Below the pieces are notes generated by a model, which had not been told where the DNA came from, ran no database searches, and saw only the letters and a list, made by a program, of their open reading frames with translations. Shown piece after piece: positions 1-64,000 of a DNA stretch of 64,000 bases. Numbering within the stretch: position 1 is the first letter of the stretch; each line of letters starts with the position of its first letter. This stretch comes from Escallonia rubra (lineage: Eukaryota; Streptophyta; Magnoliopsida; Escalloniales; Escalloniaceae): assembly GCA_033065855.1 (NCBI GenBank), contig JAVXUO010000130.1, positions 62,001 through 126,000 of the forward strand, given 5' to 3'. The translations under genes and the position numbers were made by a program.

Positions 1-1039
1 AACTTTAAACTTCCATGTTTTGTTGTATTTCTTGCCAGATGCACTATAGAAAACCCTTTTCTAGATATTAACCCCCAGTCTATCAAGTGCTGTTCATATA
101 TGGTGTCCTCATACAAAGCTCGGCAATTCGCGCATGGTGGATTGCAATCCTTTTACCTTGATCCATTTAGTCTCTATCACTAGAGTATGTGAAGTACGAC
201 TTCCATTCTTGCGTTTCTTTGTTCACACCGTTCTTTGATTTCTTTGCTCTTTTTCTTGATTTCATCCGTTCTCATTTAATCTGAGGTGAAACTAGAAGAA
301 AGTCCTATGCGAGATGAAAAAGGATACCCTCACAGCCCCAAAAAGCATTCTTTATGGAGTGGAAAGTGTGTTCCATCATTGAATCTAGAGGCAACCCCCT
401 TGTCATAACACCTTCATTGGTGACCCTTCAAGCACCTCGAAGTAGAACTGGCTAGTATTCATCCAAAGACATCACCGTAGACCTAGAGTCGCTATTCATC
501 CAACTATCTAGTCTAATGACTCGAAGTTGACCTTCCAGCTTGGACAAATGCTATCATGAGAAGCAGAACGCATATAATGCTATCACGATAGCGGAAACAA
601 GTAGTACACTACGCAAGCGCCAAAAACGTGGAGAAGAGGTGTTTGGCAGTTTGCAAGAATAGTACACATTTAGCAAAACATTGCCTCTCGTTCTCAAGCT
701 ATCAATGAAGTAAAAAATATAATGTATAACAGCACAGTTAAAATATGCAACCTTAAGAGGAGCCTTATTTTCCCCGACACCTTCCTAAGAGAATTTGTGT
801 GGGGCAGAAAAATATGAGCGAATTAAGACCAATTATGCCTAGATAGTGTAGCTTGGGATCATCTACATGAACCATTATCCCGAACTACTTGGGGTGAGCT
901 GGATGAATCATTTTCTTCTACTCTTCCCTATTAGAGCAAAAACTTTCTGAAAAATTCATAGAAATCAGGTCTTTTCTCACTACTTCTCCCCATGATTATG
1001 TCGGTCTACCCCTACCTCGTCTTAGCCAATCCATTTGGC
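1..1039. other. Intergenic DNA, no gene recognised
   Basis: I see no open frame of useful length and no recognisable domain. The stretch reads as aged intergenic sequence, and its right part may belong to the same decayed LINE as the next feature. Confidence 0.5.
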
Positions 1040-1275
1040 AAAAATCACCTTGTCTCACCTAGCATCTAAAGGCCTACGTTTGATATGACCAAACCATCTT
1101 ATGCAATGTTTCCTCTCTCTCATCTTTTCCTCAATTGGCATCACCCATCCTGATATCTTATTCTCTGCCTCCTTGTGTGGCTGCTCATCCACCTATGCAT
1201 TCACATATCAGCTGCAGTCATCTTTGGTGTATGTTGCTTCTTGTTTGTCCTTCTGAAACATAAAGCATCACTGGT
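1040..1275 (-). pseudogene. RTE-type LINE reverse-transcriptase remnant (C-terminal part)
   Basis: Translating the minus strand in broken frames gives, in order, KKQHTPKMTAADM (about 1215-1250), HRWMSSHTRRQRIR (about 1155-1200) and IEEKMRERKHCIRWFGHIKR (about 1070-1135). This is the order and spacing of the conserved C-terminal block of plant RTE-clade LINE reverse transcriptases (KKQH..KM..AEMRMLRWM..HTR..RIR ... EEKMRE..LRWFGH..RRP). Stops and frame changes interrupt it, so it is a dead fragment. No poly-A tail or target duplication was found. The family assignment is from pattern memory. Confidence 0.75.
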
Positions 1276-2852
1276 CTCACTTCAGTCACATAAAAGTTTC
1301 CCTTCAGCTTGAGGGGAAAATTTTAGGTGCTGTCTGTGAATCATAATTATTGTTGACCTGCAACCTATGGGGTCTGGTCCTACCTGTGTTGTTGACACCC
1401 AATACAAGTTTGTTCCAATGGATGTAGTGTCTTTGTCAGATCAATATCTCTAATCTCAAAGTACTTTGGCCTACAGCTTAGGATTTTGTGGGTTAAAACA
1501 CTTAAGGGGAAATTAGACTCTGCAAGGTTGAGGGATTAATGTCAGTTTCTACTGACTCCGTGTTGACCAGGAGTCTCGTTCTGAGTATCTGCACGTATCA
1601 AAATTTCATTTCTTACTAAGTATTATTATATCCTCCTCTCATTCTTACTGTTATTTTGGACTGTGTATCACTCCCTCACGACCGAATTATCCTCCTATCG
1701 ATTCTGTTTCTCGGGCCAACGATTTGATAACGTCCATTTCTTTGTATAATAGGATATTTATGTATTATTGAAGAAAATCATAACTGTTTTTAACATACTG
1801 TGGATACATCAGTAACATGGCAATGTTACCGTAGGTAATGGGAAATTGAGCTGTGATAGATCAGTAGAGGTCCTCTCTGTGCTCTATTTACATCAGACAA
1901 GTACGCCAAAGGTCTGTATTATCATGTCTACAATGATGTGAAGTTGGAAAAATATTTGAGTTGATACAAGTGTATTACTAACGAAAGGTCCCCACAGAAA
2001 GGGGGGAAAACCTATGTACGCGAGGAGTTTACGGAAACAAAAACCAATCAGAGGTCAACGGCTCGTACGAAGCCTCTGACTGCACAAATATACTGGAAAG
2101 AAGAAAACAACCTCCCCCACTCACTGGGCCAATTCTGGTGTTTGGAACTGCTACTGCCCATTCGATATTTGGCCGATAACAGTGCCTTCGAAACATTTAT
2201 GTATATCTCCTGGTAATAAGATGGGATAATCATATTCTGTGTAGTAACCTGCTAGAATTTTTTCTGTGGGATTCGACATAATTGTTTGTTGATACTAATC
2301 GCATTTAGTTCTTGGCTGCTATCTGGTTATAATTTTTTGTTTTCTATTTGCGGTTGCTTTTTGCTTGATTTACTGCATAAATTACTTGTACTTTTACTCA
2401 TTGTATTTCATCTTCTCATTTCTTTTTATTTGCTCTTTTTTTCCTTTCTTTCTCGTTGTTGTGAATGCATTGTTCCTGATAGATAGTTTAAAAGTTGGCC
2501 ATTTTTTTCCGGGCATCTGTTCGTATCTAAATTTCGAGAAATTCACTGCTTCATTTGTTGTTGCACCTGTTGAGCATCATCATCCTCTTGACTGTGATTC
2601 AGAATTCTCTCTTGCCTGTCTCATTAGTGTTGGTACTGTGTTTTTATCACCCCTTTATTGAAAATAATTCGCATTGAAACTCCTTGGAGCCATTCTCATG
2701 GCACAAATTCAGTCGAGATTCTTACTCTGGAACTCCTTTTGGCCTTTCATTTTGTTTCCACCTGTCCCTCTTCGTATTCTTTCTCCTGCAATGCTTCTGG
2801 CTTCTGTGCTTCCATCAGTTGCTGTGCAAGCTTTCCTTTCTAGATATATACA
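1276..2852. promoter_or_regulatory. 5' flank and probable promoter/leader of the LIF2-like gene
   Basis: This is AT-rich upstream sequence with no supported protein. The last 250 bases are strongly pyrimidine-rich on the + strand, as is common in plant 5' leaders. A leader intron is possible but I cannot fix its borders, and I cannot place the transcription start. Confidence 0.35.
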
Positions 2853-5800
2853 ATGCCGAGGACAAGGGCAAGTGCAGCAACACCCAAGCCAGATGTACCC
2901 AAGAAGCCTGTTGAGCCAGAAAAGCCAACCGAATCTGAAGAGCAGGTTGATTTTGATGGAGACAATGATCCAGAGGAGCCAATTGAGGAAGAGGTTGAAT
3001 ATGAAGAAGTAGAAGAAGAAGAGGAAGTGGAGGAAGAGGTCGAAGAGGAGGAAGAGGAAGAGGTCGAAGAGGAGGAGGAAGAGGTGGAAGAAGAGGAGGA
3101 GGAGGAAGAGGATGAGGAAGAAGAGGAAGAGGCAGATGCAGCAAAAAGCCAAGACGGCGATGAGGAGATGAAAGCCGTTGATGAGGATTTGGAGAAGAAG
3201 CATGCTGAGCTTCTTGCTCTTCCTCCCCATGGTTCGGAGGTATACCTTGGTGGCATTCCTCAAGATGCTTCTGAAGATGATCTGAGGGGCTTTTGTGAAT
3301 CTATAGGGGAAGTGACAGAGGTAAATTGCCTTCCGGTCTACTTGATGCTATTATACAAATTGTAGTACTTAATGTACTTTTATTTTGTAATATGTGCCAA
3401 AAACAGGTTCGAATAATGAAGGGAAAAGACTCGAGTGAAAACAAAGGTTATGCTTTTGTTACCTTCAGAAATAAGGAATTGGCTTCTAAGGCCATTAAGG
3501 AGCTTAATAATGCTGAACTAAAGGTAAGACTCCGTCATTTTACGTAATGATCTAAATTTAAGGAAAATGCCGCCAATGGTGGATATAAATGTATGCATAT
3601 ATTTCTGTATTTCTTGGTCATGTTGCTGAAGTTTCAGCATTTGTGGATGTCATGTTGCTTATTGTTCTATGAAACCCTTTTCTTTTTCAGAAAAAAAAGA
3701 TCAGGTGTTCAACATCCCAAGCAAAACATCGTTTATTCATTGGAAATGTTCCCAGAAACTGGGGAGAGGAAGATATGAAAAAGATTGTGACAGAAATAGG
3801 GCCGGGTGTTAATTCTGTCGAATTACTTAAGGTTTGTGCGTATGTAACTATTTTTTGGGTGTTTCTAGGTCTTCTGTACTAATACATCTCTGCGTTCCAT
3901 CTTTACCATAACTTTACTATCTTCAGTCTTAATAATTCATTATTTTTGTGAAAATTACAGGATCCACAAAATTCTAGCCGGAACCGTGGATTTGTGTTTA
4001 TCGAGTATTACAATCATGATTGTGCAGAATATTCTAGGCAGAAGATGTTGAACCCAGAATTTAAGCTTGATGACAATGCTCCAACTGTAAGCTGGGCTGA
4101 CCCAAAAAATGCAGAAACTTCAGCTGCTGCTCAGGTGCCCTATTTGCCGTCTTTTTGTTCCATCCTTGTACTGGTTGTCTATAAAATGAATTAATTATCT
4201 TAACAACTGTGATATTTCTATGCGTAGGTCTAAGGCAATTTTGTAGGACTCCATAGTACTTGTGGAATCTTAACCTTCCTTATCTGCTTTCTCATTGCGT
4301 TGCCACACACTTTCAATATTTATTGGACGGACTTTTGTTTGATCTAATTGTGTATATGCTATTTTCTTTTAGAGCCATGACATTAAGCATCTTGATAATT
4401 GCGAGGCAGCATATCACTTAATATATGATTCCGTTGCCTTTGAACTTTGGTGCTTTCATGTAGTTTGAAGTAAAATTGGCCTGAATCATATGTGGTCAAT
4501 AGGATGCTATATTTGAGGAATTGGTATGTTTGATTGTTTTCAAAGAAGGGGTTGAGTATTGACCTCAGGTTTGTTTCTACAGGTTAAAGCAGTTTATGTG
4601 AAGAACTTGCCCAAAAATATCACCCAGGATCAGTTAAAGAAGGTGTTTGATCACCATGGGAAGATCATGAAAGTAGTTCTACCTCCTGCAAAAGCAGGAC
4701 AGGAAAAAAGCAGATTTGGTTTTGTTCACTTTTCAGACAGGTCAAGTGCCATGAAGGCTCTGAAGAACACCGAAAAATATGAGATAGATGGTAATATTTA
4801 TGCCTGGCAGACAATATTCTGTATTCATGGATTACAAATCGAGAGGAATCGCGGATATCTTATAAAAACGCCAATAAGGACTTTGCAAACCATGTCGATG
4901 GTTATAATTTCATTCAGTTTGGTTTGCATTTTATAGGTCAAGTGTTGGAGTGCTCTCTTGCCAAACCACAGGCAGATCAAAAGTCTCCTGGAGGATCAAA
5001 TTCTCAGAAATCAGCCTTACTTCCAAGCTACCCGCCTCGTGGTTATGGCTTGGTTGGGGGTGCCTATGGTGCTATTGGCACAGGATATGCTGGTGCAGGC
5101 TTTGGACAAGTAAGCACACTTTTCATTTGTGTGTGAAACTTGGGTGTTTATTTTTTTAGTGAATTTTTACCTTGCAGATTTACATTAAACCTCATCTGCG
5201 TGCAATTTACAGAGGCATTATCCGTTGGCTCGTCCTGTATGGTGTCAAGTTTTTCTTAGACGTGTATTAGGTTGAGTAATGCATGTTAACTTACTGGGTC
5301 GAGCATGCGTGATACCACATCCTAGTATGCATGTGTTAGTGTACCTAGTTTGCATGTGGAAATGTGTACTCTACTTGAAATTTGGAATCCTCAACTCTCT
5401 TTTTGAAAAGTCATATATTATGCACAAAAGAGATGTGACACCCGATATAGGAAACCTATCTATACACAGCAAGAAGCTGTCCAGGAAAATAGTGAAGACT
5501 CGTGGGATTCAAAAATCTTTCATATTTAAATGCTTATGTTCTGTTAATTTCGGAATTAATCCTTGATTTCCTTGGTCAAATTGCTGATGGATGTAACTGC
5601 CTTGCAGCCAATGATCTATGGAAGGGGACCTAGTCCTGGTGGCATGGCAATGATGCCAATGCTCTTGCCAGATGGAAGAATTGGATATGTTCTGTAAGTG
5701 TACTCCTTGTGGACGTGATAGTGCGTGGCATTAGTATTTTGGTCTGTTTTGGGCTGTTGTCGCTTGATATTCTGACTAAATTGCTGGCAACAGGGATTTT

Positions 5801-6063
5801 TCTAATTGTTTCATCTATACATTTTGCGCGATCCTGAGTTTTATTCTTGAAGTCGTACTTTTGGTACTCGAATTGATTTAAACCTTATGCTTTGTATCCT
5901 GCTTTTTACACGTGTTTCTTACTTTAGGCAACAGCCAGGCGCACAACCGCACACGCCACCACCACAGCAAAGAGGTGGCCGAAGTAGTGGCGGAGGAAGC
6001 TCTAGTGGGGGAAGACGTGGAGGTGACAGTAGTCGTGGGCGTAGTCGCTATAACCCATATTAA
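2853..6063 (+). CDS. LIF2: hnRNP Q-like RNA-binding protein with three RRMs (LIF2 family)
   Basis: I reconstruct eight exons, all with GT-AG introns: 2853-3320, 3407-3523, 3691-3831, 3961-4134, 4583-4790, 4937-5109, 5608-5693 and 5928-6063. The reading frame closes exactly and gives 500 aa, close to Arabidopsis LIF2 (about 495 aa). Residues 40-95 form a nearly pure Glu acidic tract. RRM1 is at about 129-200 (RNP1 KGYAFVTF at 169-176). RRM2 is at about 209-290 (RNP2 LFIGNV, RNP1 RGFVFIEY). RRM3 is at about 303-378 (RNP2 VYVKNL, RNP1 SRFGFVHF). A Gly/Met/Pro-rich linker with the family signature MIYGRG...MLLPDGRIGYVLQQPG leads to an Arg/Gly/Ser-rich tail ending RSRYNPY. LIF2 in Arabidopsis is a nuclear protein that interacts with LHP1 and acts in chromatin and transcription control. 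Orthology here is inferred from domain order and signatures. The ATG was chosen because it opens the only frame into the acidic tract. Confidence 0.93.
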
Positions 6064-9000
6064 TTGTGTATTTCCCATGAGTTGGATTCCAACGATTAAG
6101 AGGCAGAAGCTCCTCTAAATTATGCCTCCCATTTTAAAATTTTAGACCATGGCCAGAAAGCTAGTGTACTAATGAATATCTGATGATTGTAACTTGTTTC
6201 AGTGGTGCTTTGTAGATGCTGAATTTAATGATGATCCAGTGTGTGCGCATGTGGTGTATCTGTACCTTAGGAGCAACTTGATTGACGTTGAGGTAGTTGT
6301 TTTGAAAATCAGTGGCAAGCTTACTTTTCAGGAGTCGAACCAACCAGTTATGTTCTTCCTCAAAGCCAAATTCCACCCCCGCACCAGAAGATATCCGTTC
6401 AAGAAACAGCTGCAAACAGAGGGCAGCTTGGCATCTACAAAGAAGCCTACAGGATCATCACTTTGAGAATAAATCTCTGGCCAAATCACCCTCCTCCATC
6501 TTCTTAACTAAAAAAAAGTCAACTGTTGGAAAGCAACCAACTCGGTCAGAAAATATCGTTCACTTCCTGATCTTGCAAAATTTTGAATGGATTGCCTATT
6601 AAGGTTCTCAATGTCGTTTACTTTGACCCCCTCATTTTTCCTCTTTTATCCATGCCCACGGTGGTTCACTACAATTGCATGCGTATGCGTACATGTATTG
6701 CTACATGAGCTTTGTGAAAGTTTATCGGCCCTGGGGACGACTCGTGACAAGTTTGAAGCCGTGATGAAGCGCAGGAATTTGATAAAAAGGAAACTATGCT
6801 TGTCACAAAACTAATTAGTTTTCGTAAGTTGAATTTTGCTAGTCTAGTGATAGAGTGTTTTCAAGGCTTGTTATGCATGGATTTGGGATATTGGGTCTCT
6901 CACTGCTGCTTCTCAAGTTGGTCTCTGGTCATTCAAAAAAAAAAAAACAATGATATTGCACTTCAGACGGCAAGACATTGATAAGTTGGTATGCTGAGTC
7001 ATATCACCATGAAAACAATGATATGTCGAATCAACTTGAGAGAAAAGGAACCATTGAAGTGGAAGGATGTTCAGCTAGAGCAATATGGTCATGTTTGATC
7101 TATTAAAATGTTCTTTTATTGGTGACATTATTTTTTCTATGAAATTGTACTCCACCATCATGAAATAGTAAACTTTTAAGCTGAATTTACCCAACTCAAA
7201 ATTTTCATTACATATTTCCAGTCCCCCCCTCCCCTCTTTCTCCTCAGCAGTGCCAAAATGCTCTCTCCCATTCTGTATCACGGAGTGCAAAGCAAAGCAC
7301 AGCACAGCACGGTGCTAAGAAACTTATAGGGAAGTGATATTTGAGTTACACTCGTAACAATTCAGTTCCGCAAGTGTCACTAAAGTGTTGATACAGCAAC
7401 ATTTAAGAGACCTTCAGCGACAAAACTGAAGCTCAAATGGCTATTTATAGCATTAAGGTTTCTAGCAACACAATTTTATACCCTTGAGAGGTTTAGCGAG
7501 GAAAGAACACCCACCAATTGACAAAATAACAAAAGCCTCACCAGTGAAGACTTACCTCCGCTTCATTGATTGCAGATTATACAATCCCAATTGTTTATCG
7601 TCATATATATCTTCTGTATGCTCAATTACCTTATGAACGTTTCCTTAAGTAAATGTTTGTTGTGATTATAGAATATTACTGTTCTTATTTCTGCACTGAC
7701 AAAAGTCACGAATGCTTTGACAAGAAAAACCCATCTACAAGAACCTGGGGGACTAAAAAATGCAATTTTGATGAAACAATGTACATATCTGCAACTGATC
7801 TTACTTCTATCCATCAACACTAACAATGTACAACCCCTTACTTAGCAACACATTTGTCGCTTCCAATGGAGCACTTATTTAGATCCTTACTCTAAATAAA
7901 GATTCCAAAATAACCCAATTAACTGAGAAGTTCCATACCTCGGATTGATACCATTAGGGCAACCGAAAAGTTTGCTGCTTCCCACTTCACTGCAAACAGC
8001 TCATTCTTAGACGTGTCCCGAATAAATTAGCTTGGTTGTCATCCCCTGCTTTGCTGCTGCATTTTCTGAAACTTTTGGAAATGCCGACGGCTATCCTTGA
8101 TGGAGCTATATTTGGAGGAATTTCGGAACCCTTTAACCCGTCTTGACTGTAACCAGAGAATTTCACTGCCTAAGAAACTACATGGTTGGTTTCCTGATGA
8201 AGCACAAACAGTCCAACAAATCTGTCAATTTATAGAAAGAATCATCCAGTGTGAGTGGAATATGATGCATTTGAAAGCAAAAAATGAGTGGGACATGCAG
8301 CGTGTATTACGTCAGTCCATCGACTTCCCTGCCGGAGCTATTACGAAAATAACTGGTCAGAAATTCTCAATTCTAATATTGTGAAATGGGTAGGTCATAA
8401 TTTCTGTCACGGGTTGTTGAATAATATCGATATGGTTCAACAAAAGAATACTGTATGACTTCTGCGTGCACCCAACCCCGAAAGCAGTTCACCTTTATTG
8501 CCGCGGGAGGGGGGGTGTTCACTAAATTCCAGTCTAGCTCTGAACTCAGTCTCCACCCATAAACACGCTTTCTTGCTTGGAGATTTCTTCCTGAAGATTG
8601 GATACCGAACATAAATGGTTACTCTTGCTTGGAGATTTCCACTGAAACATCAGAAAAATCGAACATAAATGGAGGAGCTCCTGGTTCCAGGCCTCTATTG
8701 AAGTGCAGATGGGTAGCAATTCGAGGCTTTACTGTAAATTTGGTATTGTCCTGATGAACTGTTTATACATTCGTTAACATAAGGGACTCAGAAATTTAAT
8801 GGTTGAACCAGACTGAAAGTTCAACATAATTTGGTGCATGTTGACGCAACTCCTTCCCAATCCTTACCAGCACTAGATAAAAAAGTGTAAGAAGCTGCTA
8901 AATGGAACTGGTCGCACACCTAGATGAAGGACAATTGTTGTGCAGATTGGCTAGCCAATCATCGGCTAAGAGCCATTATGCATAATCATTCTTCAGTTGG

Positions 9001-9156
9001 GATCCATGGGTCTAGGGGAACTGTTGCCTGCAAACACCAGCATTTTTCTTGTAACCCAGCGTAACCATCATTAGCAGCCAAGCCATGTCATAAACACATG
9101 TATGAATCCTTTTCTTTCATTCTCCTCGATCAACCACGACTTTTACTTTGAATCGC
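6064..9156. other. 3' UTR of the LIF2-like gene, then intergenic DNA
   Basis: The first few hundred bases are presumably 3' UTR, but no clear polyadenylation site could be fixed. The rest has only short frames. One + frame (8097-8384, 95 aa) has non-repetitive, protein-like composition, but I recognise no domain and no splice partners. A minus frame near 8373-8612 contains a PPPAAIKVNC string faintly like the start of LINE RNase H modules. Neither is strong enough to call. Confidence 0.4.
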
Positions 9157-10080
9157 TTAAGACTTTCGTCGTGTCTTATTCCACCAACTTGACACATCAC
9201 TTCTCCTTTTTTTGGTGACACTTGACACATCAGTTTTACCCAAGTGGCGTAAGCGAGATCTGACTAAGCATCTCAAGCAATGTTTACTCATCATCTCCTC
9301 AGTTGATGCCACCCGCACCTTCTTGTGGGTATCCGCCTTTGTTATTGTATCTATCCTCGTGTGCCGACTCATCCAAGATTCACCTCGCATGTACCATTCT
9401 CGTAACATATGAGAACTACCTTCAACTTCCACTTTTAATATTATGATGATGATTGTAGAGCACTTACTCAACCTGCTCTTATCCTACGAGCAATATTATC
9501 ATCAGCCACTACCTCCTTGTGTAGTATCATTCCAAGAATCCCAAATATGTCTTTTCAGGTACCTCTTGCCTATCCATATATACCTCATCCTCAAACCTCC
9601 TATTTTTACAGTCTTTCTTGCTATAATTGCATCTCCGTATTATTCCTGCTTAGCCTAAAGCCGTAGATTCTGAAGTATTTTTCGATGTCTCGAAGTTATT
9701 GTAAGTCCTATCTAGTCTCATCAAGTAACACTATTTCATATGCCAATAACATACACCATCAGACCTCCACCTTTTGCAGTCGTCGTGAGCATTCGTAGTA
9801 AGCTCATCTATACCTAAAACTTAAGGACACGGGCTTAAAGTTAACCCTCGGTTACGTGCCTACGTAAATGGAATTTCGGTACCATCACCATTTTCACACT
9901 AGTTCCTGCTACATTCATCATATATGTCCTTTATTACATCAATTTATTTGGTAGGCAATAATTTCTTCTATAAAACACGCCAATACCTTTCGTTCGTAGC
10001 TATTGCCTTTTTTTCAAATCTAGAAAGACCATGTGAAGAGCCTTTGTTTCTCTAAACCTCTCCATGATGTAGCCTAGCTA
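9157..10080 (-). pseudogene. Decayed RTE-type LINE reverse transcriptase
   Basis: Reading the minus strand from 10080 downward gives, in order, IMERFRETKALHMVFLDLKK (about 10015-10070), then LLAYEIVLLDETR (about 9710-9750), then IEKYFRIYGFRLSRNNTEMQ (about 9640-9700), then WMSRHTRIDTITKADTHKKV followed by RVASTEEMMSKHCLRCL (about 9250-9385). These correspond to the RTE-clade blocks ..LHMVFIDLEKAYD.., FADDIVLIDE.., GLRLSR.KTE.. and WM.GHTR.DRI...IR.KV..A..EEKM.E..LRW. The catalytic Asp pair of FADD is lost (AYEI), and stops and frame changes are frequent, so the copy is dead. It belongs to the same clade as the scrap at 1040-1275. Confidence 0.85.
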
Positions 10081-10550
10081 GATAGTGATGGGCTTTGGAA
10101 GCCTAAAGTGAGTAGGAGCCCAAGAACACCACAGAAGAACTCTTTGCTGGGAAATTTCTTGGGTAGAATTCAGTATTTAATTATCAAGTACCCATGGAAC
10201 TCTTAGCTTTATGTTACGAGAGTGTTTTAGTATGTTAATGATATCAGGGCAATCAGTTTCCTGTATAACTGATGCAATCTTCATGATTAATCATATTTGG
10301 AAGAATATTGCAATTAAGCCACAGGGCTTTGGTCGTTAGTCTCCACCTATGTTGCTATTCTCCTTATCTTTCTTTCTCCCGCAAAGGTTCCTATCCACAT
10401 ACAGATCAATTATTTATTGCTCTGGAACACATGAAGAAAAATCGATGAATATCATATATTACAGTTCAAAATAAGCTTTCCCTATCCGATATTACAGTTC
10501 AAAATACAATAAACATAAACCCTTCCCCTTTTTATTCTGGTTTTCCCATA

Positions 10551-10596
10551 TCCCCCCCACACCCCCCCCCCCCCCCCCGGCCCCGCCCCACCCCAA
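10551..10596. repeat. Poly-C / G-tract on the minus strand
   Basis: This is an almost pure C run on + (several runs of 4 to 18 C). The minus strand would be G-quadruplex prone and the plus strand i-motif prone. It may mark a transposon edge, but I found no matching partner. Confidence 0.8.
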
Positions 10597-11312
10597 AACA
10601 CAAGCACGCATGCAAGATGTCTCTCCTACAAAAATACACAATCAGACACGTAGATGCATAATCTCAAACACGCAAAAACAAAGAGATGCACAGTCACACA
10701 CCCGCACACAATCTCGCAAAGAAATATGCAGTCAAACACACACACAAACGCACGAAACACACATTTATGTAATCACCCTTGCAAATAGTGGTGGGCTAGG
10801 AGATGTAAGGTGTGCCAGTGGTACCAATTAAAGGGTTCAGTTTCATGATTGAAACTGAATTTGTTGAAAGCTTGATAGAATTACAAAATGACAATTATAC
10901 TTTAGTACAGAGATAGACACCAGAGGAGCCATCCAGAACTAAGGTCACAAGTGAGACATGGTTCAACAAAACTTTGCACTCTTGCCTGGAAAATTCGATG
11001 CCTCACTTGATGGGCTAAGGATCCAAAAATCCATATCAAGTGTACATGAAGAATATGCAGTAAGGGCTTCACAAGAGTGAGTAGGAGTGGATGGTGGTTT
11101 TGTGGATTTTGGCAAGGATGGTGGTAGTGGTGGTGGTGGTTGCGGATTTTGAAGAGGAGGGAGGTGGTGGTGATGAGGAGGAGAGGCGAAGGGAGGGGTA
11201 TTACGGCAGCGCTGGGCGGCCATTTGGTTTCTTGAGAAGAACACGGGTCCTTGCATAAAAATAAAAATAAAAAATGTTACAGATCAATTTTTTAAGTTTT
11301 TCTTAAGAAAGT
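10597..11312. other. CA-rich and GGT-rich low-complexity DNA
   Basis: 10600-10760 is rich in CACA steps. 11080-11200 is GGT/GGA-rich, so its minus strand translates as a Pro/His-rich frame (10963-11256, 97 aa). The last 35 residues of that frame are not low complexity, but they match nothing I know. I see no supported gene. Confidence 0.4.
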
Positions 11313-12557
11313 GGATCAATTAGACCCAGGCCTTTGCACGCAATAACCACTAAACTCTCCGGTCCTAATTTTTTGGCAAATTGACGCCCACTTTATTTGA
11401 TTTCTCCGATCGAACCCTTCCGTCCACTAGAGTTAAAAATTAAACTGAATATGCTTCATTTGTAATTACTTAAACATCTAGGGCTTACAATATTTACACT
11501 ATAACCTCCTAAACTAATTGCAAATGTGTTTACCTCCCAAATTTGTATTCCTCTTCCCTGCCAACTGAACACCTAATGACTACTTGCCCCACAAACAAAA
11601 TAAATCGACGACCACACACGAGCCACCAAGCACCATCACCGAGCCACGCACTGCAATGCTGCACGAACCACCTCACACACCACCATAGGAACCACCACCT
11701 AACACACCGGACCACTATCACCCACCTTCCTGCCAAACCACCAGCACCGAAAACCCACCACCTACCTGCTTCCCACCGCGCTGGCACATCACTTACTTTA
11801 ACGCCGTCGCCTGGACATTAGATCCAACCCTGCCACTTCGCTATCGAATTTCGTAATTCCTCTTTCCTCTTTTTGTTGCCGAGAGATTCTTGTCACCGAC
11901 TTGCCACCGGTAATTGCAATTTGAGTTCAGAAAGAGTTGATGGTAAAACCTTAGGTCTAGACACCAGATTGCTTTGTTCAAATTCATTATTTACATTTGT
12001 TTAGATCTAAGGTTTTAAATGTGGTGAGATGAAGGATATAGGAGTCTAGTTGCTGAGGGAATGGACAGGCAGAGATGGTTGCTTGAGAGGCAACGGCTGG
12101 GTGATGGATTTGTTGTTTGGTAATTCATTATGAAAAAGAAAGGAACGAAGGTGGTGGCTTTTCTCTGAAGGTTGAAGGAGGTGGTGAGGATCTGCGACTG
12201 GTCGCGGTGAGTGATGGGTTTTGGTGTGGTGGTGGCAGCGGAGGCACGGAGGGTGGTGGCGTCAGTGATGAGGTTTGGATGGAAGGGGAAGACTTAGGTT
12301 TTAGAAATGGTAATTTTAAACCCCAAAGTTTATTTAGTTATGGAAATTGTTGCAAAATAATACCAAAGTTAAGATATTTATAAGTAACTTGTTATATTTG
12401 AACAATCACCCTAAACCATTTACTGTTCATTGTTGGTGGATGACAGCGTTCAATTGATTTACATTTAGTAGGTCGGGGTTCAATCGACCAAAAAATCATG
12501 ACCAAAGTTTAAGTGATTATTGCAGGCAAAGGTCAAGGTCTAATCGGTAATTGATCC
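11313..12557. mobile_element. Decayed MULE-like element with long degenerate inverted repeats
   Basis: The left end (GGATCAATTAGACCC at 11313) matches the reverse complement of the right end (GGATCAATTACCGATTAGAC, ending 12557). Similarity continues inward: CCTTTGCACGCAATAACCACT pairs with CCTTTGCCTGCAATAATCACT, trimmed here to the conserved GCAATAA.CACT core. The inverted arms decay over about 150 bp. The left inner half is C-rich (11570-11800) and the right inner half G-rich (12150-12290). The flanks (TAAGAAAGT and TAAAAAGAC) match at only five of nine positions, so a target duplication is not proven. No transposase is visible. An alternative is an old foldback element. Confidence 0.5.
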
Positions 12558-13063
12558 TAAAAAGACGACTTCCAAACGGGGAAAATTTAATGGAACAGAG
12601 GAAGTATATTTCTTTTGTTTTTGGAAAGCGTTGATTTCTTATGTAATATGTAGAATGAAAACACCGAAGCTGCCATAGAAATACTCTGATACCTACCCAG
12701 ATACAAAAATCGCTGAAGAAATTTCACAGGAGCATCAATATTGGCAATTGGCATGTATATAGCGGCCTTGGTTAACAAAACACCAACAAAAAAATGACTA
12801 CTGGGTTATTAAATGTTAAAATTTTATCTACTAATAAGTTGCAAGACCAAGTTCGTAGTTTAACTAGATAGACAACAACACAGAAAACAACAACATAGAA
12901 AATTTGACGGGACTAAGGGACTGCATACGCGAATACCTCAACGTAGATCAGTCACAGCAGACACACTACTATGAAAAGTAGAAACAAAGAGAAGATAACG
13001 ACAAAGTGATTAAATTTCATTAATAAACTGCGGGGAAAAAATTACCTGTTCCGATACCCTTAT
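12558..13063. other. 3' flank of the F-box gene
   Basis: No coding signal is seen. Just past the F-box stop, the minus strand contains AACAG followed by GTAAT, which could be a 3'-UTR splice donor. This is speculative. Confidence 0.35.
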
Positions 13064-15125
13064 CTAAGCAAATGCTGAGAGGTCTTTGGGTGGTTCTATC
13101 CAAATGCTCTCAAAAGGATCTTGTTCTCCCCAATCATGACACTGCTTTCGCGGATAGTATCTATGCTTATCAAGAGAGTATGATATGCAACGCTTTCCAT
13201 AAAAACGCACTTTGGAGAAATAAACACTATTTCTCATCATTCCAAGAAGGTCTATTTTTGCATGGGATGACAAGAAGCTTGCGAAAAGTGTCACACCTCC
13301 AAGACTTTTCATCTCAACCCATACTTTGTTTGTCTGGTCCAGCTTATATATAATCGGGTTTTCACTGTAACAAGTATAGATAACGAAAATATCTCCTTTA
13401 TGCTCTGCCATGAACTTTCCCTTCCACCAATTCTTGGCGAAAAAATTCTCGGGGCATTTGGGTGGAGGCACAACACGGATAGTCCACGTACGCTCTTCCG
13501 GGTCGAAAACCCCCAGCCAACCAGTAAGACTCAAACAGTAAAATAGTCCGTTGCAGAAGACCAGCTTGTTCCAAATACTGCTAACAAAAGGCAAGCGGTT
13601 ATGGTAGTTGACTGTAGTCCATTCTGTTGCTCCAGGATGACAAGTGCTAATAGCAACAATGGTCGGACTAACATGCTTCACTGTGAAAACAATACAGCCA
13701 GGAGATATTGGGGGACACGAAAATGCGACTATCTGGTACGTCATCTCGAATCTCGGCAATTTGATCAATTCCCGCGTAAAGGGATTAAAAAATAAGACAC
13801 GTTGCGTTCTGGGTTTGTACAGCAGTAACCAACCATCCCTGGTGTAACAAATCCTAGAGCCACGTAACTCTGGCAACTCAAGGGAATAGGTCTTGCGCTG
13901 TGAAGGGTTGTAAAAATCGAACAAGTCACCAAATTTTGGAAAGTACATAATCCATGGTGGTTTGTTCACCACCCGGACTGAGATAGCAACTGAGAGCCAT
14001 CTTTTGCAAACAACAGAAGCACGAATATTTTCCCTTAAGGTTAATTGGGACACAATCAATTCCAAGAGCTCTGCTGGAAGCTCAGACCACATCTGCTGCT
14101 CTTCTGGTTCTTTGTCTTTATCCCTCAAAACTCTCTTATCACCCAATATGGTTTGAACTAACCTACAAACATGTAGGCACAAAGTTATAATCAGAACTGA
14201 AACAAGGATTGATGAAGGAAATCACTGGCTTAAATAAAAATCTGCTATAAGAACCCCTTAACATGTCAATAAATAAAAATAGCACAAATATCAGGGCAGA
14301 ATAGACGACTACTGTCCATGAGAAAAAAGTGACTTGATAACCAACTACCAACAGAAAATCTTAGATCTAGTACACAACTGCCTAACGTCTACCTGACGGT
14401 CTACCTGAAATGCAGTTAGGCCTGATAAAAACTATCACCTAAAATTTGATGTAGTCCAACATCATTAACCAACATTCTATTAGTGTTTTCTAGCTACACT
14501 CGGAGTTACTAATTAGACATCCAAACAACAGAAAACAGTCAAAGGTTAATACTAAATCAGGCAGGAAAAACATCTGGGATTCAAAAGAAGGGGAATCACT
14601 ACTCCAAAGTCTATCGTATTTGAGTGTCTAATGGCCCATTGAACTGTGAAGTAAACAAACTAAGTTCCTGTGAGAACCCAACAATCTAAATCAAAGCAAA
14701 TGCACGAAATGCAGTAGAGAATAAGAAACCCTAGAGTCCAATCTAACTCCCAACAGTACATCTACAGTCAGATCTTACCCTTCCATGAGTTACCCAAACT
14801 TCAAATGCGAAATCCATGAATACCAACTAGAGGTGGTGGGTTGGAAGAGCAAATTTGCATCTAAAGATTGGATTCTTCAAGAAATGAAAAGATCATACTT
14901 CATTTCAACAGAATCAATCTCAATTAACTACCATAGACCCTTGTAGCAAATTGCATGCCTAACATTGATCTCATCTTCAAAACCCAATAATTTATATTGA
15001 CAGTTGTAATGAATTTGGATCTTGTAAAAGAAAGCACACAGACGCATACCCACCCACCCACGAAATTGACGAAGAAATGAGGGAAAAACATACGATTTCA
15101 CTTTCCTTCTTTTCCTTCCAGCCAT
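13064..15125 (-). CDS. F-box protein with C-terminal F-box-associated (DUF295-like) domain
   Basis: I propose two exons on the minus strand: 15125-15094 (MAGRKRRKVK plus two bases of a Ser codon, donor TC|GTATGT) and 14162-13064 (acceptor TTTGTAG|G). The split codon fits phase, giving 376 aa. The F-box lies at about residues 34-72 (LPAELLELIVSQLTLRENIR, then CKRW). The rest resembles the DUF295/kelch-like beta-propeller of plant F-box proteins, with motifs such as RVLFFNPFTRELIKLP and GVFDPEERTW. Such proteins act as substrate receptors of SCF ubiquitin ligases through Skp1/ASK; the substrate is unknown. The intron is 931 bp. The short Lys/Arg-rich first exon is inferred from the donor consensus and phase. 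Otherwise translation could start inside exon 2 at the Met before WSELPAE. No lesions are seen. Confidence 0.85.
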
Positions 15126-15320
15126 GATCAGAACTAGATGAGTTCACGGCGGGTGTTTGTAGAAAGAGAGAAGTGAAGATGTTGAAATGACGGTGTCAAA
15201 GACTGGTGTCTGAGCTTGAGAGTATCTTGGACTTTTACCACTGCACGTGTAAGTTCAACACAGCACTCTATCCACCATAGAAAAAGACTGCTCTAATAAC
15301 CGGTTCAAGTGTAGTTTACC

Positions 15321-15672
15321 GAGTTTTTTTCCTAAATAATACATATTTAATACTTAATTAGCAAAATACACCATTTTCAAACTTATTTACCCGCATACCA
15401 CATTTTGGGAAATCGTGGTTTGAAACCACGTTTTCAAGGTAGAAATCGCTGTTTCAAACAGCGATTTCTACCTTGAAAACGTGGTTTCAAACCACGTTTT
15501 CTACTTTAAGGTAAAAATCAAGCAGAAATCGCTGTTTGAAACAGCGATTTCTGCCTTGAAAACGTGGTTTCAAACCACGATTTCCCAAAATGTGGTATGC
15601 GGGTAAATAAGTTTGAAAATGGTGTATTTTGGTAATTAAGTATTAAATATGTATTATTTAGGGAAAAAACTC
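15321..15672. mobile_element. Foldback element (member 1), a 352-bp near-perfect palindrome
   Basis: The ends GAGTTTTTTTCCTAAATAAT and its inverse (ending AAAAAACTC at 15672) begin arms of about 120 bp that pair almost base for base. The centre holds nested short palindromes, namely GTGGTTTGAAACCAC and ATCGCTGTTTCAAACAGCG, each repeated. A 5-bp direct repeat TTACC flanks it (15316-15320 and 15673-15677). It lies 196 bp upstream of the F-box start codon. No ORF. The superfamily is unassigned because a 5-bp duplication does not fit hAT (8) or MULE (9). Confidence 0.85.
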
Positions 15673-16678
15673 TTACCTATGGGGGGTTTGAAAGGATTTT
15701 GAGGATATATATATATAAATTGGGTTTAATAAGATGCTTATGACAAACAAAAAGAAAAAAAAAAGTCCATGAGTGCTTATGGTAAATGAAAAATCTCAAA
15801 AGCAAGAGTAATTCGTAGTCAAAAGTGTTGTAAAGCACGTGAAATTATGTTAGTCCTAAATTGAATAAGTACACATAATTGTCTAAAATATTATGGGCAT
15901 ACATGCATGGATGAACCAAATCCTATTCAATTAAGTTTTGTTGCTAGCTCATCCTAGATATGCACCTTAGACCGTTCTCGTGTCTCACTTTCACGATCAA
16001 TTCGGTTAACCCAGAGTGCGCGCTCCAAGTCACATGCCGCGTAAGTGTTCATATTGGCTCGCTTATTGGCTTTGCCCCTTCTCAGTGGGGTACTAAAGCC
16101 AGAGGCCCTTCTTAAATAAGGGGTCAACCAGAGCCCTCTCTTTGGTGTTTCCTCTCCTTGGCCCCTAGGTCCTTCATCTCATTGGGGGCTCATTGCTTCC
16201 CCTTAGGTCTTTCATCTCTTTGGGGGCTCCTTACTTACCCCTTGGCCTCTCTTCTCCTTGCTCCATGGCCTCTGTCTCGATGCCTGAGCACCACCGCGCT
16301 CGACAGTGCTCAAGCATCGTCTCTGTGTTAAGTAGCCCTAGGCATTGTGCATATCGGCACGCTCGAGCGCTGCCTTCTACTATACATACCATCGACACTG
16401 CTTCATTTGGCTGCGCCTATGAGCTGTCATAGTGTCATGTGCCCCGCACACAACACTCAGTAAGCCGCCTCTTGCCATCTCCATTGAGCGTGGCCTCGAC
16501 ACCGCACACATATTGTCGTGCCCATGCACCGTGCCACTAATACAGTCGCGCCCCAACACTTTGTCACATTGTCATGCCCCCGACATTGGTTCATCTCTTC
16601 ACCACACTATGCATACCTCGTCTTGGTCGTGGAACTTGCTTCAAACTGCTCTATGAAATATGCGACATCCATTAGGGT
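15673..16678. other. Intergenic DNA leading into a repeat-rich block
   Basis: The sequence becomes GC-richer and CT-rich from about 16060 on, unlike the AT-rich flanks. It probably belongs to the same retroelement as the following tandem repeats. No protein domain was recognised. Confidence 0.4.
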
Positions 16679-17420
16679 AGGTGACTCTTCCAGGACAACC
16701 TCGGGGAGCTCTGAGTGCTTCGGCATAAGGACTCATCCCCCTCTAAGTAGGCGACTCATTTCGACACATTATCTTGGTGCATTCTGAGTGCTCTGGCACT
16801 AGGATTCACCGGGGATAGGCAACTCCCCTTGGACACTATCTCTGCCAAAGAGCTCTGAGTGCTTTGGCATGACGGCTCCTCTTCCGGCAGGTACGCAGCT
16901 TCTCTTGAACACTACCTTGCCCAGTAGGGTAGGCGACTCCCTCGAGACACTTCTCGACACGTCAAGTTGGTGACTTTTCTGGGACACGAACTCAACCTGT
17001 CGTGTAGGTGACTCCTTCGGGATAGTACCCTGCTGAGCTCCGAGTGCTCCGGTACGAGGACTGACTGTGGGATATGCAACTCCCTTAGGACATTATATCT
17101 GCCACAGAGCTTCAAGTGCTCCGACATGAGGACTCTTCTTCTACCAGGTTGACGAATCTCTGAAACACTAATTCAGACTGCCAGGTTGGAAACTCCTCTA
17201 GGACACTATCGCGATATGGCGATATGTGACTCATTCGGGACCCCACCTCAGCTTTTTGGGTAGGCGACTCCTCTGAGACACTACGTTGGCATGTTCCGAG
17301 TGTTCAGGTAAAATGACTTATCACAGGATAGCCAACTCTTCCAAGACACTACCTTGGCGCTCTCTGAATGCTCCGACACAAGGATTCACTTCGAGATACA
17401 CAACTCCTTCAGGAAAAAAT
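16679..17420. repeat. Higher-order tandem repeat, period about 257 bp, built of long and short subunits
   Basis: Every subunit opens with a version of GTAGGCGACTCCT followed by GGACACTA. Long subunits (68-74 bp) also carry GCTCTGAGTGCTCCGGCA and AGGACTC. Short ones (37-39 bp) lack these. Starts are near 16679, 16747, 16816, 16890, 16927, 16966, 17004, 17074, 17147, 17184, 17223, 17260, 17328 and 17396. The order long-long-short-short-short recurs, so 16747, 17004 and 17260 begin successive blocks of 256-257 bp. Copies are diverged. Confidence 0.8.
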
Positions 17421-19445
17421 TGCCGCTAGGGTGTTTGCTTGACTAGACTACATGCTCCAACACTAGGGGCTCTTCATCAGCACCCTTAGGGACCATGACC
17501 CTAGGGTCACTTCGACAAGGGAACAAGTCTCTAGAGGGCTCACGCTTAGTCACCTAACAGCTAGGCCTCAGACCTTCCCCACTGCTGTCAGGTTCTCTTC
17601 ATCTGTAGAGGCCCACTGGAACTCAAAAAAAGCTTTGGACTGGTGGCTAGATCAAAGGCATTTTCGAGCCACACAGGGGCTATGTGAGCCAATCTTCTTA
17701 AACAGATAGAGCAAAATTGTGCAGGTTAGGCCTAGCAAATTTACAACCTCGATAGTCTGTAGAGCATCGATTTTTGTGGGCCTCTCGGTGAGGTGTTGCT
17801 CTCAACGAGAGCTACATGTCACTTGATGACATTGCATCTCATCGCCGATAAGTGGTGGAATTTGAAATTCATTTTGGACATTGGATTTAATTTGAGAAAT
17901 CTCACTCTCTCACTCTAAAAATATTAGAGCTAAAGGATTCTAGAAAGAGAAAGCTCAAGAACTTGGATCCTGACTTCAAGCCTTGACTCTGGACCTTAAC
18001 ATCTAGACCATTAGCATTGGACTACCGACTATCAGTTCATACTCACTCCGTGTCCTCACTTTCGCAGCACTGTTACTCTTCAACTTCTATATGTAAAGCC
18101 TTTAGTCTCTGCCCTTCCTCATGTCCTTACTCTACCCCACAATATCATACTCGACTTTTGACTCGGACTGCATTCCTTATGGCACCTCCGTTCATACTGT
18201 GAACCCACCTTCTTGGCATCAAGCTTCTACATCAAGTTGGATTCATACGGTATACCCTCATGGTGCACACACTCGTGCATGATTCTTGGAAAAATACGGG
18301 GAGATCGTTGATGTGCATATGTCTAGTTACATTAAACTTACACTGAGTAAGCTTGAAAATAATTTTTGCATACATATACTGATGGACCAAGTTCTAGCGG
18401 CTTAAGCTTTTAGGTAAAGTTGGACTCATTGTGATATTGAACACTTAGCTCCCATTGTTCGTTTAACAAAAAACATCCAAAAATCGTTTGAAACTCTCAT
18501 TTATTGGATTTAGTAACCAATTGCATTTAAGAAGCTCCCAACTACAAAATGCCAAACTATTTGAAATAGGTTATTACCTACTTTTCGGCTCAAGCCTTAT
18601 TTTGCAGTCCTGCATGCTTTCACATTTCAATTACCTAACAAGGCTTTACTTTTGCTACCAACAATGTTTTATCTTTCTTTGTTCTTGTGAAAATGACATG
18701 TATATAAACTTAAAAGGAATGGCAAAATATGTCTCGGTCTTTAACTCTTGTATCATGGGTTTGCACCTTGTCTTATCTTACTAGAGTCTTTAGGCCATAG
18801 TAAAGTACATAAACAATTGGAATTTTCACTACATCCTTGTTTGGTTAGAATGTCTGCACATTTGTTGGCATAAAAAATACAAATTCTAGCATTGACCAAT
18901 GATAACTAGGCACGTGGACAATTTAAAGTGTTTAAGACATGAAGGACGTAAAACCAAATGTAATGTTGATCAGATTGATCGATTAAAGAGCCAAGTCGTG
19001 ACTTTAATGGCAATAGATAATGACAGGTGGCTATTAACGACAAGTGGTAGTTAATAGCAGTTATTGATCCACAAAAGTGGAGCTCGATTGCAGGGAATGT
19101 GCGAGTGGTTACTGCAGCCATCGATTGAAAGTGAGTCAACCGACAATTTCAAGCACATACACCAAATTAGACGGTTTTCAACAGTTGCAGTCAGTTACAT
19201 TCCAAAGATCATATGAAAAGAAGATGAGAAAGATATAACTCCACACGTCAAACATCTTTAGACTTAGATTATCTTCTTTTACATTCTTATCTTTTGCAAT
19301 CGATTGTAAAACTTGGATATCATGCATTCAACCTGAGTCAATGTGTCTTATTCATATTAATTCAATCAGAATCTTTGTGGGTGCAATGTTTAATTTTTAA
19401 GTTTAAATTTAGTTCATTATTCCCATTTTTAGTTTTAGAGAAGTC
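17421..19445. other. Probable retroelement-derived and intergenic DNA
   Basis: 17421-18330 has the same GC-richer composition as the tandem block and may be the rest of that element. From 18330 on the sequence is ordinary AT-rich intergenic DNA. No coding domain is recognised. Confidence 0.35.
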
Positions 19446-20260
19446 ATTAGAGAAAGGAAACAAAGAACTTGCACTGCAAATTATGTGTAGCAGTGCCTAC
19501 AACTTAATTAGAGGTTTGCATTTGAATGCAATTATTGACACGCCTAGTGTGATCCTTCGAATCTGAAACTAAAAATGCGAAGTATCAGAATTCACATAAG
19601 AAATGATGTTGCCAATAATGGCACAAGAAATAACTTTGTTAATAATGGCATGAACAGAAACAACAATGTTGCCAATAATGGCAAAAACAACATCAACATT
19701 ATAAATGCCAACAATGGCATCAACATCATTGCATCTGATGAATGGGATGCATAGAAGTTGATGGAGGAAATTGCTATTGTTTCTTGACTATGAACAAGGT
19801 TTGTTCATCAAATCAAGTGTTAGCCAACGTGATGTTGCTAGAACGGATATCCAAACAATTGATAATCAAGACAATTCCAGCACTAAAGTTGTTGATGAGA
19901 TGAAAAAAATAGTTGAAGGTCAGAATAATTTAGGTAGTCATCTGGTTGAGGATTTATCAGGAGAAATTCAAAAACAAACCACATATCTTGTTAAATTAGT
20001 GGATGAAAAATTGTAAAAGGGAAAGGCTCCTCAAATGCCTAATACAAGTGTGTCAAACATAGAAGCTTCACCAATTAGGATTGAGGCTGCTGTTACAAAG
20101 TCAAATGGCTTGAATTCAGACCATCCAAACGAGTCAAGATGGTATACTCCCAATCTTGTGGTAGAAGTCCTTAAAGAAAGGCAAAAAAGAACTTGCACTG
20201 CGAATTGAGTGCAACATTGCCTACACCTTAATTGGAGATTTCTATTTGAACCTAAACAAC
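19446..20260. repeat. Separated direct duplication of about 85 bp with a short-unit repeat between
   Basis: 19450-19540 and 20172-20260 share AAAGAACTTGCACTGC, then AATT, then GTGCCTACAACTTAATT (diverged in the second copy). They lie about 720 bp apart in the same orientation. Between them, 19605-19735 repeats a TTGCCAATAATGGCA-like unit about five times. A + frame at 19771-20016 (EEMKKIVEGQNNLGSHLVED-like, Gln-rich) is reminiscent of retrotransposon gag coiled coils, but this is not secure. Confidence 0.55.
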
Positions 20261-21771
20261 AGTTTAATGGCAAAAGGCACGGGTGGGGGTGAGGGCAGGA
20301 TGGCATGGGTAGGCCGAGGCCTTTATCATACTATCAAGTCTTGGCCTTTCTACTTGGGGCTCGTATATTTAGTTTGGCTCTACTACTCTTAAACCCTGCC
20401 ATTTGAGTTATTAACATCTTTAATTTGTTTAATTACTCTGTTCTATCTAGATTGGGCCACACTAAAGTCCAATTATGTAAATTTCATGTCTACTGTCCGA
20501 TCGTTTAATTGTTTTACCTAGAGGAAATCTAGTTACTTCAAAGTTAGTTTGGCATTCAAGATTCTTTTAGAAAATTAAATTGCAGCTCATAGTTTTACTA
20601 CATTCTTCTTGAAGACGACTATTGATTTCTCTTATTATCTCTACCGTCACTTATTGTAAGAAAGCTATATTTGAGCTTAAGCTTGTCATTTCAGGTCTAT
20701 TACTCTCTCCACACAATTCTGTTGAAACCAAAATGCAGCTTAAACATCAACTATCTGATATTAACATTTGGCACCTCTCAACATATGGTCCATGTTCCAC
20801 CCTTGGCACAGATGTTAGTTCCGCATAACACATGTTCAAGCTTGGCTTCATCCAATTGCCCCATTGGCCACCTATAATTAGATGATGATGGCCATAGATG
20901 TGAGTAAATACAATTTGTATTGAATAAGGTCCACTATAATTATGGCGTCAAGGCTGATATAAGTTTTTGATGCTCAAGTTAACTACTCGTTGAAGACCAT
21001 CACACAGTTTCCATAATTTTGCAGCTAAGGTTGTGGTGATCCTAATCTTCCTGGAGTTCGTTAATGAAATTATCTTGGTGGTCTTGTATGATTCATCCCG
21101 CCCTATATATGCTAGTGTTGGCTTGGGTAGCTCCGTCTAAGTTCATATCAAACCACCTTGAGGTGGTTTTCGTAATATCCTTGACATTTTTATGAAGGGG
21201 CTCGTGCGGTGTCCTTATCATTCGGTTGTGTTGTCCCGCTAGTGATTGAAAAAATAATTAAGAATAAAAAAGCTAAATATTGTTTTCACCCTATATTGAA
21301 ATGTAATACATGTTGTTATGGAGCATCACTGACATTTGAAATATATCATACATGTCAATAATCAAGTTGTGATATCAAATGATTGAAATTATCACCAAGC
21401 GGCTTTTGAATATGCTTATAGTTGTGTATAGCTAAGAACAATTTTATGCAGATGGTTTTGGACCATTGGTTCGGGTCATTTAAGATCGTCAAGTATACTA
21501 CGGAGTATTAGATAATCGTTTAAACCTACTTTTGTCACATCTATCTTTCCCGATCCCATGGTCCCATATGGTTAAGGTCGTACAATACTTGCTTGGTTTT
21601 ATTAAACATATGTATGACAAAATATTGAAAACGTTTATGATTGATTTTGAAGGGGTCAAACATATTTTAAACGGAGACATAAAGACGAGTTCCCATAAAC
21701 AAACAAGTAATCATAAGCTATGAAAATGTTATGATTTTGAAAGTCCATTTGGAATTGATTCCCATAAACAG
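20261..21771. other. Intergenic DNA, nothing recognised
   Basis: This is AT-rich with only short, unconvincing frames on both strands. No inverted or tandem structure was noticed. Confidence 0.4.
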
Positions 21772-22298
21772 TGTAACACCCTGAAAATCTGGAAAGTTAA
21801 TCATTCACTCGATCATTTACACTAAGACAATAATATCCATAACTAAAATGGACAACCATCATCAAAGTAACTAAACTCTAAATTGAATCGTACTCTTAGT
21901 AGAATGTCATAAATGAAACATCAAATCTAAGTCTGAAAAAATTTTAAATAACAAAATTCACCCATGCTGAGATTCTAATGGACATTACGGTAACTTAAAT
22001 CAACTCGCTCGCTCGGCTCTAATCCTTACTCAGGCAACCTAATGCTGGTTATCATTTGCGGAGAGGAAGTCAAACGAGAATGAGCTTTTGAGAGCCCAAT
22101 AAGGTCGATCAACGATTAAAAACATAGCTATTCGAATGATTTTCCATACACAGTCAAATGACAATTTTAAAAAAGAATTTTTAAATAAAACCAAAGCATT
22201 TCGATATAGACATAGGGATGAGTATCAACTTTATCCCTCAAATTCAATAGACATTTCAAAAATATTTCAAATACAATAAAATATACATAAGACATTGA

Positions 22299-22776
22299 GA
22301 GTGTGTTTGGATGTGAGATTTGAACTGAGGATTTCACTTTGGGGAGGTATTTAGAAATTCCTTAAACATAATTTCTTGTTTGGATTGTACGAACGAGAAT
22401 TTGCAAAATTCTCGGAAGAATTTGAACTGGGAATTTGGGGCTTCCAAATCCACAGTTCAAATAACTAGTCTGGACTAGTTATTTGCCAAATCCCCTCAAA
22501 GAGGTGATTTGCTAAAACATTTCGTAACTTTTGCCTACTTTTTAGGATATTTGCTCCCCACCCTTTTAACAGCTTACTTGTTTCTTTTCTTTTTTTTAAG
22601 GAAAGTTTTGAATGCATTAATACTCATTCCAACTACATAGTAAAAATCCATAGAATAATAAAAAAAAATTCCCAAACAGAATATTTTGCAATGATAGGAT
22701 TTGTAAATGAAGGGATTTCAAAATGAGGGAATTTAGAACTACCCAGTATTTCAAAATTTCACATCCAAACACACTC
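22299..22776. mobile_element. MITE (Tourist/Harbinger-like) inside the solo LTR
   Basis: Terminal inverted repeats GAGTGTGTTTGGATGTGA (left) and its inverse TCACATCCAAACACACTC (right) bound 478 bp. A 3-bp direct repeat TGA flanks both sides (22296-22298 and 22777-22779). There is no ORF. The terminus and 3-bp duplication suggest a PIF/Harbinger non-autonomous element, although TGA is not the canonical TWA. Confidence 0.75.
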
Positions 22777-24129
22777 TGAGCATGAGCAGTACAGATTAGC
22801 TCAGATACACTCTACATATGCATATGTACACTAACTAGTCCATTTAGGTACTAGTTTTAACCCAAAACAAACATACCATCCTCATAACGCCTCATATTTA
22901 CTATCTCATGTCAATGTTCATAAGAAATAAAACACAACTCGAAACGTTGTATGATGATCAAATCAATAAAACAGATGAGTGTTAAAAGAATTTCAAATGA
23001 TCGCTTTAAGGCTTAAGATAGGGTCTCATAGGCAACTTTCAAAACATTTTTATGACAAATTTGAAGTTTTATGAAATTCGATAGCAAATCAGAATAAAAC
23101 ATAAAAATCAATAATGATAAACTGGGTTTTGGGTATAATCTCATACATTTTAATGATAATTATAAAATCATAGTTCAATGGAATTCGTAAAACTGTCATA
23201 ATAAAACATCTGAATTCAGAGCGGTGAGGTAGGGTTCAGATGGAATTTCTTACCACGATCCGAAACTATGCGAAGTTAAGCAACCTCAATTCAGATCCTT
23301 CTGAATCAACCTAAATTGAGTAATTTCATGATCAGAATAAATCTAACATCTTAACACTATGAGTCCAACAGTAATTGCTCAAACATTGATCACTCTGACA
23401 ATCTCAACTCAATCCAAATCAAAACGGGTCCCACTCTGACAATCTCAACTCAACATACTTCTCGAGGCTTAATAACAACCCAAATTTGATAATCAATTCT
23501 CAAAAATATTTTTATGGCTTAAAACAACATAGAAAATATAAATATAAAATTTTGAATGAAAAATAATTTCTTTAAATGTAATTAAAAGCCATTAAATAGC
23601 CATAATTGTTTCTAGCTTAAAATAAAGTCCCATAATTTTTGTAACATCTTTAAAATACATATAAAAATTATACAAACTAAAGTCAAAATTTAAAAGGCAT
23701 TAAAACTATTTTTATATTATTCACTTTGCTAAATCCAATGTAATACAATAATGATACCAAATAATTCTAAAAATCATCAAACTTATACTGAGACTTCTTT
23801 GTACTATAAAAATATTACTGTAATTTTTCTAGGATTTATCATGAATTTTAAAGACTCCAAACAAATTTTACAAATCTTAACTTACAGAAACAATTATTAA
23901 AATATATATGATTTCAGAAAATTATAAAATTTTGCCAGAATTTCTAATGTAGCCTAAGTCATCCTACTAAAAAATTTTACATGCTAACACTTATTGTGCG
24001 CCACCGAAGACACGTGCTGAACATAAAGCGAGCCTTTGGTACACGTGTGCAAGCACATGGTACTACCCAATTTGCCCGTGCCCAGCAAACCCACTTCTTT
24101 CCATTCTCTGTAACACTCTCATAACACAT

Positions 24130-24960
24130 CCACTTCTCCACACACAGTTTCCACACCCACCCATACACATAAAAACACACACTAAAACACATCATACACA
24201 CCACACACGGGCGCGCGCGTGCGCACACACACACAACACATACACGCACACATACACGCACACAGCTGCCTTTTCGGCATCCTCATGCACAAACTCTATA
24301 CACACAAACACACACTCATGCACACAATAAACCACACCATACACACTCACACGCGCGCGCGCGCACACACATACATACAAGCACACATTCACCATAACCG
24401 ATACCCACTATACATATACACATATAAGCACGCACGACATACACAATTCACACAAATACACTGCCTTATGGCAGTAGCCTTCCTTTCCCATAACACACAC
24501 ATACGAACACACACAAAACTCACATAATTCACACAAAATTATGCCTTATGGCAGTACCGTCCATGTCCCTTATACACCCTCACACACATACATATACAGA
24601 CACGAACACACAAAACACACACACACACGCACACTCACAACCTGCCTCCCTACCTTATTCACACACAACATGCAATACCTACGACCCAACAGTGTTTCGC
24701 ACAACACCACCATCACAACATCCTCACTCTCACAGCCCCTGTATCATCACAGCCCTTGCACGACCCTCGCTCAACCACCCAGCAACCCCAAAATCCTCTC
24801 TTGCGGTAGCCATATCACACACATGTGTACATAATAAAATACCCATTCACGCACACTGTTACAATTACCTCATGGCAGAGTCTCTTCTCACACCACTCAC
24901 ACACACTTTACACACATTAGTAGCGCGCGCACCACACAGATATATATTACGACAAAGACT
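24130..24960. repeat. CA-rich low-complexity part of the LTR, with alternating CG runs
   Basis: Long CACACA stretches are interrupted by (CG)n at about 24208-24220 and 24350-24364. Such alternating purine-pyrimidine tracts are Z-DNA prone. A short block like TGCCTTATGGCAGTA recurs (about 24461, 24541, with weaker copies near 24265 and 24868). Open frames here are translation of the repeat, not genes. Confidence 0.7.
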
Positions 24961-25076
24961 TATCGGAAAAATCAATTCAATCGCCAAAAAATTTATTTTT
25001 TTCTTCACCCTCTCTCTCTCTCTCTCGTGTCACAGAAGAAAGGAAGAGAAAAATATAGGGACGGCTGATCCCCTAA

Positions 25077-25078
<2 letters not shown>

Positions 25079-25119
<41 letters not shown>
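25079..25119. repeat. (TA)n microsatellite abutting the left MULE end
   Basis: About 20 TA units lie directly against the MULE terminus. An equivalent (TA)n (about 36646-36704) abuts the right terminus. The element therefore probably inserted into a TA microsatellite, which hides the target duplication. Confidence 0.9.
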
Positions 25120-25121
<2 letters not shown>

Positions 25122-25405
25122 AGCTGATCCGTTGAGAGCGCTAGCAAAATGAGGTATTTTGTAAGCGCGATCTGGCCCTCCATCCTGAAAGATGGACGTC
25201 CTAGATCGCGTCTTTTTCGAAAATTGTCAGTCGTCCGCGACACTATGTTGCGGACAATATTTTTTACCTTTTTGCCCCTCCTCCCCCGTCCGTTACACTG
25301 TACGGCGGACTACTTTCAAGTCCTGACATGTGTCAGGAAAAAGACGTTTGCTACACAGTGTAACGAACGTCCTCTAGGCTGACACATGTCAGGGCCTGTC
25401 CCGTC
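25120..25405 (+). repeat. Left terminal inverted repeat of the MULE
   Basis: The outer 35 bases match the right repeat at all but two positions. Inside are an imperfect hairpin around GATGGAC (about 25180-25200) and three palindromes with GTCCGC/GCGGAC-type half sites (about 25230, 25288, 25347). Further loose copies follow just inside at about 25460, 25485 and 25530, ahead of the PMD gene, where they could act in its promoter. Confidence 0.9.
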
Positions 25406-25996
25406 AGTCCTTTACGCCCACAGCGGTTATCTTGTCCTCATTTGTCACGTCAACAGTGTCCGGTATATAGTGTGGCGAACGTAATAGTCCGTGGCACTGT
25501 GTAGCTGATGTCCTAAAACTGTCCGCTACACTGTGTAGCGGACGTTTCATATATATTTTAAAAAAAACCCTAACTACGACACTCTTCTCCATTCTTCCTA
25601 CTCACAAATATTCCCAGCAGCGTTGGCAAGCAGATCTGCGCAATTTCTTCTTAAGAGCAGCTTTAATACCCTAATAGATCACGTAAGTTCACAAAATCAA
25701 TCCTTTACATGTTTGCAATCTATAGTTGTGATGAATATTGCGTTTTAGAACAGGTTTTGATTATGCATTGAGCATGTGCTAGCAATGAGAATTTATATAT
25801 GTATGTATTTGTTCATGTGCTAGCGTTTGTAAAATCCGATTCCGTAAATGTATATATATCTATTATACATGTACTCATATATGCTAACATTGCATGTATT
25901 ATGCATGTGCTAGCGTCGTATTTTTGTGAGCGATTATCAAAATCTAAACCGTAAAATCCAAACTGATAAGGTTTTTCCATAATTTCAGTTACAAAA

Positions 25997-27974
25997 ATGG
26001 AATTCAACCCTGGACCAGAAGATCCATCCATGTTATACGACCAAGCCAACCATATCAGTACGCTCATATGGGATGGTGGAGTAAGATACATTATTTATCA
26101 ACTTTCTTATTCTTACGAATGTTATATACCGTTTGTTTTGCTTAAATTATAAATATTAATTCGTAGGAAAGAGAACTTCTCACCACCGTAGAAGTATCTC
26201 ACTAGTTCACAGCATGGAAATTGAACAAGTCCCAGAAAAATATACTGCGTGGAATTGGGTTTGGGATTTTCACGCATGGGCAGATCTTTCAACAGCTTGA
26301 CCGGGCCTTGATTGGTGCTCTTGTTGAGAGGTGGAGAAGCGAAACAAATACTTTTCACTTCCCGCTCGGAGAGATGACAATTACCCTAGAAGATGTAGGG
26401 TTCATCTTAGGGTTACCGGTGACGAGACGGCCGGTAATTACTCCTTCGTCGAAAGCAACGAATAAGAGAACCGCTAGGAACTTTTTCACTTCGATACCCC
26501 AGGATCAATTTAGCAGTGGTGGTATAAATTTGAAGTGGTTGGTAGATACCTACGGGGTTTTGCCAGAAAACTATACGGGCCGTATGCTTGTGCTGTACAC
26601 ACAAGCCTTCCTCTTGTGGGTGATGGGGGCAATTTTATTCCCAACGACGTCGAAGAACACGGTCAGCGTGAAATATTTACCGTTGTTGGGTAACCTGCAT
26701 GAGGTTGGGGATTATTCATGGGGAGCAGCGGTTCTTTCGTATCTGTACCGAGCATTGCACAAGGCAACGAGGCCCGACTCTAAAGCCATATGTGCATGTC
26801 TCTCGCTATTGCATGTATATCATATAAATCATGTCTTCGTTATTGTTTTTTTTAATCGACGATATAAATATAATTTTCCCATGTTCTCAGGTGTGGTCTT
26901 ATGAACACCTTACTCCCGGTGCACCAACGCGAAGGGATGGAACCGATAAAGTGTGGCCTCGGTTGTGTGCTTGGGAGTACAGCCGGAGGGATAGCCACTA
27001 CCAGAGGAGAGTCGATCCCCATCATAACATTACGTACTATCGAGGGGAGTTCGACCGTCTATCTCCGGGCCAAATACGTTGGGCACCGTACATACGTTTG
27101 GCGCGACGGGTGGGAAAGTCGTTCGTCTTCACGCTCTCCGGGTTGCAGCGCAAACCCCTGATCCACTTCGAAGTCGCAGAGTGGCAGCTGCCAGACCGAG
27201 CAATGCGTCATTTTGAGTTGGAACAGGGTTTGCCAGCCGATGCCCTAGATATGAGGGTTGACAGGAACCCACCGGGTGTTGGATGGTTTGGCAAGGCCAA
27301 TGCGCACGAATTGTGCGTGGCCGAAATAGAGCTTTGGAGTTCTTGGCAGGACACACTGGCGGCCATCGTCTCGGAGCCTGACCCCGTTATCAGCATCGAA
27401 CAGTACGATGAGTGGTACTACCGCATCACGCGGAGGAGAGTAGCCCCAGTAAACTTTGAACGCGGGGAGAGGTATGCGCCTAGGGGTCAGATCGATGAGC
27501 GTATGGCATACAATCTCGTAAGTTGCCCAACAAGTCTGCTAGGGAATTGGTGGTCCTTCTGTAGTGGGGATGAGACAGGCTCAAGCGTCGTGGGGCGATT
27601 ACAGCGGCCCCTCCTTCAATTTGTTCCCGGAACCCCAACCCCTCTCTCAGAGTCAAGTCACATAAGACTGGCCTTTCGGAAACTACGATTTCTCCGAGGC
27701 ACTGCCCATTGTCCCGTGGGCGGGACCACTTGATGCCCCCGAAGGGCAATATCCCATGTTTGACCTCCCCGGAGGGCAATATCAGCCGGTCGGGGCCCCC
27801 GAAGGGGATTATCAGCCGGTCGAACCAGGAATTAGAGGACAATATCCCTTGCTCTTGCCCCCCGGCGGAGGGCAAGATTTGCCGGTTGACCCCCTAAAGC
27901 AGGGCAATATCCCCCGGTCGACCCCGAGGGCAATATTCGAAAGGGCATCCAGCCAGGCCCCTAAAGCTGCATAA
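25997..27974 (+). pseudogene. Plant mobile domain (PMD) protein gene of the MULE, damaged
   Basis: Exons are 25997-26080 (MEFNPGPEDPSMLYDQANHI...), 26167-26814 and 26891 onward, with clean GT-AG borders in phase 0. The protein has the PMD layout: an N-terminal PGP.DPS.L..Q..H block, then LIGALVERWRSETNTFHF, then GEMTITLEDVGFILGLPV, and the later YIELW-like block AEIELWSSW. PMD proteins (MAIN/MAIL group and transposon relatives) are nuclear and linked to silencing control. Lesions: an in-frame TAG at 26203-26205 (VSH*FTAW), and a frame change between about 27530 and 27600, after which the Pro/Gly/Gln-rich tail runs in another frame to 27974, itself with a TAA at 27663. The tail holds four to five copies of a PEGQYQPV-like unit. 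Translation could restart at 26221. It probably shares a promoter with the protease gene that follows directly. Confidence 0.85.
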
Positions 27975-28917
27975 ATGTGAGCTAATCCGAGCCCGTTATT
28001 TTAGCGGGCGCCCCCGAGACGAAGCGTTGTATGATGTGGATCACCCAGAGGGCATGAATTACAATGCCTTGTGGACAGAATTGGCCTCGCTGGCGCCGGG
28101 AGCTTGGTTAGACAACTTTGTCATCTCGCACTACGTGCAAATTCTGAGGCAAAGGTGTCGGGAGTAGCCAAACTTTGGTCCGCGGATTTTTATGTTGGAT
28201 GGTTTTTTTTTCATGGCATCCTAGTACAAGAGTGGGAAGACTGGGTCAATTCAAGGAAGGGGAGAGCCCTGGCCCAGTGGAGACTGTCCGCTAACCTACA
28301 AGCATATCTTGCTAGGGATAGTCCAGTGAGCGCAAGTGTTGCCGACGTGTTTCTAATCCCATTTATAGGGAATGCCCATTGGTACTTGGTTTGCTATGAA
28401 CCAGTAGAGAAGACAGTATCAGTCATCGACAGTCTCTACGATGATACCCCCTGATTTATGTGATTGAAATGTACCAAGGCATAGGCCAGTTGGGTGCCAT
28501 GGTAAGATCCTGTTTACTTCTTATTGTAACTTGCATATTGTAAAACTGATTAATCTTATTATGTTTGTTATGTTTAATGTTTAATGCTTATTATGTTTCT
28601 CGCAGAATCTATTTGCTGCCTTGGTCAATGGTAGGCGTCACGAGAGTGTACCGCGCAGGCCGAAGCTCATTTTTCGATTGAAGAGGCGTAGGCCCAAGCA
28701 ATATAATTCCTCGGACTGCGGTGTCTTCGTTTGCATGTACATGGATTACATTTGTCGGTCTGAGAGCCTCAAGAAGACTGTCTGGAGCCGAGAATGCATA
28801 CAAGGCTTTAGGTATAGGATGGCTTGGCAAATTATGAATGGCCGGCCTAGAGCTATTAGGTTTATTGTAAATTCGTGTAATGACGAGGATCCCGTAGGGG
28901 ATGAGTGCCCCCATTGA
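27975..28917 (+). pseudogene. Ulp1/SENP-type cysteine protease (C48) of the MULE, frameshifted
   Basis: The domain starts with SLAPGAWLDNFVISHYVQIL (about 28085-28145), the usual W-L-x-D-x-x-I entry helix of C48 peptidases. His (28377-28379, in NAHWYLVC), Asp (28428-28430, in VIDSLYDD), Gln (28699-28701) and Cys (28717-28719, in SSDCGVFVCMYMDY) complete the catalytic set. One intron runs 28502-28605 (donor ATG|GTAAG, acceptor CGCAG|AAT). Frame changes are needed near 28160 and near 28450, so the copy is broken although the active site is intact. Ulp1 enzymes remove SUMO; MULE-borne versions (for example the Kaonashi type) are known, with an unclear role. It begins with no gap after the PMD tail in an adjacent frame, so the two may once have been one fused gene. 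Confidence 0.85.
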
Positions 28918-29094
28918 CGTTGTAACATTATATTCACTATTTTAATAAACATATATTGAATGCGATTGATTGATTGACCGATATCGTTGTGTTGAATTCA
29001 GTTGAGTGTTTGATTTGTGGTCAGAGATAGCATTTTGGCTCATTGACTGATCTGTGATTTGCTTTGACCTGTGGGAAACAAAGTGTGGGCCAGT

Positions 29095-31045
29095 TTTGGT
29101 TTCTGTCTTTCTGCAGGGCCGTCCGCTATACTATATAGCGGATGTAGAGAGACAAAAAAAAGACAAAAAAAAATTAAGTGTTGGAGATCTGACTTTCTGC
29201 AAGGCCGTCCGCTACATAGTTAAGCAGACGTAGAGAGAAACAAAAAAAACTAAATGTTGTAAATCTGACTTTCTGCAGGGCTGTCCGCTATACTTAGACC
29301 TGACAAACGGTTCGACCCGCGTGGGTACGGGTAATACCCGGTCGGATCCGGGTAAAAATGGGTCGGATAATTTATACCTGGGTTTTTTTGGGTACAATTA
29401 TCTGGGATTTGTATTACCCGCGGGTAATACATTAATTTTTACAAAAAAAAATTAATATTCCTTAAATGTTTTTTTCTCCTTTCTTCCTTATTTTATTGTT
29501 TTATTACACTAACACAAATAGGACTTGGACATTCCCAATTACAATAATCTCTCCAAAGATCTATTACACACAACAGCCATATAAATATAATCAAGATTAG
29601 GCTTCTTGAATAAACAAAATAAAGCCAAAAAAGTTTCAAGATTAGTAGATATGCTCGACGATCAACACAAAATTCCCAATTACAATAATCATTCTCCAAA
29701 GATCACTATAATATCTAGATCAGGCTTCTTGAATAAACAAAATATGACCAAAAAAATCTAGATCTGGTCCACGGTCAACTCAACAACCATAAAATCAAGA
29801 TCCAGCTTCTTTAAACAAAATACAACCAAAAAAAATCGAGATCAGTAGATTTGGTCTACGGTCAACACAACAACCATAAAATCAAGAACATGTGGCGACG
29901 GTCAACAGATCTGGTGGCGACGCAGATCTGGTAGCGACGGTCAACAGATCGACGATGGAGGATAGAGCGACGATCGGCGACGGTCGGTCACTTACTCAAT
30001 CGGTGGCTGCAGTGACAGATTGACGACAAATGGAGTCGCGTTAGATCCGTGAGAATGAAGGGGAAGACAGAGTGGCAGGTGGCCTCGTGGTGGTAGATCT
30101 CGAGTGAGGGGCGGCGGGGAAGAACAGGGCGGTGGCGGCGGGGAAGAATATGTGAGAAGTGAGAAGAAGGGTATGAGAAATGAGAGCTAATGAAGAAAAA
30201 TAAGAGTGAAGGTTAGGGCACAGCACATATTGTTGTTTATATATATTTCAAAAAATGGGTAAACTGGGTAACCCGCCACCCGACCCGGACCGACCCGAAA
30301 ATTACGGTTCGGTTCGGGTACGAGTCTATTTTTAGCGGGTAGTGCAATAGTTACCCATACCCGGTATTTTGGACCGGGTAACGGGTACGAAAAATATTTT
30401 TCCAGGTCTAGCTATACTATATAGCGGACATAGAGATAAACCAAAAAAAAAACTAAGTGTTCGAGATCTGCAGGGCCGTCCGCTACATAGTTAAGCTGCG
30501 TAAAGAGAAACAAAAAAAAAACTAAGTGTTGGAGATCCGACTTTCTACAGGGCCGTCCGCTATACTATATAGCGGACGTAGAGAGAAACCAAAAAAAAAA
30601 AAAAACTAAGTGTTCGAGATCTGCAGGGCCGTCCGCTACATAGTTAAGCGGACGTAGAGAGAAACAAAAAAAAAATTAAGTGTTGGAGATCTGACTTTCT
30701 GTAGGGCCGTCCGCTATACTATATAGCGGACGTAGAGAGAAACAAAAGAAAACTAAGTGTTGGAGATCTGACTTTCTGCAGGGCCGTTCGCTATACTATA
30801 TAGCGGACGTAGAGAAACAAAAAAAAAAAACTAAGTGTTGGAGATCTGACTTTCTGCAAGGATGTCCGCTACATTGTTAAGCGGACGTAGAGAGAAACAA
30901 AAAAAACTAAGTGTTGGACAATTGTCTTTCTGTTGGACCGTCCGCTATATAGTATAGCGGATGTAGAGAGAAACAAAAAAAAAACTAGTGTTGTAGATCT
31001 GTCTTTTTGCGGGACCAAGTTGTACATAGTAAAGCGGACGGGCCT
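29095..31045. repeat. Array of 11 palindromic units, period about 77 bp
   Basis: Each unit reads CTGCAGGGCCGTCCGC, an 11-base centre, GCGGACGTAGAGAGAAAC, an A-run, then AACTAAGTGTTGGAGATCTG. Palindromes start near 29108, 29207, 29283/30411 (split by the hAT), 30476, 30553, 30629, 30707, 30785, 30862, 30939 and 31016. Spacing in the undisturbed part is 76-78 bp. Two centre types, TATACTATATA and TACATAGTTAA, largely alternate through units 1-7, suggesting an ancestral two-unit (about 154-bp) repeat. No coding frame crosses it. Confidence 0.92.
29295..30410. mobile_element. Non-autonomous hAT element nested in the palindrome array
   Basis: Terminal inverted repeats TAGACCTG and CAGGTCTA bound 1116 bp. 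A perfect 8-bp target duplication GCTATACT flanks it (29287-29294 and 30411-30418), the hAT hallmark. Subterminal regions are crowded with GGGTA/TACCC repeats, as expected for hAT transposase binding sites. No transposase frame. It is the same family as 56634-57498, sharing the CAAGATC...CTTCTTGAATAAACAAAAT and GGTCAACACAACAACC interior blocks. Confidence 0.95.
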
Positions 31046-31114
31046 GCAAAGAAAAACTAAGTGTTAAATTACAAATAAGCAGCATCGTTGACACAACGTG
31101 ACATTGGAGTATCT

Positions 31115-31543
31115 TTAGTCATCTTCATCTGACACTGGAGCATCGGAAACAGATCCAACTTTGAAGCTCATGTTCCAGTATACTTGTGCTTCATTGTTGT
31201 TGCCATCTTCATGTGCGTCACGTGCCATACGACGTAAGTTATGCCTACTTTGACGAACTCTCATTCTATTATTTTTCTCACGTATTCGATGCAATGCCCT
31301 TTCAAGCTCCATGTGTGTAATTCGAGGCATGTTGATTGCCTTTTGTCGAGGTATGGGTATATTCATGCGCCGTGAATCAGCTATTAAGACCTCATATTCA
31401 TTCATCCGATAAGACCACTCTGCATGTAATGTATTAACATAGCGTGATGAGTAACGCAAACTTGGACGCAAAGAATAGTGAAATTCATCTTCGCCCGCCC
31501 AGTAACCCATTGCTTCAAAAATATCTCGTGGAGTATATGACAT
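31115..31543 (-). CDS. Small basic protein A of the MULE (142 aa), unknown function
   Basis: This is an intact ORF of 142 aa. I do not recognise a named domain. It is homologous to the divergent ORF at 31917-32351. With a constant +2 offset and no gaps, the two share EW.YR (A: 42-46), a P-x-P motif (63-65), RIRxxNNRM (86-94) and a following Arg-rich stretch (95-108), which looks like a basic helix. The C-terminus is acidic (SDEDD). The minus-strand TATATATAAG at 31620-31611, about 68 bp before the ATG, is a good TATA box. It is undamaged, unlike the large genes of the element, which hints at younger age, relaxed reading-frame risk because of its small size, or selection. A nucleic-acid-binding role is a guess based on its basicity. 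Confidence 0.6.
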   Translation of the reverse strand: MSYTPRDIFEAMGYWAGEDEFHYSLRPSLRYSSRYVNTLHAEWSYRMNEYEVLIADSRRMNIPIPRQKAINMPRITHMELERALHRIREKNNRMRVRQSRHNLRRMARDAHEDGNNNEAQVYWNMSFKVGSVSDAPVSDEDD

Positions 31544-31916
31544 TTCGAGAGTTGTTATGAAACTGAGAGTATATCACTCTATGCCTTTTGCCCTTCATGC
31601 AATGCATGTACTTATATATACTTTGAAACGAGACCACTTTATTATATGTTACAGGTTCAACTTTATGAGATGTGACAAGTCTTTGCAAGAGACCAGAGAC
31701 TTGTCTTGTCACCAAAGACTTGTCTTCTCACTTACATGAGCATGCTATTGTCTCTAACTACCAATTAAGCAGAGTGTCAGTGTCCAGAGACTTGTCTTCT
31801 CACCAGAGATGGGCAGGCTATTGTGTAGCTATCACACCAATATATTGTGTATGTGTGTGTGTGGGCTTATTTATATATGTTAGCCATGCTCATCGCATTA
31901 GATGTACATAAGTTAA
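31544..31916. promoter_or_regulatory. Bidirectional promoter between the two small paralogues, with repeated motif
   Basis: 373 bp separate the two start codons. TATA-like boxes face both ways: minus TATATATAAG (31620-31611) and plus TTTATATATG (31870-31879). A motif AGACTTGTCTTCTCAC occurs three times in direct orientation (31695-31713, 31714-31731, 31786-31804), with a partial inverted copy at 31672-31685 (GTGACAAGTCTTTG). This looks like a shared cis-regulatory cluster. Confidence 0.65.
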
Positions 31917-32347
31917 ATGGCAAGAGTTCTTGGTAGTTCTAGTTATCGGGGACGTGAGACTGTGTGGTTGTTGTGTGAAAGGAACGACGACTACAAAGAA
32001 GTGAAGTACACGGATCCGAGAGAGTATTATGCAGGTTTACGAAGAGAATGGGCATATCGAGTTAAGGAATCAGAAGCACTACACCAAGATCTCACCACGC
32101 TGAGAGCACCTGTGCCGCAACGTCGTTCACTTAGTATGTCGAGGCGTAATGTTAAGCAGTGTAAGAAAGTTGTGTGCCGAATTCGTATGGAGAATAACCG
32201 GATGTTGCTGCGTAGAAAACGATTTTACATGCTTCAACTTGCGGAAGAAATGGCCGAGGCAAGTGGGAGGCACCTCAATTCAAACGAGAGAAACAATATT
32301 TTAACCAATGATCAGTATTTATCTTATGAGTATATGTCAAATGAAGA

Positions 32348-32351
<4 letters not shown>
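31917..32351 (+). CDS. Small basic protein B of the MULE (144 aa), unknown function, paralogue of A
   Basis: This is an intact ORF of 144 aa. Shared positions with protein A are EW.YR (44-48), P-x-P (65-67), RIRxxNNRM (88-96) and a Lys/Arg-rich segment (97-104, MLLRRKRF) running into a predicted helix (YMLQLAEEMAE). Identity is about 30% over the central 75 residues by eye, without gaps. The N-terminus differs from A (it lacks the IFEAMGYWAGE stretch), and the C-terminus is acidic (MSNEE). The stop codon touches a (AT)25 microsatellite. The two genes form a head-to-head duplicated pair, so the duplication was probably an inverted one. No function can be assigned. Confidence 0.6.

Positions 32352-32400
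<49 letters not shown>
32351..32400. repeat. (AT)25 microsatellite
   Basis: A perfect alternating AT run starts at the stop codon of small ORF B. It would sit in that gene's 3' UTR and could form a cruciform. Confidence 0.95.
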
Positions 32401-32402
<2 letters not shown>

Positions 32403-32738
32403 TCCTACTATATGTTAGGATTTCATTCCAACTAGCACTTATCCACATGTCATTCTAATAAGTGAACCCCGTCTTTCGATTTTTCAAGTGTTGGGAATTT
32501 CGGCTGCGCTAGACATTGTAGCGGACGACGATAATTCTGTTTTAATAAATTGGCGCCCGAAGACTTGTTTTAGTGACGGAATCTACAATCTCAATACCGA
32601 TTAACAATAAAAAAACGTACGATTCACAATCAACAATCTCAATATTGACGGAATCTCAAACGGCACAATAAAGAACCTAAAATTCTTCAAAGTCATGAAC
32701 ATCAACATAAATATTTTATTCATAACATAATTTAGGGT

Positions 32739-33203
32739 TCAACATTGGGGGAAAGAAATTTTTTCACAAGTGCTCCGATCAAACACCGTCACTTGAAAAT
32801 TCCACTTCCCCGTGTGTTCAAAAACTACAAAGTTCCCGAGTTGGAGGCCATGCTGCTGCACGAATTCGTTTCAACCCTCTGCGAAAGTAATTTGACCTTG
32901 GAGGCCGCGCTTTATCTTGATTCTTACATGCCATGACCCCTTGCGGCTGGTTAAAGTTGAATCGAAATAAATTGTGGTAACCCAATCGGAAAAGGCTACC
33001 GTTATGTCCTAACATATTCACAATACAAAAAATAGGTTAGTTTTTAACCAAAGATCAAACTTTTAACACAGGAAAACACAAAAGAAAGAGGGATGGCCTA
33101 CAAGTTCTGTATCAAAACCAGGCATCATGACCTTGAAGAAGTGTCTGCCTGCAAGGTGCATGTTGCCTACAAATTCGCTGCTGCTCAACGAATCAGAAGC
33201 CAT
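32739..33203 (-). pseudogene. B3 DNA-binding-domain gene carried by the MULE (two exons, one nonsense codon)
   Basis: Exon 1 is 33203-33102 (34 codons, MASDSLSSSEFVGNMHLAGR then HFFKVMMPGFDTEL). The intron 33101-33009 has GT-AG ends and phase 0. Exon 2 is 33008-32739 (89 residues and stop). Together they form one compact B3 domain of about 123 aa: FFKVMMPGF (strand 1), VAFSDW, WHVRIKI, ITFAEG*NEFVQQHGL, LGNFVVFEHTG and FQVTVFDRSTCEK. These match the REM/VRN1 type B3 pattern F.KV..P.F ... W.V ... F..GW..F...N.L..GD.LVF ... V.IFD..GCEK. The only lesion is an in-frame TGA (32871-32873) exactly where the conserved Trp (TGG) is expected. The B3 fold binds DNA. It sits between the small paralogues and the transposase, and palindromes lie upstream of it. 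Confidence 0.85.
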
Positions 33204-33399
33204 CACGCCGGGAAAGTCGCTGGAGGCGTCGCGACGTTGAGGGGAGGACGGGGCAGTCGCCAGAGGCGGCGTGGCGTCAGGGGGAGGACGGTGGTGTCGC
33301 CGGAGATGTGGGTCGCCATAGATGGGGTATTGGCTGGGTGAGATGTTCTAGACGGAGTGATAAGATGTGAAGCCGATCTGATTAATATATCACAGGATA

Positions 33400-33625
33400 G
33401 AGTCATCCGCTACATTGTATAGCGGACCAAAAGAAACCCAAACGTTTTTTTCTGCAATTTCGTCCACTATATTGTGTGGCGGACACAAAGACCAAAAAAT
33501 TAGGACTCTGCAGAGCCGTCCGCTGCATTGTATAGCGGACATAAAAGAAGGTCAAATTTTTCTAAAGTTCTGGAATTTTAAGACTCTGCAGAGGCGTCCG
33601 CTACAATATGTAGCGGACGGGGCTA
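33400..33625. repeat. Four more GTCCGC-N11-GCGGAC palindromes upstream of the B3 gene
   Basis: Copies lie near 33408, 33464, 33518 and 33595 with centres such as TACATTGTATA and TACAATATGTA. Their spacing (about 55-77 bp) is less regular than in the main array. They lie in the shared region between the B3 start and the transposase 3' end. Confidence 0.9.
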
Positions 33626-33768
33626 ATAAAAAAAATTTAACTTAGATTTGATGGCTCTCATGGGTCCATCAGAAAAAAAATTCCCAGTATTCGGTCAAAA
33701 AATTATTAGAAAAAAATTACAAAAAATTATTGCAAATGTCAAATAGACTTGATGGCTTATACAAAAAA

Positions 33769-35681
33769 TTAAAGGTCCACTGCAGCTTGTTCGTCCTCAT
33801 CTTCGGCGTCATCTTCTTCCCCGTCTTGCAAACCCCCTGGACTTATCCCCAGTGCCTTGTAATGGTTCCGCTTGTCGTGGTCGGTCATTTTGTTGCACAA
33901 TGCACACCTTCTCAGCTTTTTAGGTTGAATTGCCGTTTCAATAGAGCTTTTCATCACCGTAGATCTCTTGCAGCCTTTCATTTGCGATATAATTGGATCC
34001 AAAGGCCGGATATCATTGTCGTCTTCCTCCCCCGGCTCGTCATCTTCTGATCCCGTTGTAGGCTCGGTGTCAACCACATTGGTGACTGAAGCTGCTTCCA
34101 ACTGGTCGAGGATGAGCTCTTGCTGCTGAGCTACCTTGAGGAGATGTTTATATCCGACCATTGTAGCAGCACCCTTTACGGACAAACAGGTGAACATCGT
34201 CACCAGATGATTATACCGCAACGTCTCTGATTCTTCAAAGTCAGTATACGGGTGCTCCGGAAAGGCAATGGTACCGTGCAACCTGTTTGCACCTTTCGTC
34301 CACCGCGGCAAGACGTATTTATCGGGGATTGTCCTGATACGAAACTCTTCAAATTGGTAGCTGTACCCACGTAACTATCGATCGTGGCATTCATAGATTC
34401 ACTCTTGCTCGTCGTTTTCATGCCCGCAGAAAAATGCCTCCTCGTGTAAACGCCAAGCCATTGCTCTTTGAGCTCGTACAAGTGCTGGAGCCACTCGTTG
34501 TCTTGCAATGAGTAATCCTCAACAAGCTTTTCCCACCTCTCCTCGAATTCCTCAATCGTTAACGACTTGTTAACGCAACTGTCAAAATCCTGTTTAAAGT
34601 GTGGAAACTTTGCATACACGTGATGCAAACGTTCAGGGTATTTGTTGCTTATGTGCCAAGTGCACAAGTTGTGTCGAGTATCTGGGAAGACGGTGGCAAT
34701 AGCCTTCTTCATTGCCAAATCTTGATCGGTGATGATAACTTTCGGTGCTTTGTTGTTCATGGCTTCCAACCACGCCCTAAACAACCATTCAAAAGAACTC
34801 TCGCTCTCGTCCCTTAACAAGGCGAACCCGAATATGATGGAGTGATAATGATGATTGACCCCCCATGAAAGGGGCGAACGGCATCGAGTACTTGTTGGTA
34901 CGGTATGTGGTGTCGAAAGTCATGACATCCCCAAAATGCTTATAAGCAAGCCTCAAATGACCGTTGACCCAAAATATTGTGCTAACTCGATGCTCGTCGT
35001 CAAGTTTATAATCGAAGGTAAACTGCGGGTCCTCCATCTACATCCGTTTCAATAGGCTCATTGTGGCTTGAGCATTATTGAGGTCATACGCGGCTCGTCT
35101 ATAGGTTCGGACCGCGTTACGAACGTCTGTCGTGTTAAAGTTTAAATTTTGAATTCTCCCAGCCTGTTCAGCAAGAACATTAATCATGTCGGTAGGTCCT
35201 AGTCGCGCATCGCTCATTGTGTGAATGAGGCTCCTCGCGACCTTACCCATCTTCTTGTGTTGATGCATCTGACTCACCTTAAAGGGGATACTAACAGGTG
35301 ATTGTGTGCCAGTTCCAGGCCGATAATAAGCCAATGATCTTGCTTGGGTTTATAGCTTACGAACATCTTGACCTGGCAATTCGTGCGCGCAAAGCAGTCC
35401 CGTTTTCTACGCGAATATCTTATTTCGTCATCACTGTCATCGTTGCCTACGCGTGTCTCATTTTGCACTGAATTTCTGCCCCTATGACACTCGTATAAGC
35501 GAGAGCATATCTTTTTCGTTACGTTGCTTGTTCTTGTAGTCTTTATTCTAATGCCAAAACCAACCCTCAATGAGTACGCTCGGAAACATTCTCCAGCTTC
35601 TTCCAATATTCGAAAGGTTCGTCCTAGATATGGATCACTAGCATCTACGGGGGTGTTGGAGCTCGACACGAAATCAGACAT
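33769..35681 (-). pseudogene. FAR1-type MULE transposase, damaged
   Basis: A likely start is the Met of MSDFVSSSNTP (35681). The FAR1 DNA-binding region is at about 35600-35290 (GRTFRILEEAGECFRAYSLR, CFARTNCQVKMFVS, HNHLLVSP). The MULE catalytic region is at about 35030-34370: DTTYRTNKYSMPFAPFMG (first Asp), VIITDQDLAMKKAI (second Asp), NLCTWH, and KSESMN (probable catalytic Glu). Lesions: a frame change near 35290; TAG at 35038-35040 between KRM and MEDPQF; one extra G in a G run near 34860; and at about 34352 a junction joining YVGTATNLK to EFRIRTIPDKYVLPRW, which omits the stretch that should hold the SWIM zinc finger (about 100 aa). The tail is acidic with CALCNKMTDHDKRNHY, a Cys/His knuckle-like motif. 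The transposase would act at the terminal repeats. It is dead in this copy. Confidence 0.9.
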
Positions 35682-36357
35682 TGTGAAACAAGACCTATGT
35701 AGAAATAGACTACGCTTAATAATCAAATGACATTTTCAACTGAAAATATTACCTAAAAATTATCTTGGCGAATAGACCAATTTAGGATTGACAAATAAAC
35801 CATATGCTTATAATCTCAAAAGTCTCCCATTTTGCTAATTATAGATTTATTGAACATAACAAATTAAAATTACTAAGATAAATAGACAAATTCATCATGC
35901 CAAAATACAACAAACGTATCTCAAAAAATTCGAATTTAAATAGGTTACATGTGTCGAAGTTAGCGAACCTCAAAAAAATTAAAATTAACTACAATAAATT
36001 TGTTTAAAGTTAACAAATTAATTTTTAGAACATCACAAATTGATGAATAGAGTGACAAATTTCTAGAACATCACCAAAAAATCTATACTTTTTTGTCCAA
36101 AAAAATAAATTATATTTTAGCACAAGCTTACCTTGCTTGAGTGAAGCTTGAAGCAAGTGTTACTCGATGCTTGAGGGGAGCCGAAAAATGGAAGCAAGTG
36201 AAACTGAAGGAGAAGAAAATTTTGCCGAAAGAGCTGAGAATTAGGAAACTTTTGGATATAGGGGCAATAATGTCCGTGATACTATATAGCGGACATTATA
36301 GCCGACACTCTGACACGGGCAGAAATAAAGAGTTGACGGGAGATTTTCTTGGTGGGC
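35682..36357. other. 5' flank of the transposase gene, AT-rich
   Basis: Very AT-rich sequence up to the right terminal repeat. One palindrome copy lies near 36270 (GTCCGTGATACTATATAGCG then GAC). No gene is seen. Confidence 0.5.
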
Positions 36358-36643
36358 GACGGGACAGGCCCTGACATGTGTTAGCCTAGAGGACGTCCGT
36401 TACACTGTGTAACGGACGTCTTTTTCTTAACACATGTCAGGACTTAAAAGTAGTCCGCCGTATAGTGTAGCGGACAGGGGAGGAGGGGCAAAAAGGTAAA
36501 AAAAGACTGTCCGCGACATAGTGTCGCGGACAACTGACAGTTTTCGAAAAAGACGCGATCTGGGCCGTCCATCTTTCAAGATGGACGGCCAGATCGCGCT
36601 TGCAAAATACCCCATTTTGCTAGCGCTCTCAACGGATCAGCTC

Positions 36644-36645
<2 letters not shown>
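36358..36645 (-). repeat. Right terminal inverted repeat of the MULE
   Basis: This is the inverse of 25120-25405. It holds three well-preserved palindromes (about 36397, 36452, 36510) and a terminal hairpin CCGTCCATCTTTCAAGATGG (36567-36586). Palindrome copies are cleaner here than on the left. Confidence 0.9.

Positions 36646-36704
<59 letters not shown>
36646..36704. repeat. (TA)n microsatellite abutting the right MULE end
   Basis: About 29 alternating TA units. It is the partner of 25079-25119 and the presumed split insertion target. Confidence 0.9.
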
Positions 36705-36706
<2 letters not shown>

Positions 36707-36850
36707 CTAAAGTGTGAAAAATTACCAAAACCCTCATAAACTTTAGGTAACTTTTTAAAGTTTACCCAATTTTTTTTAATATTACAAAAAAGTCAAAAAA
36801 TAATTGTTTACGATAAATTAACGTACTAGAAAAATTTACGGGATGTTACA

Positions 36851-37551
36851 ATCAGTTGTGAAATTAAAGCAAAAATAGTTTTGTAATTTTTGTAGCAGAT
36901 TCAATTTTTGTTTGGCAAAAGTTGCAAAAAAAACTTGTTAAAACCTGTGAAACTTATACGGATAAGAGTGCTCAAAATATTTTTAATGTGAAAAAATGAC
37001 CGAAAAAGGGATCAAAGAACACGCAAGAATCTTAATATTTTCCATTAAGAAGAGTTTTAGATAAGTATACTATTTAGTATGGCTATTTCTTCAGCCTTTA
37101 GCATATTATCATATCCCCTATAATATATTTAAATATTTGTTTGTCCTTTCTTTTTATTTGTCGTACGGACTAAGAATAGCTAATCCCTAAAACGAATAGC
37201 CTCCAATAAAATTGTGAAGGATAATTTAGTACTTTTATTTGTTAAACTTGTTTCTCCAAAAGTATTTAAAAACTTTAAACCACAAAACTACACTTTTGTG
37301 GTTTATGATTTTAAACCTTTTTCCTGCTTTTGACGGGTGTTTCTAACACTTTGTCTTTTTTTGTCAAACACCACAAAATTTGTTTTAAACTATTTAAAAC
37401 ATGTTTGACGATTTTAAAATGAATCTCAAACACCCTCGAAATATTTTTAGAGAAACGAGTTTGACAAAAAAGTGCTAAATTGCCCTCACAATTTTCATGA
37501 AAGACATAAAATGCCCCTCACATGGACTGCTATTGCATATAGATTTTCAAT
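36851..37551. other. Intergenic AT-rich DNA
   Basis: No ORF or repeat structure is recognised apart from A/T runs. Confidence 0.4.
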
Positions 37552-38202
37552 CAGGGGCGGAGCCCAAGCATGACCAAGGGGGGCCATGGCCCCCCCCCCC
37601 CCCCACCCCCCACACACACATACACACACTCACCCCAAAGTTTGAGTTTTTTTTTTAATTGTTTTAAATAATAGATAGTTATTTTTAAAATATTTACTAA
37701 AATGTCACCATTTTAATTATTCAATGTATTATATTTCATTTTGTAATGTTTTTTACTTTTTGTGCCACCAGCCGTGGTAGTCTTTATCTTTATCGTTCTC
37801 TTGTCCATCTTCATTCTTCCAAATTCTAAATCTCCAGATTTGAAAGTAAACACTAATATATCAAGGTTAGTTTTTTTTTTCTTTTTTAATTTAAATTCTT
37901 ATAGTGTGTTAACTTATACGTAACTATTGTCATCATACAATTGATATCGCACTAATAATACATATATACAATAAAAGTAAAGTTTCATTCATGCAAGATT
38001 AGTAATTTGTTATTGACTAACTTTACAAGTTAAATAAAACATTATAAATAGTTAAATTATATGATTATTAGGCAAATTGAACAATCTATTTTGCATTTAA
38101 CGTATTCAATTGTGACGTTAATTCTTTATGTTAGCCGTTAATTTTTTTTTTGTTGACATTTTGGTCCCCCCCCCCCAATTGGACTTCCTGGATCCGCCCA
38201 TG
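37552..38202. mobile_element. Non-autonomous hAT element (second family)
   Basis: The ends CAGGGGCGGAGCCCA and the inverse of CATGGGCGGATCCAGG bound 651 bp. A perfect 8-bp direct repeat TTTTCAAT flanks it (37544-37551 and 38203-38210). Subterminal poly-C tracts lie near both ends in the same orientation (about 37591 and 38166). No transposase ORF. Confidence 0.92.
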
Positions 38203-40440
38203 TTTTCAATACAACTATATTTTCTCATTTTCTTTTGAGGAGAACAACAGAGCACCACAAATTTAAAGTTTGGTGTTGAAATGGCTGAGTGACCAATTAT
38301 AGACGCAGTTATGTCACTACTTGATGTTTTAATATTTATTTATGCTTAGTCCTTCTGCGTAATCAGTTGAAAGTTGATATAATCAAAGGGCTTTGCAATT
38401 TGTTTTGGTAAATGTGCTCTCAAGTACTGAATGAAAATGAGCTCGTTTAGGGTCGTATTAGAAAGATTTGTAGATGGATATATTTTACTTCAAAAAGGGT
38501 GAATAGATAGGTCACATTCCTTAAATGAAAATATATTGATGGTTTATTTTGAAAATGTTGTGGTAATATCGTGGTTTATTCTCGGTGAAACAAGAGTAAG
38601 AGATATAGATAAATTCGTGGTTTAATGGTTAATAAGTGATCCATCTTGATTTTTATTCTAAAAATCAAGATGACACCTTCTAGTTCAAGCATTTAAAGAA
38701 ATAACGGGTGAATGTTTCAACATTGGCATATAGATTATCACATTATTTGTAAGTCAAAATTCGAGATACAAACTTAGGAAGCATGCAATTACTCACCGCA
38801 AATGGAATAAAGAGGAAGATATCATGTGAACCATCCCATTGACTGTTTTAATAATATGATTTGCCTGGAGCTTATAAAGCTTGGTTTCCCTTTCAAAATT
38901 TAAGCATCTGAATTCTCTTTATTTAGGTCAAATGAAATGATATTCTACTTACAATATTAATCTTCTCAATAGGGGGCAAAAAATAAAAGAGGAGAAGATA
39001 TGATTTGAATCTGAAGGAATTCTAGACTAACTGAATGCATGTGTGAACACGTACACTTAAACGGACAGAAAATCACATATGTGCCAATCTCTAGAATCTC
39101 ATCGCTATTTTATGTGCCAACGAACATCACGAATAAACGTCCCACGGTGGATAACACTATGGAAGCCAGATTGGTGTTTCCACCGTCCAAAAGCTTGTTT
39201 CGCTCAATCTAGCTAGGTGTGGAGAAGAATAGAGAAGGTCTGAAATTTTTTCATTATATTTTCGACCAAAAGTCATTTCTCATGTATTATCTCACAAGTA
39301 GACATTACTAGGAAATAAAACCTTAGGATTACGGGGATTTTTGGGGTTACACACATTAACCACTTCCAAGCCCTTTGTTGTTACGGGTCATGGGTTGGAC
39401 CCGACATCGACGGCTAAAGCCGAACACCAACAAAACCATTCTATTGACTAATTCAATTATATGACTTGCCTCCTATGAGGATGTGAATGCGTTATTTAGG
39501 TCAAATGCAGGATATTTCCACTGACAATTTTGGTTACTTGATACATCTCAAATGGTCAAGCCCATAATAAATAGAACGGATCCAAATCCTAACTTTCAGA
39601 AAGATGGTAAGAACAGATGAAAGGTCAACAATGACGAAGAATCGTCGCAATATGGGGGTCTAAACCTCCAACCACAATATTTTTTTTAATATAATAGTGA
39701 TAGATATGACATGGTATAAAGGGTGAACGAAATAGAAGATAATAAAACATAGACCTCCTATAGTTTAGGAGACCCTTCATCTTCTTCGATCTCTCTCGTC
39801 TATTGCACTGCGTCAGATCTATCACTAGTACACTAAAGAATTTCTTTCATCAAAAATCCCAAAAACTAGCAGTAATAATCGAAAGCAGAACAAACTTCAT
39901 ACTCATAGAAGTACTTTCACTGACGGTGCATTAGTTATCAAAACTTTCGGTTGCTAGAAAGATAGCTCACCAAAATGATAACCACCACCAAAATCAGAAT
40001 GAAATTCGTTGTCCTAGGAAAAAAATATTATTGCATGTGCATTAGGTATCAATAGCTTGCAATTGTTTCGATTGCATACGATACTTTGACAAAAGAACGT
40101 GAATTTAATTAAAAAGGCGTGAATTAAGCTTCACCCTGTTTCTAAGACAAATTTACACATAAATGAATCAAACTAGTAATATCCGAAATACAACCTTTGC
40201 AATCAAAACAACAGTACATCCAAAGGGGGCCTAAAACCCACTTTGGAACCCCAACTTTGCAACCCTTTGTGCAGTCTCCACAAAGACAGAAGAACAAATC
40301 CCAAGTTAGTGCTATCTTTTCAAACCTGCAATCAACACAAGGGCCCTAAAATCCACTTTAGAACCCTAAAACCCCCACCTTTGCTCAACCAAAAAAATTT
40401 CCAAGTGAGTGCACAAATTGCACAAGCAAGGCCTAACAAA
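38203..40440. other. Intergenic DNA and 3' flank of the glutaredoxin-like gene
   Basis: No supported gene. The block about 39640-39860 resembles 54190-54410 (see findings). 39300-39420 carries a GGATTACGGGGATTTTTGGG block followed by a short GC-richer stretch that may be transposon-derived. Confidence 0.4.
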
Positions 40441-41625
40441 TCAGCAACATATGGGGCATTGAATCAACCCATTCTCATTGCACTCACCACACTTGACAGT
40501 CTTCCTCCCATCCTCATCCAGGACCTTGCAACTCCCATTGCAGTCCATGCACATCACGAACCGGACGCCGGCGCAGCCGACGCACCCGCCTGCGGCAGCC
40601 CTCGGGATCCCGTCGAATAAAATCCCCAAAGTGCCCTCCTCATCCAACTTCACTATCTGATCAGCCCCACCAATCAGCCTCCCCTTCACAAACACAAGTG
40701 GCACCTTCACCTCCTTTGCTTCCACTAGCCCTCTCAGCTCCTCCTTAAACCCCGAATCCATCGACACGTCGCGCTCAAACACCTGAACACCGTGTGATTC
40801 GATGATCGATCTGGCAGTGTTGCAATCCTCGAATGTCTTCCTAATCCCACGCAATGTCGTCGTGTAAATCACCACCGCATTTTGACCCCCGGGCGGGCAT
40901 TTTTTGTCGAACAATGCAAGAAATGCCTCTGAGCTCTTAGAATTTCTAGATTTTCTCGAAATGGGTGTTGCTGAGACCATTTTCTTGATTTGTTCTTCCT
41001 CTTCTGACAACTCCTTCTCGAAACTCGCGACAAGTTCCGGATCAAACAGTGGACCTAAACTCCTCCTTCGCGACGAAACCACCCCTAAATCAATCCTAGA
41101 ACTGTCACACTTCAAATTCATTGGACTCCCCCTTTTCATCCTCAAATTCGGTGCAGTCTTCCACAAACCCTCCTGCAAATTACTTCCCTTCAACACTCTT
41201 TTCGGGCTACCATACACATTCCCTCTTCCCTTATTCTCTTTTCCCCCAAATCTTTTCGATTTCTTGGGAGAACCCAACTGACTCAACAACTTCAAGGGGC
41301 TTCTTGGATCAATCTCTGTCAACCCACGAAGGAAAGCCCTTGATTTGGGGCTCTTCTTGGCTTGAACCGAAACGGGTGCTTCGTCTTCCAGATCCTCCAT
41401 CAACTCCCAGGCGTTTATGACCTCCAACTCCTCGCGAGGCGGCGACTTCTTCGATTCAGCCACGGACTCTCTCGCTGGCACCGGTTCTTGATTCTCTTTG
41501 TCAAGATTGAGAACTCCATACGTGCTCGAGGTGAGCGAGACAACATGATTCAAGTAGTCTCCGTTGCCAGACCGCAACTCTTGTTTGAGATCTCTTCTGA
41601 AAATCTTGGAAGAAACACAACCCAT
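40441..41625 (-). CDS. Glutaredoxin-domain protein with N-terminal MGC anchor and Cys-rich C-terminus
   Basis: Single exon of 394 aa. I chose the second Met (41625) over 41646 because MGCVSSK is a textbook N-myristoylation/palmitoylation start, implying membrane attachment. Residues 10-245 are a Ser/Lys-rich, probably disordered region. A glutaredoxin fold runs about 249-340 (AVVIYTTTLRGIRKTFEDCN, then VFERDVSMDSGFKEEL, VPLVFVKGRLIGGADQI). A Cys-rich module with four CxxC pairs closes the protein (CVGC, CMDC, CGEC, CPIC; 348-394). This is the plant At5g39865/At3g57070-type family. The usual CPxC active site is reduced to a single Cys (EDCNTAR), as in that family, so classical disulphide reductase activity is doubtful. 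The terminal module may bind zinc. No lesions. Confidence 0.92.
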   Translation of the reverse strand: MGCVSSKIFRRDLKQELRSGNGDYLNHVVSLTSSTYGVLNLDKENQEPVPARESVAESKKSPPREELEVINAWELMEDLEDEAPVSVQAKKSPKSRAFLRGLTEIDPRSPLKLLSQLGSPKKSKRFGGKENKGRGNVYGSPKRVLKGSNLQEGLWKTAPNLRMKRGSPMNLKCDSSRIDLGVVSSRRRSLGPLFDPELVASFEKELSEEEEQIKKMVSATPISRKSRNSKSSEAFLALFDKKCPPGGQNAVVIYTTTLRGIRKTFEDCNTARSIIESHGVQVFERDVSMDSGFKEELRGLVEAKEVKVPLVFVKGRLIGGADQIVKLDEEGTLGILFDGIPRAAAGGCVGCAGVRFVMCMDCNGSCKVLDEDGRKTVKCGECNENGLIQCPICC

Positions 41626-42049
41626 TGATGTGTGTGTGAGTTTCACTCAGTTTGTGTGTGTTTATGTGGGTTTCGTTATGGGAAAAAGGAAGGAAGTAGT
41701 GGGAGTTTCTTTTTTAAAATTTGTTAACGGTTACCAAACGGGTCCCAACGGTCGGATTATTATTATTTGAATGAATAGGGGACTTGGGATGGTGGTAATT
41801 CTGTGCAAAGATCCCTATGGTTTCACCTATTATTAAATTCGCCCCATGTTTTTCTTGGTAAAAGAAAAAGAACCTTTGCCAAATACCAAGCAATCCAAGC
41901 AAGTGCGAACAGTAATATGTCTTGAAAAATGAATATGAACATGCAGTAGAAGTTTGAAGTGAAAACAAGCAAACCAAAGCCCAACCTCACACAAGAACTT
42001 TGGAAATTGTTACTATGAGATTGATCTAATAGTGTATGCATTCTAAATT

Positions 42050-42418
42050 GAGTTTTTCCCCCCTAAATAATACAATTTCAAAACTTAATTACCTATCTAC
42101 TCTATTTTTAAACTTATTTACCCGCATACATATTTTTGAAAATCGCAGTTTAGAACTACGACTTTAAAAAAGAAAACGTGATTTAGAACCATATTTTCAT
42201 TTTCTGCGTCATTTCTCAAACTCTAAGAAAACTCAAGAAAAGAAGAAACTGTAGAAAAAAAATGGTGCATTAAAAACGGGATTTGGAACCACATTTCTTG
42301 TTTAAAGTCGTGGTTCTAAACCGCGATTTTCAAAAGTGCGGTATGCGAGTAAATAAGTTTCAAAATAGAGTAGATATGTAATTAAGTATTAAAATGATAT
42401 TATTTAGGAAAAAAACTC
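42050..42418. mobile_element. Foldback element (member 2), same family as 15321-15672
   Basis: The ends GAGTTTTTCCCCCCTAAATA and the inverse of TATTTAGGAAAAAAACTC match member 1, as do the TTATTTACCCGCATAC block, the AAAATCGC(A/G)GTTT block and the inverted partner AAACCGCGATTTTCAAAA. The arms have drifted and the centre differs. No clear target duplication (AAATT versus ATTTT). It lies about 425 bp upstream of the glutaredoxin-like start codon. Confidence 0.8.
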
Positions 42419-42843
42419 ATTTTAAATTTGTGTTTTAAATTAATTCTTGAACTGTGTGTTGTGGGTCAAACATTTGACCGACTCTAGTTAAATATGGGAA
42501 CCAGAAGACGTATTTTTCTTTGAGTAAAAACTTGGAGTACAAATTTGGAAAGGGTGCACAAGCTTACTTGATATATTAATTTACTCCATCTGCTTATAGA
42601 AAGTTTGTTTCTTTTTTCTTTTTGACTTTTTGCAGGTGTCATTTCATTAATAAATATAAAATTTGAGAATTTAAACAAAGAATGAAAGTCAAAATCAAAT
42701 AACTAAAGTTCGACCGGTCAAACTAGTCCAAAAACGACGAGTCAAGTCCTTACTTCGAAAGACAATGAGTCAATGTTTACGTGTTCAAATACTATTTAAG
42801 AAATTTGTAAGAAGCCAAGCGACAGCCTTTTAGAAAAGGGGAG

Positions 42844-44201
42844 GGGTGAATTACACTAAACCCCCTGAGGTTTACACCCGTGTCTCACAAATGACCATAA
42901 AGTTCCAATTTCAACAACTAACATCCCAACTTTGCATTTTCGATCTAATTGGACCCAAAATCGATTTTCCGTTACAAGAGCTGTGGATGGCCGTTCACCT
43001 TGAGGGGCATTTTGGGTAACCAATATTTGGTGGTCTCTCCCTCTCTCCATCTTCTACCCTTTTCTTCCATGAACCCACTTCACTCAATCTTCATCTCTAC
43101 ACAACACACACCACTGCACATTTCACTCACACACACGCACACACACATACACACAAATGTATAGTCTCACAACACACAGTGATACACACACAACACATAT
43201 ATAAACACACACACACACCCACTTGTACACAACTCATCCCTCCCACACCCACTACCTCACGGCAGTGGTTTTTTTTTTCCCCTTCTTTTTGAACACACTT
43301 TACACACTTATGCACATATATATAAACACACAACAGCATGCACAAAAAATGCCGCAGGTTGCTCAACAGCATACCTCGCAACTAGCACACACTGGGCAGC
43401 AGCAGGGATCACAAGCAGGACCAGACATGCGACACCAGAGGCAGCTTAGGCAGGAAGCAGTACAGCAACCCAACCATCATATCTTCTCGCTGGCAGAACA
43501 ACAAACGGCAGAACAAGGCAAACAAATTCCACAACAAGCATTGCAGCAAGTGCCTCAGCAGCTGGGGCAGCAATCACAAATGTATCAAGGTGCGCAAATG
43601 GGACCACCACAGGGCTATCAATTTCCACATCAACAGATGCAGTACATGCCATATCAGCAGCCCATGCCTCAGCAGGGGCAGCAAGGTTCTTTGCCGCTCT
43701 CTCAGCATACGCATGGGCAACAGTTCTTGTATTAGCAAGAGCAAAAAGCTGGAGGCGTTGTCACCGCGCTTCGCTGGTGACCCGTGCCACCAAATTATGT
43801 GCGCATGACTTTGTGTGTGAATGGGTTGTGTGCATGACTGTGTATGCCTCTATGTGTGTAGTGTGTGTATGTGCACTTTGTGATTAGGGAAGATGCTGGG
43901 GGGTGCATGATTAGAGGGGAGGGGGGCACCACCATGTGTGGTTGGATATGTGTTTCAGTGTGTGTGCAGAAGAGAGAGTGGCGAGAACAACCATATTTTC
44001 CCTCCAAATGCTTTCTTTTTGTTGGTTACCCAAAATGCCCCTCAAGGTGAACGGCCATCCACAACTCTTGTAACGGAAAATCGATTTTGGGTCCAATTGG
44101 ATCGAAAATGCAAAGTTGGGGTGTTAGTTGTTGAAATTGGAACCTTAGGGTCCTTTGTGAGACACGGGTGTAAACCTCAGGGGGTTTAGTGTAATTCACC
44201 C
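42844..44201. mobile_element. Pack-MULE, 1358 bp
   Basis: Inverted repeats of about 180 bp start GGGTGAATTACACTAAACCC at each end and pair closely to 43021 and 44024. A perfect 9-bp target duplication AAAGGGGAG flanks the element (42835-42843 and 44202-44210), diagnostic for Mutator-like elements. It encodes no transposase. The interior holds CA-rich DNA (43110-43220) and a captured Gln-rich coding fragment. Confidence 0.96.
43350..43735 (+). pseudogene. Captured Gln-rich host gene fragment inside the Pack-MULE
   Basis: The + frame reads MPQVAQQHTSQLAHTGQQQG and continues as a Gln/Pro/Met-rich chain (QQMQYMPYQQPMPQQGQQG) to a TAG at 43733-43735. The frame stays open past the TAG with QEQKAGG, so the stop looks like a CAG-to-TAG change in a formerly longer exon. 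Composition resembles the Gln-rich, low-complexity segments of RNA-binding proteins or DEAD-box helicases. The donor gene is not identified. Whether it is transcribed cannot be judged. Confidence 0.6.
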
Positions 44202-44807
44202 AAAGGGGAGCATAGAGTAGTTTGGACCTTTGTACACAAGATTAATTGCGCATAAACCATCATACTTCGGGCTATGTGCACAAAACACCCAAGGGGTTCA
44301 CATCCACTATTTTAACTTCTCGAGGACATTAATTTAATAATCAATTGGCTTTCATGCATATAAGTAGACGAAAAAGTAAAAATGAATGTCATACCCATAG
44401 AAGTTCACTAAATTTACAGCATATACCTTGATTTTTCCACCAAACCCACCATCAATGCCTATCACCATCTTATGCGTTAGCAACTACTAGTGCTCCCACC
44501 CTCAAAATTCAACCCAACCTTTGCATCAGACTCATTTTGTGATGTAGCCCACCTCAAACAGCTCCAACCCCTTCTACCTCTAACATTTCTCACCTAAACA
44601 ACATCCACCACCACAACCTCACCTTAACAACTAACCTCCTCCTTTAGGCAAAACTGAATCTAGCCCAACTTATTCCACACGATGGCCAATAAACCATCAC
44701 ACCGTCGCAGTTGTCATAATTGCATTCAATACATCTTCATTAAAATCTTTGCAACTACTATCGTCATAATTTTTCCACACAACATACTCTTTATTGGAAC
44801 CTTATTC
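44202..44807. other. Intergenic spacer
   Basis: AT- and C-rich, with no ORF or structure recognised. Confidence 0.4.
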
Positions 44808-47630
44808 TGTAATGGCCCACAAATCCGGAGTTCCGTCGTCTCGAACTCCCGGAGCGTTAACCTACCACATCGCATCAAACCCTGTTTACTGACACATACT
44901 TTAGAGGATCCAACTAGACATCAACTAAAACTAATAAAACTTAGGTTCTTTACAAACTCAAGTTCTTTTAGAACGAGTTAACAGTATCGACCCAGGCAGG
45001 AGTCTCACTATACAGTAATGGTGGGCTCTCCGGAATCTCACACAGACTCTAAACCCATCCTGAGCATTTTACAGCTGATCATTACATATAGATGAGAATA
45101 AAGCGAATGATGAGTTTTTGAAAGCTTAGTAAGGTCGTTCAATGACAACCGAAAGAATTACAAAACGACTCACAAGTCCATCCGATGATAAATTTTCAAG
45201 ACATTTCAACTGATCATAAACAGTTTGACGATTTTCAAAACGATCATAATCAGTCATAAACAATACCAAAACAAACATTAACAATCACTTCAGGTTCCAA
45301 AACGATCATTAACAATAATAAATGGATACCAAAACGATCACTTGGAGATCATTTTCGAAGCAATCATTTTAAAATGCAATGATGATTTTTCAAATGGTTT
45401 TAAAAAGAACACAAATACTTCAAGGGCAATATAGGGAAGGGCTTCATATAGTCACAAACAGTTTGATCACAACATGGGGAAGAGTTTCAACTCAAATCCT
45501 TTTTAATCAGATAATAAGACATTCATTCGAACATCATTTCCAAAACAATCATTGTAAGATAAAATGTGAGCAAATTCAAACGATATTGATCATGGGCGGA
45601 GGCAATGACATTCAGGCAATGCATAGAAAGTGTACATGCATGATGTACAATAACTAGACCCTTCTCATTAAGGTACTAGCCCTGCATTATTGCGCAGGCT
45701 CAGACCCCTTATAATGCCTCCCCACAAAATAGATTCCCCAGTTTAACATTAAAACAACAGTCTTATAATCAACAAAGAATTCAATACTTGACATACAATA
45801 AAAATGTCAACATGTATTCAAATAACCGAAATCGATTAAGATTTCAATGACAATTAAGCATGCTGATATAATTCATCACTCAGAATTCTAGAATATCCAC
45901 AAACAAATAGCAAGATAAATACGAACAGTTATCAAATTTAGGCACCATGATTCAGAAGAAAGAATGCAAACAATCATTGAATTTGCTCAGCATGTGATAC
46001 AAGACGAGCATCACTAAGATTTCCAAACAAACGTACCAGGTTCAATGTTAGGGTTTGCTAGACAATGACATGCTGATATCAATACGTATCTCAGTGTTCA
46101 AGAATAGCCATAAGCAAATCGAAAGAGTACTTATGAACACCAGTTATCGAAATTAGGGTTCGAATCATCCTTACCCAGGGTTCAGATAGAAACCCTTACC
46201 TGGATCCGAAGCTAAATTTTCTTAACTGGAAAGTCTTTTGTTTTAACCTAAATGAAACAATCCAATGATCAGAATACAGTCCACACTACAAACATTATAA
46301 ACTCAATACTGACTCATACATACCCCCTAGAATGAACCCTCTCACCGGGCAGGTAAAATTACCAAAAGTACCTCTCTTGTACTTAAATCACCAAAACAGC
46401 CTTCCCGTAATTAGAATCACTAAAATATCCTTATCGTATGTGAATTTACCCAAAAGTACAATTTACATGTTAAATTACCAAATACCCTATAAGATTCCTG
46501 CACCGAAAAAATCTCAAAAACACTTTGAAACACAATTTTAAGTATCGTGAAGTCATTTTTTGTGCTAAAAAGTGATTTAAGAAATTTTCGCCCAAAAATT
46601 CCGAATCGGTGTTCGGACAGAGCGCTTAGAAGCCGATTCTGCTAAAAATAGTTATCGACCTCAGAATGACACAAAATTTTAAAAAATAAAACATATCAGT
46701 AATATAAGGTTTTTCTAAAAATTTTAGATTAAAATAACTTTTTTTTCTATATTAAATAATTCGAGAATTTCTTTTAATCAATACCCTAATTTAGTGTCCT
46801 TCGTTGGTGCCAAAAATTCCAAAAAGTTTAAAAGCGTACGTCTCGTAAAAATATTGAGGTCGCTTTTTGAAATTTGTCAAAATCTAAGTAGAACTATTTT
46901 TAAATATTCATGGAATAAATTCCCTAAAAATCCCCTATATTTAGTGACAAGTACAAGTCACTATTCAAATCAACACACACCATTTCACCTAAACAAACAA
47001 ACACACGCGCGCACGCATGTTTTCTTCACACACACACACACACACTCACTCACTCACTCAATCTCTCTCACTCATTCACTATATCTCACTCACTCATTGA
47101 TACAGTACAAACACATATTATGACACTCGAAACACATTATACTAGCTAAAACACACACACTACACACAATTATATATATACAAATCAAACACACGTATAT
47201 GCACCCGAATCACACATTACATACTATATTACACAAACACCTGTTGTTTCACACTAGAACACCCCCCCCCCCCCCTCCCAACACCCACACACACACCCCC
47301 TTTCGGTAACACACTAAGAACACTCACAACCTCACCTACCTACTACCCAATCTCCCTTACCCTTATACACAAAATACACCAACAAACACACACAACATGC
47401 TTACACACAGAGGCACACACTCATACACACGGTTCACTTACAATCCCAAAACACACACACAGACACATACACAATTCACACAGCAGCAGCCATGCTGCTG
47501 CTCCCCATGCCTTTTTCCCCTTCACTAATTTACGCAAACACACATGAGCTATACACTCACACACACACAGCCAGGAACACCCCACTGCCCATGACCAAAC
47601 ACACGCTAAATTCACTCTAAGGCCCCACTC
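44808..47630 (-). repeat. 3' LTR (about 2.8 kb)
   Basis: It starts TGTAATGGCCCACAAATCCG on +. It contains a C-rich run (about 47262-47275) and long CA-repeats (46970-47590). The inner border is set where similarity to the other LTR stops, at ATTCACTCTAA (about 47613-47625). Confidence 0.7.
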
Positions 47631-47639
47631 AAACTTCTG

Positions 47640-48252
47640 GCATCTATCTTATTCTGTTGGCAACATCCTTACTGCAAATCTAGAGAATTCATCTACCAAT
47701 TATTGATTTGTTTGCGTTACATTAGCAAATTCTCTCAACATCTGTTCACAATAACTCGTCAAAAAATACCGATTAAAGAAAAGTTCCCTGAATTATTCCC
47801 AAGTCATCTCATCCAACAGTTGACGAGTCAAACTCCTTTATACCATTTTCACTACTGATCGGCCTCATCTATTAGCTTATAGATGGCAAATTCAACCTTT
47901 TGTCTCTCATTGCAGTGAATGGCTTGAAATTTTTTCTCAATTTTATTAACCCAGTTCTCTGCCTCCATAGGGTCCAATGACCCCCTAAAGCTAGGTGCAT
48001 TTTGTTTGGTAAATTCACCAAAGTACTCTCGTCTTGAGGTTGTACTTGTGGTTGAACCGAATTCTATACTCCTTGTTGTTGGTTCGCTGGATTATGTGTC
48101 ATCAAGGTCAAAATCTGGTTTACAGTGTCTTACAATGCAACCATTGGTTCTGGATTCTGCAGTTCCTCCATATTAGGTCGAGATACCTCTCTATCGGGGA
48201 TCTTTAGGCCTTCCGTACTATCTCCACTACCAGTGCCACGAATGCGAGCCAT
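47640..48252 (-). pseudogene. Gypsy gag N-terminal fragment
   Basis: The minus ATG at 48252 opens MARIRGTGSGDSTEG. After stops and a frame change, the core reads TKQNAPSFRGSLDPMEAENW, then VNKIEKKFQAIHCNERQKVE and FAIYKLIDEADQ. This matches the retrotransposon gag core (P..F.G..DP..AE.W...IE..F....C....KV..A...L...A). The conserved tryptophan pair and everything downstream are degraded. Confidence 0.85.
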
Positions 48253-48459
48253 AAAACATGAGTAGTTATCAGAGTTATACTAACACATGTCGAAAGAACA
48301 ACATAATTACAAGTTAAAGGCAGATTTCTTAACTCTACATTCGTCTTACCCAACTCTCATTAATCGAATGACAATTCTATAGGATCGTGTTACCTATACT
48401 CTATGGTTACGTGTCTAAAGAATTACATACCTATACTCTAAATACCGCAAGACCGTATT

Positions 48460-48471
48460 GCTCTGATACCA
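48460..48471 (-). other. Primer-binding site for initiator tRNA-Met
   Basis: The minus strand reads TGGTATCAGAGC, two bases inside the 5' LTR end. This is the standard plant LTR-element primer site complementary to tRNA-iMet, and it fixes the orientation of the element. Confidence 0.95.
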
Positions 48472-48473
48472 AC

Positions 48474-50756
48474 TGTAACGACCCAAAAATCCAGAGCTCC
48501 GTCGCCTTGAACTCCCGGAGCATTAACTTACCACATCGCATCAAACCCCATTTACTCACACATACTTCAGAGCATCCAAGTAGACATCAACTCAAATTCT
48601 TCAAAATACAAGATTACAAAAAACTGCTTAAACTTAAACTAACAAAACTTAGGTTCTTTACAAACTCGAGTTCTTATAAAACGAGTTAACAGTACCGACC
48701 CATGTAGGGGTCTTACAATACAGTAGTGGTGGGCTCTCCGAATTTCACACAGACTCTAAGCCCATTCCCGAGCATTCTACAGCTGATCATTACCTACAGA
48801 AAGGAATCAAATGAAAGGTGAGCTTTTGAAAGCTCAGTAAGGTCGTTCAAGGACAACCGAAAGAATTATAGAACGACTCATAAGTCCATCCGATGATAAT
48901 TTTTCACGACATTTCAACCGATCATAAACAGTTTGTTGATTTCTAAAAAGATCATAATCAATCATAAATAGATACCAAAACAAACAGTAACAATCACAAC
49001 AGGTTCCAAAACGATCATTAACAATCATAAACGGATACCAAAACGATCACTTGAAGATCATTTTCAAAGCCATCATTTTTAAATGCAATGATGATTTTTC
49101 AAAGGGTTTCAAAACGAACATAACTAGTGAAAGGTTTTAGATAGTCACAAACAGTTTGATCACAATATGGGAAAGAGTTTCAACTCAAACCCTTTCAATC
49201 AGATAACAAGAAATTCCTTTGAACATCATTTCCAAAACAATCATTGTAAGATGCAATGTAAGCAAATTCAAAAGATATTGATCCTGGGTAGAGGCAATAC
49301 CATTCAGGCAATGCACAGTGTACACATGCATGATGTACGATAAATAGACCTTCTCATTAAGGTACTAGTCCTACATAATTACGCCCCTTATAACGTCTCC
49401 CTACAGAACAGATTCCCAGGTCAACACAGAAAATAACAATCTTAGAATAAACAATGAATTCAATGATTAACATGCAATAAAAATGGGCATCAACATGAAT
49501 TCAAATAACTGAAATCAATTAAGATTTCAATGACAATAAAGCATGTTGATATAATTCATCCTCACAAAAAAATAGCAAGAATAAATACGAACAATTATCG
49601 AATTTAGGCATAACGATTCAGAAGAAATAATGCAAATAATTATCAAATTTGCTCAGCATGTGATACAAGGCGAGCATCGATAAGATTTCCAAATAACCGA
49701 ATTGGATTCAATGTTAGGATTTGCATAACAATGACATGCTGATATCAATGCATAACTCAGTATTTGAGAATAGCCATAAGCAAATCGAAAGAGTACTTAC
49801 AAATACATGTTATCGAAATTAGGGTTCGCATAGAAATCCTTACCCAGGGTTCAGATAGAAACCCTTACCTGGATCCGAAGCTAATTTATCATAACCAGAA
49901 AGTCTTTTGCTTTAACCTAAACAAAACGATCAAATGATCAGAATAAATTCTACAATATTATAAAGTCAATACTGACAAATATTATAAAGTCAATACTGAC
50001 TCACACATACCCCCAGAATCAACCCTCTCATCGGGTAGGTAAAATTATCAAAATGCCCCTTATGTGTAAAATTACCAAAAACACCCTTCTCATACTTAAA
50101 TCACCAAAACAGCCTTCCCGTAATTAAAATTACTAAAATATCCCTACCGTATGTGAATTTATCCAAAAGTACCTTTTACAGGTAAAATTACCAAAACACC
50201 CTTTTTGGGTGGCAAATTACAAAAATATCCCTGGGGATTCCCGCATCGAAAAAGTCTCAAAAACACTTTAAAACACTATTTTAAGTATCTTCAAGTTCTT
50301 TTTTGGGCTAAAAAGTGATTGAAGAAATTTTTGCCCAAAAATCCCGAACTAGTGTCCAGACCAAGCGCTCCGTTTTCGCTAAAAATAGCTATCAACCTCA
50401 GAATGACACGAAATTTTAGAAAATAAAACATATCAGTAATATAGGGTTTATCTAAAATTTGTAGATTAAAAGAACTTGGTTTGCTATATTAAATCATTTG
50501 AGAATTTCTTTTAGTTGATACCATAATTTAGCGTCCTTTGCAGATACCAAAAAATCCCAAAAACTTTTATAGCGCACGTCTCTTAAAAAATATCGGGGTT
50601 CTCCTTATGAACTTTATCAAAATCTAAACATAACTATTTTTTAAAATTCATGAAATAAACTGCCTAAAAATCCCCTATTTTGTGACAATTACAAGTCATT
50701 ATTCAAATCAACACACACTATTTCACCTAAACACACTTGTCTTCTTCACACAACCG

Positions 50757-50789
<33 letters not shown>

Positions 50790-51110
50790 ATACACTACCA
50801 AACACACACTATAACACTCGAAACACATTATACTACCTTAAACACACACACTACACACAATTATATACAAATCACAACACATACATGCACTTGAATCACA
50901 CAACACACTTTGTTACACAAACACACATTATTTCACACTTGAACACCCCCCGCCCCTTTCGGCAACACACTGAGAAAACCCACAATCTCACCTACCTGCT
51001 ACCCCTCTCCCTTACCCATGCACACATATAATTTCACACACTGAATTCACCCTGAACACACATACAACACACATGTTAAAACACACAGTAAAAGGGTAGA
51101 AGAATTACCC
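48474..51110 (-). repeat. 5' LTR (about 2.6 kb or slightly more)
   Basis: It starts TGTAACGACCCAAAAATCCA on +. The CA-rich zone (50755-50940) is shorter than in the other LTR. Similar end blocks are ATTCACCCTGAA (about 51045). Sequence to about 51490 may also belong, with a matching deletion in the partner. Confidence 0.7.
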
Positions 51111-52040
51111 TTCAAGAATTCTTCCAAATCTCTCTAATTCTCTTTGATTTCTGCTCGAATTTTGTTTTACCCGAGCCTTTGTTTCCAGCTTCCTCTTCTC
51201 TGTTTCTTGTTATGTTCTTCTTTCTTTCTTTTGTCTTATTTTCATTTTCCTCCCCCGAATTTCCTTTCTATTTTCAATCTTTTTCTTTCCATTTAATTCC
51301 ATTAGTTTAATATTTAATTGCACTAGTCACCATATGCATAAGTAGGAGGTGGCACTCCCAAGACAATTTTCTCTAAAAAATTGACATCATAATGCGTACT
51401 TTTTAAAATTGTAAATTAGCCCCCAAAGTTTTTTTAAAATTACAAAATGACCTCAAAAGTTCACAAAATTATATTTTGACCCCATAATTATTTTAACAAT
51501 ACATGCTCTACTAATACCCGTGCATTGCTCAAAATTATCGTCCATTTATTTTTTGGGTCACAGATAGTTATATTAAACAGCTCGAAAATGCACCAGATAG
51601 TACACATTAATGCCCCCATCACAGATTCAGAGACCATTATCTCCGAATTAGGTTGTGCATCTAGGGTTCCTACAGACCTTTTTCCTATGGCAACAATAAC
51701 TAAATACAAACTGATGAATTTTAGGGTTGCCCAACAAAATTAATAAACGTCCAAAAAACTAAAATCTACCATTAATTGGTAAATTGAGCACATCCAGGCT
51801 TTTTCCGCACACATGACCGGCAATGATGAGGTTTCATGCGTAATTAACCCTTCTACGGATAGCAACATGACTTTTTGATATTGGTGCCCAACATGTTTAC
51901 ACCCAATTAACATTTATTTATAGGAAATGGATATAACACTAGAGGAGATAAATTCATAACTTTAACGGCCGGTTCAGTAAATAGTTTGAAGCATTACGTC
52001 ATCGTAATTGTAACTGCAACAATCTTAATTGTCTATGTAA
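51111..52040. other. Possible LTR edge, then intergenic DNA
   Basis: 51110-51320 is pyrimidine-rich and may be the outer LTR region. No gene is recognised. Confidence 0.35.
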
Positions 52041-52715
52041 TGAGCATGTTTGGTTCACTGCTGAAGAACTCATCCATATTGTAATCATAATTGTGCTTGA
52101 TTGTTTGTTTAAAGAATGAATGTTGGAATACAAAAAAATTATGAGAATGACTATATATGATGTTCCTCATAAGATGTTTTATTTTTGTTTGCTATACTAT
52201 TATGATCATCTCATTGCAACGGCCATTAAATTTAGTCTTATCTATTTGACACGAGTGCTTTAATTCTCTACGCAATTCAAAAACCTCAAAATGTTAAAGG
52301 CTTTTAATTGTAGAGAAATTTAAAATTAAAATGACATCGTATGATTTTGTGTGTGTGAGCGCGCGTTCACGTGCTAAGAATGTTATTTATGGTCTAATAC
52401 TAATGATATTTTGAGAGAAGATAAAAGAAAATAATTTGGTAATACCCCTGAAAGATTTTATTGTACTATATATGTTTAGATAAGTATCTAAAAGTAGGGG
52501 TAAATATGAGATTGCAATGGTATTTTTCATTATGGAGCTTGGTATCATGAATAGAAATATCTCTGGGTGATGGAATGAAAATGCCCTCCTTGGTATGTTT
52601 GTGATTACGTTCTAATGGCCATTGCGGGTTAAATTGTCAACCAAAAGCTTTGTTTTCTCAATGATAACATTGATTACGCCTACAATGACCTCTATATGAT
52701 GAGCCAAACGTGCTT
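52041..52715. mobile_element. Candidate Harbinger/Tourist-like MITE
   Basis: The left TGAGCATGTTTGGTTCA and the inverse of the right TGAGCCAAACGTGCTT agree at most positions. TAA flanks both sides (52038-52040 and 52716-52718). It is larger than typical MITEs (675 bp) and the inverted similarity is short, so this is tentative. Confidence 0.5.
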
Positions 52716-54230
52716 TAAGTTCACAACAAAATGGTCAACTTTGTAGTCATCCATTTCACCTCATTTATGCCAATCACTGTGTCTAATGCACGATTTGCTA
52801 TATAGTAGCATGACCACAGAGGATTAGAAGCTGGATCTCAGCTACTTCATTATGATTCTTTGGTATAGATTTACCTTTTTATTTGGCATCTATTCTCACT
52901 CTAGTGTTTTCATTTATCATTGGAAAAGGTCTTAAATGATCTTGCTTCACATCAATTTTTTATTTTTTTGGTGTTTATTGTAACGATTCTCAAGTAGATG
53001 CTGAACGAATGCAATTTTTTTCAATTAATCCATCATTTTGTTCCTAAATATTACCAGATAGCTTCTTTAGCTGACAAGAAAAGGGTGTGTGTGCTAGCAC
53101 ATATAGAAGGGTGAATAGTAAGAGTGCGTTTGAAACCCTTGTGGTTTTTGGTTTTCAGTTTTCAAAAAGATAAAAATTAAGTCCGGTTTTGGTTTTCTTT
53201 CCTTACAAAAATAGATATGTATTTGGTTAGCCAAATTGAGTTCTCTTATTTAGAATTATTTTTTCTTCATATTTCCTTTAACCTTGAATTTGCCTATTCT
53301 TCTCCAACAGAATCCCTTCCGGCTACTTTGGAAGAATCAGCTCCCACCAACACCATCACCACCACTAGAAACCCTTAACATCTGATCAAACAATCACCTA
53401 ATCGAAAGCCACCATCAACTTCAGCACGATCTTTCATTACCACCATCACTCATCACCATTGGATCATAACCACCACTAAGAGTTCCGCCACCACCAAACT
53501 GTTTAAACACTGAGACCAATCAGCCACCATCACAACCTTAAGTTGAATGCATGAGGAAAAAGATATATATATATATATATATATATAAGTAGGTTTTTGA
53601 TCTATCACAATGTCATCGAGGTAGCCATAAGGTGGAGATTATGAGTTGGGTGGTGGTACCCTTTGTCGTGGTTGTTGAAATGGCGGAGTTAACTTGGTTG
53701 TGATAGAAACAATTGTAATGGGTAGTGGTAGTGGGTGGGGTAGATCTGTGACGATGGGGAAAATTGTGGGCTATGCGACAGTGGCGGGGGGAAGGGGGAA
53801 GGTAGCAGTGGGTTGAGGTCGGGTTGTCGGCGGTGGTGGGGTGGCAACAGTTGTTTATGGTCATGTTGGTTGTCGACGGCAGTTAGGTGGCAACTGGTCA
53901 CAATAGAAAGTGGTTGTGTGGTGGTTGTTGGGGACTGGGGGAAACTGGTGGGAGTGATGAAACAAGAAGTGAATATGGGAAAAAGGTGAGTTGCAAATTG
54001 TTTCTTATGAAACTTGAAATTTGGATCTCACAAAAAAAAACTAAAATTCCAAAATGAAGTTTAAAAAACAAGCCCAAATTGATAACTAATTAAAAATTTG
54101 AGGGGAAAAAATGTCTACCAAATTTCAATTTTTTTTCAACTTACAAAACGAAACAAAAGATGAAAAATATAAGCTATGTCAAACCTACATAAACAAGGCT
54201 ATAATTCATGGGAGAGGAGACAAAAACAAA
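52716..54230. other. Intergenic block with C-rich then G-rich halves
   Basis: 53330-53545 is CCACCATCA-rich and 53640-53960 GGTGGTGG-rich, separated by an (AT)n run (53563-53587). This resembles the internal layout of the MULE-like elements at 11313 and 56246. Terminal repeats could not be proven, and the frames here are low complexity. Confidence 0.4.
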
Positions 54231-56245
54231 ACTTGAATGTAATAGCAATGAATATGGCATGATGTAACCAACGGCTAAAATGAGATGATAATAAATCATT
54301 TGTCCTTTATTGTCTCGAAAGTCCCTTCATCTTGTTAGATCTCACCCGTCCATTACACCAAATCATGTCTTTCGCTATTACGAGATTTCCTTAGATATGA
54401 GAGTGAAATCTTTTCTATCTATGCCCCCATTTTATAAAACCTGAATGACACATTCTCTAGCTATGTCTAGCTAACTCAAAGTGTATCTCTGCCTTTAGCT
54501 CCCAATGGTTAAAGCTTGGTGTGCAGAATCCTTTTGTCTTTGCTTCTTTAAATAGGAAGGTGGTAGGTGGAAAAATGAACATCAACACATGTACAGCCGT
54601 TGTTTCAATAGTTATGCACGATCAATCTGACCTAGAAACTAATGAAAATAGAAGTAGAGTTTGCTTTCACAGTTGTTCATTTGGTCCTATAGGTGAAACT
54701 AATAGCCACACATTCATGCAAGTGAAGTTGCATCTACCTATCATTCACCGACATTAGTAAAACACTTTAGACTTTGTGGCTGAATTGTGCGAATTCGAGC
54801 CAACACCCAAAATCCTTATCTTCTCACTGGTTGTAAAAAAATGCATCAAACTACATCTTCAATCATGCTTAAGAATGCTTAAGCTTTGAGACTACAACAA
54901 TCTTTTTCTAAACTTCTTCACAACTTTATTTCATCACTTATCCTTTTGGTATACCTTGGCTATCCACATACGTGATAGATATCCTAGCCTGGTCATGAGA
55001 GGTTTGGTATACATCAGTTTCCATTCATACATATGGAAAAGTATGAGCTTTTTAGGTGCCCTTACTTTTGTTCATGCCAGTAGTAGTTTTTTAACCAATT
55101 GCCCTTACAATGTGGAACATTAAGGTCAACTTTTGTGTCCCGGTGCCCACATTTTTTATGATTTCAATTTTGAGATGTACGAAACCTATTTAGATCTTGC
55201 TTGCGTAGTATAGGCAAGTGTATAAGGATCTTTAACCATTTTACTTCAGAGTTTTCTTTGTAATAATAACTTAACAGTGGTCATAAATTTTTTGGATAAT
55301 TGAATCCCAACCTACTGAATATTCATCAGTTGAACCTTGATTTCACGAGTGTTTGAACTTCAAATGTTTTGGGATGATTATGCAATAATTATTTACTTTT
55401 TTTAGTTATGCTAACTTTTGAGCATCGTTTAAAAACTCAAGAACAAAAACAAGTGATTAATCTTTCTACACTTAAGTCTTCCACACCACCCCCACCACTC
55501 TTCCCACCGTCTTTTTTACAATGGTGGGGGAAGTGGGTTTGGAGATCTTGATGGTGGTGCTTGGTGCTGTAGTGGTGTTGGGGGAGGGAAGCAAGAGAGA
55601 TGAATAATGGAAGAGTTAGAGATTACGGTTAGGAGGGGAGGAGGAAAATTGTGCAGTAGTAGGTGTGGTGGCAGTGGGGGAAGTGGAGGGAGGGAGGGAA
55701 GGAGGGAGAGAGAGGAATGTGGGAGGAATGGGTAGAGAGATAGAATGGGAGAAAATAGTAGGGTTTTGGGAGGGAAGGATGAGGATGAAGAAGTGCTACC
55801 GTGGCGACAACGGTGGCAACAATTGTGGGTGTTGTGGGGCAGAAAAAGGGAGAAAGAGAAGTGTGGCAAGAGGGGGTAGAGAAAAAGGATTTTTTTAGGG
55901 GGAGAGGAAAGAGATATAAGTGTCAAAATGGTAGATAAAAAGGAATAGGGGGAGACTAGGGTTTCCAGAGGAAGGATGAGGAGGAAATGGTGGGAGCGGT
56001 GGTGACAGTGGTAGCTACAGTTGGGGGATGGGGTTAAGGATTAGGGAAGAGAGGAAAGGGACACAAGAATGGGGGAAGAGATAGAAAAGATTAGGGTGAG
56101 GGTTCTAATTTATTTTGGGTGAAATGACAAACTTGCCATCTGCAAAATGTTTAGTTGTGTCATTTGTAGGCGAATTATGGTGATTTGTTTTTCTATGAAA
56201 ACAATGTTTTGTCAAACTTATGCCCCAAAGTTAACATAATTAAAA
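54231..56245. other. Intergenic DNA with a 600-bp GA-rich block
   Basis: 55500-56100 is strongly purine-rich on + (GGGAGG, GGAGGG runs), so its minus strand translates as a Ser/Pro-rich pseudo-ORF. A + frame at 54521-54757 (78 aa) is unassigned. No gene is supported. Confidence 0.4.
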
Positions 56246-58559
56246 GGACCATTTGCACATAAAACCCTACACTAGGAGACATGTGTGCATTTCACTTTAC
56301 TGTTTCAATTTTGGCATAGCTCACCTCAAAGTTTCTAAATTTGTGCTCAAGTTACCACTTGAAAGGCTGAAATGTAAATTTTTGAACGTCCATTCAATCT
56401 GCTAAGCTAGAATCGTAACTTCCTCACCGTCATCCAACTTAGCAGCCACATTATCACCATAATCCACATCAACATCCCTAATCCACTTGGCTGCCAAAGT
56501 CATCACCATCCCTAATCCATCGTTGCCACCTCCACTAATCATACAACCACCAACGCCTAACCACCGAACCACCAAAAGCGACATTGTTGCTATCTTCATT
56601 AGATCAACACCACCATTAAACCTATTGCATACATAGACTTGGCAAACGGGTATACCCGCCGGGTACGGTTAAAATCCGATCAGATCTGGGTAAAAATGGG
56701 TCTGGTATATTTTACCCGATTTTTTCTGGGTATACTTTTCTAAGATCCATACGCTACCCATGTGGGTAAGGTATTACCCGCGGGTAAAACAATAGGTTTT
56801 ACAATTTTTTTTAACAAATATTCCTTGGATGATTTTTCTCCTTTCTTCCTTCTTTTATTACACAAATAGAACCTGAACATTCCCAATTGCAATAATCACT
56901 CTCCAAAGATCTATTACAATAACACAATAACCATATAATCAAGATCGGGCTTCTTCAATAAACAAATAAAACCAAAAAAATCAAGATCAGTAGATCTGGT
57001 CCACGATCAACACAAAAACCATAAAATCAAGACCAGGCTTCTTGAATAAACAAAATAAAACCAAAAAAAATTCAAGATCAGTAGATCTGGTGGCGAGGAT
57101 CAACAGTAGATCTGGTGGCGATGGAAAACAGAGTAACGATCGGCGATAAAGAGACGAAAGGGGTGACGGTCGATCACTTACACGATCGGTGGCTATGGTG
57201 ACAGATTGACGACGAGTAGAGGTGCGATAGATCCGTAAGAATGAGGGGGAAGACATACACAAATGTGTGAGAAGTGAGAAGAAGGGTCTGAGAAGTAACG
57301 AAGAATAATGAAAGTGAAGGGTTAGGGCACAAATGGTTGCTTATACATACTTTAAAAAATGGGTGAACTGGGTAACCCGTCACCTGACCCAAAAATTACG
57401 GTTAGGTTCAGATACAGGTCTATTTTTAATATGTAGCACATGTATGCCCCAGTACCTAGGGTTTTCGAACGGGTACGGGCATAAAATTGCCAAGTCTATG
57501 CATACACCAACAAAAAACCCATCGTACCCACTTCTGCTGCCACCACTAACACCCTAACCATCAAACCCACTTTTATCTCTCTAACACCAAAACCACTTTA
57601 CCCACTTTTTCGGTCACCACCAACACCACAATCAAACCATTGCTTACCCCAACATAAAATCTAGCATTATGCCGCCCACCGCCAACCCCCTAACTATCTA
57701 ACCCACTTACATCTCTTACTAGCCATACTCATTTCTGTCATCACCATCATAACCTCTTTTGCTGCCACCACCAATGCCACCGTACCCGAGTTTGCCACCG
57801 CCATAACCCAGTCGGTACTATCGCAGTATATGGTGGGTTGTATACATTGTTCCATGTGCCAAATCGTACTGAAAAAGTGTATTGAATGCAACCACAATAA
57901 CAAGTAAGTAGAGAAAAACACCACTACTGCCTATCTAAATCACCACCATACATGGGGCTAGGGAGGGCATGGAGGTAATGATGTGAATGACAATGGCATA
58001 AATCCCTTAGTGGTGCCAAATCAGACTGACCCATCTAATTGGTTCATGGGTGACAGATCTCACTGAGGCAGTGGATGGTTGTGTGGCCGTGAGATGGGTC
58101 AGTCGAAGGAGGTGATGAGTCTACTCGTGGAGGTGGTTATGGTAATGGGTGCAACATATACTTGTTTCTTATATGGGAGAAAATATGGTAAAGTGTGCGG
58201 CGGGATTTCGAGTGTGGTTCATATGATGGTGATGATGGTAGAACTGTTGGTAGATATAGTCGTGTGATGTCTACGATGGCGGTGCTCGTGGTTGGGGTGG
58301 GTGAGGAGGAAGATGGAAGAGAGAAAAGAATAACTTTGATATGTAGGGAAGCTGATGTGGTTGTCAAGTTGGAAAGAGAAGGTGGAAGTAATGATTTTAG
58401 CCTTCGTAGATTGACGGGCATCCAAAATTAGACTTCAGTCGGCTAATCGATAAATTGTGCACAAAATAGAAACTTTAAGGTCTATTGTGCCAAAATTTCA
58501 ATAGTAAGGTGAAATGGGCACCCGCCTCCAAAATATAGGGTTTTATGCACAGACGGTCC
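56246..58559. mobile_element. Non-autonomous MULE (2.3 kb) with nested hAT
   Basis: Inverted ends GGACCATTTGCACATAAAAC (left) and GGACCGTCTGTGCATAAAAC (right, inverse) continue as about 170-bp diverged arms. The 9-bp flanks TAATTAAAA (56237-56245) and TAGTTAAAA (58560-58568) differ at one base. A hAT copy sits at 56634-57498. Interior frames are Gly-rich: minus GYGGGKLGYGGIGGGSKRGY (about 57745-57805), and + GGGYGNG near 58130. This suggests captured pieces of a glycine-rich protein gene. Confidence 0.85.
56634..57498. mobile_element. Non-autonomous hAT element, second copy of the 29295-30410 family
   Basis: Ends TAGACTTGGCAA and TTGCCAAGTCTA bound 865 bp, with a perfect 8-bp target duplication TGCATACA (56626-56633 and 57499-57506). 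GGGTA/TACCC subterminal repeats and the shared interior match the copy in the giant MULE. It is shorter, with no transposase. Confidence 0.95.
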
Positions 58560-58809
58560 TAGTTAAAAACAATAACTTTTTATTTGCATAATCGTCCTAA
58601 ACCGTTTGAAGTTAACAGTGGTGGAGCACATAGTCCATTTGCGCTTGTAGTTCACTTTTGCCACTAAAAGGTTATTACTGTCGCTCTTTAAAGCCTTTTA
58701 GTGATACTTTTTGATCCTTGATAGCAAATATGCTGCCTAAATGCTAAAAAAGTCAAGCGCAAGTATGATCCTAATAATTTTTGGAAAATTAGATACACCA
58801 ACCATGTGC
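58560..58809. other. Spacer between the MULE and the tandem array
   Basis: AT-rich, nothing recognised. Confidence 0.4.
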
Positions 58810-61800
58810 CAAGAACCAACAAAAACCAATTACCAATAAAAACATAAGGGGTCGACTAATGTCTTAAATTTTAGGGTTTTGTCGCTAAATAGCAAAGGTG
58901 TTCAGTTAAATCCAAGAGATAACAAGAGGTAAGTTGTTAGCCATGAAACTATTCCCAAATTTTCAATTCAAAGTTGAAAAAGTAAAAAGAAAATGAACTA
59001 GCACGGAGGCATATTTTTAAAGGGGGGAGGAGAGAGATTGTCTTTACTTCGACACACGTGTTGCATTGAGGAACCGGGCGGTGGAGGTAGACAGACACCA
59101 CGCGGAGGTTTATCGCCTTGGCAATTGTGTTGAGAGAGGGCACAATGATATGAATCAACCAAAGGAGCGGATCGGCAGGATAACAATTGAATTGGTAAAA
59201 GTGTTTTCTCCTCTTAAATTTCTTGAGGTAGGGCTATGATGTTGAACCAAGACCAAAGGCAACAATGCTGAGTAAAATCATATGAAGGAGGTCTGAAAGA
59301 AAGGTGCGGGTAGCAAGTGGGCACGTGCCCGCATGTGCTCCCCGCTGCCTCTGAAAACCCACATTCATTTTTATTCTTCTACGATACACAATTCTATAAG
59401 GACAATAATTAGTTTTATGCATTTTGTTTTTTTCCCCAACCACAATGTGTAAAGAAAGAGCAATACATAGATTTTTTATTTTTTTGGCCTTGCAGGATTA
59501 TCCTTTTGAGCTTGGTTTTGTAAATCCTTTCTAGGCAAGCTCAAAGATTTAATGCTTAATCCACATTCGTGTAAACCAATATTTTGGTTGCTAATGAAAG
59601 TATTCAAAATGTCTTCATCTTTAACAAATTTGGCAAGATACTTTTTTAAATATCTAATTTTGTTTTTTTATGTTCAAAACATGTTTTGAGGTCTCATTTG
59701 AAGAATATTTCTAATAAAGTGAATCAAACTATCTTCCATATGTTCTACATAAAGAATGACTAGATAGGCATTCGTTTTGGACATTATGATTTTCACTTTT
59801 TTTTAGCAACTAGCTCTTTTCAAATTGCATGCTTGTGTTTTGTCAAAGCACAATTTTTATTGGCGAATTTAATAGATCCTTCATCTAAAAGAGCATAAGC
59901 ATCATAGATGTCATCATTGGAGCAGTTCTTTGATTGAGTCAGCATTCTTCAGTTCATCAAGTCTCTACCAAGAACCAACAAAAACTAATTATCATTAGAA
60001 ACATAAGGGGTCGATTAATGTCTTAAATTTTAGGGTTTTATCGCGAAATAGCAAAGGCGTTCAGTTAAATCCAAGAGACAACAAGAGGTAAGTTGTTAGC
60101 CATGGAACTATTCCCAAATTTTTAATTCAAAGTTGAAAATGTAAAAAGAAAATGAACTAACACGGAGGCATATTTTTAAAGGGGGGAGGAAAGAGATTGC
60201 CTTTAGTTCGACTCACGTGTTGAACTGAGGAACTGAGCGGTGGAGGTAGATAGACACCATGTGGAGGTTGTTCGCCATGGCAATTGTGTTGACATAGGGC
60301 ACAATGGTATGGATCAGCCAGAGGATCGGATCTACAGGATACCAATTGAATTGGTAAAAGTGTTTTCTCCACTTTAAATTTCTTGAGTTAGGGCTTTGAT
60401 GTTGAACCAAGACCAAAGGCAACAAGGCAGAGTAAAATCGTATGAAGGAGGTCTGAAAGAAAGGTGCGGGTAGCAGGTGGGCACGTGCCCCCTTGTGCTC
60501 CCCGCTGCCTCTGAAAACCCACATTCTTTTTTATTCTTCTACGATACACAATTCTATAAGGACAATAATTAGTTTTATGCATTTTGTTTTTTGCACCAAC
60601 CACAATGTGTAAAGAAAGAGCAATACTTAGATTTTTTTTTTTGCCTTGGAGGATTATCCTTTTGAGCTTGGTTTTGTAAATCCTTTCTAGGCATGCTCAA
60701 AGATTTAATGCTTAATCCTATTTCGTGTAAACCAATATTTTGGTTGCCAATGAAAGTATTCAAATTGTCTTCATCGTTTACAAATTTGGCAAGATACTTT
60801 TTTAAATATCTACTTTTGTTTTTCTATGTTCAAAACATGTTTTGAGGTCTCATTTGAAGAATATTTCTAATAAAGCGAATCAAACTATCTTCCATATGTT
60901 CTACATAAAGAATGACTAGATAGGCATTCATTTTGGACATTATGATTTTCACTTTTTTGGTCGACTAGCTCTTTTGAAATTGCATGCTTGTGTTTTGTCA
61001 AAGCACAATTTTTCTTGGCTAATTTCATAGATCCTTCATATAAAAGAGCATAAGCATCATAGATGTCATCATTGGAGCATTTCTTTGAATGAGTAAGCAT
61101 TCTTCAGTTCATCAAGTCATCGCCAAGAACGAACAAAAACTAATTATCAATAGAAACATAAGGGGTCGATTAATGTCTTAAATTTTAGGGTTTTATCGCG
61201 AAGAAGCAATTGCGTTCAGTTAAATCCAAGAGACAACAAGAGGTAAGTTGTTAGCCATGGAACTATTCCCAAATTTTTAATTCAAAGTTTAAAAAGTAAT
61301 AAGAAAATGAACTAGCACGGAGGCATACTTTTAAAGGGGGGAGGAGAGAGATTGTCTTTACTTCGACTCACGTGTTGCACTGAGGAACTGGGCGGTAGAG
61401 GTAGACAGACACCACGTCGAGGTTTATCGCCTTGGCAATTGTGTTGAGAGGGGGCATAATGGAATGGATCAACCAGAGGAGCGGATCTGCAGGATACCAA
61501 TTGAATTGGTAAAAGTGTTTTCTCCTCTTTAAATTTCTTGAGGTAGGGCTTTGATGTTGAACCAAGACCAAAGGCAACAAGGCAGAGTAAAATCGTATCA
61601 AGGAGGTCTGGAAGAAAGGTTCGGGTAGCAGGTGGGCACGTGCCCCCTTGTCCTCCCCGTTGCCTCAGTAAACCCACATTCTTTTTTATTCTTCTACGAT
61701 ACACAATTCTATAAGGACAATAATTAGTTTTATGCATATTGTTTTTTGCACCAACCACAATGTGTAAAGAAAAAGAAATAGTTAGTTTTTTTTTTTGCCT

Positions 61801-64000
61801 TGGAGGATTATCCTTTTGAGCTTGGTTTTGTAAATCCTTTCTAGGCAAGCTCAAATATTTAATGCCTAATCCTATTTCGTGTAAACCAATATTTTGGTTG
61901 CCAATGAAAGTATTCAAACTCTCTTCATCTTTTACAAATTTGGCAAGATAGTTTTTTAAATATCTACTTTTGTTTTTCTATGTTCAAAACATGTTTTGAG
62001 GAATCATTTGAAGAATATTTCTAATAAAGCGAATCAAACTATCTTCCATATGTTCTACATAAAGAATGACTAGATAGGCATTCATTTTGGACATTATGAT
62101 TTTCACTTTTTTGAGCAACTAGCTCTTTTGAAATTGCATGCTTGTGTTTTGTCAAAGCACAATTTTTCTTGGCTAATTTCATAGATCCTTCATATAAAAG
62201 AGCATAAGCATCATAGATGTCATCATTGGAGCAGTTCTTTGATTGAGTCAGCATTCTTCAGTTCATCAAGTCTCCGCCAAGAACCAACAAAAACTAATTA
62301 TCAATAGAAACATAAGGGGTCGATTAATGTCTTAAATTTTAAGGTTTTATTGCGAAATAGCAATTGCGTTCAATTAAATCCAAGAGACAACAAGAGGTAA
62401 TTTGTTAGCCATGGATCTATTCCCAAATTTTTAATTCAAAGTTGAAAAAGTAGTAAGAAAATGAACTAGCACGAAGGAATATTTTTAAAGGGGGGAGGAG
62501 AGAGATTGTCTTTACTTCGACTCACGTGTTGCACTGAGGAACTGAGCGGTGGAGGTAGATAGACACCACGTGGAGGTTTATCGCCTTGGCAATTGTGTTG
62601 AGAGGGGGCACAATGGTATGGATCAACCAGAGGAGCGGATCTACAGGATACCAATTGAATTGGTAAAAGTGTTTTCTCCTCTTTAAATTTCTTGAGGTAG
62701 GGCTTTGATGTTGAAGCAAGACCAAAGGCAACAGGGCAGAGTAAAATTGTATGAAGGAGGTCTGAAAGAAAGGTTCGGGTAGCAGGTGGGCACGTGCCCC
62801 CTTGTGCTCCCCGCTGCCTCTGAAAACCCACATTCTTTTTTATTCTTCTACGATACACAATTCTATAAGGACAATAATTAGTTTTATGCATTTTGTTTTT
62901 TGCCCCAACCACAATGTGTAAAGAAAGAGCAATACATAGATTTTTTTTTTTTTTGCCTTGGAGGATTATGCTTTTGAGCTTGATTTTGTAAATCCTTTCT
63001 AGGCAAGCTCAAAGATTTAATGCCTAATCCTATTTCGTGTAAACCAATATTTTGGTTGCCAATGAAAGTATTCAAACTGTCTTCATCTTTTACAAATTTG
63101 GCAAGATACTTTTTTAAATATCTACTTTTGTTTTTCTATGTTCAAAACATGTTTTAAGGAATCATTTGAAGAATATTTCTAATAAAGCGAATCAAACTAT
63201 CTTCCATATGTTCTACATAAAGAATGACTAGATAGGCATTCATTTTTGACATTATGATTTTCACTTTTTTGATCAACTAGCTCTTTTGAAATTGCATGCT
63301 TGTGTTTTGTCAAAGCACAATTTTTCTTGGCTAATTTCACAGATCATTCATATAAAAAAGCATAAGCATCATAGATGTCATCATTGGAGCAGTTCTTGGA
63401 TTGAGTCAGCATTCTTCAGTTCATCAAGTCTCCGCCAAGAACCAACAAAAACTAATTATCAATAGAAACATAAGGGGTCGATTAATGTCTTAAATTTTAG
63501 GGTTTTATCGCGAAATAGCAATTGCGTTCAATTAAATCCAAGAGACAACAAGAGGTAATTTGTTAGCCATGGAACTATTCCCAAATTTTTAATTCAAAGT
63601 TGAAAAAGTAATAAGAAAATGAACTAGCACGAAGGAATATTTTTAAAGGGGGGAGGAGAGAGATTGGCTTTACATCGACTCAAGTGTTGCACTGAGGAAC
63701 GGGGCGGTGGAGGTAGACAGACACCACGTGGACGTTTATCGCCTTGGCAATTGTGTTGAGAGAGGGCACAATGGAATGGATCAACCAGAGGAGCGGATCT
63801 ACAGGATACCAATTGAATTGGTAAAAGTGTTTTCTCCTCTTGACATTTCTTGAAGTAGGGCTTTGATGTTGAAGCAAGACCAAAGGCAACAAGGCAGAGT
63901 AAAATTGTATGAAGGAGGTCTGAAAGAAAGGTTCGGGTAGCAGGTGGGCACGTGCCCCCATGTGGCCCCCGTTGCCTCTGAAAACCCACATTCTTTTTTA
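58810..64000 (-). repeat. Tandem array of a unit of about 1156 bp derived from retrotransposon gag
   Basis: The marker AACATAAGGGGTCGA recurs at 58841, 60000, 61155, 62309 and 63467, so units are 1159, 1155, 1154 and 1158 bp. The array runs off the window. Copies look over 90% identical. Each unit's minus strand encodes, with breaks, a coiled-coil stretch (DAYALLYEGSMKLAKKNCAL), then FIGNQNIGLHEIGLGIKSLS, then a Cys/His stretch followed by NYCPYRIVYRRRIKKNVGF. This is the order of a plant copia-type gag C-terminus with its zinc knuckle, but the knuckle is degenerate. Which unit parts are non-gag is unclear. Confidence 0.85.

Follow-up and report, generated by a model that had tools for sequence, protein, structure and literature searches.

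A family of large MULEs in Escallonia rubra that often carry the same helper genes, including a B3 gene with relatives in CACTA elements

Sequence-specific anti-silencing by a transposon has been reported for VANC of VANDAL elements and for TnpA, which activates Spm with demethylation (PMC10398659, in part). As the relevant parts of PMC5735166 and PMC10398659 describe them, Arabidopsis VANDALs with VANC are MULEs in which further genes, in some cases with Ulp1, accompany the transposase, and DUF1985 is a domain marked in VANC; family-specific short motifs stand in tandem arrays in non-coding regions, and the accessory gene evolves fast. Some VANDALs have a VANC gene with an Ulp1 domain (KIU), by which non-coding motifs of an element's own kind are recognised and hypomethylated (PMC13317346, in part). 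A ULP1 gene opposite to the transposase is a feature of KAONASHI/CUMULE-type MULEs (PMC2528002, in part), a PMD gene opposite to the transposase of MULEs with antisense PMD (PMC6446971, in part), and insertion in (TA)n, TIRs, and clustering in one TA tract are reported in the pertinent sections on MuTAnT (PMC4486113) and SaTar/Micron (PMC5907723). The accessory genes, the motif arrays, the fast-evolving accessory gene, the gene order on opposite strands, and the TA insertion of these systems recur in the element described here, which is one damaged copy of a large MULE family often carrying the same helper genes.

The element occupies positions 25120-36645 of the window, the 64-kb stretch of DNA that was analysed, and lies inside a (TA)n tract that adjoins both of its outer ends (25079-25119 on the left, 36646-36704 on the right). 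Its inverted arms match at 88% (25120-25287 with 36477-36644) and 92% (25260-25405 with 36358-36503), which together form TIRs of ~286 bp (25120-25405 on the plus strand, 36358-36644 on the minus strand) that are 92% identical over 286 bp, as the initial annotation had claimed in proposing long inverted repeats. A search of the same genome with the TIR returned 78 matches, with scores for 40 of 2460 candidates. Among fetched loci, 42 of 49 outer TIR ends adjoin TA repeats (7 or more TA per 20 bp, a level reached by 0.76% of random 20-mers from the same loci), so that the family shows the TA-microsatellite targeting of MuTAnT/SaTar-like elements. These TA repeats prevent the target duplication from being delimited in the window, while one relative, L033, is an exception to TA-repeat insertion and carries the 9-bp repeat ATTAAACAA on both flanks, one base from each TIR match; this repeat and the 286-bp TIRs agree with the TIRs and 8-11 bp target duplications of the MULE superfamily.

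The transposase gene (33772-35735, minus strand) encodes FAR1 (Pfam, 52 bits) and MULE transposase domains (PF10551, 82.1 bits against a cut-off of 27.6), the latter again as in the MULE superfamily. On the opposite strand are a plant mobile domain (PMD) gene (26206-27420; 162.2 and 60.9 bits), part of which has a further match to DUF7745 (6e-6) and a weak one to DUF1985 (0.0033; 17.9 bits, cut-off 35.1), and an Ulp1-type (C48) protease gene (28035-28914) like that of ULP1-carrying MULEs, in which Peptidase_C48 (PF02902) scores 30.3 bits over 28585-28914 (cut-off 20.7) and 12.0 bits, under the cut-off, over 28035-28451. These scores uphold the proposed union of FAR1-type transposase, PMD, and Ulp1-type protease in one unit. 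Relative to four aligned relatives, the window copy lacks ~380 bp of the transposase gene, including a Cys/His stretch that we take to be SWIM-like, and ~287 bp near the 3′ end of the PMD gene. Intron loss was rejected for both gaps: the missing stretches read as coding in the relatives and are therefore called deletions, a likely intron within the PMD gap being the exception. The Ulp1 gene is also present in relatives and evolves fast between subfamilies, and in the same comparison PMD is conserved better than B3.

The B3 gene (minus strand) has one intron (33009-33101) between exon 1 (33102-33203) and exon 2 (32739-33008), with splice sites set by comparison, without a transcript, and in the window copy a TGA stop lies inside exon 2. 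Its Pfam score (32.3 bits, cut-off 30.1) confirms the suggested B3-domain gene, and its divergence exceeds that of its own intron. Within it, the first strand, part of the fold core, is kept (pN 0.04, pS 0.48), and variation (pN 0.34, pS 0.25) is found in a segment whose alignment to the DNA-facing C-arm of LEC2, as given in part of PMC9391945, is weak. About 87 of the 150 best-scoring places (hand count), spanning 58-97% identity and including at least one CACTA copy, have open B3 frames. Two small ORFs between the arms, SMm (31115-31543, minus strand, 142 aa), found in relatives, and SMp (31917-32351, plus strand, 144 aa), are indeed the divergent pair of paralogues first supposed, being 30% identical on opposite strands. 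Neither matched a Pfam family, and searches with the SMm and B3 proteins found no homologues in a protein collection seemingly poor in plant proteins; structure prediction gave low confidence for the small proteins (mean pLDDT 62 and 57), with better support for a single long helix. SMp recurs in the genome at 90-100% identity (best 150 of 1348 candidates scored), with open frames at about 115 of those 150 places by hand count, and the small genes have dN/dS of 0.38-0.60 between subfamilies, similar to the transposase.

The palindromic site GTCCG-N13-CGGAC, whose inner 13 bp were left free in the search, occurs 13 times exactly in the element and nowhere else in the window, so the element does have a site family of its own; all 13 are non-coding relative to the coding stretches set in this analysis. 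Exact sites lie in the left TIR (25233, 25288) and right TIR (36395, 36453, 36509), on the inner sides of both (25521-25543 and 36272-36294), upstream of B3 (33518 and 33596, plus degenerate ones, within 33404-33618), and in a tandem array of ~77-bp units between the protease and the small pair (29102-31030; sites at 30555, 30631, 30709, and 30864). This array is split by a later hAT-like insertion (29295-30410) that sits inside a palindromic site, with an 8-bp target duplication, GCTATACT, and termini TAGACCTG...CAGGTCTA read directly from the sequence. Across subfamilies, array units are 78% identical in the inner 13 bp of the site versus 62% in the flanks; each of the 8 aligned loci has a site upstream of B3, in many cases a degenerate one; and exact sites number 2-25 in every one of the 26 fetched MULE stretches, while none occurs in four CACTA stretches with B3. 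The genome-wide count of about 9,700 sites was rejected as proof of selection, as it follows from copy number. A hairpin or RNA structure behind the palindromes was likewise rejected, with compensatory pairing not clearly beyond shuffles (marginal at pairs 6-18 and 7-17, where 91 and 183 of 2000 shuffles were as high), and a symmetric consensus of this kind is what a dimer site, rather than a hairpin, would be expected to show.

The family was sampled through 26 units fetched from the same genome, 17 of them transposase-bearing and 16 of those judgeable for the small pair; some contigs resemble uncollapsed haplotypes (L020/L021), so that copy counts are not all independent. Its members are 10-12 kb MULEs, inserted mainly in (TA)n repeats, with PMD and Ulp1 on one arm, B3 and the FAR1/MULE transposase on the other, and the divergent small-gene pair as an optional cassette between the two. 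B3 stands alongside the transposase at 15 of 17 loci, the small pair is present at 11 of 16, and the complete set of six genes at 8. Capture in the window copy only is thus rejected, since the gene set recurs in fetched relatives, and the proposal of a MULE class with a recurring toolkit holds. The six genes recur without forming a fixed unit: SMp is absent from four of the 16 judgeable loci, a fifth retains no more than a fragment of SMm, and four loci have the pair in inverted orientation. The number itself is less firm than the initial annotation had it: the gene set is present but may amount to five genes if PMD and Ulp1 are one. B3, transposase, and PMD are all damaged in the window copy. 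Copies without B3 and the small ORFs, the case named beforehand as contrary evidence, are confined to C783, alone among the 17. C783 and L024 keep their sites without B3, which indicates only that the sites are a cis feature, and two gene-less elements of 1.4-1.7 kb (L034, L036) keep TIRs and sites.

A related B3 gene in CACTA elements, new here, was seen at all four loci examined (150 related places scored), so B3 is not private to the MULE. Frames of this CACTA-type B3 are open at about 131 of the 150 best-scoring places (hand count), and the L037 copy reaches 45.1 bits against the Pfam cut-off of 30.1. CACTA termini and 3-bp target duplications delimit the elements in L041 (5636-9354, CCT; 3.7 kb, with no ORF of at least 100 aa inside) and L037 (1362-5331, TTA); the fetched stretches of L042 and L043 include the B3-side terminus only, and the left end was not found in that of L044. 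Adjoining the B3 gene in these elements are palindromes of another sequence, AGCGACGG-N-CCGTCGCT, and five contigs have Tnp2 matches at a distance of about 4-6 kb from palindromes of this kind. Intron and 3′ flank are common to the MULE and CACTA B3 genes, and a CACTA half-palindrome stands just after B3 in 14 of 17 B3-bearing MULE loci; together these suggest a transfer of B3 from a CACTA element to the MULE.

Our preferred reading, to which we give a probability of about 0.35, is that the sites are read by a DNA-binding protein of the element itself, probably B3, and that expression of the copies is maintained in this way, in analogy with VANC and TnpA. The palindromes would be putative binding sites of an element-encoded protein, most likely a B3 dimer, and the gene would have been acquired by the MULE from a CACTA element; binding to TIRs, intergenic arrays, and the B3 upstream region may leave family copies transcribable against silencing and may regulate B3 itself, as VANC does in VANDALs or TnpA in Spm, while chromatin or SUMO at those copies may be a target of the PMD and Ulp1 proteins. 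Presence at 15 of 17 transposase-bearing loci makes B3 a candidate binder, and its role as reader is further suggested by exact sites in every MULE stretch and in none of the CACTA-B3 ones, the better-kept inner 13 bp, the site upstream of B3 in the eight aligned loci, palindromes next to B3 in CACTA elements too, a fold core kept while the C-arm-like segment varies, and the precedent of VANC and TnpA. On the other side, elements with B3 types I, II, III, and L040 have one and the same MULE site core though the B3 arms differ, a simple match of B3 type with site sequence was not upheld, and CACTA palindromes also lie near Tnp2 genes with no B3 shown there; the stops common to several copies and the comparison of shared with singleton changes, both given below, weigh against it as well. 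Other candidate binders are the FAR1 transposase, the PMD/Ulp1 product, and the small proteins. That the palindromes are subterminal sites of the FAR1/MULE transposase, the inner arrays being minisatellite growth and B3, small genes, PMD, and Ulp1 tolerated passengers, is possible but on the unlikely side: several sites per TIR are usual, the gene-less elements keep TIRs and sites, and the transposase gene has the clearest constraint (no common stops), but intergenic arrays and the B3 promoter region, at a distance from the ends, have sites too, B3 accompanies the transposase with a conserved fold core, and a similar combination of B3 and palindromes exists in CACTA elements, whose transposase type is unrelated.

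A serious alternative, though one we hold unlikely, is that the PMD-Ulp1 product, as a counterpart of VANC/KIU, both reads the sites and counters silencing, and B3 has another role. The KIU-type VANC with Ulp1 is its precedent (PMC13317346, in part), and that passage raised it while lowering the B3, transposase, and two-superfamily readings; the match to DUF7745 and the weak one to DUF1985, the fast evolution of Ulp1, and the speculation in PMC5418596 that captured PMD acts in anti-silencing also speak for it. Yet DUF1985 is far under its cut-off, the portions consulted of the literature on PMD do not mention that it binds DNA, PMD is conserved better than B3, and neither PMD nor Ulp1 was found in the four CACTA stretches, which have palindromes of their own. 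Improbable to us is a model in which B3 and the small genes are captured passengers that do nothing for the element and multiplied by hitch-hiking. Many copies do contain stops, some common to at least two copies (PMD 7, Ulp1 2, SMm 1, SMp 3, B3 3, transposase 0), and pN/pS of shared changes (0.41-0.49) is significantly below that of singletons for the transposase only; open frames nevertheless persist in B3, SMp, and the CACTA-type B3, small-gene dN/dS is as for the transposase, and the B3 core strand is under strong constraint. Going beyond the preferred reading of B3 as site reader, a B3 address system common to two unrelated DNA transposon superfamilies, each with its own palindromes, with the gene passed from CACTA to MULE and its DNA-contact arms diversified under selection to mark, de-silence, or mobilise the right family only, is a rather unlikely extension.

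The counter-silencing role tentatively offered for the toolkit by the initial annotation may apply, by analogy with VANDAL and Spm, anti-silencing having been shown in VANDAL. B3 proteins, the class of the candidate reader, are a large group of plant transcription factors for which DNA-bound structures are known, and B3 being common to two superfamilies with different palindromes makes reader/address co-evolution directly testable in vitro. The findings also point to regulatory-gene transfer between transposon superfamilies, and they show a MULE that carries its genes in modules, one of them a two-gene cassette that is optional and invertible. Literature searches outside subscription journals and Repbase reports listed no paper on B3 in MULE or CACTA elements, and the term "B3 domain" is absent from the gene-capture review PMC13317346. 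B3 domains are reported in LTR retrotransposons of Aegilops tauschii (PMC9289625), as Gypsy-type consensuses in one grass, not in MULE or CACTA elements, and the part of that report available describes no site family. Unlike the 23-bp palindromes here, the motifs of VANC (YAGTATTAY, AGTTGTCC) span 8-9 bp and stand in arrays of a single orientation, and VANC is marked with DUF1985/DUF287, not B3, in the parts of these reports that define it; VANDAL TIRs, short and degenerate at 46-174 bp (PMC6446971, in part), differ from 286 bp at 92%. KI-MULEs are described as non-TIR (PMC2528002, in part), unlike the window element, and in the passages describing ULP1 and antisense-PMD MULEs (PMC2528002, PMC6446971) there is no B3, small pair, or palindromic array, while AutoMuTAnT (4.9 kb, one ORF) has no accessory toolkit in the corresponding part of PMC4486113, unlike the window family. 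CACTA (En/Spm) elements with TnpA have subterminal repeats; comparably, in the CACTA relatives found here palindromic repeats stand near the terminus beside a small gene with a DNA-binding domain, which in these relatives is a B3 gene, a candidate counterpart of TnpA.

The element (25120-36645) lies in a 566-Mb genome assembly of 3222 contigs and is bounded by TIRs of 286 bp with 92% identity to each other, with TA repeats adjoining its borders. Pfam domains for PMD and Ulp1 were found on its plus strand and FAR1 and MULE transposase domains on its minus strand, the spliced B3 frame scored above the Pfam B3 cut-off, and the two small paralogues, SMm and SMp (the small pair), share 30% identity and diverge from start codons 373 bp apart. 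The palindromic site family that the initial annotation had claimed for the element was borne out: GTCCG-N13-CGGAC occurs 13 times within it and nowhere else in the window, and none of the 13 sites falls in the coding stretches as set for the element. Relative to four other aligned copies, the window copy is missing ~287 bp from its PMD gene and ~380 bp from its transposase gene, the latter deletion taking in a Cys/His stretch that we take to be SWIM-like; its B3 contains a stop, and a 1.1-kb hAT-like insertion (29295-30410, 8-bp TSD) sits exactly inside one palindromic site. This copy is therefore probably non-autonomous.

Searches of the same genome yielded eight TIR pairs 7.6-12 kb apart among the best 40 of 2460 candidates, and gene content was scored by tblastn in 26 fetched MULE units including the window. 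B3 was present in 15/17 transposase-bearing loci (those retaining one third or more of the transposase), the exceptions being C783 and L024, and both small genes in 11 of the 16 loci judged (L035 lying outside the 16); a twelfth, L024, has SMp and an SMm fragment, and the pair is missing from C783, L009, L033, and L040. The proposed six-gene unit thus recurs only in part: it is complete in eight loci (the window copy, C163, C1, C173, L023, L025, L027, and C825b), but the small pair is missing in four and inverted in four. Little or no transposase is present at L010, L017, L020, L021, L022, L026, and L028, either because these are deletion derivatives or because the retrieved stretch was truncated; gene-less elements of 1.4-1.7 kb with related TIRs and sites occur at L034:1526-4754 and L036:1455-2881, two of them side by side within one TA tract. 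Outer TIR ends fall at TA repeats in 42/49 cases, versus 0.76% of random 20-mers, with L033 an exception that has the 9-bp repeat ATTAAACAA on either side. Among the best 150 of 1348 candidate SMp places, at least 53 have one of the best 150 B3 places within 3 kb, 50 of these 53 on opposite strands as in the window. About 26 of the best 150 SMp places (C825:816284, C1354:353642, and others) are stop-free with the same score of 278.0 bits, suggesting a recent burst of the second subfamily; near-identical loci (L020 and L021) and numbered neighbours (e.g., C1390/C1391) suggest uncollapsed haplotypes that inflate copy counts.

Orientation of the small pair goes in step with B3 type. It is inverted in C825b (L029+L030), C1354 (L031+L032), L038, and L039, all with type II or III B3, and kept as in the window in the eight loci that combine the pair with a type-I B3 (the window copy, C163, C1, C173, L023, L025, L026, and L027); in C825b, site arrays flank the inverted pair on both sides. 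Between C825b and L033, dS is 0 for B3 (111 codons), 0.116 for transposase, 0.318 for PMD, and 0.608 for Ulp1, a spread indicating that the left and right arms of the MULE have separate histories, though the contrast between B3 and transposase is weak by itself, with some three changes expected.

Between Family 1 and C825b, dN/dS was 0.45 for transposase, 0.49 for PMD, 0.69 for Ulp1, 0.45 for SMm, 0.38 for SMp, and 0.75 for B3. Transposase pN/pS was 0.30 for copy-shared changes versus 0.57 for singletons (p=0.002), and that of the other five genes was not significantly lower for shared changes (0.41-0.49 versus 0.50-0.77). Stops common to at least two copies occur in every gene except the transposase, and either argue against constraint or mark related dead copies. 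For B3, dN exceeded its own intron distance in 14/15 group pairs (ratio 1.5-4.5; II-III 0.92), with p<0.05 in 9/15 of these non-independent pairs; since synonymous distance likewise exceeded intron distance, part of the B3 divergence may stem from gene conversion or from exchange of segments. Among B3 segments, the first strand (HFFKVMMPGF; pN 0.04, pS 0.48) is conserved, and SDW-STL (pN 0.39, pS 0.25), the C-arm region (pN 0.34, pS 0.25), and the TGKWN loop (pN 0.43, pS 0.37) are variable. The C-arm region matches the FWSNNKSR stretch of LEC2 in a weak alignment (E 0.12), and excerpts of PMC9391945 report the B3 C-arm as shaping specificity.

A related B3 also resides in CACTA elements. The B3 match L037 has no MULE site and different palindromes; the best 150 of 1401 candidates for its B3 exon are 80-90% identical (self excluded), and ~131 of these 150 are stop-free by hand count. 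All four CACTA-B3 loci fetched (L037, L041, L042, and L043) carry B3 near one end together with their own AGCGACGG/CCGTCGCT palindromes. Elements with CACTACAAG/CTTGTAGTG termini were delimited at L037:1362-5331 (3-bp duplication TTA) and L041:5636-9354 (CCT), and L042 and L043 have the same right-end order of B3, palindromes, and terminus as these two. Genome-wide, AGCGACGG-N(1-9)-CCGTCGCT occurs 9,026 times (reversed control 0), with Tnp2 matches ~4-6 kb from AGCGACGG palindromes on C3, C6, C9, C11, and C12. Several dozen Tnp2 matches (C3, C6, C9, C12, and other contigs), mostly in a 761-aa frame, score identically, suggesting a recent CACTA burst; the C11 match scores nearly the same.

The alignment of MULE with CACTA B3 genes begins at the start codon, takes in the intron, and runs ~260 bp into the 3' flank; no similarity upstream of the start codon was seen. 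Directly 3' of B3, the half-palindrome TTCCGTCGCTAAAA (≤2 changes) is present in 14/17 B3-bearing MULE loci, exactly so in five (L009, L023, L025, L038, and L039), and was not found there in C825b, C1354, or L033; shuffled MULE loci gave 1.7 matches per replicate, all loci together, and other matches comprise four in L017, beyond its element, and one in L022. The four CACTA copies form one group (100/100) beside L040 and L035 (branch supports 96-99) in a tree whose midpoint rooting gives no direction of transfer. Judging from these sequence comparisons, B3 probably passed from CACTA to MULE (roughly 65%).

Across 247 kb of sequence, made up of 31 fetched MULE loci and the window element, 272 exact sites were counted; they fall into 104 variants and have a symmetric consensus, in which co-variation of paired positions did not clearly exceed that in shuffles. 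Array units across subfamilies are 78% identical over the inner 13 bp versus 62% in the flanks. Genome-wide, GTCCGCTAYANWRTRTAGCGGAC occurs ~9,700 times (9721 forward and 9737 reverse matches, largely coinciding; reversed control 0), a total for which copy number alone can account. Within the ~77-bp array units, conservation also seems to extend beyond the palindrome to CTAAGTGTTGG and TTTCTGC, which may be further binding sites.

Which protein might read these sites can be framed around B3 as a candidate. The site core is identical across B3 types although their arms differ, so that either specificity comes from contacts outside the arms or the reader is another element protein, namely the transposase, PMD-Ulp1, or the small proteins; the constant core counts against B3. 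The small proteins are predicted, at low overall confidence, to consist largely of helices, one of them long and better supported.

In the open-licence literature, we found no published account of a B3 gene carried by a MULE or by a CACTA element, nor any on the small gene pair or on one B3 gene shared across two DNA transposon superfamilies; excerpts of PMC9289625 report B3 in Gypsy retrotransposons of Aegilops tauschii. MULEs that target TA repeats, MULEs carrying ULP1 or PMD, and anti-silencing through motif arrays are individually known. Excerpted accounts describe VANC binding motif arrays and taking off silencing marks (PMC5735166, PMC10398659), VANC genes with Ulp1 (PMC13317346), Spm activation by TnpA (PMC10398659), and TIR hypomethylation by MURA, and it is by analogy with these systems that we propose B3 as a reader of the MULE palindromes.
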